DNA of 64,000 nt, from NCBI RefSeq assembly GCF_003850565.1, contig NZ_CP027706.1, positions 3,596,001 to 3,660,000 of the forward strand, in the 5' to 3' direction. A program made the position numbers and the translations under genes. This DNA comes from Pseudomonas sessilinigenes. Its GTDB lineage: Bacteria; Pseudomonadota; Gammaproteobacteria; Pseudomonadales; Pseudomonadaceae. Numbering within the stretch: position 1 is the first letter of the stretch; the number at the start of each line of letters is the position of its first letter. A model generated the notes under the pieces. The model was not told where the DNA came from. It did not search any database and saw only the letters and a program-made list of their open reading frames with translations. Positions 1-64,000 of this stretch are shown here, one piece after another.

Positions 1-1
1 G

Positions 2-451
<450 letters not shown>

Positions 452-624
452 TGAGAAGCCGTGGAGTGCCCCTGGCGCTCCACGGCAGCGGCTGCAAACA
501 GCGGTGGGGCGTCGATGAAGCCGCTGCCGCAGGCTGCGAACGTCTCCTGAAACGGGCGTCGTTGGCCTCAAAGACCTGTACTGATATCGATGCCTATAAC
601 AAGCAGATTCGTGGAGCCTCGCTG

Positions 625-1971
625 ATGAAATCCTATGAAGTCAATTTTGACGGTCTAGTGGGGCCGACCCATAACTACGGCGGTTTGTCCTACGGCAACG
701 TCGCCTCCCAGAGCAATAGCCAGCAGGGCTCCAATCCTAAAGAAGCGGCGTTGCAGGGCCTGGCGAAGATGAAGGCGCTGATGGACATGGGCTTCCAGCA
801 GGGCGTGCTCGCCCCGCAGGAGCGTCCGGATGTGGCTGCGCTGCGTAGCCTGGGCTTTGCCGGAACGGATGCGCAGGTCATTCAGCAGGCGGCCAAGCAG
901 GCCATGCCGTTGCTGGTCGCCAGTTGCTCGGCTTCGAGCATGTGGGTGGCCAACGCCGCCACCGTGAGCCCGAGTGCCGACACCGCCGATGGCCGTGTGC
1001 ATTTCACCGCCGCCAACCTCAACTGCAAGTACCACCGCAGCATCGAGCACCCGACCACCAGCCGGGTACTGGGGGCGATGTTCGCCGACCAGAAGCACTT
1101 CGCCCACCACGCGGCCTTGCCGGCAGTGGCGCAGTTCGGTGATGAGGGCGCGGCCAACCACACGCGCTTCTGCCGTGACTACGGCCAGGCTGGCGTCGAG
1201 TTCTTCGTCTTTGGTCGCAGTGCTTTCGATACGCGCTACCCGGCTCCGCAGAAGTATCCGGCGCGCCAGACCCTGGAGGCGTCCCAGGCCGTGGCCAGGT
1301 TGCATGGGCTGGGCGAGGAGGGCGTGGTCTATGCCCAGCAGAACCCGGCAGTGATCGACCAGGGCGTGTTCCATAACGATGTGATCGCCGTGGGTAACGG
1401 CGAGGTGCTGTTCTACCACGAGGATGCCTTCCTCCACACCGACACGATGCTTGCCGAGCTGCAGGCCAAGCTGGGCAAGCGCGGCGCCAACTTCCAGGCG
1501 ATCTGCGTGCCTCGCTCCCAGGTGTCGGTAGAGGACGCGGTACGCTCCTATCTGTTCAACAGCCAGCTGTTGTCTCGTGCCGATGGCAGCATGTTGCTGA
1601 TCGTGCCTGAAGAGTGCCGCAGCAACGAGCGGGTCTGGCAATACCTGCAAAACCTCACCAGCTCAGGCGGCGTGATCCGCGAGGTGAAGGTCTTCGATCT
1701 CAAGCAGAGCATGCAGAACGGCGGTGGCCCGGCGTGCCTGCGCCTGCGCGTGGCGCTCAACGAAACCGAGTTGGCGGCGGTCAACCCTGGCGTGATCATG
1801 ACCGCGCCGCTGTACGAGACCCTGACCCAATGGGTTGGCAAGCATTACCGCGATCGTCTGGCCGAAAGCGACTTGGCGGACCCGCAACTGCTGGTCGAGT
1901 GCCGGACGGCATTGGATGAGTTGACGCAAATCCTTAAACTGGGCGCGGTTTATCCTTTCCAGATCAATTGA
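625..1971 (+). CDS. astB: N-succinylarginine dihydrolase (AstB)
   Basis: AstB hydrolyses N2-succinylarginine to N2-succinylornithine, CO2 and ammonia, step 2 of arginine catabolism by the AST pathway. The protein is 448 residues, the usual family length, and begins [20 protein letters not shown]. It belongs to the guanidino-group-modifying superfamily; the conserved catalytic His lies in the GVFHNDV motif (His250 by my count) and the nucleophile Cys in [10 protein letters not shown] (Cys371). An open frame extends upstream to 448, but the family N-terminus fixes the ATG at 625. It is the second ast gene visible, 173 bp after astD. Confidence 0.97.
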
Positions 1972-2027
1972 CAGCCCGCACCCGGACGATCCGGGTGCGG
2001 TGCTTCACCCCAGACGAGAACCGACCC

Positions 2028-2315
2028 ATGAGCGATACCCTGCAACTGATCCTTGAAGATGCCGAAGGCGCCCAGCAGGAAACTTCCTGCACCCGTTTTG
2101 CGGTGTTGTGGCAAGGCAAGGAAGTGTGGATCCAGCAGGACGGCCGTGGCCAGTTGCTGATTGGCGTGGATGTGGAGGAGGGCGACGAGGAGTACGCCAG
2201 CCTGCTGCTGCGTCCGCTGGCGACCAACCTGGTCAGCCTGCAGTTGGAAATGGAGCCGGCCGACGCTGGCGACGACGATCACGTACACGGCCCTGGCTGC
2301 GGCCACGCTCACTAA
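2028..2315 (+). CDS. Small acidic protein with His-rich tail, ast-operon hypothetical
   Basis: A 95-residue protein sits between astB and astE, where Pseudomonas genomes carry a conserved hypothetical (PA0900 position). It is acidic, with no signal peptide or membrane segment, and ends in a His/Cys/Asp-rich stretch (DDDHVHGPGCGHAH) that looks able to bind a metal. Spacing is 56 bp from astB and 12 bp to astE, so it is almost certainly cotranscribed. The function is unknown. A link to zinc supply for AstE, a metallohydrolase, is only an inference from position and the tail. Confidence 0.8.
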   Translation: MSDTLQLILEDAEGAQQETSCTRFAVLWQGKEVWIQQDGRGQLLIGVDVEEGDEEYASLLLRPLATNLVSLQLEMEPADAGDDDHVHGPGCGHAH

Positions 2316-2327
2316 GGAACGCGCTCT

Positions 2328-3338
2328 ATGCTCGCCCTCGGCAAACTGCTTGAACTGACCCTCGCCGGCCGTGAACCGGCAGAGAAGACTCAACTGACTG
2401 TCGACGGCGTGCGCATGCGCTGGCTGAGCGAGGGGGCGCTGGAAGTGCGCCCCCCCGAGGCGCGCGACAACGGGCTGGACCTGTTGTTGTCCGCCGGCAT
2501 CCACGGCAACGAGACCGCTCCCATCGAGTTGCTCGACCGCCTGTTGCATGACATCGCCCGGGGCGACCTGAAGCCCCGCGCCCGTATCCTGTTCCTGTTC
2601 GGCAATCCCGAGGCCATGCGCCGCGGCGAGCGTTTCGTCGAGCAGGATGTCAATCGACTGTTCAACGGCCGGCATGAGTTGAGCAGTGGTAATGAGGCCT
2701 TGCGCGCCTGTGAGCTGGAGCGCCTGGCGGCGAGTTTCTTCAGCGTGCCGGGGCGCGAGCGCCTGCACTACGACCTGCATACGGCCATTCGCGGTTCGAA
2801 GATCGAGCAGTTCGCCCTGTACCCATGGAAGGACGGGCGCCAGCATTCGCGTCGCGAACTGGCGCGCCTGCGGGCCTGCGGCATGGAGGCGGTGCTGTTG
2901 CAGAACAAGCCGTCGATCGTTTTCAGCGCCTACACCTACGATCAACTGGGCGCCGAGTCCTTCACCCTGGAGCTGGGCAAGGCCCGGCCGTTCGGGCAGA
3001 ACCAGGGGGTCAATGTCGAGCGCCTGGAAACCCGGCTCAAGCAACTGATCGAGGGCAGCGAGCCGCCCGCAGAGCAGGACAGCCTCGAGGGATTGAAGTT
3101 GTTCAGTGTCTCTCGGGAAGTGATCAAGCACAGCGACAGCTTCCAACTGCACTTGCCAGCGGACGTGGAGAACTTTTCCGAATTGGAGATGGGTTACCTG
3201 CTGGCCGAGGACATTGCCCAGACCCGCTGGGTCATCGAGGAGAAGGGCGCGAGGATCATTTTCCCCAACCCCAAGGTCAAGAATGGCCTGCGTGCCGGGA
3301 TCCTGATCGTGCCGGCCACGGCCGATGGCCTGAGCTGA
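2328..3338 (+). CDS. astE: Succinylglutamate desuccinylase (AstE)
   Basis: AstE removes succinate from N-succinylglutamate to release glutamate, the last step of the AST pathway. The 336-residue protein is of the M14-like zinc carboxypeptidase/aspartoacylase family. The zinc motif HGNETAP lies near residues 61-67, and a further conserved His is in the [11 protein letters not shown] segment. The length fits the family. It closes the ast cluster and is followed by a strong hairpin. Confidence 0.96.
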
Positions 3339-3351
3339 TACTGCAAGCCAA

Positions 3352-3383
3352 CAAGGCAGCCCGCCGTGGCGGGTTGCCTTGTT
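3352..3383. terminator. Bidirectional terminator between astE and the lumazine synthase
   Basis: A GC-rich inverted repeat (CAAGGCAGCCCGCC / GGCGGGTTGCCTTG) lies between two convergent genes and is followed by a T-rich stretch in one direction. It probably ends both transcripts. Confidence 0.75.
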
Positions 3384-3390
3384 GCAGTCC

Positions 3391-3900
3391 TTACACTGCG
3401 ACTGCGCGTTGTTCGTTACGGCGCAGGGCGCGAGTCTTGTTCAGGGTGTCGGCGCAGGTGATGGCCGCCTCCCGACCCTTGACCACGAAGTGTTCGAAGA
3501 AGAACTTCTGGTGTTCTTCGCCCGCATGGAAATGATGCGGGGTCAGCACCACCGAGAACACCGGCACTTCGGTTTCCAATTGCACCTGCATCAGCCCGTT
3601 GATCACCGCCTGGCCGACGAAGTCGTGGCGGTAGAGGCCGCCGTCCACCACCAGGCCGGCCGCGACGATCCCGGTATAGCGACCGGACTTGGCCAGCAGC
3701 TTGGCTTGCAGCGGGATCTCGAAGGCGCCACCGACCTCGAAGAAGTCGATGTCGCTTTCCTGGTAGCCCTGGGCAAGCATTTCGGTGAGGAAGCCCTGGC
3801 GGCTCTGATCGACGATTTCCTTGTGCCAGCAAGCCTGGACAAAGGCGACGCGCTCGTTGGGATGGTGTTTGCTTTTGCTATCGATAGCAGAGAGTTGCAT
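3391..3900 (-). CDS. ribH2: 6,7-dimethyl-8-ribityllumazine synthase, type 2 (RibH2-like)
   Basis: Lumazine synthase condenses 5-amino-6-ribitylamino-uracil with dihydroxybutanone phosphate to give the riboflavin precursor. The 169-residue protein carries the family blocks AFEIPLQAKLLAKSG and GLYRHDFVGQAV, with the conserved His in the latter. It also has a PHHFH...HQKFFFEHFVVKG region that resembles the Brucella type-2 (decameric) enzyme more than the usual RibH. The ATG at 3900 has a CAGGAGT ribosome site. An upstream in-frame start at 3936 is less likely. An FMN riboswitch lies about 125 bp upstream, so expression should fall when FMN is abundant. A housekeeping ribH is expected elsewhere in the genome. 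Confidence 0.92.
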   Translation of the reverse strand: MQLSAIDSKSKHHPNERVAFVQACWHKEIVDQSRQGFLTEMLAQGYQESDIDFFEVGGAFEIPLQAKLLAKSGRYTGIVAAGLVVDGGLYRHDFVGQAVINGLMQVQLETEVPVFSVVLTPHHFHAGEEHQKFFFEHFVVKGREAAITCADTLNKTRALRRNEQRAVAV

Positions 3901-4024
3901 CTGTTCTGACTCCTGTTTGTATGAAAAACAGGGCATGCATGAATCGAATGGGATTCAAGGGTGCGCGCAGGGCCCGCGTGGATTACCCACGACGGTTCTG
4001 CAGCGGCCCTTCGGTGCTAATCCC

Positions 4025-4188
4025 GTTCTCTCTTCATCCGGACTATGACCGTCGGCCCCGGGATCACACCGGGTCTGCTGACCTTGTCATCACCTGCAGG
4101 CAAGCTGCCGATGGTGCCAAGCGCTCGCGGGCTATGCACATTGCGTGCAATTACCGCCGGTGGGGAATTACACCCCGCCCTGAGAACG
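4025..4188 (-). promoter_or_regulatory. FMN riboswitch (RFN element)
   Basis: Read on the minus strand, the stretch shows the RFN landmarks in order. It opens with a TCAGGGCGGGGTG block and CCCCACCGGCGGTAAT, continues with AGCCCGCGAGCG and GGTCAGCAGACCCGGTGTGA, and ends with GGTCATAGTCCGGATGAAGA. These form the multi-helix FMN aptamer. It precedes the type-2 lumazine synthase, a typical FMN-controlled gene. Confidence 0.95.
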
Positions 4189-4404
4189 TGTGCCCGTGGC
4201 TTTGGCCCGGGCGGTGGATTTTTAACACAGTCTGCCCAGGAAAACATCGTACCTTTGGGTTCTTGTCAGATTTTTCCTGCTCAGGATCAGTTTTTTCTAA
4301 AGTTGTTGCTTGATTATTCGGGGGTGAGACGGCAGTAATTCATGTCCGAAAGGGAATTCCCTGTCTTAACCGGGCCCGAGGGGCCAGCAGCGAGGCCAGA
4401 TGTG

Positions 4405-5409
4405 ATGAGCGTGATCGATCTTCGTAGTGACACCGTGACCCAGCCGACTCCCGGCATGCTCGATGCCATGGCCAGCGCCCGCACCGGGGACGACGTGTAC
4501 GGCGAGGATCCGACGGTCAACCAGCTGGAAGCCGAGCTGGCCAGGCGCCTGGGGTTCGCTGGGGCGCTGTTCGTGCCTTCCGGCACGATGAGCAATCTGC
4601 TGGCGCTGATGGCTCATTGCGAGCGTGGCGACGAATACATCGTCGGGCAGCAAGCCCACACCTACAAATACGAGGGCGGTGGCGCGGCGGTGCTGGGCTC
4701 GATCCAGCCGCAACCACTGGAGGTCCAGGCCGATGGTTCGCTGGACCTGGACCAGGTGGCAGCGGCGATCAAGCCCGATGACTTCCATTTCGCCCGTACT
4801 CGCCTGCTGGCGCTGGAAAACACCATGCAGGGCAAGGTCCTACCGTTGGGTTATCTGGCCCAGGCGCGCGCATTCAGTCGCGAGCACGGCTTGGCCCTGC
4901 ACTTGGATGGCGCGCGCTTGTATAACGCAGCCGTGAAGCTGGGGGTGGAGGCCCGCGCCATTACCGAGCACTTCGATTCGGTGTCGGTATGCCTGTCAAA
5001 AGGGTTGGGGGCGCCGGTCGGGTCGGTGCTTTGCGGTTCCAGCGAGCTGATTGGCAAGGCCCGGCGCCTGCGCAAGATGGTCGGTGGCGGCATGCGTCAG
5101 GCTGGAGGGCTGGCGGCCGCGGGCTTGTATGCCCTGGATCATCAGGTGCAGCGTTTGGCGGACGACCACGCCAACGCGCAGTTGTTGGCCGAAGCCTTGC
5201 GCGCGGCGGGTTACAGCGTCGAGCCGGTGCAGACCAATATGGTCTATGTGCAGTTGGGTGAGCGGGCCGAGGCCCTCAAGGCCTTTGCGGGTGAGCGGGG
5301 TGTGCGTCTGAGCGCCGCACCAAGGATGCGCCTGGTGACTCATCTGGACGTCGAGCGTGGGCAAATCGACCAAGTGGTGAACACTTTTGCCGAGTTTTCT
5401 CGCAAGTGA
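4405..5409 (+). CDS. ltaE: Low-specificity L-threonine aldolase
   Basis: A PLP enzyme that cleaves L-threonine and L-allo-threonine to glycine and acetaldehyde. The 334-residue product begins [18 protein letters not shown] and matches the E. coli LtaE type closely. The motif SLSKGLG-like [12 protein letters not shown] holds the PLP lysine (Lys199 by my count), and [10 protein letters not shown] holds the cofactor Asp. An in-frame ATG at 4342 would add 21 residues not found in the family, so 4405 is preferred. It is transcribed alone, away from the riboswitch. Confidence 0.92.
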
Positions 5410-5431
5410 CAGTGTTCTCCGTCCAATTGAC

Positions 5432-5450
5432 TGTTTGTATCGTACAAACA
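5432..5450. promoter_or_regulatory. Inverted repeat upstream of alaS
   Basis: A perfect 8-bp inverted repeat with a 3-bp spacer (TGTTTGTA-tcg-TACAAACA) lies in the ltaE-alaS gap. It is about 25 bp upstream of a TATAAT -10 element (5476-5481). Its position fits an operator for the alaS promoter. No known regulator site was recognised. Confidence 0.5.
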
Positions 5451-5452
5451 CA

Positions 5453-5481
5453 CTGTACCAAGTGATTAACGCCGATATAAT
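5453..5481 (+). promoter_or_regulatory. Candidate sigma-70 promoter for alaS
   Basis: TGTACC at 5453-5458 and a perfect TATAAT at 5476-5481 are 17 bp apart. The -10 is strong and the -35 weak. The start of transcription would leave a leader of about 70 bases before alaS. Confidence 0.5.
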
Positions 5482-5555
5482 GCGGCCCTTTGCCGTCGTT
5501 TCGTCTGTTGACGTTGCGCACAGGCCTTTGGCCGCAGTCTCCGTGGAAGAACCTA

Positions 5556-8180
5556 ATGAAAAGCGCAGAAATCCGTGAAGCCTTCCTCCGCTTCTTCGAA
5601 GAGCAGGGCCACACCCGTGTAGCCTCCAGCTCCTTGATCCCAGGCAACGACCCAACCTTGCTGTTCACCAACGCGGGGATGAACCAGTTCAAGGACTGCT
5701 TCCTGGGCCAGGAAAAGCGCGCCTATACCCGCGCTGTCAGCAGCCAGAAGTGCGTCCGCGCCGGTGGCAAGCACAACGACCTGGAAAACGTCGGTTATAC
5801 CGCACGTCACCACACCTTCTTCGAAATGCTGGGCAACTTCAGCTTCGGCGACTATTTCAAGCGTGACGCCATCACCTTCGCCTGGACCTTCCTGACTTCC
5901 GAGAAGTGGCTGAACCTGCCGAAGGAAAAGCTCTGGGTCACCGTCTACGCCACCGACGACGAGGCCTACGACATCTGGACCCAGGAAGTCGGGGTTCCGG
6001 CCGAGCGTATGGTGCGCATTGGCGACAACAAAGGCGCGCCTTACGCCTCCGACAACTTCTGGACCATGGGCGACACCGGTCCTTGCGGCCCTTGCACCGA
6101 GATCTTCTACGATCACGGCGCCGATATCTGGGGCGGCCCACCCGGCTCGCCGGAAGAAGACGGCGACCGCTACATCGAGATCTGGAACAACGTCTTCATG
6201 CAGTTCAACCGCACCGCCGACGGCGTGCTGCACCCGCTGCCAGCGCCGTCGGTGGATACCGGCATGGGCCTGGAGCGCGTCAGTGCCGTACTGCAGCACG
6301 TGCATTCGAACTACGAGATCGACCTGTTCCAGAACCTGCTGGCCGCAGCGGCCAAGGCGATCGGTTGCAGCAACGACGGCCAGGCCTCGCTGAAAGTCGT
6401 GGCCGACCACATCCGCTCCTGCGGTTTCCTGATCGCCGATGGCGTGCTGCCTTCCAACGAAGGTCGCGGCTATGTGCTGCGTCGGATCATTCGCCGTGCG
6501 TGCCGCCATGGCAACAAGCTGGGCGCCAAGGGCAGCTTCTTCTACCAGATCGTTGCTGCGCTGGTGGCCGAGATGGGCGAGGCCTTCCCCGAGCTCAAGA
6601 GCCAGCAGGCGCATATCGAGCGTGTGCTCAAGGCCGAAGAAGAGCAGTTCGCCAAGACCCTGGAGCAGGGCCTGAAGATCCTCGAGCAGGATCTGGCCGA
6701 GCTCAAGGGCAGCGTGGTTCCGGGTGACGTGGTGTTCAAGCTCTATGACACCTACGGTTTCCCCATGGACCTGACGGGTGACATCGCCCGTGAGCGTAAC
6801 CTGACCCTGGACGAGGAAGGTTTCGAGCGCGAGATGGAAGCCCAGCGTGTACGCGCTCGCTCCGCCAGTTCCTTCGGCATGGACTACAACAGCCTGGTCA
6901 AGGTCGATGTGGCCACCGAGTTCACCGGTTATCACGCCACCAGCGGCTCGGCCAAGGTGGTTGCTCTCTATAAGGAAGGGCAATCGGTCGAGGTGCTGGG
7001 CGAAGGCGAGGAGGGCGTGGTGATCCTCGACCAGACCCCGTTCTACGCTGAGTCCGGTGGCCAGATCGGTGACTGCGGGTTCCTGGCAGCCGGTGGCGCG
7101 CGTTTCGATGTACGCGACACCACCAAGACCGGTGGTGCTTTCCTGCATCACGGCGTACTGGTCAAGGGCAGCCTGAGCGTTGGCGCCTCGGTTGAAACCC
7201 AGGTCGACGCCGACGTGCGTCATGCCACTTCGCTGAACCACTCGGCTACCCACTTGCTGCACGCGGCCTTGCGCCAGGTGTTGGGCGAGCATGTGCAGCA
7301 GAAGGGCTCGCTGGTGGACAGCCAGCGCCTGCGTTTCGACTTCAGCCACTTCGAAGCGATCAAGCCGGAGCAGATCAAGGCGTTGGAAGACATCGTCAAC
7401 GCCCAGATCCGCAAGAACACCGCGGTGGAAACCGAAGAGACCGACATCGACACCGCCAAGAAGAAGGGCGCCATGGCGCTGTTCGGCGAGAAGTATGGCG
7501 ATAGCGTGCGCGTGCTGAGCATGGGCGGCGACTTCTCGGTCGAGCTGTGTGGCGGTATCCACGCCAATCGTACCGGCGACATCGGCCTGTTGAAGATCAC
7601 CAGCGAAGGTGGTGTGGCTGCCGGTGTTCGGCGTATCGAGGCGGTCACCGGTGCTGCGGCCCTGGCCTACCTCAATGCGGGCGAAGAGCAACTCAAGGAA
7701 GCGGCGGTCCTGGTCAAGGGCAGCCGTGACAACCTGATCGACAAGCTGGCGGCGGTGCTTGAGCGCAACCGCCTGCTGGAGAAACAGCTGGAGCAACTGC
7801 AAGCCAAGGCGGCAGCGGCTGCCGGTGATGACCTGTCTTCCCAGGCGGCCGACATCAAAGGCGTAAAAGTACTGGCGGCACGGCTCGATGGCCAGGATGG
7901 CAAGGCGCTGCTGGCGCTGGTGGATCAGTTGAAAAACAAACTCGGCCGCGCAGTGATCCTGCTCGGCAGTGTCCATGAGGAAAAGGTCGTACTGGTTGCT
8001 GGCGTGACCAAGGACCTGACTGGCCAACTCAAAGCCGGTGATTTGATGAAACAAGCCGCTGCCGCGGTGGGCGGTAAGGGCGGTGGTCGTCCAGACATGG
8101 CACAGGGTGGTGGTGTGGATGCCGCTGCTCTGGATGCCGCGTTGGCCCTGACCGTGCCATTTGTCGAGCAGGGCATTTAA
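5556..8180 (+). CDS. alaS: Alanyl-tRNA synthetase
   Basis: AlaS charges tRNA-Ala with alanine and edits mischarged Ser/Gly. The 874-residue length is standard. The N-terminal class II core is seen as [15 protein letters not shown] and [18 protein letters not shown]. The editing domain shows the metal-binding [12 protein letters not shown] and [14 protein letters not shown] motifs, and a glycine-rich C-terminal oligomerisation region follows. The family start [19 protein letters not shown] fixes ATG 5556. It stands first in the conserved Pseudomonas order alaS-lysC-rsmA-tRNA-Ser. Confidence 0.98.
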
Positions 8181-8188
8181 GGCTCCGA

Positions 8189-8219
8189 GCGGGCTTCGTC
8201 GTCTAGTGGCGAGGCCCGC
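8189..8219 (+). terminator. Hairpin after alaS
   Basis: GCGGGCTTCG pairs with CGAGGCCCGC around an 11-base loop, giving a 10-bp stem. The T-run comes some ten bases later and is short, so termination may be partial, with read-through into lysC. Confidence 0.45.
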
Positions 8220-8276
8220 GCTGTGCAGTTTTATTGTTTAACGGGCGCCCCTTGACGGGCTGAGGCGGCTTAGAAA

Positions 8277-9518
8277 ATGGCTTTGATCGTACAGAAATTT
8301 GGAGGCACTTCGGTCGGCTCTATCGAGCGGATCGAGCAGGTTGCCGACAAGGTGAAGAAGTTCCGCGAAGCTGGCGACGACCTGGTGATTGTGCTGTCGG
8401 CGATGAGTGGCGAAACCAACCGCCTGATCGATCTGGCCAAGCAGATCAGTGGTGAATCCCAGCCGGTTCCCCGTGAGCTGGATGTGATCGTGTCCACGGG
8501 TGAGCAGGTGACCATCGCGTTGTTGGCCATGGCCTTGATCAAGCGTGGTATCCCGGCGGTGTCCTACACCGGCAACCAGGTCCGCATCCTGACTGATAGC
8601 GCTCACAATAAAGCGCGAATCCTGCAGATCGATGATCAGAAGATTCGTGGCGACCTGAAGGCTGGTCGTGTGGTTGTCGTTGCCGGGTTCCAGGGTGTTG
8701 ACGAGCACGGCAACATTACAACCCTGGGCCGTGGTGGCTCCGATACTACGGGTGTGGCGCTAGCAGCGGCCTTGAAGGCTGACGAGTGCCAGATCTACAC
8801 CGATGTGGATGGCGTCTACACCACTGACCCGCGGGTGGTTGCCCGGGCCCAGCGCCTGGACAAGATCACCTTCGAGGAAATGCTGGAGATGGCCAGCCTC
8901 GGTTCCAAGGTGCTGCAGATCCGTGCGGTCGAGTTTGCCGGTAAGTACAACGTTCCGCTGCGCGTGTTGCACAGCTTCCAAGAGGGTCCGGGCACCCTCA
9001 TTACTATTGATGAAGAGGAATCCATGGAACAGCCGATCATTTCCGGCATCGCTTTTAATCGCGATGAAGCCAAGCTGACTATCCGTGGCGTGCCAGACAA
9101 CCCTGGCGTGGCCTTCAAGATCCTTGGCCCCATCAGTGCAGGGAACATCGAAGTCGACATGATCGTGCAGAACGTTTCGCACGATAACACCACCGATTTC
9201 ACCTTCACTGTGCATCGCAACGACTATCTGGCCGCACAGAATGTGCTGGAGAACACCGCGCGTGAAATCGGCGCACGGGAAGTGGTCGGCGATACCGACA
9301 TCGCCAAGGTCTCGATCGTGGGTGTCGGCATGCGCTCCCATGCGGGCGTGGCCAGCCGGATGTTCGAGGCGCTGGCCAAGGAGAGCATCAATATCCAGAT
9401 GATCTCCACCTCCGAAATCAAGGTTTCGGTCGTGATCGAAGAGAAATACCTGGAGCTGGCGGTACGTGCCCTGCACACCGCGTTCGAGCTCGACGCGCCA
9501 GCCCGACAGGGCGAGTGA
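8277..9518 (+). CDS. lysC: Aspartate kinase
   Basis: Aspartokinase phosphorylates aspartate, the first committed step to lysine, threonine and methionine. The 413-residue chain starts MALIVQKFGGTSVGSIERIE, the kinase signature. It has the GRGGSDTTGVALAAAL substrate-binding block near residues 152-167 and two C-terminal ACT domains (around GVAFKILGPISAGNI and GVGMRSHAGVASRMFEALA) for feedback control. It lies 96 bp after alaS and is closed by a strong terminator. It appears to contain an internal start for a short regulatory subunit. Confidence 0.97.
   Translation: MALIVQKFGGTSVGSIERIEQVADKVKKFREAGDDLVIVLSAMSGETNRLIDLAKQISGESQPVPRELDVIVSTGEQVTIALLAMALIKRGIPAVSYTGNQVRILTDSAHNKARILQIDDQKIRGDLKAGRVVVVAGFQGVDEHGNITTLGRGGSDTTGVALAAALKADECQIYTDVDGVYTTDPRVVARAQRLDKITFEEMLEMASLGSKVLQIRAVEFAGKYNVPLRVLHSFQEGPGTLITIDEEESMEQPIISGIAFNRDEAKLTIRGVPDNPGVAFKILGPISAGNIEVDMIVQNVSHDNTTDFTFTVHRNDYLAAQNVLENTAREIGAREVVGDTDIAKVSIVGVGMRSHAGVASRMFEALAKESINIQMISTSEIKVSVVIEEKYLELAVRALHTAFELDAPARQGE
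9024..9518 (+). CDS. Probable internal start giving the aspartokinase beta subunit
   Basis: Codon 250 of lysC is an ATG preceded at 6-10 bases by AGAGGA, a good ribosome site inside the coding sequence. Translation from here would give 164 residues holding only the two ACT domains. Class II aspartokinases of Bacillus and Corynebacterium are alpha2-beta2 enzymes whose beta subunit arises in exactly this way. That it is used here is an inference. Confidence 0.55.
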   Translation: MEQPIISGIAFNRDEAKLTIRGVPDNPGVAFKILGPISAGNIEVDMIVQNVSHDNTTDFTFTVHRNDYLAAQNVLENTAREIGAREVVGDTDIAKVSIVGVGMRSHAGVASRMFEALAKESINIQMISTSEIKVSVVIEEKYLELAVRALHTAFELDAPARQGE

Positions 9519-9529
9519 TGCGTGTTTGA

Positions 9530-9562
9530 AAGGGGCGCGGTCTGACCGCGCCCTTTGTGTTT
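9530..9562 (+). terminator. Rho-independent terminator after lysC
   Basis: AAGGGGCGCGG and CCGCGCCCTTT form a strong stem with a short TCTGA loop, followed by TGTGTTTTT. Confidence 0.85.
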
Positions 9563-9705
9563 TTGATCGGCGTGGAAGAAAGCTGTTCTTTCGTCCACGC
9601 TAGTCAATACTTAGGCGTGTAGGACTACTGCCGACCAGGTTGTAGGCCGACACCCTTTTTTTTGCAGACTGTAGTCCCTGAAATGTAATGCGTGAGGAGA
9701 AAGGT

Positions 9706-9894
9706 ATGCTGATTCTGACTCGTCGGTGCGCAGAAAGCTTGATCATTGGTGATGGCGAAATCACCGTGACGGTGCTCGGCGTCAAAGGTAATCAAGTGCG
9801 TATTGGTGTCAACGCCCCCAAAGAAGTGGCGGTTCACCGCGAGGAAATCTACCTGCGGATAAAGAAAGAGAAGGACGAAGAACCAAGCCATTAA
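9706..9894 (+). CDS. rsmA: RsmA/CsrA post-transcriptional regulator
   Basis: RsmA binds GGA motifs in mRNA leaders and blocks translation, and is titrated by the Gac-controlled RsmX/Y/Z RNAs. The 62-residue protein begins [20 protein letters not shown] and keeps the RNA-binding residues in LTRR and [12 protein letters not shown]. The ATG at 9706 follows a GAGGAGAAAGG ribosome site, itself a GGA motif that could allow autoregulation. An upstream in-frame codon at 9688 is not used by the family. GacS, at the head of the same cascade, is encoded about 50 kb away at 59-62 kb. Confidence 0.97.
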
Positions 9895-9956
9895 TTTTTC
9901 TCGTTTTTTTTGTTTGCAAACGGGGAGAAAGGTGGTTAATATACGCCCCGTGTTGC

Positions 9957-10047
9957 GGAGAGCTGGCCGAGTGGCCGAAGGCGCTCCCCTGCTAAGGGAG
10001 TACACCTCAAAAGGGTGTCGGGGGTTCGAATCCCCCGTTCTCCGCCA
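9957..10047 (+). tRNA. tRNA-Ser (anticodon GCT)
   Basis: The 91-nt gene has a 7-bp acceptor stem (GGAGAGC with GTTCTCC), the long variable arm typical of tRNA-Ser, a CTGCTAA anticodon loop, the GGTTCGAATCC T-arm and an encoded CCA. Confidence 0.97.
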
Positions 10048-10154
10048 TTATTTGCTTAGCACGTCGTAATCTGGCTTCTTCTGTAAGTTATTGAATTTAC
10101 TAGAAAAAGTGCTTAACAAAATGATTTGACGGGCTATAATGCGCGGCAACATAT

Positions 10155-10231
10155 GCACTCGTAGCTCAGCTGGATAGAGTACTCGGCTACGAACCGAGCG
10201 GTCACAGGTTCGAATCCTGTCGAGTGCACCA
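10155..10231 (+). tRNA. tRNA-Arg (anticodon ACG), copy 1
   Basis: 77 nt with stem GCACTCG/CGAGTGC, anticodon loop CTACGAA (ACG, edited to ICG) and encoded CCA. It is the first of three identical genes. Confidence 0.97.
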
Positions 10232-10303
10232 TTTAAGAGTTAGTTATAGCAATATGAATAACTCGGTTTCAGCCAGTTGTGGTCTGGTCTAAAAGCACAA
10301 AAT

Positions 10304-10380
10304 GCACTCGTAGCTCAGCTGGATAGAGTACTCGGCTACGAACCGAGCGGTCACAGGTTCGAATCCTGTCGAGTGCACCA
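10304..10380 (+). tRNA. tRNA-Arg (anticodon ACG), copy 2
   Basis: Identical in sequence to copy 1, 72 bp downstream. The spacer is nearly the same as that after it. Confidence 0.97.
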
Positions 10381-10451
10381 TTTAAGAGTTAGTTGTAGCG
10401 ATATGAATAACTCGGTTTCAACCAGTTGTGGTCTGGTCTAAAAGCACAAAT

Positions 10452-10528
10452 GCACTCGTAGCTCAGCTGGATAGAGTACTCGGCTACGAACCGAGCGGTC
10501 ACAGGTTCGAATCCTGTCGAGTGCACCA
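10452..10528 (+). tRNA. tRNA-Arg (anticodon ACG), copy 3
   Basis: Identical to copies 1 and 2, and directly followed by a terminator that ends the tRNA transcript. Confidence 0.97.
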
Positions 10529-10534
10529 TATATC

Positions 10535-10570
10535 AAAAAGCCCGTATCGAAAGATACGGGCTTTTTGTTT
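10535..10570 (+). terminator. Terminator of the tRNA cluster
   Basis: AAAAAGCCCGTATC pairs with GATACGGGCTTTTT, followed by a further T-run. A classical rho-independent terminator. Confidence 0.93.
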
Positions 10571-10935
10571 TTAGCGATTTTTATCTTCTCTCTTTCTTCT
10601 TCGTTCGTCTGGAACGGCTGGTCCCGTGTGCAGTCGAATCCCTTGTGCGCCACAGGCTTTTTTCTCTCGGTGTGTGTTTTCTTTTTTCGCCGAAGCGTCG
10701 CAGTTTCGTAGATTCGGGCTTTGCTCAGGTTTATGTCGCAAGCGCTTGTTCTTGCCGTGATTTTTTAGCGTCTAAAACCGCCAGGCGGTGTATGATTGCG
10801 CCCGTCAGCCCCGCCGGGGCTTGTGGAATATCTCCATGGACTTACCCAGTAGTTACTCAGTATCTCGTTTTCACAATCATGAACTGACTGATTGATCCTT
10901 CCGGCGTGCTCCTCTGCTGGGAGTGGAGTTCGCCT
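10571..10935. other. Intergenic region upstream of mgtE
   Basis: No convincing full gene is present. The stretch is T-rich at first, then holds a small GC hairpin (AGCCCCGCCGGGGCT, about 10808-10822) and a 19-codon open frame just upstream of mgtE. It should contain the mgtE promoter and leader. No known magnesium riboswitch was recognised. Confidence 0.5.
10836..10895 (+). CDS. Possible 19-residue leader peptide before mgtE
   Basis: ATG 10836 opens a frame encoding MDLPSSYSVSRFHNHELTD and stops 40 bp before the mgtE ATG. A GC hairpin lies just upstream. Leader peptides control some magnesium transporter genes in enterobacteria, which makes this worth checking. The ribosome site is poor and nothing here proves translation. 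Confidence 0.25.
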   Translation: MDLPSSYSVSRFHNHELTD

Positions 10936-12378
10936 ATGACCGAAGTAGAAGTAAAGAAAACGCAGGAAAGCCTGCAGGACCGCCTCGCTCAGGTCGTTGA
11001 GCTACTGCAGCGCCAGCGAGTGGTCGAAGACCTGACGCATCGTCAGGAAGGCCACCATCATGACCGGGTGGAAAACCTGGTCCATCGGCAGAATCTGGTC
11101 GAGTTGCAGCGCAAGCTCGATGACCTGCACTCCGCCGACGTCGCCTATATCCTCGAAGCCTTGCCCCTGGAAGAACGTCTGACCGTCTGGCAGTTGGTCA
11201 AGGCCGAGCGTGACGGCGACATCCTTCTCGAAGTATCCGACTCCGTACGTGAAACCCTGATCGCCGACATGGACGATCATGAGCTCCTGGCTGCGGCCAA
11301 GGAGATGGACGCCGACGAACTTGCTGACCTGGCTCCCGAGCTGCCGCGAGACGTTGTCCATGAGCTGATGGAGGCTCTTGACGGGCAGCAGCGTGAGCGC
11401 GTTCGTTCTGCGTTGTCCTATGACGAAGAGCAAGTCGGCGCATTGATGGACTTCGAGATGGTGACCATCCGCGAGGATGTCAGCCTTGAAGTGGTCCTGC
11501 GTTACCTGCGGCGCCTGAAGGAGCTACCCGGCCATACTGACAAGTTGTTCGTCGTGGACTACGACGGTGTGCTCAAGGGTGTGCTGCCGATCAAGCGACT
11601 GTTGGTCAATGACCCTGAAAAGCAGGTCGCAGAAGTCATGGCCAGCGATCCGGTGAGTTTTCATCCCGATGAAGATGCCTATGACGCTGCCCAGGCATTC
11701 GAGCGTTATGACCTTATTTCGGCACCGGTGGTCGATAAGAACGACAAGCTGATTGGACGTTTGACCATCGATGAAATGGTCGACCTGATCCGCGAGGAGA
11801 GCGAGAGCGAAGTCCTCAGCATGGCCGGTCTGCGTGAGGAGGAAGACATCTTCGCGTCGGTGTGGAAGTCCCTGCGCAACCGTTGGGCCTGGTTGGCGAT
11901 CAACCTGATTACGGCATTCCTGGCATCTAGGGTGATTGGCCTGTTCGAGGGCTCCATCGAGAAGCTGGTGGCGCTGGCGGCGCTGATGCCCATTGTTGCC
12001 GGGATAGGCGGCAACTCGGGTAACCAGACCATCACCATGATTGTGCGGGCGATGGCCTTGGATCAGGTGAGCACTGGTAATACCTCGCGGCTGATGCGCA
12101 AGGAACTGGCGGTAGCCTTGATCAACGGCCTCATCTGGGGTGGGGTGATCGGTGCCGTGGCCTACATGCTCTATGGAAGCTGGTCGCTAGGGGTGGTCAT
12201 GACGGCCGCCATGACCTTGAATCTGTTGCTGGCGGCCCTCATGGGGGTATTGATCCCTATGACCCTGGCGCGCCTGGGGCGGGATCCAGCGATGGGCGCC
12301 AGTGTGATGATCACCGCTATGACCGACAGCGGTGGCTTTTTCATTTTCCTTGGCCTGGCGACCATCTTCCTGCTCTAA
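10936..12378 (+). CDS. mgtE: Magnesium transporter MgtE
   Basis: MgtE is a Mg2+-gated channel of the inner membrane. The 480-residue product has the expected order. A helical cytoplasmic N domain holds ALPLEERLTVWQLV and the acidic ELADLAPELPRDVVHELM repeats. A CBS pair follows (around VMASDPVSFHPDEDAYDAAQAFERYDL), then five membrane helices with the signature PIVAGIGGNSGNQT. The start at 10936 is preferred over an upstream codon at 10906 because the family begins near MTEVEVKKTQESLQDRL. In P. aeruginosa MgtE influences type III secretion through the Gac/Rsm small RNAs (established for that species, not shown here). Confidence 0.95.
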   Translation: MTEVEVKKTQESLQDRLAQVVELLQRQRVVEDLTHRQEGHHHDRVENLVHRQNLVELQRKLDDLHSADVAYILEALPLEERLTVWQLVKAERDGDILLEVSDSVRETLIADMDDHELLAAAKEMDADELADLAPELPRDVVHELMEALDGQQRERVRSALSYDEEQVGALMDFEMVTIREDVSLEVVLRYLRRLKELPGHTDKLFVVDYDGVLKGVLPIKRLLVNDPEKQVAEVMASDPVSFHPDEDAYDAAQAFERYDLISAPVVDKNDKLIGRLTIDEMVDLIREESESEVLSMAGLREEEDIFASVWKSLRNRWAWLAINLITAFLASRVIGLFEGSIEKLVALAALMPIVAGIGGNSGNQTITMIVRAMALDQVSTGNTSRLMRKELAVALINGLIWGGVIGAVAYMLYGSWSLGVVMTAAMTLNLLLAALMGVLIPMTLARLGRDPAMGASVMITAMTDSGGFFIFLGLATIFLL

Positions 12379-12404
12379 ACCCATTTGCATGCCGGTTTTC
12401 TATC

Positions 12405-12436
12405 GAAGCGCCTTGATGGCGCTTCGTTGTTTTTGC
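12405..12436 (+). terminator. Terminator after mgtE
   Basis: GAAGCGCC and GGCGCTTC pair around a TTGAT loop and are followed by GTTGTTTTT. Confidence 0.85.
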
Positions 12437-12439
12437 GGG

Positions 12440-12470
12440 CAAAAAAAAGCCAGCTATTAGGCTGGCTTGA
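12440..12470 (-). terminator. Terminator after amrZ
   Basis: On the minus strand AAGCCAGCC and GGCTGGCTT-type arms around a short loop run into eight T residues. It faces the mgtE terminator. Confidence 0.88.
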
Positions 12471-12485
12471 GTGTTCTGGGTGAAA

Positions 12486-12812
12486 TCAGGTGGCGTCTGC
12501 GGCCATTTCGGCGTCATGGGCGATCAGCGAGACCAAGGCGTTCTGCTGGCGATGTGAGAGTTGGCGGAAACGTTGAAGCAGTTCGCGTTCATGCAAGGAC
12601 AGTTCGGGGCTGTCCAGGCGCATGCTTAGCTCTTCACCCAAGGCGCCTTCCTGAATAAGACTCTGTTCCAGGCGCGCGATGATTTCGGAGTTCATGCTGC
12701 GATGATGGTTGCGAGCCACCTCGGCAATGCGTTCACGCATCCCGTCGGGCAGACGTACGACGAACTTGTCAGCCGTACGGCTGGAATAAATTGCCTGTTT
12801 CAATGGGCGCAT
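12486..12812 (-). CDS. amrZ: AmrZ/AlgZ ribbon-helix-helix regulator
   Basis: AmrZ is an Arc-type ribbon-helix-helix DNA-binding protein that controls alginate, motility and c-di-GMP genes in Pseudomonas. The 108-residue product has the beta strand and helices in [20 protein letters not shown] and [18 protein letters not shown], and a C-terminal tetramerisation part ([36 protein letters not shown]). It is nearly identical in layout to P. aeruginosa AmrZ. No strong ribosome site precedes the ATG. A TAACCGGTTA palindrome sits directly upstream and may serve autoregulation. Confidence 0.96.
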
Positions 12813-12817
12813 ATATT

Positions 12818-12827
12818 TAACCGGTTA
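12818..12827. promoter_or_regulatory. Palindrome at the amrZ start
   Basis: TAACCGGTTA, a 10-bp perfect palindrome, lies 5 bp upstream of the amrZ ATG, where the ribosome site would be expected. A protein bound here would block translation initiation or transcription. No regulator is assigned. Confidence 0.35.
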
Positions 12828-12923
12828 GTTCAGGGGAGCGGTTCTCGGAATTGGCCGCGGGCTGTTTTTTAGGACAAGCCTGATTGCCAAATGTTCAACC
12901 TGAATTGTTAAGAGGCCCGCATC

Positions 12924-13082
12924 ATGCCTCAAGATCGCCAGATCATTGGCGCCAATTCTGTGACAAATATTGAACTGGATAAAGGCGTTATGCCAGCACC
13001 AATTATCAGAAATGCGGACTGGTTTGAAAAGATCGCTGATCCGCGTTGTTGGCCGCATTCTCTCTTCCTGCGAGAGCGCTGA
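12924..13082 (+). CDS. Possible 52-residue protein between amrZ and phnN
   Basis: The frame starts at ATG 12924, with AAGAGG about 10 bases upstream, and encodes a 52-residue soluble-looking protein rich in Ile, Asp and Trp with the stretch NADWFEKIADPRCWPHSLFL. Its composition is protein-like and it is the best candidate in the 378-bp gap between amrZ and phnN. An overlapping 98-codon minus-strand frame looks like its shadow. The function is unknown. Confidence 0.4.
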   Translation: MPQDRQIIGANSVTNIELDKGVMPAPIIRNADWFEKIADPRCWPHSLFLRER

Positions 13083-13190
13083 TGCACTAGCGAAGGTGCA
13101 CGCGATGCGGGTGAGCATCATAATCCCTACCTGTTAGAGGATAGTGGCAAATGGCCGATTTACTAGTGGCACTGCTCGGGGATGCGTTCC

Positions 13191-13772
13191 ATGCCAGGTA
13201 GACTCATTTATTTGATGGGACCTTCGGGAGCTGGCAAAGATACTCTGATCGATGCGGCCAAGCCGTCATTGAGGGAGTTGGGTTGCGAGGTCGCAAGACG
13301 GGTCATTACGCGTTCAGCCGAGTCGGTGGGAGAGGACGCTCACGAAGTCTCGGTCGAGGAATTCGAGCGGCAGGCGGTACGCGGAGATTTCGCCTTGTCA
13401 TGGCGAGCCAATGGCTTGGGTTATGGGATTCCAGCCCAGATCGATCAATGGCTGGCTCAAGGACGCCATGTCTTGGTCAACGGTTCACGAGGGTACCTGT
13501 CCCAGGCCCGGCAACGCTATCCAGGCCTGATTGCGATCGTTCTGACGGTGAACACCGAGGTATTGCGCCAGCGCTTGCTGCGCAGGGCCAGGGAAGACCT
13601 GTCGGAGATCGAGAATCGCCTGCGGCGCAATGAGCAATTCGCCGATTCAGCCTGGTTGGAGGAGCAGCAGGTAGTACGCCTGGATAACTCCGCGCAATTG
13701 CAGGACACCCTGCAGTATCTACTGGAGATACTGCGCCAGCATGGGATCAGCGCAGTACCGGATCGAACTTGA
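13191..13772 (+). CDS. phnN: Ribose 1,5-bisphosphate phosphokinase PhnN
   Basis: PhnN phosphorylates ribose 1,5-bisphosphate to PRPP, the salvage end of the C-P lyase route. The 193-residue protein has the guanylate-kinase-like fold with P-loop GPSGAGKD near residues 10-17 and the VITRSAESVGEDAHEV lid segment. GGGGA lies 8 bases before ATG 13191, so this start is chosen over ATG 13182. No other phn gene is nearby, although in P. aeruginosa amrZ flanks the whole phn cluster. Confidence 0.92.
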   Translation: MPGRLIYLMGPSGAGKDTLIDAAKPSLRELGCEVARRVITRSAESVGEDAHEVSVEEFERQAVRGDFALSWRANGLGYGIPAQIDQWLAQGRHVLVNGSRGYLSQARQRYPGLIAIVLTVNTEVLRQRLLRRAREDLSEIENRLRRNEQFADSAWLEEQQVVRLDNSAQLQDTLQYLLEILRQHGISAVPDRT

Positions 13773-13926
13773 TCTTGCGTCCGGCAAGCAATGCAACCAG
13801 CGACAAGCAGAAGAACAAGCCGCAGGCGGCCAAGGAAATGTGGCTGAGCGTTTCCTCGGGCAATGCCATGGCGGCAATGCCACTGAGGAGCGTCAGGATA
13901 AGCAGGCTTTTCGCTGCGGTGGACAT
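13747..13926 (-). CDS. Small inner-membrane protein of 59 residues
   Basis: Read on the minus strand from ATG 13926, the protein has two hydrophobic segments (SLLILTLLSGIAAMAL and ISLAACGLFFCLSLVALLAG) and a basic tail GRKIKFDPVLR, a two-helix hairpin. It overlaps the 3' end of phnN by 26 bp in the convergent direction. The hydrophobic periodicity and positively charged end argue that it is real. I do not recognise a family. In P. aeruginosa a small hypothetical membrane protein (PA3371 position) also ends the phn region. Confidence 0.68.
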   Translation of the reverse strand: MSTAAKSLLILTLLSGIAAMALPEETLSHISLAACGLFFCLSLVALLAGRKIKFDPVLR

Positions 13927-13949
13927 AAATGGCTTCCGATATCGTGGTC

Positions 13950-14183
13950 TTAGAACGCCCAGTGTTGTGTAGGCCCTGGAGCCTGCTGCAGAGGCTGCCC
14001 TGTAGCAATCCGGGTCACATCCCCAGGTTCTACCTGAGTCTTGAGGATGGCCAATCGTGGGGCTAGGCGTTGGCCGTAATGGGTAGAGGAGAGGGGGCTG
14101 GAGACTGCATCGTCGGGTTGAAAGTGAAAGGCCACCAATATGGCGATGGCTGTCGCATTCAGGAGAAACAGGACGCTGTTCAT
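13950..14183 (-). CDS. Small single-pass or exported protein, 77 residues
   Basis: The product begins MNSVLFLLNATAIAILVAFHF, one N-terminal hydrophobic helix, followed by a polar, Pro/Gln-rich stretch of about 55 residues. GAGATGG lies before the ATG at 14183; a start three codons earlier (14192) is also possible. It is just upstream of, and in line with, the 59-residue membrane protein (24 bp apart), so the two probably form a small operon. No function is recognised. Confidence 0.6.
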   Translation of the reverse strand: MNSVLFLLNATAIAILVAFHFQPDDAVSSPLSSTHYGQRLAPRLAILKTQVEPGDVTRIATGQPLQQAPGPTQHWAF

Positions 14184-14300
14184 GGGCACCATCTCTAGGC
14201 TGCTTGTTCCGGGGAATAAAGCAGGCCGCGTGCCAGAAGTCTACAGGTCGTCAAACCCCATAAAAACAACAAGTTATATGTGGATTACGGTAGCGACGAA

Positions 14301-14344
14301 TTGCACTTTGCAATAATGGCTTTTTGCAGTGATGCAATTTGCAC
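14301..14344. repeat. Cluster of five TGCA motifs
   Basis: TGCA occurs at 14302, 14309, 14325, 14333 and 14340, mostly as TTGCA or TGCAA, in an AT-rich gap. The spacings of 7, 16, 8 and 7 bp and the palindromic half-sites suggest binding by an oligomeric regulator of the small genes to the left. Confidence 0.4.
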
Positions 14345-14475
14345 GATGATGGGCTGCCGATTGCTCTTGCGTCTTGGTGTTTCCTGTAAAAAGCCCTACG
14401 CACGACATGACAAATACGGCGTTGGTCGTTAACATGCACGCCGTCCTTTGTGCCGTATCAGGCACTTACCTCCGG

Positions 14476-14552
14476 GTCTCAGTAGCTCAATTGGATAGAG
14501 CATCCCCCTCCTAAGGGGAAGGTTGGCAGTTCGAACCTGCCCTGGGACACCA
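14476..14552 (+). tRNA. tRNA-Arg (anticodon CCT)
   Basis: 77 nt with acceptor GTCTCAG/CTGGGAC, loop CTCCTAA, TTCGAAC T-arm and encoded CCA. This tRNA is a common integration site for mobile elements, but no integrase or duplicated 3' end was seen here. Confidence 0.95.
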
Positions 14553-14648
14553 TCTCCCTCTCCGTATCCATAACAGTGCATTGCCTTATCCGGGCAACGG
14601 GTACCCTGATTGCAGATCAAGGCCCGTGCAGAGCTGTTTGCGTTGTTC

Positions 14649-14786
14649 TCAAGTCATTCGCCACAAGATGAACAAACGTCCAAGCATGTAGGTGAAAACC
14701 ATCATCGTCAGAACCCAGAATCGTCCGGCCGGCAGGCTGGAGCTGGTTTGGATCAGGACGGTAATCAGTGGGGCTATGTGGGACAC
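14649..14786 (-). CDS. Membrane peptide of 45 residues, GTG start
   Basis: GGAGG stands 7 bases before a GTG at 14786. The frame encodes VSHIAPLITVLIQTSSSLPAG followed by a hydrophobic stretch (WVLTMMVFTYMLGRLFILW) and RMT. The ideal ribosome site and membrane-like C-terminal half make translation likely, although the peptide is too short for homology by eye. It lies between tRNA-Arg(CCT) and the terminator of the 14.9-19.2 kb operon. Confidence 0.55.
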   Translation of the reverse strand: MSHIAPLITVLIQTSSSLPAGRFWVLTMMVFTYMLGRLFILWRMT

Positions 14787-14814
14787 GGTGCAACCTCCAT
14801 TTTTCTGTGGGCAT

Positions 14815-14851
14815 GAAAAAGCCCCAGGACATCGTCTGTACCTGGGGCTTT
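14815..14851 (-). terminator. Terminator of the DUF1266/PcfJ operon
   Basis: AAAGCCCCAGG and CCTGGGGCTTT pair across a 14-base loop. On the minus strand the stem is followed by TTTTC. It lies about 100 bp beyond the last gene of the minus-strand operon. Confidence 0.8.
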
Positions 14852-14948
14852 CATCGTGAGAGCTTGGGATTTATCTAGAGTGCAACTTAAATCCTCGGCT
14901 TGTGTGTCTCACGTGTGAGACTGCCCATAGTGAGGGTTTTCCCGATCC

Positions 14949-15611
14949 TCACTCGGTTGCCGGGCTGAATGCCGGCAAGCCCTGCCACGCCACTGCTGCC
15001 CAGGCCCCACCGTCGGCCGCGAGCAAGTGCTTGAGGCTTTCCTCGTTGAAGGTGCTCCCCAGGGCGTCTGCCCTGAAGGCGGCCACCCATTGCCGGCGCC
15101 CCTGCATGAAGGCCTGTCCGAAGTCTTCCCAGCTGTCGAAGCAGTCCTGGGCCCGCTGGGCGTTGAGCAACATGATGCGCCAGCCGCTGTCGGCCTCCAG
15201 CCAGCCCATCAGCGTTGCGCAACGGGCGAAGAATGCGCTGCGCACGCAGGCGAAGGCAACGGCGGCTCGTGGATCGTCGCTGGGGTTCAGGCCATGCAGG
15301 TCGATACGAAACCACTGGCGTTCCAAGGTGGAGTTCAGGTGGTTGCGAACTTCATCGTCGCTGGCATTGCTGCGAAAGCCGATCTGGTGGAGCAACGGAG
15401 CCCTGAGGGTGTCCTTGGCCTGGTCGGCGAAATAGGTGGTCTCGGGATCGAAGAAACCGGTCATGCCGGTGGCATCCACCATGGGTTGCGCCAGTGTCAG
15501 GGCCCAGCGCTTGCGTGGGGTGAAGACCACCAGGGAGGTGGGGCTGGAGCGGCGGCGCAAGTAACCCCAGACCAGCCAGGCGCCGAATAGGAGGCCGATG
15601 ACTGTCAGCAT
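14949..15611 (-). CDS. DUF1266-like protein with N-terminal membrane anchor
   Basis: The 220-residue protein starts MLTVIGLLFGAWLVWGYLRRR, one membrane helix with a basic stop-transfer end, so the rest should be cytoplasmic. The body shows the DUF1266 pattern: an F..E....LRAPLLHQIGF segment, AVAFACVRSAFFARCATLMGWL, and QDCFDSWEDFGQAFMQGRRQW near residues 152-172. It overlaps the stop of the PcfJ-like gene by 7 bp, so the two are translationally coupled. DUF1266 has no known activity, and the family call is by eye. Confidence 0.75.
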   Translation of the reverse strand: MLTVIGLLFGAWLVWGYLRRRSSPTSLVVFTPRKRWALTLAQPMVDATGMTGFFDPETTYFADQAKDTLRAPLLHQIGFRSNASDDEVRNHLNSTLERQWFRIDLHGLNPSDDPRAAVAFACVRSAFFARCATLMGWLEADSGWRIMLLNAQRAQDCFDSWEDFGQAFMQGRRQWVAAFRADALGSTFNEESLKHLLAADGGAWAAVAWQGLPAFSPATE

Positions 15612-16858
15612 GATTTCCCCCGCTGCCTGCTGGCTTGCCAGGTGCAAATGGACTCGGCCTGGGCTGGAGACATGTCTTTCCATGGCACGCCTTCGGTGCG
15701 ATACAACGGGTCCTCCAGGCGGGGCTGCGGCCAAGGGCTTTTCTTGTAGACATGCCGGATGGCGTAGCGCACAGCCGGGGCCTCGGGTTCGTTTTCCAGC
15801 AACAGGTCGCACTGGCGAGCCGCCACCAGCCACTGGACCATGGGCGAGGGCGAGTCCAGTCGCGAGAACAGCTGTGGGTAGCGCGATACCAGGCGTGTCT
15901 GGGCTTCGGGCTCACTGACTTCTTCGATGTGCAGCCACCCTGTTTCGGTGCGCACGATTCCGATCGCGATGCAGTCGTCCGGCGTCTGTTGGTCGGTACC
16001 TAGGGTATTGAGGAGCGCCAGCAGGTCATGGAAGTAGCGCTCGACAGGTGGACGGTTCTGCTTGCCCTTGACCTGCTCCACGGTCAGTGAGCCGCTGCCC
16101 TGGACAATCAGGCTGACCGTGATATGGGGCTGGCCCTGGGCATCGCGCAGGCTGAAGACCCGCATGTCCTGTTGCTCAACGGCCTCGGCGTAGCGCTCGC
16201 CATAGCCACCGGTCAAGGCTCGGCGGTTGGCGAACTGCCCCAGGCAGTGGCGCATCACATAGCTTTCAAACGCCATCTCGGCCCGTAGCAGTGGGCTGTC
16301 GCTGCGCATTTCCACCCAGGTGTGCTCGGCGCAGGTCACCGTGACCTGCAAGGCATCGGCCGAACTCTGGCGCCAGCCCTGGTCGACCCGGGCTGCCATT
16401 TGCGCATGTTCCTTCTCCCACAGCGCCAGGGCCTGGGGGCAGTTGATGCGGTCGAGCTTGCCCTCCAGGGCCGTGCCCTTGCGCGACACCAGGAACTCCA
16501 CCAGCCGGGCCTCTTGTGCCAGCAGCTGGGGTTGTGCCGGGTCGATCCATACCAGGGGCGCCACGTTGGTGGAGGCATCCGCTTCCTGGGCCTTGGCGGC
16601 ACTGAAGTGTCCGGCTACCCAGGCCGGTAGCCCAGCGCTCCCCAGGGCCTGGGCAGCGTCATCCAGGTTGTGGATGCTCCGTGCCGGCTCAAAGTTGCCA
16701 GCCAGGTGCCGGTAGAAGTGGTTGAGCAGCCAGCCTTGCACGGCGGCGTCGTCTTCCCGGGCCTGGCTGCGTTGCTTGATGCCACGCTTGAGTTCATCGG
16801 CATTGAGCAGGTTGCGCGCTGCGTAGCTGGAGTTGCGCTTGTCGGTGGCTACTTCCAT
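15605..16858 (-). CDS. PcfJ-like protein
   Basis: The 417-residue protein begins MEVATDKRNSSYAARNLLNA. ATG 16858 overlaps the end of the upstream gene by 10 bp. Its middle carries the PcfJ-like signature, with MRHCLGQFA at residues 202-210, then a beta-rich segment (HITVSLIVQGSGSLTVEQVKGKQNR) with the QVKGKQNRPP motif near residues 258-267. This resembles the conserved half of enterococcal plasmid protein PcfJ and of many chromosomal homologues. The conserved His-Cys pair suggests an active or metal site. The biochemical function is unknown. No conjugation genes are nearby. Confidence 0.75.
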   Translation of the reverse strand: MEVATDKRNSSYAARNLLNADELKRGIKQRSQAREDDAAVQGWLLNHFYRHLAGNFEPARSIHNLDDAAQALGSAGLPAWVAGHFSAAKAQEADASTNVAPLVWIDPAQPQLLAQEARLVEFLVSRKGTALEGKLDRINCPQALALWEKEHAQMAARVDQGWRQSSADALQVTVTCAEHTWVEMRSDSPLLRAEMAFESYVMRHCLGQFANRRALTGGYGERYAEAVEQQDMRVFSLRDAQGQPHITVSLIVQGSGSLTVEQVKGKQNRPPVERYFHDLLALLNTLGTDQQTPDDCIAIGIVRTETGWLHIEEVSEPEAQTRLVSRYPQLFSRLDSPSPMVQWLVAARQCDLLLENEPEAPAVRYAIRHVYKKSPWPQPRLEDPLYRTEGVPWKDMSPAQAESICTWQASRQRGKSC

Positions 16859-19179
16859 AGCTGCCACCAGCTCTTCTTGGTGGCAGGGGCGGCAGGCGCC
16901 TGCAGCTCGGCCACGATCGACTCGATCCGGGCGCGGCATTGCACGTCGTAGTCTTTGCTCGGGTCGCAAAGGGCCAGGGTCCGGGCGCAATACTCGAGGG
17001 CTTCTTCAGTGCGCCCACGAGCCTTGAAGTAGTCCACCGAACAGGACATCACCGACACCTCGTTCATTTCCAGTACGCAGGGCTCATAGCGCTGCCACAG
17101 GCTGTCGGCGTTGTCGGGGTGGGTGGGGGCCAGGTAGCGCGCCAGCTTGATCCGGTCGAACAGCGCCGAGGAGTCCAACTGTTGATCGCTGATCTCCTGG
17201 GCTTGCTGCCAGTTGAGCAGGCGTTCCAGCCAGATGAGGATTTCACTGTCGCGGTCCAGCGAGTACAGGGCGTAGGCCACCGAGACGATGTAGCTCTCTG
17301 GATTGTGACGGCTGTAGCCGTAGTCCATCGAGAAATGCCACAGCTGCTCCGCGGCTTCGGCGATGCCCGGGTAGTCGTCCATCGCGATACGGGCGCTGAG
17401 CACTCCGTTGAAGTGCTCGGCGAAGGAGCTGGCGGCAATGCCTCGCTGGTGCAGTTCGATGGCATCTGCGTAGCGCTGTTGTTCGTTGTAGCAACGGTAG
17501 TTGATCGCCAGGTTGTTGCAGAGCATCGAGTACAGGTGGGCACAGCCATCGAACGGGTGGCCACTGCCGGTGGCGAAGTAGCGCTCCATGTGGGCCTGGC
17601 CTTGTTCATAAGCGTCTTTCTGGGCATCGCGCAGCAGCGAGTAGGCTTCGTCGCGAGCCTCGCCAGGCAGTTTGTCGGCCTCCGGCTCCGCCAGTTCCTC
17701 CATGGTCAGCGCGTAGTTGTAGGCGTAATTGCCGCTGGCCAGCTCCGGCCGGTGTTGCTTGAGCGCTTCGATGACACCCAGCTTGCGCACCAACGCCACG
17801 AACAGGGCATAGGCACTGCGATTATCGTGCAGGCGACCGGCCTGGGTGGCCTGTTGCAGCAGCTCGACCTCAGTGGCCGCGTCGATCAGATTACGGTCGG
17901 CGTCGTGTACGGCGGCCAGGCGCTTGATCCAGGGCTGTTCGGGGTTGCGCCGCAGCGCCTCGGCCCGGGCTTCGTCGAACAACCGATCGAGCTGCTCCAG
18001 GTCATCGACTGCGGCATACAGGGCGGCCAGCAGCGGTGTGGTCGCCGGCTCCTCCTGGGCGATTGGCGGCAGTGCGTCGAGGAATATCTGCAACAGCTCG
18101 CTGGTGACACAGGCGCGCATGATGCAAATCGGCCACCAGGCGTTGTGGTCTTCCGGGTCCTTGAGGCGCTCGAGCACCAGGCGCGCCACCGGCGGCCACA
18201 TCTCCGACTGGCGGTCGTAAATATCCAGGAACGCACGATGGCCAGCTTCCTCCAGGCGTCCGGCTTCCTGCAGCCAGGGCAGCTCATACTCGATGAAGCT
18301 GTTGCCACCGCCGCTATCCAGGCTCATCGCTGCGACATGACAGATCTTCAGGGCACCGTTCAGGTCGCCCTGGGCGTGCAGGGAACGGGCCGCCAGGCGT
18401 GCGATGCGCACGTCCCACTCGCGGCGCCGGGGTTGCGACAGACCGGCCGTGAGCTGGGCGATCGGTTGCTCGAACAGGGCCAGGCGCAGCGGGATGATTT
18501 CAATCAGCGAGTTGCCCAGCCACAGCCAGTCACCTTCGTCGATATCCTGATCGGGGCTGGCGTTGCGGATGACGTTGATCGCGTCCAAGGCTGCGGCGCG
18601 GGCTTCTTCGTCACGCTCATGGCGCGCCAGCGCCAGGGCGCGGCGTCGATGCCGGTCGGCGTCGTCCCAGGCTCGCAGGGCGGCGCGTTCGGGGTTGATC
18701 AGGGCCAGCGCATAGCGCACTTCGACGGTCTTGAGTGCGACTTCGATACTGCCCAGTTCCAGCTGGTCGAAGATCCGGTAGCGCCGGTAGTACTCGACAT
18801 CGAAGTCCAGGGTCTGCGTGGCCATCTGGTTGAGTTTTTCCAGCACTTGCAGCAGTGCCGGTTCGTCATCCAGGTAGTTGGCGACCTGCAGACGCAGGAT
18901 ATCCAGGTTGATCTGCAACTCGTCGCGTGCTGCGTCCCCTGAGGCTTGCAGCAGGGCGTCGCCGTCCCGGTCGATGACGGCTCGGGCGGCAACCGAGTCG
19001 CCGGCCTGCATCCACAAGGTGTGCAGGCGAGCGATGGAGCCCAGGGAGTCGGCGAATAGAGGCTGTGCTTGCAACTGAGCCAGCAGGGTATCGGTTTCCT
19101 GCTCTTGCTGTTGCGCTTCGAGGCGGTCCATGAACTGTTCCAGTTCAATACCGGTAATCACACTGCTGTCCTGCGCCAT
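16849..19179 (-). CDS. Large helical-repeat (TPR-like) protein, unknown function
   Basis: A 776-residue soluble protein with no signal peptide. It is built of many amphipathic helix pairs rich in Ala, Leu, Glu and Arg (for example RLAARSLHAQGDLNGALKIC and LEYCARTLALCDPSKDYDVQ), like a tetratricopeptide solenoid. It ends with a Pro/Ala linker and a basic Trp-rich tip (KKSWWQLWK). The ATG at 19179 follows GGAG by 8 bases; the ATG 12 bp earlier is part of that ribosome site. First gene of the three-gene overlapping operon, so it probably acts as a scaffold for its two partners. Not recognised. Confidence 0.8.
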   Translation of the reverse strand: MAQDSSVITGIELEQFMDRLEAQQQEQETDTLLAQLQAQPLFADSLGSIARLHTLWMQAGDSVAARAVIDRDGDALLQASGDAARDELQINLDILRLQVANYLDDEPALLQVLEKLNQMATQTLDFDVEYYRRYRIFDQLELGSIEVALKTVEVRYALALINPERAALRAWDDADRHRRRALALARHERDEEARAAALDAINVIRNASPDQDIDEGDWLWLGNSLIEIIPLRLALFEQPIAQLTAGLSQPRRREWDVRIARLAARSLHAQGDLNGALKICHVAAMSLDSGGGNSFIEYELPWLQEAGRLEEAGHRAFLDIYDRQSEMWPPVARLVLERLKDPEDHNAWWPICIMRACVTSELLQIFLDALPPIAQEEPATTPLLAALYAAVDDLEQLDRLFDEARAEALRRNPEQPWIKRLAAVHDADRNLIDAATEVELLQQATQAGRLHDNRSAYALFVALVRKLGVIEALKQHRPELASGNYAYNYALTMEELAEPEADKLPGEARDEAYSLLRDAQKDAYEQGQAHMERYFATGSGHPFDGCAHLYSMLCNNLAINYRCYNEQQRYADAIELHQRGIAASSFAEHFNGVLSARIAMDDYPGIAEAAEQLWHFSMDYGYSRHNPESYIVSVAYALYSLDRDSEILIWLERLLNWQQAQEISDQQLDSSALFDRIKLARYLAPTHPDNADSLWQRYEPCVLEMNEVSVMSCSVDYFKARGRTEEALEYCARTLALCDPSKDYDVQCRARIESIVAELQAPAAPATKKSWWQLWK

Positions 19180-19702
19180 CGTTAACTCCATTGAATAATG
19201 CTGTGTGCATCCATTGATGCATCGTCTGGCAGACCGACTCGCCTATGTCGCTGAGGCCCTCCTCGGGTGCCTACCGACTCTTCGGCGCCTGGCCTGCAAG
19301 CTCTGGCCGCTGACGATCGGTGTGTCGCGACCGGGTGGGGGAGGCGACAAGAACGATCGGGGCTTCGAGGCGCTGCACGCTATCAGGTGATGTTACAGAA
19401 ATCCAAGATTTCCCAGGCTGGCCAAGACCATTTTCCCGGTGTTTTTATCGGCGCTGGCCAAATCGCAACATGCACTGGCCAAGGCGCAATAAATGCAATC
19501 GATCGCCTATAAGGGAATGCTCGGTCCGGCCGATAACCTGCGATGGACAATTGTGTTCCCAAGCGGCGACCTGCATCACAGGCCAGCCGCAAAGTGCTTG
19601 ATAGCCTTCAGCCAGCCGCTATTATCTGCGCGCCGAGGGGCTGTGAAGCCGGGTGGGCCCTGGCGTCTTTGGATTGATCTTCTTAATTGCCTGGAATCTT
19701 CG
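19180..19702. other. Divergent promoter region
   Basis: About 520 bp separates the minus-strand operon from the receiver-TPR gene and should carry both promoters. It contains three direct copies of CTGGCCAA (see separate entry). No credible gene was found, although an open frame runs into the following gene from 19493. Confidence 0.6.
19418..19482. repeat. Three CTGGCCAA repeats upstream of the receiver-TPR gene
   Basis: CTGGCCAA is found at 19418-19425, 19454-19461 and 19475-19482, the last two spaced 21 bp, two helical turns. The embedded TGGCCA is palindromic. A possible operator array. Confidence 0.35.
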
Positions 19703-21307
19703 ATGCTGGCGTACCACCAAAAGAGCTTTTTGATCGTCGATGATTTCTCGGACTACCGCAGCTCGGTGCGTTCGATGTTGCGGGAGCTGGGCGTCAAGGA
19801 CGTGGATACCGCCGACTCGGGGGAGCAGGCCCTGCGCATGTGCGCGCAGAAACGCTATGACTTCATCTTGCAGGACTACCACCTGGGCGACGGCAAGAAA
19901 AACGGCCAGCAGGTGCTCGAAGACCTGATGATGGAAAAGCTCATCAGCCATGAGAGCGTATTCCTCATGGTCACTGCCGAAAGTAGCCAGGCCATGGTGC
20001 TCAGCGCCCTGGAGCACGAACCTGATGCCTACCTGACCAAACCCTTCAACCGCTCCGGCCTGGCCCAGCGCTTGGAGCGACTGCAACAACGCAAGGCTTT
20101 GCTCAAGCCGATCCTCCAGGCGTTGGACCGGGGCAAGCCGGTGGAAGTGCTTAACGCCTGCGTCACCCTGTGCAAGCAAGATCCGCGTTATGCGCCGCTG
20201 TGCCTGCGCTACCGGGCCGACGCCTTGCGCGACATGAACCAGAACGAGCCGCTGGAGCGCCTGTACAACAGCATCCTGGCGGATCGGCCGCTGCCCTGGG
20301 CCTATGTCGGCCTGGGTCGCTTGCTGTTCAAGCGTGGCCAGGTCACCGAGGCCAAGGCGGTGTATGAGAAGGCGCTGAAGACTTTCCCGATGATGCCGGG
20401 CCTGTATGACGGCCTGGCCGATGTGCTGGTGGCCGAAGGCGATACCAAGCGCGCGCAGAACGTGCTCGAGGAAGCGGTGCGCTTGTCGCCGCTGGCCCCT
20501 CGGCGCCAGGCGTTGCTGGGCAAGCTGGCCATGGCCAACGAAGACTTCGACAGCGCCTCCAGGGCGTATCGCCAGGCGGTCAGCCAGGGGGCGCAATCGC
20601 GCTTCAAGGACCCGGAAAGCAACCTGGGCCTGGCCCATGCGCTGATCAGCAAGGGCAGTGAGCGCGGCCTGGATACCCGTACCCGGCTGGAGATCAACCA
20701 GACGCTGAGCGCTGTGGCCAAGGAAAACCCCACCGATCCTGGCTTGCAGATCCGCGCGCGGCTGATGAAGGCCACCAGCTTGCTGCTCAATGATGCCGAG
20801 ACCGCCGACAAGCTCACCGAACAGGCCTTGCAGCGGCTCGAAGGCATGGAGCAGTTCATGAGCCCTGAAGCGGCGCTGCTGGTGGCCAAGCAGTTGCAGA
20901 TGCTGGGGCAGGCCAGTGCTGGTGCTTCGATGCTCAAGAACTGTGCGGAAATCTACGGTGACGATCCGAAAGTCATGCAGAACATTGCCAAGCTGACCGA
21001 CGACCCGACTATCCTCAGTTCTTCCAATGCGGCGGCCGATATCAACCGCCAGGGCGTGCGCAGCTACAAGGCCGGCAACCTGGCCGAGGCCCGGGAGCTG
21101 TTCCGCAAGGCCCTGGCCATGCAACCCAAGAACATCAGTATTGCCCTGAACATGGCGCAGTCGCTGTTGCATGGTGCCGACGCCAACCCGGATGCGGCGC
21201 TCCTGGAGGAATGCCAGGCGTGCCTGAAAATGGTCGGCATGATGCCCGATACCGACGCGCGTTATCCGCGCTACCAGAAGCTGCGAAGCAAGGCGTTTGG
21301 CGAATGA
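19703..21307 (+). CDS. Response-regulator receiver plus TPR protein
   Basis: The 534-residue protein has a CheY-type receiver at residues 1-125 (acidic pair D13-D14, phospho-acceptor Asp58 in FILQDYH, switch Lys113 in LTKPF), then about 400 residues of TPR-like repeats. Examples are LPWAYVGLGRLLFKRGQVTEAKAVYEKAL and VRSYKAGNLAEARELFRKALAMQ. There is no DNA-binding or enzymatic output, so it should signal by protein contacts. An ATG overlapping its stop starts a histidine kinase, its likely partner. The start at ATG 19703 gives the normal receiver N-terminus; an open frame upstream to 19493 is not protein-like. Confidence 0.88.
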   Translation: MLAYHQKSFLIVDDFSDYRSSVRSMLRELGVKDVDTADSGEQALRMCAQKRYDFILQDYHLGDGKKNGQQVLEDLMMEKLISHESVFLMVTAESSQAMVLSALEHEPDAYLTKPFNRSGLAQRLERLQQRKALLKPILQALDRGKPVEVLNACVTLCKQDPRYAPLCLRYRADALRDMNQNEPLERLYNSILADRPLPWAYVGLGRLLFKRGQVTEAKAVYEKALKTFPMMPGLYDGLADVLVAEGDTKRAQNVLEEAVRLSPLAPRRQALLGKLAMANEDFDSASRAYRQAVSQGAQSRFKDPESNLGLAHALISKGSERGLDTRTRLEINQTLSAVAKENPTDPGLQIRARLMKATSLLLNDAETADKLTEQALQRLEGMEQFMSPEAALLVAKQLQMLGQASAGASMLKNCAEIYGDDPKVMQNIAKLTDDPTILSSSNAAADINRQGVRSYKAGNLAEARELFRKALAMQPKNISIALNMAQSLLHGADANPDAALLEECQACLKMVGMMPDTDARYPRYQKLRSKAFGE

Positions 21308-21993
21308 TCGAAAAGCAACAGGCGCTCGACTTTTCCACGGTGATCGCCTCCACCGTACATGACATGAAGAACTCCCTGGCCATGCTGATGCAGGCCCATT
21401 CCCAATGGCTGGCGCGTCTGCCAGCCGAGCAGTTGCCTGCCGAACAGGGAGTGATCGACTATGAGTTCGCGCACCTCAACGGCATGCTGGTGCAGCTGTT
21501 GGGGCTGTACAAGCTGGGGGTCAATCAACTGCCGTTGCAGCCGGCCTACCATGAATTGGACGACTTCATCGAAGCGCAGTTGGTGAGTCACCAGGAAGTG
21601 TTCAAGAGCCGCGGGATCTCTGCCACCTATGAGGTCGATCCGCTGAGCCCCCTGGGTTTCTTCGATCGTGAGCTGATCGCCTCGGTATTGGCCAACTGCA
21701 TCAACAACTCGATCCGGCATGCTCGCCATGCGCTGTTGATCAGTGTCAGCGACGAAGAAGGCCAGGTGGTGCTGTCGATCAACGACGATGGCGAAGGCTA
21801 CCCCCAGGCGATGATCGAGCGGCAGGCCGAGTACATGCAGGGCATCAATCAAAGCAGTGGCAGTACCGGCCTGGGGCTGTATTTTGCCGGGCGCATCGCT
21901 GAGCTGCACCAGCGCAATGGCGTTTGCGGGCATACCCGGATCAGCAATGGTGGTCCGTTGGGTGGTGGCTTGTTCAAGCTCTACCTGCCCTGA
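21304..21993 (+). CDS. Small soluble sensor histidine kinase
   Basis: Only 229 residues, with no membrane segment or input domain. The H-box-like VIASTVHDMKNSLAML gives His19 as phospho-site. The ATPase part shows the N box LANCINNSIRHA, the D box INDDGEGYP and the G box GSTGLGLYFAGRIA. The ATG overlaps the upstream stop (ATGA), so it is translationally coupled to the receiver-TPR protein. Its signal must come from a bound partner. The 3' end overlaps the convergent LysR gene by 13 bp. Confidence 0.87.
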   Translation: MIEKQQALDFSTVIASTVHDMKNSLAMLMQAHSQWLARLPAEQLPAEQGVIDYEFAHLNGMLVQLLGLYKLGVNQLPLQPAYHELDDFIEAQLVSHQEVFKSRGISATYEVDPLSPLGFFDRELIASVLANCINNSIRHARHALLISVSDEEGQVVLSINDDGEGYPQAMIERQAEYMQGINQSSGSTGLGLYFAGRIAELHQRNGVCGHTRISNGGPLGGGLFKLYLP

Positions 21994-22925
21994 CCCTCGC
22001 TCAGCCGCTGTTGGCGGTTGCCCAGCTGTTGTCCAGCCAGCTCCAGGCAATCCAGGAGGGTGGCCAGTGCCGTCCGTGGTTCTTGGCCCTGGCGGGTAAT
22101 GCAATGGAAGCTCGAGCGATACGCCAGGCGCTCAGGTAGCAGGGCGCGCAATTGGCCTTGGGCCACCCAGTTGGCGGCATAGTGACTGGGCAGGTAGCCC
22201 AGGTAGGCCGTGGAGAAGATCAGGGTGGCAATGGCTTCCATGCTGTAGGCATTGATGGCCTGGTTGAAGTGCAGGTCGTGGGGACGCTGGTTTTCCGCCA
22301 TGTAGCCCCGGCCGACATAGTCCGCGGCGCAAATGTGTTCCAGGCTCAGTTGTGCATCGTGGCAGGCGAATAGCGGATGTCCTTTGGCGCAGTACAGGTT
22401 CTGTTCCTCATCGAACAGCGGCTGGTAGTTCAAGCCCGACAGTTGATGGTGGAACGCTCCGATGGCCAGGTGCAGGCGCTCATCGAGTACCGCTTGTTCC
22501 AGTTCGTCGGGACGCATCAGGTGCAGGTTCGGGCGCACCTGTGGCAGGCGTTGGCGCAGGTGTTTTAGGGCCAGGGGAAGCGGAGCGCAGGGCAGGCTGA
22601 TCAGGCTGTCGACGCTGCCTATCTGCAAGTGTTCACGTGCGTTGGGCGCAAGTCGGTTGGCGTGTTGGCGAAAGCGCTCGATATCGGCGAACAGCAATTG
22701 TGTCGCCTCGAACAATTCCTGGCCCTGGTCGGTCAGTTGGAAGCCGCTGCTGCCTCGCCGGCACACGGAATAGCCCAGGCGTTCCTCAAGGTCACGAACC
22801 ACCACGCTCAGTCGCGAGAGGCTGGTGTTGAGCCTGGCCTGGGCGGCCGTAAAGCCCCCGGCTTCGACGATGGCGCAGAATACCCGCAGCATCCGCAGGT
22901 CGATGTCGGCAAGATTCCCCAGCAT
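21981..22925 (-). CDS. LysR-family transcriptional regulator
   Basis: The 314-residue protein has an N-terminal winged helix-turn-helix (MLRVFCAIVEAGGFTAAQARLNTSLSRLS-type segment near residues 11-40) and a periplasmic-binding-like effector domain. It is divergent from a glutamine-synthetase-like gene with 217 bp between, the usual arrangement for a LysR regulator and its target. The effector is unknown; a polyamine or amine is a reasonable guess from the neighbour. Confidence 0.9.
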   Translation of the reverse strand: MLGNLADIDLRMLRVFCAIVEAGGFTAAQARLNTSLSRLSVVVRDLEERLGYSVCRRGSSGFQLTDQGQELFEATQLLFADIERFRQHANRLAPNAREHLQIGSVDSLISLPCAPLPLALKHLRQRLPQVRPNLHLMRPDELEQAVLDERLHLAIGAFHHQLSGLNYQPLFDEEQNLYCAKGHPLFACHDAQLSLEHICAADYVGRGYMAENQRPHDLHFNQAINAYSMEAIATLIFSTAYLGYLPSHYAANWVAQGQLRALLPERLAYRSSFHCITRQGQEPRTALATLLDCLELAGQQLGNRQQRLSEGQGR

Positions 22926-23142
22926 GTGGGCCTCCAGCGGCCTGGCTCACAATCACCGGCCGAGCCTACTCCATTGTTTGAATGAGTGGACGTTCGTGCC
23001 TGGCGCGGGTCGTGAATGCGCAGGTATTGGCGGGGACAGGCATGCCCGGGATTTTGTTCTGCCCTGCTTGAAATCCCGAACGGGTGATGCGTATTTTGTA
23101 CGGGTCGCCGTTCGCGGCTCGTATAACAACAAGGATTGAGTC

Positions 23143-24486
23143 ATGACAACCGATGGCCACAGTTCACTCGCCGAGCGATTGACGGGCATTGATGAAATCG
23201 AATGTGTTACTGCGGATTTGAATGGCGTACCGCGGGGGAAGGTAATGACCGCCGAGGGATTCCTCGAAGGGCGGCGCTTGCAGATGGCTCGTGGGGTGCT
23301 GCTGCAATGCATCATGGGCGGATATCCGCCCGCGCGCTTCTATGGCAGCGACGACGGCGACCTGGCGCTTACCGCCGACCCGCGGCAGATTCATCGCCTG
23401 CCCTGGAGCGAGACTCCACGGGCGCTGGCCATCTGCGATGCAGACGAGCTCAGTGGCGAATCCTCGCGGCTATCGACCCGGGGCCAGCTCAAGCAGGTGA
23501 TTGCCCGCTATGCAGCGCTGGGCCTGGCACCGGTGGTGGCCACCGAACTGGAGTTCTTCGTGTTCGCCCCCAACGAAGATCCGGGGCGGCCCTTCCAGCC
23601 GCCAGTCGGCAAGGACGGCCGTCGAGAAGATGGCTGCTCCGCGTTCAGTGTCAGCTCCAACAATGGACTGCGACCGTTCTTCAACGAAGTCTACGAGTGC
23701 ATGGCCGCCTTGGGCCTGCCTCGCGATACCTTCATGCACGAGATGGGCGTCAGCCAGTTCGAGATCAATCTGTTGCATGGTGATCCGTTGCTGTTGGCGG
23801 ACCAGACGTTCCTGTTCAAGCATCTGCTCAAGGAGGTTGCGCTCAAGCATGGCTTGATCGTGGTCTGCATGGCCAAGCCGCTGGCCCGCACGCCCGGCAG
23901 TTCCATGCACATTCATCAGAGCCTGGTGGAGATTGGTAGCGGCCGTAACGTTTTCAGTGACGATTGCGGGCAACCGACGGCTATGTTCCATCATTTTATT
24001 GGCGGCCTGCAGGCTGGCCTGGCGGATTTCACTGCGTTGTTTGCGCCCAATGTGAACTCCTACCAGCGCCTGTGCCATCCCTACGCATCGCCGAACAATG
24101 CCTGCTGGTCCCACGACAATCGCGCCGCAGGGCTGCGTATTCCCGCCAGTTCACCTGTGGCGCGGCGAGTGGAAAATCGCTTGCCGGGGGCGGATGCCAA
24201 CCCGTACCTGGCCATTGCTGCCAGCCTGGCAGCCGGTTTGCATGGTATCGAGAACGAGCTGGCGCCAACGGCTGCCATCCAGGGCGAATTCGAGGTGCCG
24301 GACAGCCTGTCGCTGCCTTGTACCCTGCATGCGGCACTGGAGCGCCTCAAGCGCAGCCAGTTGGCCAGGGAACTGTTCGGCAATGAGTTCATCGAAGGCT
24401 ACATCGCTTCGAAAACCATGGAGTTGACCAGCTTCTTTGATGAAATCACCCCCTGGGAACGGCGTGTACTAGCGGCCCAGGCATAA
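23143..24486 (+). CDS. Glutamine-synthetase-like ligase (gamma-glutamyl-amine synthetase type)
   Basis: The 447-residue protein belongs to the GlnA/PuuA superfamily, which makes gamma-glutamyl amides with ATP. It has the metal-site ATELEFFVF near residue 142, the EMGVSQFEINLLHGDPLLLADQ block, SSMHIHQSL (ATP/glutamate His), the Arg of NRLPGADANPYLA and a C-terminal active-site region. Its length and the FYGSDDGDLALTADPRQIHRLPW segment fit the polyamine-glutamylating PauA/PuuA group better than GlnA. AAGGA precedes the ATG. The substrate is not determinable here. An MFS gene follows at 70 bp. Confidence 0.85.
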   Translation: MTTDGHSSLAERLTGIDEIECVTADLNGVPRGKVMTAEGFLEGRRLQMARGVLLQCIMGGYPPARFYGSDDGDLALTADPRQIHRLPWSETPRALAICDADELSGESSRLSTRGQLKQVIARYAALGLAPVVATELEFFVFAPNEDPGRPFQPPVGKDGRREDGCSAFSVSSNNGLRPFFNEVYECMAALGLPRDTFMHEMGVSQFEINLLHGDPLLLADQTFLFKHLLKEVALKHGLIVVCMAKPLARTPGSSMHIHQSLVEIGSGRNVFSDDCGQPTAMFHHFIGGLQAGLADFTALFAPNVNSYQRLCHPYASPNNACWSHDNRAAGLRIPASSPVARRVENRLPGADANPYLAIAASLAAGLHGIENELAPTAAIQGEFEVPDSLSLPCTLHAALERLKRSQLARELFGNEFIEGYIASKTMELTSFFDEITPWERRVLAAQA

Positions 24487-24556
24487 CCGAACCGTCGCTG
24501 GCCGGACCCTCTTCCGAGGGTCCGGAACTTCATTCAAGGAGCCGCCCGGAACGCCG

Positions 24557-25921
24557 ATGCGCCAGATCTGGAAATCCTTTCGCGCGCTGTATTTCGCCTC
24601 GCTGATGATGTTGATCGGCTCGGGCTTGCTCAGTACCTACCTGGCCTTGCGCCTGGCGGCCGATCATGTCGACGGCCTGTGGGTCGGTGCCTTGATGGCG
24701 GCCAACTATTTTGGCCTGGTTCTGGGGGGCAAGCTGGGGCACCGGCTGATCGCCAGGGTCGGGCATATCCGGGCCTATGCCACCTGTGCCGGGATCGTCG
24801 GTGCGGCGGTGCTTGGGCATGGGTTGGTGAATTGGTTGCCCGCCTGGCTGGTGCTGCGGATGATCGTTGGCCTGGGGATGATGTGCCAGTACATGGTCAT
24901 CGAGAGCTGGCTCAACGAGCAGGCCGATGCCAAGCAGCGTGGCGTGGTCTTCAGCGGCTACATGATCGCGTCCTACCTGGGACTGGTCCTGGGGCAGCTG
25001 ATCCTGGTCCTGCATCCGGCCCTGGGGCTGGAGCTGCTGATGCTGGTGGCGCTGTGTTTTGCGCTGTGCCTGGTGCCGGTGGCGATGACTCGGCGGATCC
25101 ACCCAGCGCCCCTGCGTCCGGCGCCGATGGAGCCGCGTTTCTTCATCAAGCGCGTCCCGCAGTCCTTGAGCACGGTTTTGGGGTCAGGGCTGATCGTCGG
25201 TTCGTTCTATGGCCTGGCGCCGCTCTATGCCTCGCAGCAGGGCCTGAGTACCGAGCAGGTGGGCCTGTTCATGGGGAGCTGCATCTTTGCCGGGCTGCTC
25301 GTGCAATGGCCCCTGGGGTGGTTGTCGGACCGCTTTGACCGGGCGCTGCTGATTCGCTGCTTCGCCTTGTTCCTGGCGGTGATGGCCTTGCCGCTGGCCC
25401 TCTTGCCTACAGTGCCTTTGGAGGTGTTGTTCATCCTGGGGTTTCTCTGCTCCCTGATGCAGTTCTGTCTTTATCCGCTGGCTGTGGCGTTTTCCAACGA
25501 CCATGTCGAGGGTGATCGGCGGGTGTCGCTGACGGCGATGCTGCTAGTGACCTATGGCGTGGGGGCAAGCATCGGGCCTTTGGCGGCAGGGGTGTTGATG
25601 AAGTTGTTCGGCAGCCAGATGCTCTATGCCTTCTTCTGTTTCTTTGCGCTGGTGCTGGTCTGGCGGATACGGCCGAAGGCCGTGACCAACCTGCATCAGG
25701 TCGACGACGCTCCGCTGCATCACGTGGCGATGCCGGACAGCATGTCCAGTTCACCGCTGGTTGCGGCCCTCGATCCGCGGGTGGACGAGCAAGTGGTGCA
25801 GGACCAGATGCAAGTCGCCCCGGCAGAGGATGCCGTGCCAGGCGAAGAGCCTGTGGCCGAGGTGCCGACAGCGCAGGAGGCTGCAGTCGAGGAGCTTGGC
25901 GAGACAAAACCCCGGGAATGA
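24557..25921 (+). CDS. MFS transporter, YcaD-like
   Basis: The 454-residue protein has about 12 membrane helices and MFS loops (GKLGHRLIARVGHIRAY and GWLSDRFDRALLIR), resembling the YcaD group of putative permeases. A hydrophilic acidic C-terminal tail of about 70 residues (many Val/Glu/Pro) exceeds the family norm. It is transcribed with the upstream ligase and may import its substrate or export a product. The substrate is unknown. Confidence 0.85.
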   Translation: MRQIWKSFRALYFASLMMLIGSGLLSTYLALRLAADHVDGLWVGALMAANYFGLVLGGKLGHRLIARVGHIRAYATCAGIVGAAVLGHGLVNWLPAWLVLRMIVGLGMMCQYMVIESWLNEQADAKQRGVVFSGYMIASYLGLVLGQLILVLHPALGLELLMLVALCFALCLVPVAMTRRIHPAPLRPAPMEPRFFIKRVPQSLSTVLGSGLIVGSFYGLAPLYASQQGLSTEQVGLFMGSCIFAGLLVQWPLGWLSDRFDRALLIRCFALFLAVMALPLALLPTVPLEVLFILGFLCSLMQFCLYPLAVAFSNDHVEGDRRVSLTAMLLVTYGVGASIGPLAAGVLMKLFGSQMLYAFFCFFALVLVWRIRPKAVTNLHQVDDAPLHHVAMPDSMSSSPLVAALDPRVDEQVVQDQMQVAPAEDAVPGEEPVAEVPTAQEAAVEELGETKPRE

Positions 25922-25925
25922 AAAA

Positions 25926-25953
25926 CGGGCAGTGCCTGGCGGCGACTGCCCGT
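25926..25953. terminator. Terminator between the MFS gene and flgZ
   Basis: CGGGCAGT and ACTGCCCG arms with an 11-base loop, flanked by A and T tracts, between convergent genes. Probably bidirectional. Confidence 0.75.
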
Positions 25954-25973
25954 TGTTCATAAGGCTTCGATGA

Positions 25974-26720
25974 CTAGAGGTCGTCTTTGTCGAAGCGGCG
26001 TGCTTCACGCTGCAACTGGTAGACGAAGCGCTCTACCTGGCGCTGTACCAGGCCGCTCATGTTGTGAAAGCGTACACCGGCGAAGGTGGTGTCGATCCTT
26101 TCTTCATAGTGCAGGTAGCGCAGTTCCACGGGGGCGGTCATGCTGCCAAAGGGCAGGGCGGCGATGAAGCGCTCGTAGACCTGGCCCAGTTGCAGGCGTG
26201 CAGAAATCTCACCATCAAAGCGCAGCTTGCAGCCTGTGGCGGAGATATCCAGCAGTTTGCCGGTGAGTGGCGACTTGAGCTTGTCGCCGCCGAGTTCGAT
26301 ATCTACCAGTTGTGCCAGCTTCAGGGCTGCGCGGAAGGCATTGCGGCGCTGGTGGTAGACCACTTCGTCCGGCAGGGTGGTGCGATAGCAGCGGCCACCG
26401 TTGGATTCATCCAGGGTCGGTAGGCCATTGCTTTCCCAGGCGATGCGGACGCCTTCATGGAACCCTTCAACGCGAAACGGCTCGCCAGCCAGCATGAAAC
26501 GCTCGCCATCGCGGGGGATCATTTCATCGAGCGCGATCATGTTGTCGTCGCGATCCACTTCCACCATATAGCTTTGAAAGCGCTGGCTGCGCTCATGGAA
26601 GGTGATGATCAGAGGGTCATGGCTCTCTTGTAGCAACCGCAGGTTGGAGGAAATCTCCAGTGCAGTGGTAAGCACCTTGGGCGGTTGCGGAGCATCTTCC
26701 GCGTTTGAGGCATTGAACAC
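25974..26720 (-). CDS. flgZ: FlgZ/YcgR-type flagellar brake, PilZ protein
   Basis: The 248-residue protein has an N-terminal YcgR domain and a C-terminal PilZ domain that binds c-di-GMP: RRNAFR at residues 125-130 and DISATGCKL at 158-166, both complete motifs. YcgR proteins slow or reverse the flagellar motor when c-di-GMP is high. Last gene of the flgM-flgN-flgZ run, controlled by the flgM sigma-28 promoter. Confidence 0.94.
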
Positions 26721-26816
26721 GGTTCATCAATCTCCAGACAGAATACGACTACACGCAATTGCTGGCATTCTGCCAGCATGTTTTGCGGCTTGGTAGCACG
26801 CGCTCATTTTTGCGGC

Positions 26817-27284
26817 CTAAGCCTGACTGAGTGGGCGGGGCTTCGCAAGCATCGAGGTGGAGCCGCGGGCGTCATAGAGTGCTGGAGGTTCGCCACCGTT
26901 GAGGATTTTCAGTTGGTTGGCGGTGGTGGCCTGCTGGATCTGGATCGAGCGGCCATTGAGCTCGTTGGTAGCCTGGCAGTCCGTGAGGAGTTGGGTCAGC
27001 AGGTCGCTTTGTTCCAGCAGCTGTTCGCCCAGGCTGGAATGGCTGGCTACCTGTTCGAGGCCTTCGCGATTGGCTGGCAGGCCGAGGCTGTCCAGAAGCA
27101 ATGTGCGCTTGCGGCCATGCTGCTCCAGCAAGACGATCAACGCCTGCTTTTGCGCCAGAATGTCTTCCAGCAGTGGCATATCGCGGCCATGCAGGGCTAG
27201 GGATTCGGCTCTGAGCAACTCCAGCAGTTGTTGAGCTGGAGCAAGGTCGTCGTTGATCAGTTGCAGTAGATTGGTATCGTGCAT
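26817..27284 (-). CDS. flgN: Flagellar chaperone FlgN
   Basis: FlgN is the export chaperone of the hook-filament junction proteins FlgK and FlgL. The 155-residue protein is largely helical (LINDDLAPAQQLLELLRAESLALHGRD, then coiled-coil-like LEQ/LLEQ repeats), with a disordered C-terminal end. It follows flgM by 48 bp in the same direction. Confidence 0.9.
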   Translation of the reverse strand: MHDTNLLQLINDDLAPAQQLLELLRAESLALHGRDMPLLEDILAQKQALIVLLEQHGRKRTLLLDSLGLPANREGLEQVASHSSLGEQLLEQSDLLTQLLTDCQATNELNGRSIQIQQATTANQLKILNGGEPPALYDARGSTSMLAKPRPLSQA

Positions 27285-27332
27285 GGCTGGCCTTGGGGAT
27301 TAAGCGTCCAAAAGCCTGGCGCAAGCCTGTGG

Positions 27333-27650
27333 CTAGCGCAGGGCTTCGAAGTTGAGCAGTTTGCTGGCTATACGGTTGCTGTCGACTTTGTAGCTGCCAT
27401 CGGCAATGGCTTGCTTCAACTCTGCCACTCGGGCTTTGTCGGCAACAGGCTGATCGCGCAGCTTGTCTGTGATTCGTTGCAACTGTTGGGCCTCATTGCT
27501 GAGGTGGACCGATTCCCCGCTTTTGCTGGTCTCGGCCGAAGTCGTCAGCGGCGCGGATTTGCCGGCATCGCCGGTTTCCTTGCTGGCGCTGGTACGCGTA
27601 CTGCCTGTCAGTGAAGGGGAACTGTTCAAACGGCTGAAGTCGATGACCAT
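27333..27650 (-). CDS. flgM: Anti-sigma-28 factor FlgM
   Basis: FlgM holds FliA (sigma-28) inactive until it is exported through the finished hook. The 105-residue protein starts [13 protein letters not shown], has a Ser/Thr-rich disordered first half and the C-terminal sigma-binding helices [18 protein letters not shown] and [33 protein letters not shown]. The start is placed at ATG 27650, directly downstream of a near-perfect sigma-28 promoter. Confidence 0.95.
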
Positions 27651-27688
27651 GATGAAGAAAACCTCTGGGTATTTGGACGCTTGCCATG

Positions 27689-27715
27689 TTCTCGGCCATA
27701 TCGTGAAAAACTTTA
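27689..27715 (-). promoter_or_regulatory. Sigma-28 (FliA) promoter of flgM
   Basis: On the minus strand TAAAGTTT, 11 bases, GCCGAGAA matches the FliA consensus TAAAGTTT-N11-GCCGATAA at all but one position. Transcription should start near 27681, about 31 bases before the ATG. Confidence 0.92.
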
Positions 27716-27803
27716 GGCTCAATTGTCGGCAAGCCAACGCAGTTATCGGCAACCCAAGTTCGTGACCACAGTTTAGGGAACGAGCAGGGCGAGCGCCAGT
27801 TAT

Positions 27804-28565
27804 CTACATCGCCACTTCTACCTGGCCTGGCGCTATGACACGGGCCTTGATCACTCGCTGCGAGTTCAGGTTCTTCACCCTGATTTGCTCACTCAGCCCT
27901 CCATTGGACAACGCTTCCCCTGGCATTCTTACATTCAAGCTGCCGCTGCGTGCCGATATCACTACCTGATCACCCTTGCGTACCACCTCGGCCTGCTCCA
28001 GGTGGGCAAGGCTGATGACTTGATCTGCGACCATTGGTCGGACAAGTTTCTGTCCAATGGCCTGGTCAAGCGAGGTCAGGTAGCTCTGGCCGCCCTGGCT
28101 GATATCTCGTTCGCGCAGCGCGACATCCTCTGGCTCGATGATGGCTGTGCGTTTGAGAGGGCGAACGCTGGTGACCACTTCACGAAACAGCTTGACCTGT
28201 GCCGGGACGAATACCGTCCAAGGCGACCCCCCGTCGCAGCGGACCTTGACGGTTACCCGACCCAGCGGTTGTGCCGGGCTTTCCAGGGTAGCTGTCAATT
28301 CCTTGTCGCAGGCAGGCATGCGCATCCGGGGATCCAGCTGATTGACTTGGATTTCGTAGCGTCCTTCCGTTTGACTGGTAGCCAGGTAGTCTTCTACCGT
28401 GAATTCAAGAAACCCTTGAGTCACGCCGATAAGCAAATCAGGCAGGGTGACCGAATCAGCAACGGCAGGGCCGCCAGGGTTTAAAATGCACAACATGGCA
28501 AGGCCGCAGAGTAATTGGCGGCTTTGCGATGTCAGGCGTCGAAAAAATGTCGTTTTGGCGTTCAT
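27804..28565 (-). CDS. flgA: Flagellar P-ring assembly protein FlgA
   Basis: FlgA is a periplasmic chaperone for P-ring (FlgI) formation. The 253-residue product begins with a Sec signal (n-region with FFRR, hydrophobic LLCGLAMLCIL, processing near PAVADS) and holds the SAF-like C-terminal domain (TSVRPLKRTAIIEPEDVALRERDI; QAIGQKLVRPMVADQVIS). ATG 28565 was chosen because the frame further upstream, although open, is antisense to cheV. A sigma-54 promoter ends almost at this ATG, so the mRNA may be leaderless or the true start may lie inside. Confidence 0.92.
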   Translation of the reverse strand: MNAKTTFFRRLTSQSRQLLCGLAMLCILNPGGPAVADSVTLPDLLIGVTQGFLEFTVEDYLATSQTEGRYEIQVNQLDPRMRMPACDKELTATLESPAQPLGRVTVKVRCDGGSPWTVFVPAQVKLFREVVTSVRPLKRTAIIEPEDVALRERDISQGGQSYLTSLDQAIGQKLVRPMVADQVISLAHLEQAEVVRKGDQVVISARSGSLNVRMPGEALSNGGLSEQIRVKNLNSQRVIKARVIAPGQVEVAM

Positions 28566-28576
28566 AACAGTTAAAA

Positions 28577-28593
28577 AGCAAGCGCCGTGCCGT
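28577..28593 (-). promoter_or_regulatory. Sigma-54 promoter of flgA
   Basis: The minus strand reads CGGCACG-GCGC-TTGCT, matching the -24/-12 consensus TGGCACG-N4-TTGCT in all but one base. The predicted transcription start falls at about 28566, one base from the assumed flgA ATG. Confidence 0.82.
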
Positions 28594-28640
28594 TTAGCAA
28601 TGAGCGTGCGTCGGATCTTAAAGCTTTGGGGAGTCTGGGC

Positions 28641-29573
28641 ATGGCTGGTGTAATGGATTCGGTAAACCAGCGCACGCAACTGGTTGGGCAGAATCGCCTG
28701 GAGCTGCTGTTGTTCCGTCTGGACGGCGAGCAGCTCTATGGGATCAACGTATTCAAGGTTCGCGAGGTGCTGCAGTGCCCCAAGTTGACCCTGATGCCCA
28801 AATCCAGTCCTGTGGTGTGCGGTGTCGCGAATATTCGAGGGGCGACCATTCCGATCCTGGATCTGGCAATGGCTACGGGTTCTGGTGGCTTGCAGGACCA
28901 GAGCAACCCGTTCGTCATCATCACTGAGTACAACACCAAGACCCAGGGGTTCCTGGTGCGCTCGGTAGAACGCATCGTCAACATGAACTGGGAAGAAATC
29001 CATCCGCCGCCCAAGGGCACCGGACGCGATCATTACCTGACGGCGGTGACCCGGGTGGATAACCAGCTGGTCGAAATCATCGACGTGGAGAAGGTCCTGG
29101 CGGAAGTCGCGCCTACCTCCGAGGCGATCTCGGTCGGCGTGGTGGATGTCGAGACCCAGCACAAGGCAATTTCCCTGCGTGTGCTGACCGTTGACGATTC
29201 GTCGGTGGCCCGCAAGCAGGTCACTCGTTGCCTGCAGACCGTGGGCGTCGAGGTAGTGGCATTGAACGATGGACGACAGGCGCTGGATTACCTGCGCAAG
29301 CTGGTGGATGAAGGGAAGAAGCCGGAGGAGGAATTCCTCATGATGATTTCCGACATCGAGATGCCTGAAATGGACGGTTACACCCTCACGGCCGAGATAC
29401 GTAATGATCCACGCATGCAAAAGCTGCATATCATCCTGCATACTTCGTTGTCAGGGGTGTTCAATCAGGCGATGGTGAAGAAGGTCGGTGCCGATGACTT
29501 CCTTGCCAAGTTCCGTCCTGATGACCTGGCATCCCGGGTTGTTGACCGGATCAAAGCAGCAGACCACAGCTGA
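28641..29573 (+). CDS. cheV: Chemotaxis protein CheV
   Basis: CheV couples receptors to CheA and can be phosphorylated. The 310-residue protein has a CheW domain (LELLLFRLDGEQLYGINVFKVRE; VCGVANIRGATIPILDL) and a C-terminal receiver (VLTVDDSSVARKQ; phospho-Asp in MMISDIEMPEMDGY; Lys in FLAKFRPD). ATG 28641 has GGGGAG nine bases upstream; a GTG at 28587 is not needed. It is divergent from flgA and continues into cheR. Confidence 0.95.
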   Translation: MAGVMDSVNQRTQLVGQNRLELLLFRLDGEQLYGINVFKVREVLQCPKLTLMPKSSPVVCGVANIRGATIPILDLAMATGSGGLQDQSNPFVIITEYNTKTQGFLVRSVERIVNMNWEEIHPPPKGTGRDHYLTAVTRVDNQLVEIIDVEKVLAEVAPTSEAISVGVVDVETQHKAISLRVLTVDDSSVARKQVTRCLQTVGVEVVALNDGRQALDYLRKLVDEGKKPEEEFLMMISDIEMPEMDGYTLTAEIRNDPRMQKLHIILHTSLSGVFNQAMVKKVGADDFLAKFRPDDLASRVVDRIKAADHS

Positions 29574-29616
29574 GGGCAACAGCCCTTGGTGGACATAGAT
29601 TTAAGAGGCGGCAGCA

Positions 29617-30444
29617 TTGTCTACGGGTAATTTGGATTTTGAACAGTTCCGGGTCTTCCTGGAAAAAGCCTGTGGTATTTTGCTCGGGGAAAACAAGCAA
29701 TATCTGGTCTCGAGCCGTCTCAACAAATTGATGGAGCAGCAAGGTATAAAAACCTTGGGTGAGCTGGTCCAGCGTATCCAGACCCAGCCTCGTGGCGGCT
29801 TGCGCGAGATGGTCGTGGATGCCATGACGACCAACGAAACCTTGTGGTTTCGCGACACCTATCCGTTCGAGGTGTTGAAGAACAAGGTGCTCCCCGAGGC
29901 GATTAGGGCCAACCCCAACCAGCGCTTGCGGATCTGGTCCGCGGCCTGTTCTTCGGGGCAGGAACCCTATTCGCTATCGATGTCCATCGATGAGTTCGAG
30001 CGCAGCAACATGGGCCAGTTGAAGATGGGGGTGCAGATCGTTGCTACCGATCTGTCGGGAACCATGCTCAACAATTGCAAGACCGGCGAGTACGACAGCC
30101 TGGCCATTGGGCGTGGCCTTTCGGCCGATCGCCTGCAGCGTTATTTTGACCCCAAGGGACCGGGGCGCTGGGTGGTCAAGGCACCGATCAAGAGTCGCGT
30201 GGAGTTCCGTTCGTTCAACCTGCTGGACAGCTATGCCAGTCTTGGCAAGTTCGACATCGTGTTTTGCCGCAACGTATTGATCTACTTCTCGGCCGAGGTC
30301 AAGAAGGACATCCTGATGCGCATTCACAGCACATTGAAGCCGGGCGGCTACCTGTTCCTGGGGGCATCGGAAGCCCTCAATGGCTTGCCGGACCATTACC
30401 AGATGGTGCAGTGCAATCCGGGGATCATCTACCAGGCGAAGTGA
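29617..30444 (+). CDS. cheR: Chemotaxis methyltransferase CheR
   Basis: CheR methylates glutamates of chemoreceptors with SAM. The 275-residue protein has the all-helical N domain and the SAM fold (RIWSAACSSGQEPYSLSM; IVATDLSGTMLNNCKTGEY; FDIVFCRNVLIYFS). The start is a TTG at 29617, ten bases after TAAGAGG, which matches the usual N-terminus MSTGNLDFEQFRVFLEK of Pseudomonas CheR1. It lies 43 bp after cheV and before a strong terminator. Confidence 0.95.
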   Translation: MSTGNLDFEQFRVFLEKACGILLGENKQYLVSSRLNKLMEQQGIKTLGELVQRIQTQPRGGLREMVVDAMTTNETLWFRDTYPFEVLKNKVLPEAIRANPNQRLRIWSAACSSGQEPYSLSMSIDEFERSNMGQLKMGVQIVATDLSGTMLNNCKTGEYDSLAIGRGLSADRLQRYFDPKGPGRWVVKAPIKSRVEFRSFNLLDSYASLGKFDIVFCRNVLIYFSAEVKKDILMRIHSTLKPGGYLFLGASEALNGLPDHYQMVQCNPGIIYQAK

Positions 30445-30462
30445 CCTGCGACCGCTGTAATG

Positions 30463-30492
30463 AAAAAGGAGGCTTTCGAGCCTCCTTTTTTG
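30463..30492 (+). terminator. Terminator after cheR
   Basis: AAAAAGGAGGCT pairs with AGCCTCCTTTTT across a short loop, followed by T residues. Confidence 0.92.
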
Positions 30493-30636
30493 TGCCTGCC
30501 GTTTGTTGTCGGGAGAGCGGGAGGAGGCAGGGTGATTGCCGCTTTGCCGGCGCTTCGCGGAAATTCGTTGCCGCTTTTCTGGCATTTGCCGCTTTGTCAC
30601 TACCGGGAAAGCCCCGGAAAATGGGGGTTTATTGGC

Positions 30637-30653
30637 TTGGCACGCAGTTTGCT
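30637..30653 (+). promoter_or_regulatory. Sigma-54 promoter of flgBCDE
   Basis: TTGGCACGCAGTTTGCT is an exact match to the -24/-12 consensus. It lies 46 bp upstream of the flgB ATG, as expected for a FleQ/FleR-activated class of flagellar operon. Confidence 0.95.
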
Positions 30654-30698
30654 AAGTTCAGGGTAACGAAAAATCAGGTCTCCCAAAGGTTTCCCGAC

Positions 30699-31106
30699 AT
30701 GAGCATCAGCTTCGATAAAGCGCTCGGTATCCACGAACAGGCTCTTGGCTTTCGCGCCAGGCGCGCCGAGGTGCTGGCCAACAACATTGCCAACGCCGAT
30801 ACCCCTAACTACAAGGCTCGGGACCTGGACTTCTCAGCTGTGCTCGCCGATCAGGTCGACAAGACCAAGAACGGCAGCTTTGCCTTGAACCTGACCAATA
30901 ACCGACACATCGAAGCCCAGGGGCTGAGCCAGGGCGACGAGTCGTTGCAATATCGCACGCCGATGCAGCCCTCGATCGACCAGAACACTGTGGATGCCCA
31001 GCTCGAGCAGTCGAACTATGCGCAGAACTCGGTGGACTTCCAGGCCAGCTTCACGCTGCTCAACAGCAAATTCAAAGGGCTGGTTGCAGCCCTGCGCGGA
31101 GAGTAA
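30699..31106 (+). CDS. flgB: Flagellar proximal rod protein FlgB
   Basis: A rod subunit of 135 residues exported by the flagellar type III system. The N-terminal rod signature is ALGFRARRAEVLANNIANADTPNYKARDLDF, and the C-terminal helix ends in FTLLNSKFKGLVAALRGE. First gene of the flgBCDE run. A long open frame upstream of ATG 30699 is non-coding. Confidence 0.96.
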   Translation: MSISFDKALGIHEQALGFRARRAEVLANNIANADTPNYKARDLDFSAVLADQVDKTKNGSFALNLTNNRHIEAQGLSQGDESLQYRTPMQPSIDQNTVDAQLEQSNYAQNSVDFQASFTLLNSKFKGLVAALRGE

Positions 31107-31109
31107 TCC

Positions 31110-31553
31110 ATGTCCCTTGCCAGTGTTTTCAATATTGCCGGTAGTGGCATGAGCGCCCAGACCACTCGTCTGAACACCGTTGCCAGTAACATCGCCAACG
31201 CCGAGAGCGTGTCGTCGAGCATCGACCAGACCTATCGCGCTCGTCACCCGGTGTTCGCCACCATGTTCCAGAACGCCCAGGGCGGTGACAGTGGCTCGCT
31301 GTTCCAGAACCAGGATGCCGCCGGCCAAGGGGTACAGGTGCTGGGCGTGGTGGAGGACCAAAGCAATCTCGAGGCCCGTTACGAGCCCAATCATCCGGCT
31401 GCCGACGCCAAGGGGTATGTCTATTACCCCAACGTCAACGTGGTGGAAGAAATGGCCGACATGATTTCTGCCAGTCGCTCGTTCCAGACCAACGCTGAAA
31501 TGATGAATACCGCCAAAACCATGATGCAGAAGGTCCTGACCCTCGGTCAGTGA
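31110..31553 (+). CDS. flgC: Flagellar proximal rod protein FlgC
   Basis: The 147-residue rod protein starts 3 bp after flgB. It carries FNIAGSGMSAQTTRLNTVASNIANAESV at the N-terminus and the C-terminal VNVVEEMADMISASRSFQTNAEMMNTAKTMMQK motif typical of rod/hook proteins. Confidence 0.96.
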   Translation: MSLASVFNIAGSGMSAQTTRLNTVASNIANAESVSSSIDQTYRARHPVFATMFQNAQGGDSGSLFQNQDAAGQGVQVLGVVEDQSNLEARYEPNHPAADAKGYVYYPNVNVVEEMADMISASRSFQTNAEMMNTAKTMMQKVLTLGQ

Positions 31554-31568
31554 TAAGGGGCGAATTCG

Positions 31569-32297
31569 ATGAGCGTTACTGATACCACTACCGCCCCATC
31601 CCTCAAGGATGTGTTGGCCAATTCGTCGAAGAAAACCGCGAATACCAGTGCCGATGGCATTGCCGCGGCGACCAACAGCGCCACAGGCAAGAAGGCCCTG
31701 GGCAAGGATGCGTTCCTCAAGTTGCTGGTGACCCAGCTGAAGAACCAGAATCCATTGGACCCGCAGGACAACAGCGCGTTCGTTGCCCAGTTGGCGCAGT
31801 TCTCGACCCTGGAGGGGATTACCACCCTCAATGATTCGGTGAACTCCATCACGGGCAACTACAAGTCCTCCCAGGCCTTGCAGGCCTCTTCCCTGGTGGG
31901 GCGTTCGGTGATCGTCCAGAGCGGTACCACCCAGGTCGACACCAGCAAGAGCATGACGGGCTCGGTGACTATCCCGGCCAGCGTCAGTTCGGTGACCATG
32001 ACCATCACCGACAAGGACGGCAACATCGTCAAGACCATCGACATGGGCAGCCAGAAGGCTGGCAACGCCAGTTTTGTCTGGGATGGCACCAAGACCGACG
32101 GGACCAAGGCCGCGCCGGGCAACTACAGCTTCAAGGCCAGCACGACTATCGATGGCAAGGGCACAGCCTTGGTCACCTACCTGCCGGCCACGGTCAACAG
32201 CGTCACCATCAGTCAGACCGGTGGAGAGTTGATGCTGAACCTGGCAGGCATGAGCAGCCCGGTCGGGCTGTCCAAAGTTCAAACTATTGGTATCTAG
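31569..32297 (+). CDS. flgD: Hook capping protein FlgD
   Basis: FlgD caps the growing hook and is later removed. The 242-residue protein has the conserved N part LGKDAFLKLLVTQLKNQNPLDPQDNSAFVAQLAQFS and C-terminal Ig-like folds (FVWDGTKTDGTKAAPGNYSF). It follows flgC by 15 bp. Confidence 0.96.
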   Translation: MSVTDTTTAPSLKDVLANSSKKTANTSADGIAAATNSATGKKALGKDAFLKLLVTQLKNQNPLDPQDNSAFVAQLAQFSTLEGITTLNDSVNSITGNYKSSQALQASSLVGRSVIVQSGTTQVDTSKSMTGSVTIPASVSSVTMTITDKDGNIVKTIDMGSQKAGNASFVWDGTKTDGTKAAPGNYSFKASTTIDGKGTALVTYLPATVNSVTISQTGGELMLNLAGMSSPVGLSKVQTIGI

Positions 32298-32325
32298 AGC
32301 CGACTAGCGGCAAAAGGAGTGGAAT

Positions 32326-33660
32326 ATGTCTTTCAACGTCGGCCTTAGCGGCCTCTACGCTGCCAGCAAACAACTGGATGTGACTGGTAACAACATTGCC
32401 AACGTGGCGACCACCGGCTTCAAGTCGTCCCGGACAGAGTTCGCCGACGTGTATTCGGCCACCAAACTGGGCAGCGGTACCCAGGTGGTGGGCAACGGCG
32501 TGCGCCTGGCCAACGTTTCCCAGCAGTTCACCAACGGTGATATCAACAACACTGGCAACGTGCTGGACATGGGCATCCAGGGTCAGGGCTTCTTCGTGCT
32601 GAGCACCAATGGTTCGCTGTCCTATACCCGTGCCGGTACCTTCAAGACCGACAAGGAAGGCTACATCACCAACAGTGATGGCACTGCCCGCCTGCAGGGC
32701 TATGGCGTGGATGACAACGGCAAGATCATCAATGGCGTGCTGACCGACCTGCGGATCGATACCTCGAACCTGCCGCCAAAGCCAACCGACGCGATCTCCT
32801 CGACCATCAACCTGAACTCCAGCGCTGATGTCATCAATACGGCAGCTGCGACCTACAAGTTCGACCCTACTGACAACACTACCTATACCAAGCAGTTCAG
32901 TACCCCGATCTATGATACCCAGGGCAACAAGCACATCATGGACCAGTACATGATCAAGACCGGTCCTAACCAGTGGCAGACCTATACCCTGGTCGAGGGG
33001 CGCAACCCGAACGGTACGGCTTTCAATAACCCAATGCAGTCGCCGATCACCATCAACTTCGACTCATCGGGCAAGCTGGCTTCCATCACGCCCCCGGCTG
33101 CACCTCTCGTAAGCCCATTCACTGTGAGTGGTAACAAAATTGTCATGTCTGCCACAGCCTGGACACCAGGTACTGTGACCAACGGCGTTTTCACCCCTAA
33201 CGGCGCCAAGCCGGCCCCGGCCGGGGTCAGCATCGACATGACCAAGACCGGCTCGGTGCTCGGTGACAACAACCGCACGGTGATCGCGCAGAATGGCTAT
33301 TCCACTGGCCAGATCACCAACCTGACGATCGATGGCACCGGCGTCCTGCTCGCCAACTTCAGCAACGAGCAGACCAAGGCGATCGGCCAGATCTCCCTGG
33401 CCAGCTTCACCAACGAGCAGGGTCTGCAGCCGGTAGGCGGCACCCAATGGAAAGAAACCTACTCCTCGGGTATTCCAGGTTATGACGCCCCCAAGACTGG
33501 TACCTTGGGTTCAATCCAGTCCAACGCCCTGGAAGAGTCCAACGTCAACCTGACCAACGAGCTGGTGAACCTGATCAAGGCCCAGAGCAACTATCAGGCG
33601 AACGCCAAGACCATCTCTACCCAGAGCACCATCATGCAGACCACCATCCAGATGACCTGA
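32326..33660 (+). CDS. flgE: Flagellar hook protein FlgE
   Basis: The hook subunit, 444 residues. The N-terminal hook/rod signature is FNVGLSGLYAASKQLDVTGNNIANVATTGFKSSRTEF, the middle is variable, and the C-terminal ESNVNLTNELVNLIKAQSNYQANAKTISTQSTIMQ is the D0 coiled coil. It is closed by a terminator, so flgF-flgL are not part of this transcript. Confidence 0.96.
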   Translation: MSFNVGLSGLYAASKQLDVTGNNIANVATTGFKSSRTEFADVYSATKLGSGTQVVGNGVRLANVSQQFTNGDINNTGNVLDMGIQGQGFFVLSTNGSLSYTRAGTFKTDKEGYITNSDGTARLQGYGVDDNGKIINGVLTDLRIDTSNLPPKPTDAISSTINLNSSADVINTAAATYKFDPTDNTTYTKQFSTPIYDTQGNKHIMDQYMIKTGPNQWQTYTLVEGRNPNGTAFNNPMQSPITINFDSSGKLASITPPAAPLVSPFTVSGNKIVMSATAWTPGTVTNGVFTPNGAKPAPAGVSIDMTKTGSVLGDNNRTVIAQNGYSTGQITNLTIDGTGVLLANFSNEQTKAIGQISLASFTNEQGLQPVGGTQWKETYSSGIPGYDAPKTGTLGSIQSNALEESNVNLTNELVNLIKAQSNYQANAKTISTQSTIMQTTIQMT

Positions 33661-33686
33661 TGCGGGGTCGCTGACGCGCTGGACAA

Positions 33687-33713
33687 GAAGCCCCTCCCCG
33701 AGGGGCTTTTTCA
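33687..33713 (+). terminator. Terminator after flgE
   Basis: AAGCCCCTC and GAGGGGCTT form a tight stem followed by TTTTC. Confidence 0.92.
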
Positions 33714-33824
33714 TGCCCGCGTTTTGGTATTCGTCCCTGCTCTTTGGGGAGCGGTAAGGCATGCAGTGAGCTGGGTCGCCAGCAGGCCGGTGCAAGCAAG
33801 GAGTGCTGGGATCAGGCAAAAGAA

Positions 33825-33857
33825 AACCCCCGATACACCGGTGGCATATCGGGGGTT
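33825..33857 (-). terminator. Terminator after nrdA
   Basis: AACCCCCGATA and TATCGGGGGTT form an 11-bp stem; on the minus strand it runs into TTTTCTTTTG. It lies 36 bp beyond the nrdA stop. Confidence 0.88.
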
Positions 33858-33892
33858 GGTGCAGGTGCCCGTGGGGCACCTGTCGGTTCAGC

Positions 33893-36784
33893 TTATTGGC
33901 AAGCTTCGCAATCCGGCTCGTCGATGGCGCAAGCCTTCGGCACTGGAGCAGGACCGGCTGGGGCTGCCAGGATCGAGCTGTCGCCATGGTCACCGCCGCT
34001 GGATACAGCATTCAGCTTGCCGGTGTTGATGGTGGACTTCTCGGTGCTGGTGGCGGCCAGGGCGCGGAGGTAGTAGGTGGTTTTCAGGCCACGGTACCAA
34101 GCCATGCGGTAGGTCACGTCCAGCTTCTTGCCCGAAGCGCCGGCGATGTACAGGTTCAGCGACTGAGCCTGGTCGATCCACTTCTGGCGGCGGGAGGCGG
34201 CATCGACGATCCACTTGGTCTCGACTTCGAACGCGGTGGCGTACAGGTCCTTCAGCTCTTGCGGGATACGCTCGATCTGCTGCACGGAACCGTCGTAGTA
34301 CTTCAGGTCGTTGATCATGACCGAGTCCCACAGGCCGCGAGCCTTGAGGTCGCGCACCAGGTATGGGTTGATCACGGTGAACTCGCCCGACAGGTTCGAC
34401 TTCACGTACAGGTTCTGGTAGGTCGGCTCGATCGACTGCGATACGCCGGTGATGTTGGCGATGGTCGCGGTCGGCGCAATGGCCATGATGTTCGAGTTAC
34501 GGATGCCTTTCTTGACGCGCTCGCGAATCGGCGCCCAATCCAGGGACTCTTCCAGGTTGACGTCGATGTACTTGGCGCCACGGGCCTCGATCAGGATCTG
34601 CTGGCTGTCCAGTGGCAGGATGCCCTGGGACCACAGGGAACCCTCGAAGGTCTGGTAGGAACCGCGCTCGTCGGCCAGGTCGCAGGAGGCCTGGATCGCG
34701 TAGTAGCTGACCGCTTCCATGGACTTGTCGGCGAACTCCACCGCGGCATCCGAACCGTACGGGATGTGCTGCAGGTACAGCGAATCCTGGAAGCCCATGA
34801 TGCCCAGGCCTACTGGGCGGTGCTTGAAGTTCGAGTTCTGTGCTTGCGGAACCGAGTAGTAGTTGATGTCGATCACGTTGTCGAGCATGCGCACGGCAGT
34901 CTTGACGGTGCGTGCCAGCTTGGCGGTATCGAGCTTGCCGTCGACGATGTGGTTCGGCAGGTTGATCGAGCCCAGGTTGCAGACGGCGATCTCGTCCTTG
35001 TTGGTGTTCAGGGTGATCTCGGTGCACAGGTTCGAGCTGTGGACCACGCCCACGTGCTGCTGCGGCGAGCGCAGGTTGCATGGGTCCTTGAAGGTCAGCC
35101 ATGGGTGGCCGGTCTCGAACAGCATCGACAGCATCTTGCGCCACAGGTCTTTGGCCTGGATGGTCTTGAATACCTTGATCTTGTTGTACTCGGTCAGGGC
35201 TTCGTAGTACTCGTAGCGCTCTTCGAAGGCCTTGCCGGTCAGGTCGTGCAGATCGGGTACTTCGTTTGGCGAGAACAGGGTCCACTTGCCGTCATCGAAG
35301 ACGCGCTTCATGAACAGGTCCGGGATCCAGTTGGCGGTGTTCATGTCGTGGGTACGGCGACGGTCGTCACCGGTGTTCTTGCGCAGCTCGAGGAATTCCT
35401 CGATGTCCAGGTGCCAGGTTTCCAGGTAGGCGCAGACCGCGCCCTTGCGCTTGCCGCCCTGGTTGACCGCGACAGCGGTGTCGTTGACTACTTTCAGGAA
35501 CGGCACGACACCTTGGGACTTGCCATTGGTGCCCTTGATGTACGAGCCCAGGGCACGTACCGGGGTCCAGTCGTTACCCAGGCCGCCAGCGAATTTCGAC
35601 AGCATGGCGTTGTCGTGGATGGCGCCGTAGATGCCCGACAGGTCGTCCGGAACGGTGGTCAGGTAGCAGCTGGACAGTTGTGGACGCAAGGTGCCGGCGT
35701 TGAACAGGGTCGGGGTCGAGGCCATGTAGTCGAAGGACGACAACAGGTTGTAGAACTCGATGGCGCGGTCTTCGCGTTGTTTCTCTTCGATCGCCAGGCC
35801 CATGGCCACGCGCATGAAGAAGATCTGTGGCAGTTCGAAACGCACGCCGTCCTTGTGGATGAAGTAGCGGTCGTACAGGGTCTGCAGGCCCAGGTAGGTG
35901 AACTGCTGGTCGCGCTCGTGGTTGATCGCCTTGCCGAGTTTCTCCAGGTCGAATTCAGCCAGTACCGGGTTCAGCAGTTCGAACTCGACACCCTTGGCGA
36001 CGTAGGCCGGCAGGGCCTTGGCGTACAGGTCGGCCATTTCGTGGTGGGTGGCGCTGTCGGCGACGTCCAGGAAGCCCAGGGCTTCGGCGCGCAGGGTATC
36101 CATCAGCAGGCGGGCGGTGACGAACGAGTAGTTCGGCTCGCGCTCCACCAGGGTGCGGGCGGTCATCACCAGGGCGGTGTTGACGTCCTTGATGGCTACG
36201 CCGTCGTAGAGGTTCTTCAGGGTCTCGCGCTGGATCAGCTCGCCGTCGACTTCTTCCAGCCCTTCGCAGGCTTCGCTGACGATGGTGTTCAGGCGGCCCA
36301 TGTCCAGAGGGGCGAAGCTGCCGTCGGCGCGGGAGATGCGGATCGAAGGGTGAGCGTTCACCGGCTCTTCGCTGGTAGAGCGGGTGGCGCGCTCCTTGGC
36401 GCGGGAGTCGCGGTAGATCACGTAGTCGCGAGCGACTTTCTGCTCGCCGGCACGCATCAGGGCCAGTTCTACCTGGTCCTGGATCTCTTCGATGTGGATG
36501 GTGCCGCCCGAAGGCATGCGGCGCTTGAAGGTCGCGGTGACTTGTTCGGTCAGGCGGGCCACGGTGTCGTGGATTCGCGACGAGGCAGCAGCGGTGCCGC
36601 CTTCAACTGCGAGGAACGCTTTGGTGATAGCGACGGTGATCTTGTCGTCGGTGTAGGGGACGACAGTGCCGTTACGCTTGATCACGCGCAATTGGCCAGG
36701 TGCGGTAGCAGACAGATCCAGGTTGGAATCGGCGGCCTGCGGCGCATTGGCCTGCGGGTTCTCGCGAGTTGTGTCGGTTTGCAT
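33893..36784 (-). CDS. nrdA: Ribonucleotide reductase class Ia, large subunit
   Basis: NrdA reduces ribonucleoside diphosphates to deoxy forms with NrdB. The 963-residue chain is long because it has two N-terminal ATP-cone domains (RVIKRNGTVVPYTDDKITVAITKAF, residues about 30-130; and IRISRADGSFAPLDMGRLNTIVSEAC, about 145-235), as in P. aeruginosa. Active-site Cys occur in LSSCYLTTV and SSNLCTEITL, and the C-terminal redox pair is in DCEACQ. ATG 36784 gives the family N-terminus MQTDTTRENPQ. nrdB is not adjacent: flgE lies downstream. The leader is about 380 bases long, with candidate NrdR and DnaA sites. Confidence 0.97.
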   Translation of the reverse strand: MQTDTTRENPQANAPQAADSNLDLSATAPGQLRVIKRNGTVVPYTDDKITVAITKAFLAVEGGTAAASSRIHDTVARLTEQVTATFKRRMPSGGTIHIEEIQDQVELALMRAGEQKVARDYVIYRDSRAKERATRSTSEEPVNAHPSIRISRADGSFAPLDMGRLNTIVSEACEGLEEVDGELIQRETLKNLYDGVAIKDVNTALVMTARTLVEREPNYSFVTARLLMDTLRAEALGFLDVADSATHHEMADLYAKALPAYVAKGVEFELLNPVLAEFDLEKLGKAINHERDQQFTYLGLQTLYDRYFIHKDGVRFELPQIFFMRVAMGLAIEEKQREDRAIEFYNLLSSFDYMASTPTLFNAGTLRPQLSSCYLTTVPDDLSGIYGAIHDNAMLSKFAGGLGNDWTPVRALGSYIKGTNGKSQGVVPFLKVVNDTAVAVNQGGKRKGAVCAYLETWHLDIEEFLELRKNTGDDRRRTHDMNTANWIPDLFMKRVFDDGKWTLFSPNEVPDLHDLTGKAFEERYEYYEALTEYNKIKVFKTIQAKDLWRKMLSMLFETGHPWLTFKDPCNLRSPQQHVGVVHSSNLCTEITLNTNKDEIAVCNLGSINLPNHIVDGKLDTAKLARTVKTAVRMLDNVIDINYYSVPQAQNSNFKHRPVGLGIMGFQDSLYLQHIPYGSDAAVEFADKSMEAVSYYAIQASCDLADERGSYQTFEGSLWSQGILPLDSQQILIEARGAKYIDVNLEESLDWAPIRERVKKGIRNSNIMAIAPTATIANITGVSQSIEPTYQNLYVKSNLSGEFTVINPYLVRDLKARGLWDSVMINDLKYYDGSVQQIERIPQELKDLYATAFEVETKWIVDAASRRQKWIDQAQSLNLYIAGASGKKLDVTYRMAWYRGLKTTYYLRALAATSTEKSTINTGKLNAVSSGGDHGDSSILAAPAGPAPVPKACAIDEPDCEACQ

Positions 36785-37140
36785 GGGTCTCTCCACGTTC
36801 TCTATGTTTGTTTGGGCACCCATAAGGTGCCCACCGTTCCGTCCTGAAGCACTATTACCGGCGCGGGCCGGCATAACGACTTCGGGACAGTTCAGGAAGG
36901 GCTCTTGGCGCCGCTTCCATGCCGAAGTCATGGATGCCGGGATCTGCTCCGGCATCTTGTTCCTGATGGGTGGCAATCTCTTGTTGCAACACCCGTACCG
37001 CCTTCTCCTGAACGAGGTAGAAAACGGTGCCATCCGCGCGTGCGGTGTTGGTCTTCTAAAACAGCGATTGGTTCAACCAAACGGGCGCAAGAAAAGCGCT
37101 TGAGTTTCTTGTCTGAATTGTGTTTGGTTTTTTGGGGAAA

Positions 37141-37187
37141 ACCCTAGATGTAGGGTTTTTTTGCCGCCGGGCTACAAGATAATGCGT
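37141..37187 (-). promoter_or_regulatory. Pair of candidate NrdR boxes
   Basis: ACCCTAGATGTAGGGT (37141-37156) and CTACAAGATAATGCGT (37172-37187) match about 12 and 11 of the 16 positions of the NrdR box ACACwATATmTwGTGT. Their centres are 31 bp apart, the spacing NrdR sites show. The second overlaps the -10 hexamer, so bound repressor would block transcription of nrdA. Confidence 0.7.
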
Positions 37188-37204
37188 TTAGGGGGTGGTT
37201 GCAA
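37176..37204 (-). promoter_or_regulatory. Sigma-70 promoter of nrdA
   Basis: On the minus strand TTGCAA (37204-37199), a 17-bp spacer and TATCTT (37181-37176). Transcription should start near 37168, leaving a leader of about 385 bases before nrdA. Confidence 0.6.
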
Positions 37205-37213
37205 CGTAAGGCC

Positions 37214-37222
37214 TGTGGATAA
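37214..37222 (-). promoter_or_regulatory. DnaA box upstream of nrdA
   Basis: TGTGGATAA is the exact complement of the strong DnaA box TTATCCACA, about 10 bp upstream of the -35. DnaA controls nrdAB in E. coli, so a role here is likely but unproven. Confidence 0.6.
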
Positions 37223-37544
37223 GTTTGTGCGTAAAGTGTGCATGGTTTGGGTAAAACTCTTGCAGCCCGCAGTCCCACTGCATGGAACCGTTTGTCACTG
37301 TTTTTTGCGGGCGAAAATTGCCTGGGGCGGATTTTTGCGGGCGCGAACCCTATCACAAAAAATCTCCCTGACCGAGTCGTTTTCACCGCTTGTATAAGAG
37401 GCTTCGCCGGTTGCTACAATCCGTCGCGATCCACTGCCCCAAGCGTGTCTTCCCTCGGGCCGGTTATCGGCTTTTTTCATGACAGAAAGATGTACGCAGT
37501 GATGGGTGCAGAATGCTGACAACAAGACAAAGAAGAGGTCGAGC

Positions 37545-38267
37545 GTGGAGCAGGAAGCCTGGCGGATATTGATTGTCGAGGATGACCAGCGTCTGGCTGA
37601 GTTGACCCGGGAGTATCTGGAGAGCAACGCACTACAAGTGGCGATCGAGGGCGATGGTGCCCTGGCTGCCGCGAGGATCATCGCCGAGCAACCGGACCTG
37701 GTGATTCTGGACCTGATGCTTCCTGGCGAGGACGGGCTGAGCATCTGTCGCAAGGTGCGTGACCGTTATGACGGACCGATCCTGATGCTCACCGCGCGCA
37801 CCGACGATATGGACCAGATCATGGGACTGGACCAGGGGGCCGATGACTATGTGTGCAAGCCGGTGCGACCGCGGCTGTTATTGGCCCGGATCCAGGCGCT
37901 GCTGCGCCGTAGCGAGGCTCCGGAAGCGCAGGCCGAGAAGACTCGCCGCCTGCAATTCGGTCCGCTGGTGGTGGATAACGCCTTGCGCGAAGCCTGGCTC
38001 TGCGACACCGGCATCGAGTTGACCAGCGCCGAGTTCGATCTTTTGTGGCTGCTGGTGGCCAATGCCGGGCGGATCCTGTCCCGCGAAGAGATCTTCACGG
38101 CCTTGCGTGGTATCGGTTATGACGGCCAGGACCGCTCCATCGATGTGCGGATCTCGCGCATCCGGCCGAAGATCGGTGATGACCCGGAGCATCCGCGGTT
38201 GATCAAGACCATCCGCAGCAAGGGGTACCTGTTCGTTCCCGAGGCCGCTGCCGACATGCCCCTGTGA
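37545..38267 (+). CDS. OmpR-family response regulator (RstA-like)
   Basis: The 240-residue protein has a receiver (ILIVEDDQRLAEL; phospho-Asp in LVILDLMLPGEDGL; Lys in CKPVRP) and a winged-helix DNA-binding domain (LTSAEFDLLWLLVANAGRILSREEIFTAL; SKGYLFVPE). The GTG at 37545 has AGAAGAGG at a good distance; a GTG at 37506 is less likely. A kinase gene overlaps its stop. The same order nrdA-regulator-kinase is found in P. aeruginosa (PA1156-PA1158). Confidence 0.92.
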   Translation: MEQEAWRILIVEDDQRLAELTREYLESNALQVAIEGDGALAAARIIAEQPDLVILDLMLPGEDGLSICRKVRDRYDGPILMLTARTDDMDQIMGLDQGADDYVCKPVRPRLLLARIQALLRRSEAPEAQAEKTRRLQFGPLVVDNALREAWLCDTGIELTSAEFDLLWLLVANAGRILSREEIFTALRGIGYDGQDRSIDVRISRIRPKIGDDPEHPRLIKTIRSKGYLFVPEAAADMPL

Positions 38268-39874
38268 ACTCGATCTTCCTGCGCATCTATGGCGGTATGT
38301 GCGCCGCGCTGATTCTGGTGGCATTGCTCGGCGTGCTGGCCTTGCACCTGCTCAATCAGGTGCGCAGCGAGCAGTACCGCGAGCGACTGGCGCATGGCAC
38401 CTTTTCGCTGATGGCCGACAACCTGCAACCCATGAGCGAGATCGAGCGGCGGCGGGCGCTGGCCGTGTGGGAACGGTTGCTGGGCATCCCTCTGAGCCTG
38501 AAGACTTTCAGCCAGACCGATCTGGATGGTAGCCAGCGTGGTCGAGTGCTGCGCGGCCAGGCGCTGGTCGAGCAGACGGGGCCGTTCGCTGCCCGGGTCT
38601 ATCGACTGGTCAGCGAGAAGGAGCAGTTGCTGCTCAGTGCCGAGGTGCAGCAGATCAGCGAGCAACTGGCCCGGGCGACCATCTACCTGCTGGCCGATGA
38701 ACTGGTGCGTTATCCGGTGGCAGAGCAGCCCGAGCGCCTGGCGGCCCTGAAGCAAGCCAAGGGCTTTGGTTTCGATATGCACTTGTCTGCCCTGGATGTC
38801 GCCGATATGGATGACGACCAGCGCCGCCGGGTGGCTGAAGGCGATACGGTGATGGCGCTGGGCAAGGGAGGGGATTCGATCCGGGTGTTCGCCGGGCTGG
38901 CGGGCACTCCCTGGGTGCTGGAAATCGGCCCGTTGTACCAGATGAACCCCTATCCGGTGCAGTGGCTGGTATCGATTGCCGTGCTGGGGCTGAGCTTGAT
39001 CGGGCTGATCGTCTATTTATTGGTGCGCCAGCTGGAGCGTCGCGTCAATGGCCTGGAGGCGGCGGCTACGCGGATCGCCAAAGGCAGCCTGGAGGTCCGG
39101 GTACCGGCCAGGGGCGCTGACTCGGTGGGACGCCTGGCGGCGGCATTCAACGGCATGGCTGAGCACTTGCAACGATTGCTGGCGATCCAGCGCGAGCTGG
39201 TCCGGGCGGTTTCCCATGAGTTGCGGACCCCGGTGGCGCGCCTGCGCTTCGGCCTGGAGATGATCGCCTCGGCAGGTAACGACAAAGCGCGGCAGAAATA
39301 CCTGGATGGCATGGATAACGACATCCAGGACCTCGACCGCCTGGTGGACGAGATGCTTACCTACGCTCGACTGGAGCAAGGCTCGCCCGCCTTGAATTTC
39401 CAGCGCATCGACCTGCATGCACTGATCAACCAGGTGATCAGCGAGTTGGCGCCGTTGCGCGCCAATCTCAAGGTCCAGTGTGGCCTGTGCCTGTCTGCTG
39501 CCGATTGTGACGGTACCTGGGTCGAAGCCGAACCACGCTACCTGCATCGGGCGTTGCAGAACCTGGTGGGCAACGCCATGCGCCATGCCGAATCCCAGGT
39601 GACCGTCAGCTATCAGGTTGGGCAATTGCGTTGCCGTATAGATGTGGAGGATGACGGCCCGGGGGTACCGGAAAGTGCCTGGGAAAAGATCTTCACGCCC
39701 TTCCTGCGCCTGGATGACAGTCGGACCCGAGCCTCTGGCGGTCATGGGCTGGGGCTGTCGATCGTGCGGCGCATCATCTATTGGCATGGTGGCCGGGCCC
39801 TGATCGGCCGGAGCAAGAGCCTGGGTGGGGCCTGCTTCAGCCTGGCCTGGCCGCGCCAGCAGGAGCCCCGTTAA
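38264..39874 (+). CDS. Sensor histidine kinase (RstB-like)
   Basis: The 536-residue kinase starts at a GTG overlapping the regulator stop by 4 bp. Membrane helices lie at about residues 8-29 and 230-252 and bound a periplasmic sensor. A HAMP region (RRVNGLEAAATRIAKGSLEVRVP), the H box RAVSHELRTPVARLR and a HATPase with LQNLVGNAMRHAE and GGHGLGLSIVRR follow. It phosphorylates the upstream regulator. The signal is unknown. Confidence 0.92.
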   Translation: MNSIFLRIYGGMCAALILVALLGVLALHLLNQVRSEQYRERLAHGTFSLMADNLQPMSEIERRRALAVWERLLGIPLSLKTFSQTDLDGSQRGRVLRGQALVEQTGPFAARVYRLVSEKEQLLLSAEVQQISEQLARATIYLLADELVRYPVAEQPERLAALKQAKGFGFDMHLSALDVADMDDDQRRRVAEGDTVMALGKGGDSIRVFAGLAGTPWVLEIGPLYQMNPYPVQWLVSIAVLGLSLIGLIVYLLVRQLERRVNGLEAAATRIAKGSLEVRVPARGADSVGRLAAAFNGMAEHLQRLLAIQRELVRAVSHELRTPVARLRFGLEMIASAGNDKARQKYLDGMDNDIQDLDRLVDEMLTYARLEQGSPALNFQRIDLHALINQVISELAPLRANLKVQCGLCLSAADCDGTWVEAEPRYLHRALQNLVGNAMRHAESQVTVSYQVGQLRCRIDVEDDGPGVPESAWEKIFTPFLRLDDSRTRASGGHGLGLSIVRRIIYWHGGRALIGRSKSLGGACFSLAWPRQQEPR

Positions 39875-39883
39875 TGGAAGGGG

Positions 39884-40609
39884 TCAGGCCTTGATGGCGA
39901 TCAGGCTGAGCAATTGCTCGTCCTCGACGGTAAATTGCCCCTCCAGCTCGCGGCCGTGATGCCATTCCTCGGACAGGTCCGTCAGCAGGCGCATGCGTAC
40001 CTGGCCATCAGGGCTCCAGTCCAGTACTTCGGCATGTTCGAAATAGAAGTTCTTTTGCACCAGCGGATAAAGCGTCTTGTACAGGCTTTCCTTGATCGAG
40101 AACGTCAAGGTCACGGCCAGGGCCTGCAGTTCGTCCGGCAGTTGTTCACGACGCTGCAGCTCGGCGGGAGTCAGGATCTGTTCCGCCAGCTTGCTGGCAC
40201 GCTCGGCGCTGAGCAGGGTTTCCAGGTCCATTCCCAGTGCCCGCCAATGGCGCTTATCGGCGACGATGGCGGCGGCGCGCCCGGTGCTATGGGTGATCGA
40301 GCCGCTGATATGGGGCGGCCATACCGGTGCCCGATCGGCACCGATAGCGGGAGTCCAGTCCAACTGCTGGAGCTGCCACAAGGCCGCTCGAGCGCATAGG
40401 CGTCCGGCGAGGAATTCAGCTTGGCGCTTGGCCACCGAGCGCTGGATGCTCGGCGGTGCTTGGATGCCGCTGCGCTGGAAATCGCCCGCCAGCAGTTGGC
40501 CGGGATCGAACCGGGTGCTCAGCCAGAGGGTATCGGGCAAAGGAGTCGGCAAGGGCCAGGAGGCGTCCAGTGAGGTACAGCAGGCGGGAAGAGGAGGAAG
40601 TTCAGTCAT
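39884..40609 (-). CDS. pcpS: 4'-phosphopantetheinyl transferase (PcpS/EntD type)
   Basis: The enzyme moves phosphopantetheine from CoA to carrier proteins of fatty acid, polyketide and siderophore synthesis. The 241-residue protein has the EntD-type motifs: SGSITHSTGRAAA, ALGMDLETLLS (metal Asp/Glu) and FSIKESLYKTLYP. P. aeruginosa PcpS serves both primary and secondary metabolism. ATG 40609 gives its usual N-terminus. It converges with the kinase gene, 9 bp apart. Confidence 0.92.
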   Translation of the reverse strand: MTELPPLPACCTSLDASWPLPTPLPDTLWLSTRFDPGQLLAGDFQRSGIQAPPSIQRSVAKRQAEFLAGRLCARAALWQLQQLDWTPAIGADRAPVWPPHISGSITHSTGRAAAIVADKRHWRALGMDLETLLSAERASKLAEQILTPAELQRREQLPDELQALAVTLTFSIKESLYKTLYPLVQKNFYFEHAEVLDWSPDGQVRMRLLTDLSEEWHHGRELEGQFTVEDEQLLSLIAIKA

Positions 40610-40688
40610 GGTCGCTAGTGTGCCGCGTTGCAAACTCGCAGGATAGCCATGCAAGGCTCGAAGGCCTGCCAAGCGGTATTCAGGAGGG

Positions 40689-40716
40689 GTTAAGGAAATG
40701 TTCAGTAGGAGTTCAG
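40689..40716 (+). promoter_or_regulatory. PhoP-box-like direct repeats
   Basis: GTTAA, GTTCA and GTTCA recur at an 11-bp period (40689, 40700, 40711), as half-sites of the PhoP box (T/G)GTTTA-N5-(T/G)GTTTA do. A GATAAT -10-like hexamer lies at 40738-40743. The array would drive the 56-residue peptide and phoPQ. The half-sites are imperfect. Confidence 0.45.
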
Positions 40717-40777
40717 GGCAAGCCGTTTACTCTAGCCTGATAATCAAGATGCCGAGTCGTGCATAGGAAACCCTTTA

Positions 40778-40948
40778 ATGAGCTCGTTGAAAAAACCGAC
40801 CCTGGTCCTTACTGTTTTCAGTACCTGCGCCACTGTCCAGGTCGCTCGTGGCAACCTCCTCGCTAATGACCTGCCTGACGGTCACGCTGTGTTCCTGTCA
40901 GTGGCTGGCAGCGTTCGGGCCTATCTGTCGGCCAATCGCGCATTCTGA
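40778..40948 (+). CDS. Small exported peptide upstream of phoPQ
   Basis: ATG 40778 has AGGAAA upstream and opens a 56-residue frame. Its N-terminus KKPTLVLTVFSTCATVQVARG looks like a Sec signal with an A-x-A-like cleavage site, leaving about 32 residues. It lies between PhoP-box-like repeats and phoP, followed by a strong hairpin. In many Pseudomonas the gene before phoP is oprH; this is not OprH. A role in PhoPQ feedback is an attractive guess without evidence. Confidence 0.5.
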   Translation: MSSLKKPTLVLTVFSTCATVQVARGNLLANDLPDGHAVFLSVAGSVRAYLSANRAF

Positions 40949-40973
40949 TCAGCGAACGGGTCCTTGAACCGCG

Positions 40974-41003
40974 CCGGGCCATACCCTTGTGGGTATGGCC
41001 CGG
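40974..41003 (+). terminator. Stable hairpin before phoP
   Basis: CCGGGCCATACCC and GGGTATGGCCCGG pair perfectly over 13 bp, with no T-run. It may shield or attenuate the phoP mRNA rather than end transcription. Confidence 0.5.
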
Positions 41004-41072
41004 CGTTGGTGCGTTAATCATCGGGGCGCAGGAGCGCCCCTGCAGATGTCGAATACTGCCTGGGAGAGCATT

Positions 41073-41750
41073 ATGAAATTGCTGGTCGTCGAGGATGAGG
41101 CGCTGTTGCGCCATCACTTGCAAACCCGCCTGACCGACAGCGGGCATGTCGTCGAGTCCGTGGCGAATGCCGAGGAGGCGCTGTATCAGAGCGAACAGTT
41201 CAATCACGACCTGGCGGTGATCGACCTGGGCCTTCCGGGCATGGGCGGGCTGGACCTGATCCGGCAACTGCGTGCCCGTGGCAAGAGCTTTCCGATCCTG
41301 ATCCTCACGGCTCGGGGCAATTGGCAGGACAAGGTCGAAGGCCTGGCCAGCGGTGCCGATGACTATGTGGTCAAGCCTTTCCAGTTCGAGGAGTTGGAAG
41401 CCCGGCTCAATGCGTTGCTGCGCCGTTCCAGCGGATTCACCCAGGCCACCATCATTGCCGGGCCCTTGCTGCTGGACCTGAATCGCAAGCAGGCTTCCCT
41501 TGATGAGCAACCTTTGGCGTTGACCGCCTACGAGTACCGGATTCTCGAATACCTGATGCGCCATCATCAGCAGGTGGTGGCCAAGGATCGGCTGATGGAA
41601 CAGTTGTACCCGGATGATGACGAGCGTGATCCGAACGTCATCGAGGTGCTGGTAGGGCGGTTGCGACGCAAGCTGGAGGCCCCGTCAGGCTTCAAGCCGA
41701 TCGATACGGTGCGTGGTCTGGGCTACTTGTTCAACGAGCGTTGCCGATGA
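41073..41750 (+). CDS. phoP: Response regulator PhoP
   Basis: PhoP is the OmpR-family regulator of the Mg2+/cationic-peptide response. The 225-residue protein begins MKLLVVEDEALLRHHLQTRL, with the phospho-Asp in HDLAVIDLGLPGMGG and a winged helix ending VLVGRLRRKLEAPSGFKPIDTVRGLGYLF. phoQ overlaps its stop by 4 bp. Length and flanks match the Pseudomonas PhoP. Confidence 0.94.
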   Translation: MKLLVVEDEALLRHHLQTRLTDSGHVVESVANAEEALYQSEQFNHDLAVIDLGLPGMGGLDLIRQLRARGKSFPILILTARGNWQDKVEGLASGADDYVVKPFQFEELEARLNALLRRSSGFTQATIIAGPLLLDLNRKQASLDEQPLALTAYEYRILEYLMRHHQQVVAKDRLMEQLYPDDDERDPNVIEVLVGRLRRKLEAPSGFKPIDTVRGLGYLFNERCR

Positions 41751-43093
41751 TTCGATCGCTACGGCTGCGGTTGATGCTGGCCGCTACCATCCTGGCGGTA
41801 CTGTTCATGCTGGCGTTGCTGCCGGCGATGCAGGGGGCCTTCAGCCTGGCGTTGCAGGACTCCATCGAGCAGCGCCTGGCGTCCGATGTCACGACCCTGA
41901 TCTCGGCGGCACGCATCCAGGACAACCGCCTGCAAATGCCGGCGCAGCTGCCTGATGAGCGCTTCAACCTCGCCGACAGCCGGCTGCTGGGCTACATCTA
42001 CGACCGTGAGGGGCACCTGGTGTGGCGTTCACGGGCGACCCAGGAAGAGAACATCAACTACCGACCGCGCTATGACGGACGTGGCAATGAATTCGCCAGG
42101 ATTCGCGAGGCCAATGGGCAGGAGTTCTTCGTCTACGACGTCGAGATCAAGTTGTTGGGGGGCAAGAGCGCTGCCTTCAGCATCGTTGCCTTGCAACCGG
42201 TGCGCGAGTATCAGCAGACCCTGGAAGGGGTGCGGGAGAACCTCTACCTGGGGTTTGGCGCGGCGCTGCTGGTGCTGCTGGCATTGCTCTGGCTGGGCCT
42301 GACCTGGGGCCTGCAGGCCCTGCGGCGCTTGAGCCAGGAGCTGGACCAGATCGAGAGCGGCACCCGCCAGAGCCTGAGCGAAGAACATCCACGAGAGCTC
42401 TTGCGCCTGACCGGTTCGTTGAACCGCCTGCTGCAGAGCGAGCGTGAGCAGCGCAGGCGCTACCGCGACTCCCTGGACGACCTGGCCCATAGCTTGAAAA
42501 CCCCGCTGGCGGTCTTGCAAGGGGTCAGCGAGGACATGGCGCTGCGCCCCCAGGATCGTGAGCAGGCCTGGGTCCTGCAAGGGCAGATCGAGCGCATGAG
42601 CCAGCAGATCAGCTATCAGTTGCAACGTGCCAGTCTGCGCAAGAGTGGCCTGGTACGCCACCAGGTTCGCTTGCGTCCGGTCCTGCAAAGCCTGTGCGAT
42701 ACCCTGGACAAGGTCTATCGCGACAAGCGGGTGAAAGTCTCGTTCGACCTGCCTGAGCGCTGCTATCTGCCGATCGAGCACGGCGCCTTGCTGGAGCTTC
42801 TGGGCAACCTGCTGGAGAACGCCTACCGCTTGTGCCTGGGGTCGGTGCGCGTCAGTGTGCGCGAGAGCCTGGACGGTTCCGAGCTGTGCGTGGAGGACGA
42901 TGGGCCAGGGGTGCCGGCGGATCAACGGGCACGGATACTCCAGCGTGGCGAGCGCCTGGACCGCCAGCATCCGGGGCAGGGCATCGGCCTGGCGGTGGTC
43001 AAGGACATTATCGAGAGCTACGGTGCGCGCCTGGCCCTGGGCGACTCAGCCTTGGGTGGCGCAGCCTTTCGCATCCATTTCCCCGAGCTGTAG
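41747..43093 (+). CDS. phoQ: Sensor kinase PhoQ
   Basis: PhoQ senses periplasmic divalent cations, acid and antimicrobial peptides. The 448-residue kinase begins MIRSLRLRLMLAATILAVLF with the first membrane helix. A periplasmic domain and a second helix (YLGFGAALLVLLALLWLGLTWGL) follow, then the H box LDDLAHSLKTPLAVLQG and HATPase motifs LLGNLLENAYRLC and GQGIGLAVVKDI. The ATG at 41747 overlaps phoP's stop. Confidence 0.94.
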   Translation: MIRSLRLRLMLAATILAVLFMLALLPAMQGAFSLALQDSIEQRLASDVTTLISAARIQDNRLQMPAQLPDERFNLADSRLLGYIYDREGHLVWRSRATQEENINYRPRYDGRGNEFARIREANGQEFFVYDVEIKLLGGKSAAFSIVALQPVREYQQTLEGVRENLYLGFGAALLVLLALLWLGLTWGLQALRRLSQELDQIESGTRQSLSEEHPRELLRLTGSLNRLLQSEREQRRRYRDSLDDLAHSLKTPLAVLQGVSEDMALRPQDREQAWVLQGQIERMSQQISYQLQRASLRKSGLVRHQVRLRPVLQSLCDTLDKVYRDKRVKVSFDLPERCYLPIEHGALLELLGNLLENAYRLCLGSVRVSVRESLDGSELCVEDDGPGVPADQRARILQRGERLDRQHPGQGIGLAVVKDIIESYGARLALGDSALGGAAFRIHFPEL

Positions 43094-43102
43094 CCGATCG
43101 GG

Positions 43103-44101
43103 TCACTGGCTCCGGGCGCGATAGGCACCTGGAGTCAGGCCGGTCCACTTCTTGAAGGCCCGGTGGAAGGCCGAAGGTTCGGAAAACCCCAGTTGCTCGG
43201 CAATCTGCTGCAAGGACAGGTCGGCACGCCCCAGGTGGTAGATGGCGATGTCGCGCCGCAGCTCGTCCTTCAATTCCTGGAAGCTCAAGCCTTCTTCGCG
43301 CAAATGCCGACGCAGGGTCTGGGGGCTGACATGCATGTGCTGGGCGACGCTTTCCAGGTCGGGCCAGTGTTCGCGGTCGCGGGCCAGCAGGCGGCGCAGT
43401 TGGCTGCTGAGGCTGTCGCCCTCATCGGGTCGTGATAGCAGGTCGGCAGGAGAGCGTTCGAGAAAGTGCTTGAGGGTGCGTTCATCCTGCAACAGCGGCA
43501 TGTCCAGGTAGCGGCTGTGGAACAGCAGGCTGCTGCACGGCTGGTCGAATTGCAGCGGGCAAGGGAATAGCAGGTCGTATTCCGCGCCGTGCTCGGGGCG
43601 TGGATAGCTGAAACCGGCCTGTTCCAGGCGGACCCGCTGGCCGATCAGCCAACTGCCCAAGCGATGCCAGATCACCAGCAGGCATTCGCTGAGAAAGTGT
43701 TCCGGGTCCCATAGCCCGGAGTCGTCCAGGCTCAACCTGGCCATGTCGCCTTCACGGGTCAGGCTCAAGCGCGGGGCCTGTGGGAATAAGCTATAAAATA
43801 ATAATCCGCGATTGAGTGCCTTCTCCAAGGTACGGCAGTGGATCAGCGCATGGCACATCATGGCAAAGGTCCCAGGCTTGCTGGGGCCATCAGCGAATCC
43901 GAGGTACTCGTCCTCCAGCTCCAACCACAGTCGTTGCAGCAATTGGGCGAATTGCTCGGGAGCGATCCGGGCCTTGGGCTGGCTCAGCAGTTCGGGGCTG
44001 ATCCCCAGCTGTTGCAGCAGCGGTAGATAGTCGTAGCCGCGGCGGTGTGCCCCGCCGAGGGCGGCGCGGGCAAAGTGGCTGGCGATAGTGCGTTCGCGCA
44101 T
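43103..44101 (-). CDS. AraC-family transcriptional regulator
   Basis: The 332-residue protein has the Arabinose_bd-type N-terminal domain (DUF1957-like, GYDYLPLLQQLGIS) and the C-terminal double helix-turn-helix (LESVAQHMHVSPQTLRRHLREEG; LQQIAEQLGFSEPSAFHRAFKKWTG). It converges with phoQ and is divergent from dctA, as is the AraC regulator beside dctA in P. aeruginosa. The target is unknown. Confidence 0.9.
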   Translation of the reverse strand: MRERTIASHFARAALGGAHRRGYDYLPLLQQLGISPELLSQPKARIAPEQFAQLLQRLWLELEDEYLGFADGPSKPGTFAMMCHALIHCRTLEKALNRGLLFYSLFPQAPRLSLTREGDMARLSLDDSGLWDPEHFLSECLLVIWHRLGSWLIGQRVRLEQAGFSYPRPEHGAEYDLLFPCPLQFDQPCSSLLFHSRYLDMPLLQDERTLKHFLERSPADLLSRPDEGDSLSSQLRRLLARDREHWPDLESVAQHMHVSPQTLRRHLREEGLSFQELKDELRRDIAIYHLGRADLSLQQIAEQLGFSEPSAFHRAFKKWTGLTPGAYRARSQ

Positions 44102-44159
44102 GCGGGCTGGTCCGTCCGTTGAATGGTGGATCTTAGCGAGCGCTTCGACGAGGGAACAA

Positions 44160-44214
44160 GGCGGATATCCGCCAAATTGTAGGACGAGAATCGGTGGGTG
44201 GGCGGAAATCCGCC
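44160..44214. promoter_or_regulatory. Two palindromes, candidate enhancer sites for dctA
   Basis: GGCGGATATCCGCC (44160-44173) and GGCGGAAATCCGCC (44201-44214) are 14-bp inverted repeats with centres 41 bp apart, four helical turns. The nearer lies about 87 bp upstream of the -24 element. This is the layout of activator sites for a sigma-54 enhancer-binding protein such as DctD/MifR. Confidence 0.75.
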
Positions 44215-44293
44215 AGCTCAGCCGTAGCTCACTGGATGCAAAGTTTGGCTCTAACCCCTTGTTTTAAAAGGCCTCATTGGTTTTTTGGCAAGG

Positions 44294-44309
44294 TGGCACG
44301 AGCCTTGCG
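44294..44309 (+). promoter_or_regulatory. Sigma-54 promoter of dctA
   Basis: TGGCACG-AGCC-TTGCG matches the -24/-12 consensus except for the last base. It lies about 127 bp before the dctA ATG. Confidence 0.9.
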
Positions 44310-44436
44310 ATAGAGCCTGCAGATCTGCCTGTGCGCAGTTCGACACAACAAATCCCTCCAGCGCAGGAGGGTTCGCACTTTAGGCACCGCATGCCGTGAT
44401 GGAAGCAGCATGCCGGGGCTCTTGAGGAACTTTGCA

Positions 44437-45768
44437 ATGACGACTCGTCAGCCACTGTACAAATCCCTGTATTTCCAGGTGATCGTTGCCATCGCCATCG
44501 GCATCCTGCTCGGTCACTTCTATCCCCAGACCGGCGTGGCCCTCAAGCCCCTGGGCGATGGCTTCATCAAACTGATCAAGATGGTCATCGCACCGATCAT
44601 TTTCTGCACCGTGGTCAGCGGTATCGCCGGTATGCAGAACATGAAATCGGTGGGCAAGACCGGTGGCTATGCGCTGCTGTACTTCGAGATCGTCTCCACT
44701 ATCGCCTTGCTGATCGGCCTGGTGGTGGTCAACGTCGTGCAGCCGGGTGCCGGCATGCATATCGACGCTGCAACCCTGGATGCCTCGAAAGTCGCTGCCT
44801 ACGTGACTGCCGGTAACGAGCAGAGCGTGGTCGCCTTCATCCTCAATGTGATTCCGGCGACCATCGTCGGTGCCTTCGCCAACGGCGATATCCTGCAAGT
44901 GCTGATGTTCTCGGTGATCTTCGGTTTCGCCCTGCATCGCCTGGGCGCCTACGGCAAGCCGATCCTGGACTTCATCGACCGCTTCGCCCACGTGATGTTC
45001 AACATCATCAACATGATCATGAAGCTGGCTCCCCTGGGTGCGCTGGGCGCCATGGCCTTCACCATCGGTGCCTACGGCGTGGGTTCGCTGGTGCAATTGG
45101 GCCAGCTGATGCTCTGCTTCTACATCACCTGCGTACTGTTCGTGCTGGTGGTCCTGGGCGCCATCTGCCGCGCCCATGGTTTCAGCGTGGTCAAGCTGAT
45201 CCGCTACATCCGTGAGGAACTGCTGATCGTACTGGGCACCTCCTCCTCGGAGTCGGCGCTGCCACGCATGCTGATCAAGATGGAACGCCTGGGCGCCAAG
45301 AAGTCGGTGGTCGGCCTGGTGATCCCTACCGGTTACTCGTTCAACCTGGACGGTACCTCGATCTACCTGACCATGGCTGCGGTGTTCATCGCCCAGGCCA
45401 CTGACACCCACATGGACATCACTCACCAGATCACCTTGCTGCTGGTGTTGCTGCTGTCCTCCAAGGGCGCTGCTGGTGTGACGGGCAGTGGCTTCATCGT
45501 CCTGGCGGCCACCCTGTCGGCCGTGGGCCACCTGCCGGTTGCCGGCCTGGCGCTGATCCTGGGGATCGACCGCTTCATGTCCGAAGCCCGTGCCCTGACC
45601 AACCTGGTGGGCAATGCCGTGGCCACCGTGGTAGTCGCCAAGTGGGTCAAGGAGCTGGACGAAGACAAGCTGCAGGCCGAGCTGGCTTCCGGTGGCCGGG
45701 CCATTACCGACACCCGCGAAACCGATGACCTGGGCGTGGCCGAAGGCCCTGCGCCGAGCATCAAGTAA
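44437..45768 (+). CDS. dctA: C4-dicarboxylate transporter DctA
   Basis: DctA is a proton/sodium symporter of succinate, fumarate and malate. The 443-residue protein begins [22 protein letters not shown] and has the DAACS family blocks ([58 protein letters not shown]). GAGGA lies nine bases before the ATG. Control by sigma-54 and a dicarboxylate-sensing two-component system follows from the promoter and upstream palindromes. Confidence 0.96.
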
Positions 45769-45782
45769 GCTCGATGAGCATG

Positions 45783-45810
45783 AAAAACCCGCTGCGGCGG
45801 GTTTTTTATT
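45783..45810 (+). terminator. Terminator after dctA
   Basis: AAAACCCGC and GCGGGTTTT arms with a short loop, then a run of T. Confidence 0.92.
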
Positions 45811-45914
45811 GCCTGGGCCTTGAGCGCAACGGTCATTGCAACTGACCGTTGCGGTGATTGTTGGGAGCTGGGAGCCTGCCTACTCTGAGGTCAGTCAATC
45901 AAGAGGAGAGGCAC

Positions 45915-47096
45915 ATGCAAGGGCCGTTGGCGTCACTCAAGGTACTGGATTTCTCCACCCTGCTACCGGGGCCGTTCGCTTCGCTGCTGCTGGCAGACAT
46001 GGGCGCCGATGTACTGCGCATCGAGTCCTTGAGCCGCATGGACTTGCTGCGGGTCCTGCCGCCTCATGACCAGGGCGTATCGGCCAGTCACGCCTATCTC
46101 AATCGCAACAAGCGCAGCCTCGCCCTGGACCTGAAGCAGCCCGAGGCCCTGGAGGTGGTGCGGCAACTGGTGCAGGACTACGACATCGTCCTCGAACAGT
46201 TCCGCCCGGGGGTGATGGAGCGCCTGGGCCTGGGCTACGAGGCCCTGAAGGCGATCAATCCACGGCTGATCTATGTGTCCATCACCGGTTACGGTCAGAC
46301 CGGGCCATACAAGGACCGCGCCGGACACGACATCAACTACCTGGCCCTGGCCGGCCTGGCCAGCCAGACCGGACGTAGGGACCAGGGGCCACTACCCCTG
46401 GGGATCCAGGCGGCGGATATCGCCGGTGGCTCCCTGCATGGGGTGATCGGTTTGTTGGCAGCGGTGGTCGCCCGCCAGCACAGCGGCCAGGGCCAGCATC
46501 TGGATGTGAGCATGACCGATTGTGCGTTCAGCCTGAACGCCATGTCCGGTGCTGGCTACCTGGCTTGCGGGGTGGAACCCGGGATGGAGCAGCAGGTGCT
46601 CAACGGCGGCAGTTTCTATGACTATTACCGTACCCGCGACGGGCGCTGGTTTTCGGTAGGCAGCCTGGAGCCGGTATTCATGCAGCAGTTGTGTCAGGCG
46701 CTGGGACGTCCGGAGTTGGCGGCCCAGGGCCTGTCGACCGTGCCGGAACAGCAGCAGGCCCTCAAGCAGGCCCTGCAGATCGAGTTCGAGAAGCACGACT
46801 TCGCCGAGCTTTGCCGGTTGTTCTCGGGCGTCGATGCCTGTGTCGAGCCCGTGCTGAGCCTGGCCGAGGCCGTGGTGCACCCGCAGTTGCAGGCTCGCCA
46901 GTTGGTCAGCCAGGTGCCTCGGGAAGACGGCACCGTGCAGGCGCAGATGGCTTGTCCGCTGAAGTTTTCCGCAGGCTTGCCCGAGCCGCGGCATATAGGG
47001 GTCAGGTTGGGAGCTCACTCGACCGAGGTCCTGAGCGAGTTGGGCTATGAGGCTGAGCGGATCGAAGCGCTACGGCGTAATCGGGTCATCGCCTAG
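45915..47096 (+). CDS. CoA-transferase family III protein, AMACR-like
   Basis: Family III CoA transferases and alpha-methylacyl-CoA racemase share this fold. The 393-residue protein has the GHDINYLALAG motif (His138, Asp139 by my count) and the second catalytic-site segment LGIQAADIAGGSLHG. These fit the racemase (AMACR) branch better than transferases. ATG 45915 follows AAGAGGAGAGG. It is transcribed alone, with the substrate probably a branched acyl-CoA. Confidence 0.85.
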   Translation: MQGPLASLKVLDFSTLLPGPFASLLLADMGADVLRIESLSRMDLLRVLPPHDQGVSASHAYLNRNKRSLALDLKQPEALEVVRQLVQDYDIVLEQFRPGVMERLGLGYEALKAINPRLIYVSITGYGQTGPYKDRAGHDINYLALAGLASQTGRRDQGPLPLGIQAADIAGGSLHGVIGLLAAVVARQHSGQGQHLDVSMTDCAFSLNAMSGAGYLACGVEPGMEQQVLNGGSFYDYYRTRDGRWFSVGSLEPVFMQQLCQALGRPELAAQGLSTVPEQQQALKQALQIEFEKHDFAELCRLFSGVDACVEPVLSLAEAVVHPQLQARQLVSQVPREDGTVQAQMACPLKFSAGLPEPRHIGVRLGAHSTEVLSELGYEAERIEALRRNRVIA

Positions 47097-47110
47097 GTGC
47101 AGGCGTGCGC

Positions 47111-47605
47111 TCACTCGATCCGGGTTTCACCGCTGTAAACCAGGATCTGCCGGCAACGCCGACACAGGTAGCGGCGGCCCTGGGCCACGAGTTTGTGGCG
47201 CTGGGCGGAGAACGGGAAATCGCTCTGGGCACAGGGGCAGCGGTAGATATAGCGGGTCACGCTGCGCCGCTGCACCTCGTAGGTATGGCAGCGATTGGGT
47301 GGCAGCTCGTACACCCCGCGCATGATCAGTTGCCACTCCTCGCCATGGGGCTGGATGCGGTCGCCGAACAGTTGATGGGCAATCAGGTGTGCCACCTCGT
47401 GGGCCACGGTCTGCTTGAGGAAGTCTTCGGCGTTTTCCCGATACAGCTGTGGATTGAAGCGCAGCAGGTTCTCGTGCAAATGCGCGACTCCGGCTTTCTG
47501 GCCGCGTAACTTGAGGCTGACCACCGGGCGTTTGAAGGAACGTTTGAAAAAGGATTCAGCAAGTAGGAAACAGTCTTCGACGCGGGTATTGAGTTGCTCG
47601 GGCAT
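47111..47605 (-). CDS. sprT: SprT-family zinc metalloprotease-like protein
   Basis: The 164-residue protein has the zinc motif HEVAHLIAH near residues 69-77 and a C-terminal zinc ribbon (CPC...CRRCRQI). SprT is an uncharacterised relative of the SPRTN proteases. It converges on the AMACR-like gene. Confidence 0.92.
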   Translation of the reverse strand: MPEQLNTRVEDCFLLAESFFKRSFKRPVVSLKLRGQKAGVAHLHENLLRFNPQLYRENAEDFLKQTVAHEVAHLIAHQLFGDRIQPHGEEWQLIMRGVYELPPNRCHTYEVQRRSVTRYIYRCPCAQSDFPFSAQRHKLVAQGRRYLCRRCRQILVYSGETRIE

Positions 47606-47770
47606 GCTTGGCGGTTCTCCAGAGCGGCTGAGTATGCCGCAAAGAGCGTGGAATCCGAATCGCCCAGGCGCCGAATGGTCATCGAGCCATCGCTGCGCAG
47701 AACCCTGAAATAGGCAGGCCGCCTTGCGGCGGCCTGTGCTGGCAGACAGAGGATTATTATTGGTGCGGCG

Positions 47771-48373
47771 TCAGTTGGTGTAGACGGGGCCGACGCCCAG
47801 GCCCCAGACAATCACGGTGAATGCCATGATCGCCACCAGTACCACCAGTCCCACCGCGAGCACCGAGCTGGAAAACAGGAATCCCTCGTCCGATGGGATG
47901 TTCATGAAGGTCGGCAAGCCGACGTAGAGCAGGTACACCGTGTAGCAGATGGCTGCCGTCCCGACGATCATCCCCAGCCACATGTGCGGGTACAGCGCCG
48001 CCAGGCCGCCGACGAATAGCGGTGTCGCGGTGTAGGTGGCAAACGCCACGCAGCGTGCCAGGCTCGGGTTGGCGTCATAGGTACGGGCCATCCAGTGGAT
48101 GAAGGCCCCCATCACGGCCACGCCGCCCAGCATGGCCAGGTACGACATGATGGTCATCCACAGGGCGCTTTCAGCGGTCAGCATCACCGGCGCGCGGCTG
48201 CCGATGACCCAACCGACCTGGGTGGTGCCGATAAAGGCCGAGACCGCAGGGATCGCCGCCAGAATCAGCGTGTGGGTGAGGTACATGTGGCTGATGCTTT
48301 CCTCGGCATCGCCACGGATGTCTCGCCATTCCTGATCGGGGTGGGTGAAGAGTCCTACGACATGATGAATCAT
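47771..48373 (-). CDS. Yip1-family inner-membrane protein
   Basis: A 200-residue protein with about five membrane helices (for example HTLILAAIPAVSAFIGTTQVGWVIG and FSSSVLAVGLVVLVAIMAFTVIVWGLGVG), starting with the conserved FTHPDQEWRDI motif of bacterial Yip1/DUF1282 proteins. GGAG precedes ATG 48373. The role is unknown. It is divergent from ttcA. Confidence 0.85.
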   Translation of the reverse strand: MIHHVVGLFTHPDQEWRDIRGDAEESISHMYLTHTLILAAIPAVSAFIGTTQVGWVIGSRAPVMLTAESALWMTIMSYLAMLGGVAVMGAFIHWMARTYDANPSLARCVAFATYTATPLFVGGLAALYPHMWLGMIVGTAAICYTVYLLYVGLPTFMNIPSDEGFLFSSSVLAVGLVVLVAIMAFTVIVWGLGVGPVYTN

Positions 48374-48665
48374 GGTCAGTCACTCCTTTATCGTTGCCAT
48401 TGCCCCCCAACGGAGCGCTTACAGCCAAGTGGCACAGTCGGTACAGGTCTGTATGTGTGTGCGACCTTATGTCGCAGTATAGGGAGGAGTTTTCATCAAG
48501 TGTGTGCAGCTTTAGAGCAAATTGCGCTGTAAACGCCTGGGCTAATTGCCAGTGCCTCTGTTGCCTGAGTGGTAGTGGCCGCTGCTCGGGGGCGCTTTCA
48601 TGGGGCTGGTGTTTTTGCGTAAAATGCTCGGCTTTTCGTCACACACCTCGCGGATTCCAAGCGCC

Positions 48666-49490
48666 ATGGGCACTCTTACGGTCAACCAGAACAAACTGCA
48701 GAAACGCCTTCGCCGACTGGCGGGCGAAGCGGTCGCCGATTTCAACATGATCGAAGAGGGCGACAAGGTCATGGTCTGCCTGTCCGGCGGCAAGGACAGC
48801 TACACCATGCTCGATGTGCTGATGCACCTGCAGAAGGTGGCGCCGATCAAGTTCGAGATCGTCGCGGTGAACATGGACCAGAAGCAGCCGGGCTTCCCTG
48901 AGCACGTACTGCCGGCCTACCTCAAGGAACTGGGGATCGAGTACCACATCGTCGAGAAAGACACTTACTCGGTGGTCAAGGAGCTGGTGCCCGAAGGCAA
49001 GACCACCTGCTCGCTGTGCTCGCGCTTGCGCCGTGGCACCTTGTACACCTTCGCCGACGAGATCGGCGCCACCAAGATGGCCCTCGGGCACCACCGTGAC
49101 GACATCGTCGAGACGTTCTTCCTCAATATGTTCTACAACGGCTCGCTCAAGGCCATGCCGCCCAAGCTGCTGGCCGACGACGGGCGCAACGTGGTGATCC
49201 GCCCGCTGGCCTACTGCAACGAGAAGGACATCCAGGCCTATTCCGATCTCAAGCAATTCCCGATCATCCCCTGCAACCTCTGCGGCTCCCAGGAAAACCT
49301 GCAGCGCCAGGTGGTCAAGGAAATGCTTCAGGAGTGGGAGCGCAAGAGCCCGGGACGTACCGAGAACATCTTCCGTGGCTTGCAGAACGTCATCCCGTCG
49401 CAACTGGCGGACCGCAACCTGTTCGACTTCACCAGCCTGCGTATCGATGACACAGCCACGCCGCGCTTCGTCAACCTGGTGAACCTCTAA
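48666..49490 (+). CDS. ttcA: tRNA 2-thiocytidine synthetase TtcA
   Basis: TtcA thiolates C32 of certain tRNAs. The 274-residue protein has the PP-loop SGGKDS near residues 41-46 and two CxxC motifs ([18 protein letters not shown]) that bind a [4Fe-4S] cluster. ATG 48666 gives the usual N-terminus [18 protein letters not shown]; an open frame upstream to 48600 is not part of the family. Confidence 0.96.
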
Positions 49491-49502
49491 GGCCAGCGTT
49501 GT

Positions 49503-49536
49503 GCCGTGCCTCCAGGAGAGCAGGCACGGCGCTTTC
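49503..49536 (+). terminator. Hairpin after ttcA
   Basis: GCCGTGCCT and AGGCACGGC pair across a 10-base loop, followed by GCTTTCGTTC. A moderate terminator facing the convergent gene. Confidence 0.55.
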
Positions 49537-49538
49537 GT

Positions 49539-51074
49539 TCATGCCCCTGGCTGGCGGGGGATGAAGGCCATGTTGCCTTGCGCCGGCTTCTTGGCCAGTC
49601 GTTCGCCATTGGTGGGAAGGGTCGGGATCAGCTGGTGATCCTGGCCCAGGTAATCGAGCAACTGCGGCCCTTTCTTGCTCTGTGCCACGAAGATCAGCGT
49701 ACGTTGGGGATCCCAATGCTGGCCGCTGGTCTTGTCCAGCCAGGCCATGAAATCGGCACTGCTGCCGGTCTTCGGGAAGTCCTGGGTTTGCGCCACATAG
49801 TAGAACGGCGTCCCCTGGTTCTGCAGGTACATCGGCAGCTTGTTATCGACCTCCACCATCACCATTCGCCACTGGTTCCAGGGGGCGATGCGACTCGCTT
49901 CGCTCCTCACCTGCGCCGCGAACTGGATCACCCCGCCGCCCCCGTTGCTCCAGGGATAGGCGATGCCCAGCACCAGCAGCATGACCATGGCCGCGCTGGC
50001 AAAGCCCAGGGTCCAGCCACGGCGTCGATCCTTGCCGCTGGCGCGTCCTTGTTCCAGGCGTCGGCTCAACCACCAGGCGGCCAGGAGCTGGGCAAAGGGT
50101 ACAAGCGGCAGGACATAGTAGCTGCGCCGGCTGCCACTGGCGGTAAAGAACAGGAACAGCAGGCCCAGGGCCCACACCAACCAGCGTTCATTCGGTTGCA
50201 ATTGGCGCCAGTGCCTGGCCGCCACCCATAGCGCGAGAACCCAGCAGGGAGCCCAGGGCAAGGTGTAGAGCGGCAGGTAGATCAGGTAGGTGTAGATCGG
50301 GCCGACATGGTCGAACGGATCGAAGAAACGCACCACGTTTTCGCGAAATACCAGGCTCAGGCCGCTTTCTCCCGAGTTTGGGGTGCCGTACAGGTGCGAA
50401 AGCATGAATGGCGTCATGTAGAGCAGCCCTGCGATCAGCAGGGCCAGGCATAGGCGCAGGTTGAGATGGCGTTTCCAGCGCCCTTGGTCGAGCAGGTGGG
50501 GCAGCAGGACCAGCCCCGGCAGGACAAAACCGATCAGGCCCTTGAACAGGGAGGTGGCCGCCAGTAACAGGAAGAACACGGTGTAGCGCCCTAGCCGGGT
50601 GTCCTCGGGACCGCGCCAGTACCACCATACCGCGGCCAACACCCCGCACACCGTGAGAATGTCGGCGGTTGCCACCCGGGCCCAGAAGGCGAAATAGAAG
50701 GTGGTAGCCAGCATCCAGCCGGCGATCAGGCCAGTGCCTTTGCGAAACAGCTGCTCGCCCAGCAGGTACACCAGCCAGATGCTCAGCCAGGCGGCGAGTA
50801 CCGAGGACAGGCGCAGCGACCAATGTCCCAGTCCGCCCGTCAGCCAGGTGCTGGCGACAATCAGCCAGTAGGAGGGCAAGGGCTTGTCGTAATAGGGGCT
50901 GCCTTTGAGGTAGGGGTCGAAGTAATCACCGCTCTGCAACATCTGCAGGACGATGTTGGCCCAACGGGTTTCAGGGCCCCATAGCTCGCGCGAGCCGAGG
51001 CCAAGGAGCAGGATCAGGGCAGACACGCCGAGCAGCAGGACCAGGGCCTTGCGCTCACTGTTGCAGATCTTCAT
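49539..51074 (-). CDS. ArnT-like (GT-C family) glycosyltransferase
   Basis: A 511-residue integral membrane protein with about 10-12 helices. The GT83-type N-terminal loop is ELWGPETRWANIVLQMLQSGDYFDPYLKGSPYYDKP, with acidic residues that bind the lipid-linked sugar. The length and C-terminal soluble part (TLIFVAQSKKGPQLLDYLGQ) resemble ArnT but it is shorter. It lies downstream of another ArnT-like gene with a terminator between, so the two are independent. The sugar donor is unknown. Confidence 0.8.
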   Translation of the reverse strand: MKICNSERKALVLLLGVSALILLLGLGSRELWGPETRWANIVLQMLQSGDYFDPYLKGSPYYDKPLPSYWLIVASTWLTGGLGHWSLRLSSVLAAWLSIWLVYLLGEQLFRKGTGLIAGWMLATTFYFAFWARVATADILTVCGVLAAVWWYWRGPEDTRLGRYTVFFLLLAATSLFKGLIGFVLPGLVLLPHLLDQGRWKRHLNLRLCLALLIAGLLYMTPFMLSHLYGTPNSGESGLSLVFRENVVRFFDPFDHVGPIYTYLIYLPLYTLPWAPCWVLALWVAARHWRQLQPNERWLVWALGLLFLFFTASGSRRSYYVLPLVPFAQLLAAWWLSRRLEQGRASGKDRRRGWTLGFASAAMVMLLVLGIAYPWSNGGGGVIQFAAQVRSEASRIAPWNQWRMVMVEVDNKLPMYLQNQGTPFYYVAQTQDFPKTGSSADFMAWLDKTSGQHWDPQRTLIFVAQSKKGPQLLDYLGQDHQLIPTLPTNGERLAKKPAQGNMAFIPRQPGA

Positions 51075-51128
51075 GGATATAGTTCCGTGGAAGGGCAAGT
51101 GTAGGGCGGTCCGTCGCCGTCTAGAGGG

Positions 51129-51166
51129 CAAAAAAAACGCCAGCGCCAACTGCGGTTGACGCTGAC
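51129..51166 (-). terminator. Terminator between the two ArnT-like genes
   Basis: Minus-strand arms CGTCAGCGTCAAC and GTTGGCGCTGGCG pair across CGCA, followed by eight T residues. It ends the ArnT transcript. Confidence 0.88.
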
Positions 51167-51187
51167 GGGGGCGTCAGGAGGTTCGAG

Positions 51188-52921
51188 TCAGGGCTGAAGC
51201 TGGGGCAGAATCAGGATCACGATGTTGCCTTGTACATAGCGCTTGCCACCCAGAGGCAACAGGGCCAGTTCCTGATTCTCCACCACGTCCTTGACCCGCA
51301 TGACCACGCCTACCGACCCTTGTTTGCGTGCTTCGCTCATCCATTGGCCGACGTTTTCCATGCTGACCTTGCGCTGGATCGAGTCAGGGTACGTCAGGCC
51401 GTATTTCAATTCGCTTTCGGTGTTGTACAGCGCCACTTCAGGGCGTTGCAGTCTCCAGGCCAAGGCTGAGGCCGCGCCAAGGTCGTTGCTCAGCAGGGTC
51501 TTGGCCTGCTTGAGTTCTTCTACGTGTTCCTTGATGAACTGATCGGGCATCTCTCGGTGGACGATCATCGCAGGCATGCCAGCTGGCAGTAGGGCTACCA
51601 GCAACCAGATGCCCAGAGCCGGAGCGGCCCAATAATGCAGGGGCTTGGAGGCCGGTAGCAGGTTGGCAATGATCCAGCCCATGAGCATGATGAACACCAG
51701 GGACAAGCTGAGCATTTCATCGTGGCCATAGATTGGCCGGGTGATCTGCAGCACTACCAGTGTTACCAGTGCGCCTACGCCAATCAGGAGATTGAGCAGG
51801 CTGTTAAGGCGTATTTCCCGAGTCTTGCCTGCGCCGATTCGCTCGATTAGCGCATGCGCCATGAGAATGGCCAGGGGCAACAGGCACGGCATGATGTAGG
51901 TCGGCAGCTTGCCACGGCTGAGGCTGAAAAATACCAGTGGCAGCAACATCCACAGCAGCAGGAAACCGCTTGCAGCCTGGCGCTTGTCTTTCCAGGCCTG
52001 GATCATCGTGCCAGGCAGCAGGGCGGCCCAAGGCAGGCTGGAGGCGGCCAGCAAAGGCAGGTAGAACCACCAGGGACGGGTGTGCTGGGCATTCTCGGCA
52101 GCAAAGCGGCGGATGTGTTCATGCCAGAAGAAGAAGCGCCAGAAGTCCGGTTCATGGGCATGGATGCTCAATACCCAGGGCAGGCTGATGAGGATGGCGA
52201 CCGCTACTGCGACCAGGCCATAGCGCAGCAGCTCACCGAGACGGCGCTGCCACAACATGTAGGGCAAGGCGATCAGTACCGGTAGTAGCCAGGCCAGGAA
52301 GCCCTTGGTCATGAAGCCCATTGCGCAGGCGGCGCCCAGCAGGGCCCAGGCCAGCAAGCGTGGGCGAGTACTCCGAGCATCCAGGGCGAACCACAGTGCG
52401 ACCAGGCTCAGGTTGACCCATAAGGTGAATTGCGGATCGAGGTTGGAGTAGCCGGCTTGCCCGGCAATCAGGCCAAAGCTCATGTACAGCAAGGCGGCGG
52501 CAAAGCTCTTGCGTGGGTCGTTCCACATTCGGCGTGTGATGAGGAAGGCCAGGATCACGCTCAAGCCCGTGCTTACAGCTGAAGCGACCCGTACTCCGAA
52601 CAGGTTGTCACCGAATACCGCCTGGCCGATCGCGATCATCCAATAACCGGCAATAGGCTTTTCGAAATAACGGATGCCCATGAAATGAGGGGAGACCCAG
52701 TCGCCGCGCAGGAGCATTTCCTGGCTGATCTGTGCATAGCGGGTTTCATCGGGGATCCACAGGCCGTGGGCGGTCAGTGGCAACAAGTAGAACAGGCCGA
52801 AGGCGAGCAGCAACAAAGGCAGTGCCCAGCGTTGGAGGATGCCGTATGTACTCCCGCCCACGGTATAGCCAGATGACGTGGTGCTTGATCCATAAGCTTG
52901 GGGTGGTGACGTGCGGTGCAT
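51188..52921 (-). CDS. arnT: ArnT-type lipid A aminoarabinose transferase
   Basis: ArnT transfers 4-amino-4-deoxy-L-arabinose from undecaprenyl phosphate to lipid A, which gives polymyxin resistance. The 577-residue protein has the catalytic first loop [37 protein letters not shown] and about 12 helices, plus a periplasmic C-terminal domain. About 30 N-terminal residues (Ser/Gly/Thr-rich) precede the first helix and may reflect a later start. The rest of the arn operon is absent from the window. Confidence 0.85.
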
Positions 52922-53180
52922 TTGTGTCCTCGAAGTCGTCGGCAGATAGCCTGGGTGTTACTTGCAGCAAGTGCTACTGGTAGACCTGCTATTGATGTTG
53001 AATCTGTAGTTTCTCAAGCCGCAAAAGTTCGAGGCCATCGCACCGCTCTGGTGATGTGATCCCGTTGTAAGTTCTGTTGCTCGTTGTTCTGCTTAGTACA
53101 AGAATGGATAAAATCAATTAGGTAACTAACGAGTGTGTCTATTTGCTGGGAAAAAACTGTTGAGATGTTGTAAAAAAGCG

Positions 53181-53900
53181 TTACAAGTTGGTCGGTGAGT
53201 GTTCGATGGCCTGCTGCCAGTCTTCGGCACTGATGGTCCCCAGTATATGCAGCGTACCGTCACTGTTTTGGGTAACGAACAGCGAACTGTTGTACTTACT
53301 ATGCAGGGCATGTTCGAAACCCAACTGGCTTTCCAGGTCGCTGATGCAATCACTGTGGGTGACCAATACCAAGTTACGCCTGGCGTTCTTGTGCGCCTTG
53401 ATCACATCGCCGAAATCCGCACCGCAGTTGAGTAGCCAATCCTGGGTCGGCACTGCTTGGTTGAACATCAGGTCTGCTGTCTGTCGGGTGCGAGTGGCCG
53501 GGCTGCTGACGATATCGGTGGTTTCCAGGCCGAGTGAGCGAAACGCCCGGCCCAGCCCGCTGGAGGTGGTGCTGCCAAGCTGGGTGATGCCGTCGGCGGG
53601 GCCCAGGCAGGGATTGGCGGAGCGGTCGCACCGTTCGGCATGGCGTACCAGGGCGATTACCTCGCCGCTTTTCCAGTGGCGGTAGACGCCAGCGCTTTCC
53701 ATTTGGTTGCCAACACCCAGGTCCAGAGGCGTTCCGGGCCACAGGACGAAACCGCTGACGAGGGCAGCGAGGGTTATCGCACTCGCCCAGGCGATGATCC
53801 TGCGGGATCGGCTTAGCGACGGACGCTGGGGAGGAGTACCGGGTTTAACAGTGTTGATCACTTCGCTTACCTGAACTGTTTTTGGATAAGGACTTGTCAT
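53181..53900 (-). CDS. Histidine-phosphatase family protein, Ais-like
   Basis: The 239-residue protein has one N-terminal membrane helix (IIAWASAITLAALVSGFVLW) and a periplasmic phosphoglycerate-mutase-like domain. The catalytic RHG-type motif is ALVRHAERCD and the second His is in VLVTHSDC. E. coli Ais dephosphorylates LPS core heptose and lies beside arn genes; the neighbouring ArnT genes point the same way. ATG 53900 is used, though its ribosome site is weak, and a GTG at about 53862 is possible. Confidence 0.82.
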   Translation of the reverse strand: MTSPYPKTVQVSEVINTVKPGTPPQRPSLSRSRRIIAWASAITLAALVSGFVLWPGTPLDLGVGNQMESAGVYRHWKSGEVIALVRHAERCDRSANPCLGPADGITQLGSTTSSGLGRAFRSLGLETTDIVSSPATRTRQTADLMFNQAVPTQDWLLNCGADFGDVIKAHKNARRNLVLVTHSDCISDLESQLGFEHALHSKYNSSLFVTQNSDGTLHILGTISAEDWQQAIEHSPTNL

Positions 53901-54284
53901 TCGGGTTGGAGCTGGTGTTCTGAAAAAGACCGGTGTCGGGCCCGCCCTGCAATTGATGGCCAATTTAGGACCGGGCAAGTAGGCGAAGAGTGAAAGCAAT
54001 GTGAAAAAAACGAATGAGCGATAGAGACTAGTTAAGAGTCTGACAGCCGTCGTTCAGGTTTTGACTGGATCAATGCTTTTTCGCCGGGCACGCACCACTG
54101 TTGACTGGTGGTCTTAATCGTTGTGGTAATTGCCGGATGAACTGTATCTGATCGGAAACAGTGGGTGAGAAATCCCCGCATTTAGTTCAGCTTATTGTCA
54201 GCTTGAATGATTGCGCGGGATGAAGAGGGAAGTTCCCTGCCCGTTGCGGGCAAGGAATCATGGAAGCGCCAGGGGGGGCAGTAT

Positions 54285-54956
54285 TCAGTGATTGACCGTG
54301 TAGGCCAGCATTGCCGACAACTGGCAGAGCGGACGGCCGCTTTCCTGTTGCCATTGATTGAACACATCTTGTACCAGGGCCTGGTCGCGCTTGCTGCTGG
54401 GGACCTTGTCGATGATGTTCTGGGCATTGAGGGCGGCCACCACGTCCCAGGTGGGAATGAACGTGTCCTTGCCCACCATGCGCAGGAAGCGTGGAGCCGA
54501 TAGTCCGCCCAGCTGATTGCCATGCTTGGCCAGGTACTGCCACAGCCCGGTGATGTCCTGTACCGGCCAGTCGGCGATGAACTGACCGAAGCTTGCGTGC
54601 TGCTGTTCCACATCGAGGATCATCTGGGCGTTGCGGGGCACGCTCTTGAGCTTGCCCAGGTGACGAATGATCCGTGTGTCCTGCATCAGGCGCTCAAGGT
54701 GCTCGGCCCCCATCAGCACCACCTTGTGAGGGTCGAAGCCGAAGAAAACCTGCTCGAAGGCCGGCCATTTGGCGTCCACCAGGCTGTGTTTCAGTCCGGC
54801 GCGAAACACTCGCAAGGCGAGGGTCGACAAATAGCGGTCGGCACTCAAGGCGCGTAGGGCGTCGTCGCTGGCGGGAGTCGGTAGCCGCTCCTCAAGGGCC
54901 GCTACGGAGCCGAAGCGGTTGAGACAGTATTCGTTGAGCCATTTGTAGTCGTGCAT
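54285..54956 (-). CDS. DNA-3-methyladenine glycosylase I family protein
   Basis: The 223-residue protein is a member of the Tag family of alkylation-repair glycosylases, with FGQFIADWPVQDITGLWQYL and GGLSAPRFLRMVGKDTFIPTWDVVAAL typical of this group. GGAGCAGGC precedes the ATG. Substrate use by this subgroup is not established from sequence. It is upstream of the DUF2069-wrbA group in the opposite order to it, sharing the strand. Confidence 0.75.
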   Translation of the reverse strand: MHDYKWLNEYCLNRFGSVAALEERLPTPASDDALRALSADRYLSTLALRVFRAGLKHSLVDAKWPAFEQVFFGFDPHKVVLMGAEHLERLMQDTRIIRHLGKLKSVPRNAQMILDVEQQHASFGQFIADWPVQDITGLWQYLAKHGNQLGGLSAPRFLRMVGKDTFIPTWDVVAALNAQNIIDKVPSSKRDQALVQDVFNQWQQESGRPLCQLSAMLAYTVNH

Positions 54957-55073
54957 GCCTGCTCCGGGTCGGTTCGCAAGTGTCGTTCAGCGGGTTGCCC
55001 TGCAAGGTGGGTGGCAGGGTGCGGTTACAGGCACCCCGGGTGTGCAAGATTCCGGGGCTGCCTGGAGGCCGGA

Positions 55074-56444
<1,371 letters not shown>

Positions 56445-56581
56445 GTGTGGGTCGCATCTTGCGTAAGGTGGCGGCTATTCTACCCGCGCGACCGGCTCTC
56501 CTGAACCTCGAGAGTCGATAGGTCGCAGCGATTATCGTCAGGTGATCATCTTTTAGACACTTTCAACGACAGGAAACAGGC

Positions 56582-57043
56582 ATGACAAGGCAACTGGCTG
56601 CAGTATTGGCGATCATCACAACCCTGCTGCTAAGTGGTTGTGGCAACGATTACGGGGTCGACCAGCATGGCCAGAAAGTCGCTGCCGAACGCCTGGACAA
56701 GCAGTGGCTGGTGCTCAACTACTGGGCGGAGTGGTGTGGGCCATGCCGCACCGAGGTTCCCGAATTGAATGCCTTGAACGAGCAGCTCAAGGGGCAGGCG
56801 ACCGTGCTGGGGGTCAACTTCGATAACGTGCAGGGCGAGGAGCTCAAGAGCGCCAGTGAGAAGCTGGGGATCAAGTTCACCGTGCTGGCCCAGGACCCGG
56901 CGCAGGTCTTCGACCTGCCGCGCAGCGAAGCGCTGCCGGTGACCTATATCATCGATGACAAGGGCAAGGTGCGTGAGCAGTTGCTGGGCGAGCAGACCGC
57001 GGCGGGAGTGCTGGCGAAGCTACAGGCGTTGCGCGGCCATTGA
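56582..57043 (+). CDS. TlpA-like thioredoxin-fold lipoprotein
   Basis: A 153-residue protein with a lipoprotein signal (MTRQLAAVLAIITTLLLSGC, lipid Cys20) and a thioredoxin fold with active site WAEWCGPCRTEVP, cis-Pro in ALPVTY. It should reduce periplasmic disulfides, for example in cytochrome maturation or protection. It is divergent from arsC-like. Confidence 0.92.
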   Translation: MTRQLAAVLAIITTLLLSGCGNDYGVDQHGQKVAAERLDKQWLVLNYWAEWCGPCRTEVPELNALNEQLKGQATVLGVNFDNVQGEELKSASEKLGIKFTVLAQDPAQVFDLPRSEALPVTYIIDDKGKVREQLLGEQTAAGVLAKLQALRGH

Positions 57044-57048
57044 TGGGC

Positions 57049-57070
57049 AAGCCTGTGTTACCACAGGCTT
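57049..57070. terminator. Hairpin between the TlpA-like and META genes
   Basis: AAGCCTGTG and CACAGGCTT form a 9-bp stem with a 4-base loop between convergent genes. There is no long T-run. Confidence 0.6.
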
Positions 57071-57074
57071 ACTG

Positions 57075-57479
57075 TCAGCCTTCTTCCAGCCACCAGCGTA
57101 GCGGCTTGCCTTCGGCAGGCCAGAAGCGCACTTGCTCGATGGGCGAGATATCCCAGCGTTCGACGGTCTGCAAGGCCTGGAGAAAGCGTCGCTCCTGCTC
57201 CATCAACGCCGGAGCGCAGAGCTTGCGGGTGCTGCCGATCTTGCCGAAGGTGAGTTTTTCGCCATCCAGGGTATAGGGTGCGAACCAGTGGTTGCAGCCG
57301 CCATTGCCATAGGCCCGGCCATCCTCGCCGAGGGTGATGGTCAGGTGGCTGTAGTCGATGAGCGGGCGTTCACCGATCCATTCCAGGATATAGCTGCGAT
57401 CCTGCTGCAACTTCAGCGGTTCGGCGGCGCAACCCAGCAGGCCGGCGCCGAATGCCACGGCCAGCGCCAGGCGTTTCAT
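57075..57479 (-). CDS. META-domain lipoprotein (HslJ-like)
   Basis: The 134-residue protein has a lipobox (AVAFGAGLLGCAAEP) and a META domain: SYILEWIGERPL, then LGEDGRAYGNGGCNHWFAPYTLDGEKLTFGKIGSTRKLC. HslJ is an E. coli heat-shock outer-membrane lipoprotein linked to novobiocin resistance. The ATG overlaps the stop of the preceding gene (ATGA). Confidence 0.88.
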   Translation of the reverse strand: MKRLALAVAFGAGLLGCAAEPLKLQQDRSYILEWIGERPLIDYSHLTITLGEDGRAYGNGGCNHWFAPYTLDGEKLTFGKIGSTRKLCAPALMEQERRFLQALQTVERWDISPIEQVRFWPAEGKPLRWWLEEG

Positions 57480-57913
57480 TGGCCGCTCTGCCGGCATTTC
57501 GGGCACAGGTGGCGCTCGCCTTCACTGCTCCAGCCAAGTTCGGCAATCCGAGCGCTGGCGGCGCTCTTGCGGGCCTTCTCGCCAAGCTTGGCGTCCACTG
57601 CGAACTCGAAGTCCAGCTGCACGGCGCAACTGTCGCAATTGACCTGCCATTGATGAATGGCCAACTCACCGAATACCGGGCCGCTGGCCACCGCAACCCA
57701 TTGGCCGACCGGGTTGATCAGGTGGCGGACGGTGTCCACGGTCAGGCGCATGGACAAATCCTTGCTGCCTTTGAGGGTGACCACCAGCACGTCGTTGGCA
57801 CGGATCGAGCCACCGTTGCCGGTGACTTGATAGCGGCCCGGTACCAGGGCACGGCATTCGATCAGGGTGTGTTGCGGGCTCATCAGGGTGTAGCGGAAAT
57901 CGTGTTCGACCAT
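57476..57913 (-). CDS. Unrecognised 145-residue protein with two CxxC motifs
   Basis: A soluble protein with no signal or membrane segment. The N-terminal half is beta-rich (HTLIECRALVPGRYQVTGNGGSI; VLVVTLKGSKDLSMRLTVDTV), and the C-terminal half has CDSC and CPKC, which could form a zinc ribbon. Its 3' end overlaps the META lipoprotein start, so the two are coupled. I recognise no family. Confidence 0.75.
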   Translation of the reverse strand: MVEHDFRYTLMSPQHTLIECRALVPGRYQVTGNGGSIRANDVLVVTLKGSKDLSMRLTVDTVRHLINPVGQWVAVASGPVFGELAIHQWQVNCDSCAVQLDFEFAVDAKLGEKARKSAASARIAELGWSSEGERHLCPKCRQSGQ

Positions 57914-58003
57914 GGGTCCTCCAAATCTGCCGCGTATGCTAGCACGGGGCCTGGCGTCTCAGGTCGCGGGCTGGCGACCTTCGATCAGGACACGGCGCCG
58001 GCT

Positions 58004-58993
58004 TCAGCCATGGACCAGGTTCTGTGGTTGCCCCGCGATCCAACGGGCGATGTTGTGCAAGGTGGTTTCGGCAATCGCCGCCAGGGCTTCGCGGGTCAGA
58101 AATGCCTGGTGCGCGGTGACAATCACGTTGGGAAAGGTCAGCAGCCTGGCCAGGACGTCATCCTGCAACGGCAGGTCGGAGCGATCTTCGAAGAACAGTT
58201 GGGCCTCTTCTTCATAGACATCCAGGCCCAGGTAGCCCAATTGGCCGCTCTTGAGAGCCTCGATCAGGGCGGGAGTATCCACCAGGCCGCCGCGACCGGT
58301 ATTGATCAGCATCGCCCCTGGCTGCATCTGCGCCAGGCTCTGCGGGTTGATCAAGTAGCGGCTGGCGTCGGTAAGCGGGCAGTGCAGGCTGATGATCTGT
58401 GCTTGGGCCAGCAGTTCCGGCAGTTCCATGTAGCGCGCGCCCAGGGCTTGTACCGCAGGGTTGGGGTAGGGGTCGTAGGCCAGCAACTGGCAGCCGAAGC
58501 CGGCCATGATGCGCGCGAACGTAGCGCCGATCTGCCCGGTGCCGACGACTCCCACGGTCTTGCCCACGAGGTCGAAGCCGGTGAGGCCGTGCAGTGTGAA
58601 ATCGCCTTCGCGTGTACGGTTATAGGCCCGATGCAAACGGCGGTTCAGCGCCAGGATCAAGGCCACGGCGTGCTCGGCCACGGCATGGGGCGAATAGGCC
58701 GGGACCCGCACCACATCCAGGCCCAGGCGTTTGGCTGCGGGTAGATCGACATGGTTGTAGCCCGCCGAACGCAAGGCGATCAGCCGTGTGCCGCCGGCAG
58801 CCAGTTGTTCGAGCACCGGTGCGCTCAAGTCGTCGTTGATAAAGGCACAGACCACTTCATGACGCTCGGCCAGGGGCGCGGTATCCAGGCTCAGGCGGGC
58901 GGCCTGGAATTGCAGTTCGATGCCGGCCGGCAGAGGGGCGTCGAGAAAGCTCTCGCGATCATAGTTCTGGCTGCTGAAAAGAATCGTACGCAT
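58004..58993 (-). CDS. ldhA: Fermentative D-lactate dehydrogenase LdhA
   Basis: LdhA interconverts pyruvate and D-lactate with NADH. The 329-residue protein has the NAD loop VGVVGTGQIGATFARI, catalytic Arg in INTGRGGLVD, Glu in GLDVYEEEA and His in VIVTAHQAFLT. It lies directly downstream of gacS, the same order as in P. aeruginosa (PA0927-PA0928). Confidence 0.94.
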   Translation of the reverse strand: MRTILFSSQNYDRESFLDAPLPAGIELQFQAARLSLDTAPLAERHEVVCAFINDDLSAPVLEQLAAGGTRLIALRSAGYNHVDLPAAKRLGLDVVRVPAYSPHAVAEHAVALILALNRRLHRAYNRTREGDFTLHGLTGFDLVGKTVGVVGTGQIGATFARIMAGFGCQLLAYDPYPNPAVQALGARYMELPELLAQAQIISLHCPLTDASRYLINPQSLAQMQPGAMLINTGRGGLVDTPALIEALKSGQLGYLGLDVYEEEAQLFFEDRSDLPLQDDVLARLLTFPNVIVTAHQAFLTREALAAIAETTLHNIARWIAGQPQNLVHG

Positions 58994-59057
58994 GGCTGCA
59001 TCCTTGTTCGAAGGCGCCCAGGATGATGCCGGGACGCCGGGCGGTTCTTGCCCTGGA

Positions 59058-61811
59058 TCAGGCCTTGACTCGTGCTTCGCTGTTCAGGCGGTCGATGGCA
59101 TGGTCCAGCTCGTCCAGGGCAGCGAAGGCCTTGGCATCCTCCTGCTTGAGCAGGGTTTCGCTGCGCTGGCAGGCGGCACGCAACTGCGGTACTCCGCAAT
59201 ATCGGGTGGCGCCGTGTAGCCGATGGACCCGTTCGATGAGGGCGCTGTGGTCATTGGCTGCTCGTGCGGCATTGATCGCCTCGCGGTCGGCCTCCAGGGA
59301 CGCCAGCAGCATGGCCAGCATGTCGGCTGCCAGATCGGCTTTGCCTGCTGCCAGGCGCAGGCCTTCTTCCTGATCCAGCACCTGCAGCTCCAGGCTCAGT
59401 TCCTGGCGTTCGCCGGGGCGCTCTGCCCCCTGGTTGCGCAAGGCCAAGCCGGTCCACTTGAGAACTACCTGGGCCAGCTGGCGTTCGCTGATGGGCTTGG
59501 TCAGGTAGTCATCCATGCCGCTTTGCAGCAGGGCGCGCTTTTCGTTGGCCATGGCGTGTGCCGTCAGGGCGACGATGGGCAGCGGCGTACCGTGGCGCTC
59601 GCTTTCCCATTGGCGGATGGCCTCGGTGCTTTGCCGACCGTCCATGCCAGGCATCTGTACGTCCATCATTACCAGGTCGAACGGCTCCTGCTGGATGGCA
59701 TTCAAGGCGGCAAAACCGTTGTCCACCGCCTGGACCTTGGCACCCATGTCCTGGAGCAAGGTCTGGATCAGCAGCAGGTTGGCCGGGTTGTCATCTACGC
59801 ACAGCACGCGCGGGGCACGGCTGGAGATACTTTCTTCCGGCTCGGTACGAGGTCGGCGTGGCGTGACCAGGTCGGACAGCGCCCGGCGCAGCTTGCGAGT
59901 ACAAGCAGGCTTGGCCTGCAACTGGCTGTGGGGATTGGGCACTGACAGTTGGAAGAGCGACTGTTCGGTGGTCGGGCACAGGACAAGCACCTTGCAGCCC
60001 AGGTGTTCCAGATCCCAGATGTGCTGGCTCAGGCGCTCGGGCGCCATGTCGTTGGTGGTGATGCCGAGCACCGCCAGGTCAATGGCCTGGTCGCTCTGAT
60101 GGACGCCGGTAATGCCGTTGGTCAGGGCTTCCAGGGTATTGAAGGGTGTTACTTCCAGTCCGCAGTCTTCCAACTGGTGCTGCAAGGCCTGGCGGGCCAG
60201 CTCGTGGTTTTCCAGGACGGCCACGCGCCGTCCCAGCAGTGGCGGTGCAGGCAGGTCCTCGGCGTCGTCGCGAGCCTTGGGCAGGCTCAGGCTGATCCAG
60301 AACTCGGAACCTTCCCCAGGCGTGCTGTCGACGCCGATCTCGCCACCCATCTGTTCGATCAGGCGCTTGGAAATCACCAGCCCGAGGCCGGTACCGCCGG
60401 GTTGCCGCGACAGCGAGTTGTCGGCCTGGCTGAAGGCCTGGAACAGGGCGCGGACATCCTGGTTCGACAAGCCGATGCCGGTGTCCTGGATGCTGATACG
60501 CAGTTGCACGCTGTCTTCGTGTTCTTCCTCGAGCATGGCCCGGGCGACGATGGTGCCTTCGCGGGTGAACTTGATCGCGTTGCTGACCAGGTTGGTGAGG
60601 ATCTGCTTGAGGCGCAGCGGGTCGCCCACCAGCGAGAGAGGCGTGTCGCGGTATACCAGGCTGACCAGCTCAAGCTGCTTGGCGTGGGCCGCTGGAGCGA
60701 GGATGGTCAGGGTGTCTTGCAGCAAGTCCCGCAGGTTGAACGGGATGTTGTCGAGGACCAGCTTGCCGGCCTCGATTTTCGAGAAGTCGAGGATTTCGTT
60801 GATGATACCCAGCAGGCTGTCGGCAGATTTCTCGATGGTGCCCAGGTAATCCAGTTGGCGCGGGGTCAGTTCGCTTTTCTGCAACAGGTGGGTGAAGCCG
60901 AGGATGCCGTTGAGCGGCGTGCGGATTTCGTGGCTCATGTTGGCCAGGAACTCGGATTTGATCCGGCTGGCTTCCAGGGCCTCCTTGCGTGCCAGGTCCA
61001 GCTCGATGTTCTGGATCTCGATAGTCTCCAGGTTCTGGCGCACGTCTTCCGTGGCCTGGTCGATGCTGTGCTGCAATTCTTCCTGGGCATTTTGCAGGGT
61101 GCTGGCCATGCGATTGATGCCCGAGGCCAGGTCATCCAGCTCCTGGCTGCCCAAGGGTGGCAGGCGGGTTTCCAGGTTGCCGTCTTTCAATTGCGTCACG
61201 GCTAGCTTGATCTGGCTCAGCGGGTTGTTGATGGTCCGTCCCATGCGCACCGCCAGCAGGGCAGTGAGGGCCAGGCCGGAAGCGATCAGCAGCAGGCTGG
61301 CGAACAGGCTGCGATATCCACGCAGCAACATGCCGCTATGGGACAGCTCCAGCTCTACCCAGCCCAGGAGGCGGTCGGACTCATCGGGAATCAGATCGCC
61401 CGCAAGATTGCGATGACGGCCGAAGACTGGCATCTGGTAGCGGGTCGCGTCGTTGCCGCTGCGTTGCACCATGTGCGTGCTGTTACCCGCTGGTGCTGGA
61501 TTGAGCATGCTGGGCCCGGCATGGGCGATGAGCGTACGATCCGGGGCCAGCAGCGATACCGCGCGCACGTCCTCTTGTTCCAGGGCCTGGGTGGCGATGC
61601 GCTCAAGCATCTGGGTATTGCGATTGCCCATCGCCGGTGCCACCAGCGAGGCCAGTTGCTCGGCGATCATTTCTCCGCGCTGCAACAGTTGAGTCTGCAG
61701 GTCCGAGAGCTGCATCCAGGTGAAGTAGCCGCCCAGCACCAGGGCCATCAGGCTGGTGGGTAGCAAGGTCAGCAATAGTACGCGGCCTTTGATTCCCAGT
61801 TTCTTGAGCAC
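59058..61811 (-). CDS. gacS: Hybrid sensor kinase GacS
   Basis: GacS heads the Gac/Rsm cascade that controls secondary metabolism, biofilm and virulence. The 917-residue protein has two membrane helices (about 11-31 and 168-190) around a periplasmic sensor, then a HAMP linker. The H box FLANMSHEIRTPLNG follows (His294), with HATPase motifs LTNLVSNAIKF and GGTGLGLVISKRL. A receiver (VMMDVQMPGMDGR) and a C-terminal Hpt (ERVHRLHGATRYCG) complete the phosphorelay. The GTG at 61811 has AGGAG upstream. Length and architecture match P. protegens/fluorescens GacS. Confidence 0.97.
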   Translation of the reverse strand: MLKKLGIKGRVLLLTLLPTSLMALVLGGYFTWMQLSDLQTQLLQRGEMIAEQLASLVAPAMGNRNTQMLERIATQALEQEDVRAVSLLAPDRTLIAHAGPSMLNPAPAGNSTHMVQRSGNDATRYQMPVFGRHRNLAGDLIPDESDRLLGWVELELSHSGMLLRGYRSLFASLLLIASGLALTALLAVRMGRTINNPLSQIKLAVTQLKDGNLETRLPPLGSQELDDLASGINRMASTLQNAQEELQHSIDQATEDVRQNLETIEIQNIELDLARKEALEASRIKSEFLANMSHEIRTPLNGILGFTHLLQKSELTPRQLDYLGTIEKSADSLLGIINEILDFSKIEAGKLVLDNIPFNLRDLLQDTLTILAPAAHAKQLELVSLVYRDTPLSLVGDPLRLKQILTNLVSNAIKFTREGTIVARAMLEEEHEDSVQLRISIQDTGIGLSNQDVRALFQAFSQADNSLSRQPGGTGLGLVISKRLIEQMGGEIGVDSTPGEGSEFWISLSLPKARDDAEDLPAPPLLGRRVAVLENHELARQALQHQLEDCGLEVTPFNTLEALTNGITGVHQSDQAIDLAVLGITTNDMAPERLSQHIWDLEHLGCKVLVLCPTTEQSLFQLSVPNPHSQLQAKPACTRKLRRALSDLVTPRRPRTEPEESISSRAPRVLCVDDNPANLLLIQTLLQDMGAKVQAVDNGFAALNAIQQEPFDLVMMDVQMPGMDGRQSTEAIRQWESERHGTPLPIVALTAHAMANEKRALLQSGMDDYLTKPISERQLAQVVLKWTGLALRNQGAERPGERQELSLELQVLDQEEGLRLAAGKADLAADMLAMLLASLEADREAINAARAANDHSALIERVHRLHGATRYCGVPQLRAACQRSETLLKQEDAKAFAALDELDHAIDRLNSEARVKA

Positions 61812-62024
61812 GCAACTCTCCTGCTTCCACGCGATTTTGATAGGTCGAAGGGCACGTCCATGATGTGCCGCTTGCGCAGTGTAACGATTTGCCGAAGGTC
61901 AATCTTGGCAAATTGTTTCGTCGACGCTGGCAGGAATTCAGAGGCGTGAGCAATCAAGGCATTGGTTGCCGTGATCCGGGCAATCTTGAATAATCGCTCA
62001 ACTGAGAATCACTTGCACAAGCCA

Positions 62025-62747
62025 ATGACTCCCGTATCTGTTGATCCGCCCCGTATCCTGGCCATTGAAGACGACCCCATACTCGGTGCCTACGTGCATG
62101 AGCAACTGGAGCGTTGCGGCTTTGCCGTGACTTGGTGCCGTAACGGCCAGGAAGGGCTGGACGTTGCTCTCCAGCAGCCTTTCGATGTGTTGCTGATGGA
62201 TATCCTGCTACCGGGGATGGATGGGCTGACGGTGCTGACCCATTTGCGCAAGAGCCACTCGACCCCGGTGTTGTTGATGTCTGCCCTGGGAGCGGAGGCC
62301 GATCGCATCAGCGGTTTTCGCCTGGGAGCCGACGACTATCTGCCCAAGCCCTTCAGCATGGCCGAGCTGCGAGTGCGGATCGAAGCCATACTGCGGCGAG
62401 TGGCCCTGGATCGCCGACCCATGCCGCTGGCCCCCAGCAGTTGTGTCCAGAACCTGCGTTTCGATGATGAGCTGTGCGATGTGTTCTTTGCCCAGCAATG
62501 GGCCGGTCTGACTCGCAGTGAATATCGCTTGCTGGAGACGCTGCATCGCAATGCCGATGAAGTCTTGAGCAAGGCCTTCCTCTACCAGCATGTCTTGCAA
62601 CGCGGGTACGCGGCCCATGATCGCAGCCTGGACATGCACGTCAGCCAGATTCGTCGCAAGCTCAAGGCCCTGGGCTACGGCGAGCGTGAGCTGCGCACTG
62701 TATGGGGCAAGGGCTACGTATTGAGTGCCGCCGATGAACTGGCCTGA
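62025..62747 (+). CDS. OmpR-family response regulator
   Basis: The 240-residue protein has a receiver (ILAIEDDPILGAYV; phospho-Asp in DVLLMDILLPGMDGL; Lys in LPKPFSM) and a winged-helix domain (LTRSEYRLLETL; RELRTVWGKGYVLS). ATG 62025 is used; an open frame reaches back to 61962. It is divergent from gacS and overlaps the next kinase. In P. aeruginosa the pair beside gacS is PirR/PirS (PA0929-PA0930), a ferric-enterobactin system; equivalence is a guess from position. Confidence 0.9.
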   Translation: MTPVSVDPPRILAIEDDPILGAYVHEQLERCGFAVTWCRNGQEGLDVALQQPFDVLLMDILLPGMDGLTVLTHLRKSHSTPVLLMSALGAEADRISGFRLGADDYLPKPFSMAELRVRIEAILRRVALDRRPMPLAPSSCVQNLRFDDELCDVFFAQQWAGLTRSEYRLLETLHRNADEVLSKAFLYQHVLQRGYAAHDRSLDMHVSQIRRKLKALGYGERELRTVWGKGYVLSAADELA

Positions 62748-64000
62748 GCTACCGGGCCGGCATTCGGTATTCTGGAAGCTGGCATTGCTGCTGGTCGCTT
62801 TTTGCCTGCTGATGATCTGGCTGAGCTGGTCCTGGGGGCGCTATGTCGAGCAAAGGAATCTCTACCTTTCCGATGAGGCCCGGGCCACCCTGAGGGCTTA
62901 TGCCCGAGAGGCCGAGCAGGCCTGGAAGAGCGGCCAGCAAGCCGGCGTCGACGTCTGGATCCAGCAAATGGCCGACCGGGAGAAGACCTGGGTCGGGGTC
63001 ATCGGCAGCGACCTGCAATCGTTGAGCAGTTATCCCTTGAAGCCGATGGAGATCCAGCGCCTGACGTTCCTGCGAGGCGCCGACTGGCCGGTGAGCCGGC
63101 ATGCCCGGAACTTGCCCTGGCTGAAGATCGCCTTTCCCGATGACCCCTCTGCCGGCAGCCTGGTGATCGAGCTGCCCCAGCGCTTCATGCCTGGCCGTTA
63201 TCGGCTGTTCTGGCAGGTCATGACCAATGGCGTGATCCCTGGTTTCTTCACCTTGCTGCTATGTGTCGGCCTGTACCGCCTGCTGGTGGTGCCGCTCAAC
63301 CAGCTGCGCGAACAGGCCAATGCCTGGCGAGCGGAGCAGCTCAATGTCCGGCTTTCCAGCGAAACCACCTTGCGCAAGGATGAGCTGGGGGAATTGGGGC
63401 GGGCTTTCGACCAGATGTCCGAGCGCTTGCAAAGTACCGTCGCGACGCAACAGCAGCTGTTGCGGGATCTGTCCCATGAGCTGCGCACCCCTTTGAGTCG
63501 GTTGCGGGTGGCCTGTGAAGGTGAACAGGACTTGTCGGCCTTGCGCGAGCGCCTGGGGCGCGAGATCGACGGTATGCAGCGCCTGGTGGAAGACAGTTTG
63601 CAACTGGCCTGGCTGGATACCGAGCGGGCACCCCTGGCCGAGGAACAGATCCAGGTCCAGGCGCTGTGGGAAATGCTCAGCGAAAATGCCTGCTTCGAAA
63701 GTGGTTGGTCACCACGGCAATTGCGCTGCGAGCTGGTGGGCGATTGCTGGGTGCGCGGGCACCTCAATACCCTGGCCCAGGCCTTGGAGAATGTCCTGCG
63801 CAATGCCATCCGGCACTCTCCTGCCGGTGCCCAGGTCACGCTGGATGGGCGGCTCGAAGGGGAGTACTGGCACCTGTGGCTGGATGATCAGGGCAGTGGG
63901 GTGGCCGAGCAGGACCTGGAGCGGATTTTCGCAGCGTTCACCCGCCTGGATGGTTCGCGCCCAGGAGATGGCGGCTTCGGCCTGGGGTTGAGCATCGCGC
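62734..64000 (+). CDS. Sensor histidine kinase, partial
   Basis: ATG 62734 lies inside the end of the regulator gene (14-bp overlap). The frame is open to the window end, giving at least 422 residues and lacking only the last ATPase residues. Membrane helices lie at about residues 13-33 and 165-185 around a periplasmic sensor. The HAMP-like part has LSSETTLRKDELGELGRAFDQM, the H box is LRDLSHELRTPLSRLR, and ATPase motifs include LENVLRNAIRHSP and GGFGLGLSI. Partner of the upstream regulator. Confidence 0.88.
   Translation, partial: MNWPELPGRHSVFWKLALLLVAFCLLMIWLSWSWGRYVEQRNLYLSDEARATLRAYAREAEQAWKSGQQAGVDVWIQQMADREKTWVGVIGSDLQSLSSYPLKPMEIQRLTFLRGADWPVSRHARNLPWLKIAFPDDPSAGSLVIELPQRFMPGRYRLFWQVMTNGVIPGFFTLLLCVGLYRLLVVPLNQLREQANAWRAEQLNVRLSSETTLRKDELGELGRAFDQMSERLQSTVATQQQLLRDLSHELRTPLSRLRVACEGEQDLSALRERLGREIDGMQRLVEDSLQLAWLDTERAPLAEEQIQVQALWEMLSENACFESGWSPRQLRCELVGDCWVRGHLNTLAQALENVLRNAIRHSPAGAQVTLDGRLEGEYWHLWLDDQGSGVAEQDLERIFAAFTRLDGSRPGDGGFGLGLSIA

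Follow-up and report, generated by a model that had tools for sequence, protein, structure and literature searches.

The three overlapping genes at 14949-19179 of the window (the whole 64,000-nucleotide stretch of Pseudomonas sessilinigenes DNA that was analyzed) raised the question of whether their products act together and, if so, as what. Translation gave three complete open reading frames (Table 1), and the overlaps claimed in an earlier note, 10 bp between genes 1 and 2 and 7 bp between genes 2 and 3, proved exact. The reading that we favor, with a probability of about 0.5, is that the products form a complex at the inner membrane in which a TPR protein is the scaffold and the PcfJ-like protein is an enzyme that possibly transfers acyl groups. 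Its observed basis is the linkage of the three genes, natural PcfJ-DUF1266 fusions, and conserved residues and a conserved tail. A literature search found no published function for the module, and "PcfJ" as a query was confounded by pCFJ plasmid names.

Table 1. Features of the three-gene module and its downstream flank (window coordinates)
Feature	Position	Strand	Basis
Gene 1: predicted all-helical TPR-type solenoid, 776 aa	16849..19179	-	ORF, AF2 model, Foldseek
Gene 2: PcfJ-like protein, 417 aa, GNAT-like predicted core	15605..16858	-	ORF, sub-threshold PF14284, fold match
Gene 3: DUF1266 protein, 220 aa, predicted N-terminal membrane segment	14949..15611	-	ORF, PF06889 E 7.7e-13
Gene 1 C-terminal tail KKSWWQLWK: short helix, proposed anchor/docking motif	16852..16878	-	Model and alignment
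His204-Cys205 of gene 2, invariant	16244..16249	-	32/32 rows
QVKGKQNRPP loop of gene 2, residues 262-271	16046..16075	-	Alignment and L050 model
Predicted membrane segment of gene 3, about residues 1-19, N-out/C-in	15555..15611	-	Hydropathy and charge
Terminator-like hairpin, then U-rich stretch, ~100 bp past gene 3	14818..14851	-	11-nt inverted repeat

A PcfJ-like profile scan of named genomes yielded 42 loci, which spanned Pseudomonas, Ralstonia, Cupriavidus, Burkholderia, Trinickia, Massilia, Zoogloeaceae, and Accumulibacter. All three genes were present in one order in 39 of the loci, and the remaining three were interrupted by contig ends. Thus, the three-gene arrangement was more than chance, and the earlier note's question of whether the unit exists outside Pseudomonas was answered in the affirmative. 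Because the loci were found via the PcfJ-like profile, these counts measured partner retention by PcfJ-like genes, and some of the loci were near-duplicates (e.g., L022 and L058). Co-occurrence from the solenoid side was measured within Pseudomonas only, where solenoid and PcfJ-like genes were found in the same 9 of 119 genomes. Module counts were drawn from genome, plasmid, E. coli, phage, and viral collections. The earlier note had also raised the prospect that the homologues are found mostly apart; this did not hold for the PcfJ-like and solenoid genes, and DUF1266 had many relatives elsewhere. We conclude that the three genes almost certainly represent one functional module.

The spacing of the genes varied among loci. 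At the solenoid/PcfJ-like junction, a value was available for 37 loci, of which 20 had the 10-bp overlap and 10 a 4-bp overlap. The PcfJ-like and DUF1266 genes were separated by a 7- to 16-bp gap in 28 of the 40 loci listed and overlapped by 1 to 4 bp in seven; the 7-bp overlap was seen only in the window and in locus L019. Downstream of gene 3, the putative terminator was a perfect 11-nt inverted repeat with halves 12 nt apart. RNA folding of 14800-14870 gave -25.1 kcal/mol (z -3.75), and a consensus terminator scan with a loop limit of 8 missed the hairpin. A promoter scan of 14450-19650 returned one site, which was on the opposite strand, versus 0.8 expected. The tRNA-Arg(CCT) gene said to be close to the module was located at 14476-14552. 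Integration borne by the tRNA was not supported: no tRNA 12-mer was repeated within 14553-24000.

A variant of the locus was found in enteric bacteria. Salmonella and a subset of E. coli (297 of the 5426 genomes, always on the chromosome) had a PcfJ-DUF1266 pair accompanied by a large DUF4034 protein; the two E. coli and two Salmonella records examined had it in common between yegQ and baeR (the STM2135 region in Salmonella). The pair was homologous to that of the module, with equal order and similarly tight linkage, and the Salmonella PcfJ-like protein was 38 to 41% identical. In contrast to the module, the yegQ-baeR stretches that were searched did not contain a solenoid gene. The DUF4034 gene came after the pair, and its product lacked the WW tail of the solenoid. 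Distant homology between the solenoid and DUF4034 proteins was not supported (hhalign probability, 0.1, with only three sequences on the DUF4034 side). The replacement of the solenoid by an unrelated large protein indicated that the core pair does not need the solenoid everywhere.

The patchy presence of these genes in Pseudomonas and E. coli would suit a horizontally spread anti-phage or other defense module, as would the differing chromosomal places of the Pseudomonas modules and the tRNA-Arg(CCT) site, which was empty in three related genomes. However, PADLOC returned no families for any of the three proteins at an E of ≤1, the yegQ-baeR place was constant in the four enteric records, and a search of 50,697 phage records gave no matches, while none of 57 candidate viral-contig stretches could be confirmed. 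We also clustered the neighbors of 27 loci and read the 40 largest clusters by eye. Aside from the module's own genes and antisense frames, the widest was a LysR-like regulator (six loci), followed by one gene without identity (four loci), and no recurrent defense or mobile neighbor was recognized. A role in defense is therefore improbable.

The same clusters bore on two other ideas. As the earlier note had it, no conjugation genes were recognized in them, nor in the four annotated plasmid stretches examined, and all eight plasmid records with a relative were typed as non-mobilizable. These results and the lack of phage matches led us to reject a conjugative or phage origin. The other idea was that the module serves interbacterial competition and supplies a type VI secretion system (T6SS) with an effector, an adaptor, or immunity. 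At a single Pseudomonas locus (L018, identical to L060), the module directly followed tssF, tssG, and a ClpB/ClpV-type ATPase gene, and the Salmonella yegQ locus gained a T6SS immunity islet beside the DUF4034 gene, according to PMC7400221. That islet was inserted beside the module, outside it, however, and no T6SS family was recognized by eye in neighbor clusters of at least 3 of the 27 loci. With one such locus, T6SS was rejected as a general link, and we consider this role highly improbable.

The helical-repeat scaffold proposed earlier for gene 1 was supported by a confident, all-helical AF2 model (mean pLDDT, 91.9; pTM, 0.86) and by the solenoid structures that Foldseek matched to it (best E, 1e-6). 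There were 63 PDB matches at an E of ≤0.001, with low TM-scores; the 50 listed are mostly what we take to be TPR proteins, and NatA chains occurred among the solenoid matches. No family passed the cut-off in Pfam and three other libraries, and the best TPR model in Pfam, TPR_7, scored 13.4 bits, under its cut-off of 27.9. The KKSWWQLWK tip was present as described, with a predicted helix at residues 771-775 after a low-confidence linker (pLDDT of <50 at 767-769). The tail was nearly invariant (WWxxW in 41 of 45 rows), and its pattern had one match in its own genome. We rejected the idea that the overlapping start of gene 2 fixes the tail, as L050, L060, and a Massilia paralogue keep it without the overlap. 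In the case of the Massilia paralogue (L057 5485-7731), the gene is followed by another solenoid gene.

The gene 2 product matched the PcfJ family (PF14284) at 14.7 bits, which was below the gathering score of 25, and it was therefore named PcfJ-like. Its relatives scored 20.5 (Salmonella), 19.1 (Burkholderia), and 27.0 bits (E. coli), the last of which passed. PcfJ proteins have a conserved His and Cys, and gene 2 shared this trait; the His-Cys pair and the QVKGKQNRPP motif pointed out earlier were both confirmed, with Q262, K264, G265, K266, N268, R269, and P271 also invariant in all 32 sequences. In the model of natural fusion L050, the motif forms a loop that links the fourth strand of the core to the helix after it. 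With L050 as the query, the top four BFVD matches were phage PcfJ-like proteins (best E, 2.3e-7), which suggests a fold in common with annotated PcfJ proteins.

The predicted fold also had a weak resemblance to GNAT enzymes. PDB matches of the PcfJ-like model had E values of 0.14 to 1.0 (best 50 of 268 at an E of ≤10), and all 50 presumably contain a GNAT-type domain, including ICL2 and malonyl-CoA decarboxylase by name. Several named acetyltransferases matched L050 in BFVD at an E of 0.14 to 0.6. Profile-profile comparison of gene 2 with GNAT and LF-transferase families gave no match; the GNAT versus LF-transferase control failed too, which indicated that the test was insensitive. The one protein matched in a profile search of PDB sequences was a MarR regulator; the match was weak (E, 0.016), and we judged it to be chance. 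The classical GNAT pyrophosphate loop reads Q/R-x-x-G-x-G/A. The gene 2 loop, Q262-V-K-G265-K-Q267, departs from it at the final position, which is Q (L in a Massilia relative). We only tentatively suggest that gene 2 may encode an acyl- or aminoacyl-transferring subunit.

The DUF1266 assignment of gene 3 was firm (PF06889, 49.5 bits; gathering score, 27), with the match covering residues 102-209 and only profile positions 83-175 of 175. By hydropathy, all 43 separate DUF1266 proteins had one predicted membrane segment with no K/R before it and two to seven K/R in the next 15 residues. The segments were moderately hydrophobic (17-residue means of 1.06 to 2.70), and some windows contained K or R. 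In two MAGs of different taxa, a single ORF encoded both PcfJ and DUF1266, and the two domains were separated by two hydrophobic segments (a predicted hairpin). MAG fusions could be assembly errors in principle, although these two came from different bins. The one-segment, N-out design and the fusion hairpin together suggest that the PcfJ and DUF1266 domains are both cytosolic, which supports the membrane anchor proposed earlier.

DUF1266 also occurred with other partners. J-domain-like genes adjoined 26 of the 27 non-module Pseudomonas DUF1266 genes examined (of 29 matches), as judged by a motif drawn up after seeing examples. In E. coli K-12, the genes of the ybeR-djlB and ybeU-djlC pairs share 4-bp overlaps and adjoin hscC. 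A review (PMC8215388) assigns DjlB and DjlC to HscC, an Hsp70, and suggests membrane-protein clients. Thus, DUF1266 appears to be an adaptor that can pair with one partner or another. These pairings would also fit a membrane chaperone-like or quality-control adaptor, in which DUF1266 handles clients, elsewhere together with a DjlB/DjlC-type J protein and HscC and in the module with the PcfJ-like protein and solenoid as a non-catalytic holding device. We regard this as possible but unlikely: Pfam detected no J domain in the three proteins, no Hsp70 neighbor recurred among the clusters listed, and the loop with Lys, Gly, Asn, and Arg, like the invariant His-Cys pair, resembles an active or ligand site more than a passive surface.

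In the enzyme-complex reading that we favor, the three proteins would come together at the inner membrane, on its cytosolic side; we infer that they bind one another, and a physical complex there is probable. DUF1266 would be the membrane-anchored adaptor that carries the PcfJ-like protein, and the latter, with its GNAT-like core, invariant His-Cys, and Q-x-K-G-K-x-N-R loop, would be the active subunit, with acyl or aminoacyl transfer as its possible chemistry. The TPR solenoid would be the scaffold: it would select or hold the target protein, and its K/R-x-WWxxW tail would dock it to the membrane or to a partner. Three families without assigned function become one testable unit that spans several proteobacterial genera, including hosts that are convenient for laboratory work.

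A narrower version of the enzyme complex, which is distinctly doubtful, draws on an analogy to NatA, in which TPR protein Naa15 joins GNAT subunit Naa10. The module might be a bacterial, membrane-anchored, multisubunit protein acyl- or aminoacyl-transferase with a GNAT-fold PcfJ, a TPR target selector, and a DUF1266 adaptor. It likewise has a TPR solenoid beside a GNAT-like protein, whose predicted core (beta-alpha-alpha-beta-beta-beta-alpha) carries the invariant loop at the position where GNATs bind the CoA pyrophosphate. However, the fold scores are weak and lack sequence support, the classical motif is incomplete, the TPR matches are generic, and we know of nothing in NatA that corresponds to the membrane-anchored DUF1266. 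If true, the analogy would supply a fold and candidate chemistry for the whole PcfJ family, including its phage and conjugative-plasmid members, and DUF1266 would be an exchangeable adaptor that HscC/J-protein chaperone modules use as well. The fold assignment, if it holds, would in itself provide a biochemical hypothesis for those PcfJ proteins.

Gene 2 resembles the PcfJ family of phages and conjugative plasmids in its His-Cys pair, KG-x-N region, and fold match, but no conjugation or phage genes were recognized beside it. The DUF1266-J-domain pairs of E. coli and Pseudomonas likewise couple DUF1266 tightly to one partner gene. There, DUF1266 is paired with a DjlB/DjlC-type J protein, and the J-linked Pseudomonas DUF1266 proteins that we read by eye start without a membrane segment, whereas the DUF1266 protein of the module has such a segment and is partnered by a PcfJ-like protein and a solenoid. 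Given this swap of partners, what DUF1266 does beside the HscC chaperone system can be tested directly.

The three ORFs coincided exactly with the coordinates that the earlier note had given for a set of three overlapping genes, all on the minus strand, with overlaps of 10 and 7 bp. Gene 3 matched DUF1266 in Pfam (E 7.7e-13), gene 2 scored 14.7 bits against the PcfJ model, which was below the cut-off of 25, and the solenoid protein encoded by gene 1 matched no Pfam family over cut-off. A single weak NCBIfam match was observed, between gene 3 and PRK11380 (21.4 bits; cut-off 386). The PADLOC models did not match any of the three proteins, and PHROGs and PDB sequences yielded nothing convincing for them. 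The literature that we searched contained no function for the module, no joint mention of PcfJ and DUF1266, and no mention of DUF4034; three papers named DUF1266, which in the portions available appeared in tables only. A "PcfJ domain" was named in two papers, and PcfJ together with PcfK in one. A prior description of the conserved three-gene module was not found in this literature, which our broad "PcfJ" query, swamped by irrelevant matches, did not cover fully.

Features of the three-gene module in the window
Feature	Position	Strand	Basis
Solenoid gene (gene 1, 776 aa)	16849-19179	minus	ORF
PcfJ-like gene (gene 2)	15605-16858	minus	ORF
DUF1266 gene (gene 3)	14949-15611	minus	ORF
Terminator-like hairpin, 3' of gene 3	14818-14851		

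The three-gene module is real and conserved. Nine of 119 Pseudomonas genomes encoded the PcfJ-like protein, and the same nine encoded the solenoid; among 194 genomes of the order, the PcfJ-like protein was found in the source genome only. All three genes had one order in the window and in eight other Pseudomonas loci, only two of which had the flanking genes of the window. When a profile of the nine PcfJ-like sequences was scanned against one genome per species (84,980 species), 42 loci were recovered, and the complete module was present in identical order and strand in 39. The remaining loci lacked DUF1266 (L035) or the solenoid (L048 and L052) because the contig ended there. The hosts were Pseudomonas, Ralstonia, Cupriavidus, Burkholderia, another Burkholderiaceae, Trinickia, Massilia, Zoogloeaceae, and Accumulibacter. 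Two loci had a broken gene: in P. protegens 14B2 (L053), the PcfJ-like gene was split between frames, and in Pseudomonas donghuensis HYS (L024, also L013), an in-frame stop interrupted the solenoid gene. Locus L059 had a shorter solenoid.

The neighbors of 27 loci were clustered, and in the 40 largest clusters no family was shared by more than six loci, the module's own genes and antisense frames aside; the widest family, identified by eye, was a LysR-like regulator. Because no family in the clusters listed passed six loci, the unit seems to stand alone. At one Pseudomonas locus (handled as both L018 and L060), the module was located directly after part of a type VI secretion cluster, namely tssF, tssG, and a gene for a ClpB/ClpV-type ATPase; type VI secretion genes were not recognized as a recurrent neighbor at other loci.

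All three genes are gained or lost together. In three relatives lacking the module (L192, L193, and L196), tRNA-Arg(CCT) was 0.4-0.6 kb ahead of the matched portion of a response-regulator gene; in the window, this gene lies beyond the module. Our site scan covered 29 loci, including two (L175 and L176) with the module at the window's place, and tRNA-Arg(CCT) was within the ~1.5-kb flank in only 3 of the 29. Five carrier genomes (G029, G074, G007, G020, and G096) had the module away from the response-regulator gene. A tRNA-derived repeat was not found at the module site, and no integrase was seen by eye among the window ORFs listed. The G+C content was 0.643 at the module site versus 0.607 in the window. 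The interval from tRNA-Arg(CCT) to the response-regulator gene (14476-19493) looked variable in the genus.

In a Zoogloeaceae MAG (L050) and an Accumulibacter MAG (L054), a single open frame encoded the PcfJ-like and DUF1266 parts, joined by a linker with a stretch containing basic residues and two hydrophobic segments. The unfused DUF1266 proteins had one N-terminal hydrophobic segment; K/R was absent ahead of this segment and numbered two to seven in the next 15 residues (43/43 sequences), a pattern that predicts a cytosolic DUF1266 domain. Hydropathy means of the segments varied from 1.06 to 2.70 and some windows contained K or R, so the segment call rests on the overall pattern and not on single sequences. 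The unfused protein would have one segment and its N-terminus outside, and the fused protein a hairpin that keeps the PcfJ-like part inside, placing both domains in the cytosol either way. This agreement between the fused and separate designs is the strongest evidence that the PcfJ-like and DUF1266 proteins act jointly at the membrane. The module very probably forms an inner-membrane complex, with a hypothetical enzyme chemistry.

In an alignment of 32 PcfJ-like proteins, including those of Salmonella, E. coli, Burkholderia, and Eleftheria, the invariant residues were H204, C205, a GGYG run, Q262, K264, G265, K266, N268, R269, and P271 (numbered as in gene 2). The fold was predicted from the natural L050 fusion and 53 further natural sequences (pLDDT 86.4, pTM 0.76). 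A search of viral models with this fold ranked phage PcfJ-like proteins first to fourth (best E 2.3e-7), and named acetyltransferases were lower (E 0.14-0.6). A PDB search yielded nothing below E 0.14; all 50 matches listed were what we take to be GNAT-type proteins, the top one being a leucyl/phenylalanyl-tRNA-protein transferase. In the predicted model, the invariant QxKGKxNR loop was located after the fourth core strand and before a helix. The corresponding loop position in GNAT proteins is where the CoA pyrophosphate binds. The classical GNAT motif was incomplete in the loop, and sequence-profile tests for a GNAT relation were negative, as was their positive control. Given the fold matches, incomplete motif, and profile tests, the name PcfJ-like is well supported, a GNAT-like fold is plausible from the model, and a putative acyltransferase activity is a hypothesis.

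The solenoid model was all-helical (AF2, 33 sequences; pLDDT 91.9, pTM 0.86), and a linker of low confidence led to a short helix at its end (771-775). Foldseek matched it to solenoids (Ski3, IFT-A, Ctr9, and NatA chains; best E 1e-6), but TM-scores were low, so we placed it as TPR-like without choosing a specific relative. A C-terminal WWxxW was present in 41 of 45 solenoid rows and W/F/R-W-x-x-W in 43, near-duplicates included; the tail was missing from two rows, one a short paralogue from Massilia and the other the N-terminal fragment of a broken gene. The pattern occurred once in the source genome. The tail codons overlapped the gene 2 start in most loci, and because the tail persisted without overlap in L050, L060, and a Massilia paralogue, selection acts on it as protein. 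The tail may mediate docking, either at the membrane or with a partner. In Massilia rubra (L057, 5485-16652), four solenoid-like genes surrounded the module, with two on each side, and three had the WW tail.

Eight plasmid records contained a PcfJ-like relative (four Salmonella, three Burkholderia, and one Eleftheria), and gene sets were read in four (two Salmonella, Burkholderia, and Eleftheria). The Salmonella records had PcfJ-like, DUF1266, and then DUF4034 genes between baeR and yegQ, the Burkholderia megaplasmid had the same set, and the Eleftheria plasmid had the solenoid set. The DUF4034 set was present in 297 of 5426 E. coli genomes, in one copy each and on chromosomes only; in two genomes examined, it was between yegQ and baeR and oriented opposite to baeR. 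These genomes (L072, 11683-16392; L061, 14998-19762) thus differed from Salmonella in the orientation of the set with respect to baeR, and had a small extra gene 3' of the DUF4034 gene. The E. coli PcfJ exceeded the Pfam cut-off (27.0 versus 25). DUF4034 had no sequence relation to the solenoid. The core is thus formed by PcfJ and DUF1266, and the large third protein can be exchanged.

In the available parts of two papers, STM2135 was described as an uncharacterized protein of ~700 aa encoded at the yegQ locus (PMC7400221) and as an inner-membrane protein (PMC3420936). A mutant in STM2133, presumably the PcfJ-like gene based on gene order, was tabled with hypermotile strains at 1.08 +/- 0.10 and 1.55 +/- 0.46 (PMC4219756, in part), which by our own reading would be swimming and swarming.

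DUF1266 proteins were encoded by 33 of the 119 Pseudomonas genomes. A J-domain-like gene adjoined it in 26 of the 27 non-module loci examined (29 matches in total). The exception (L110, 513-1983) had two DUF1266-type genes in tandem, both encoding a hydrophobic N-terminus, and the sequence available there contained no J-domain motif, making it a third kind of DUF1266 setting. DUF1266 thus seems to serve as an adaptor with alternative partners, namely a J protein and the PcfJ-like/solenoid set. The two J-domain-like neighbor proteins tested had sub-threshold DnaJ matches, as did E. coli DjlB and DjlC. In E. coli K-12, the ybeR-djlB and ybeU-djlC pairs are located beside hscC, and a review links both DjlB and DjlC with HscC and proposes that the clients are membrane proteins (PMC8215388).
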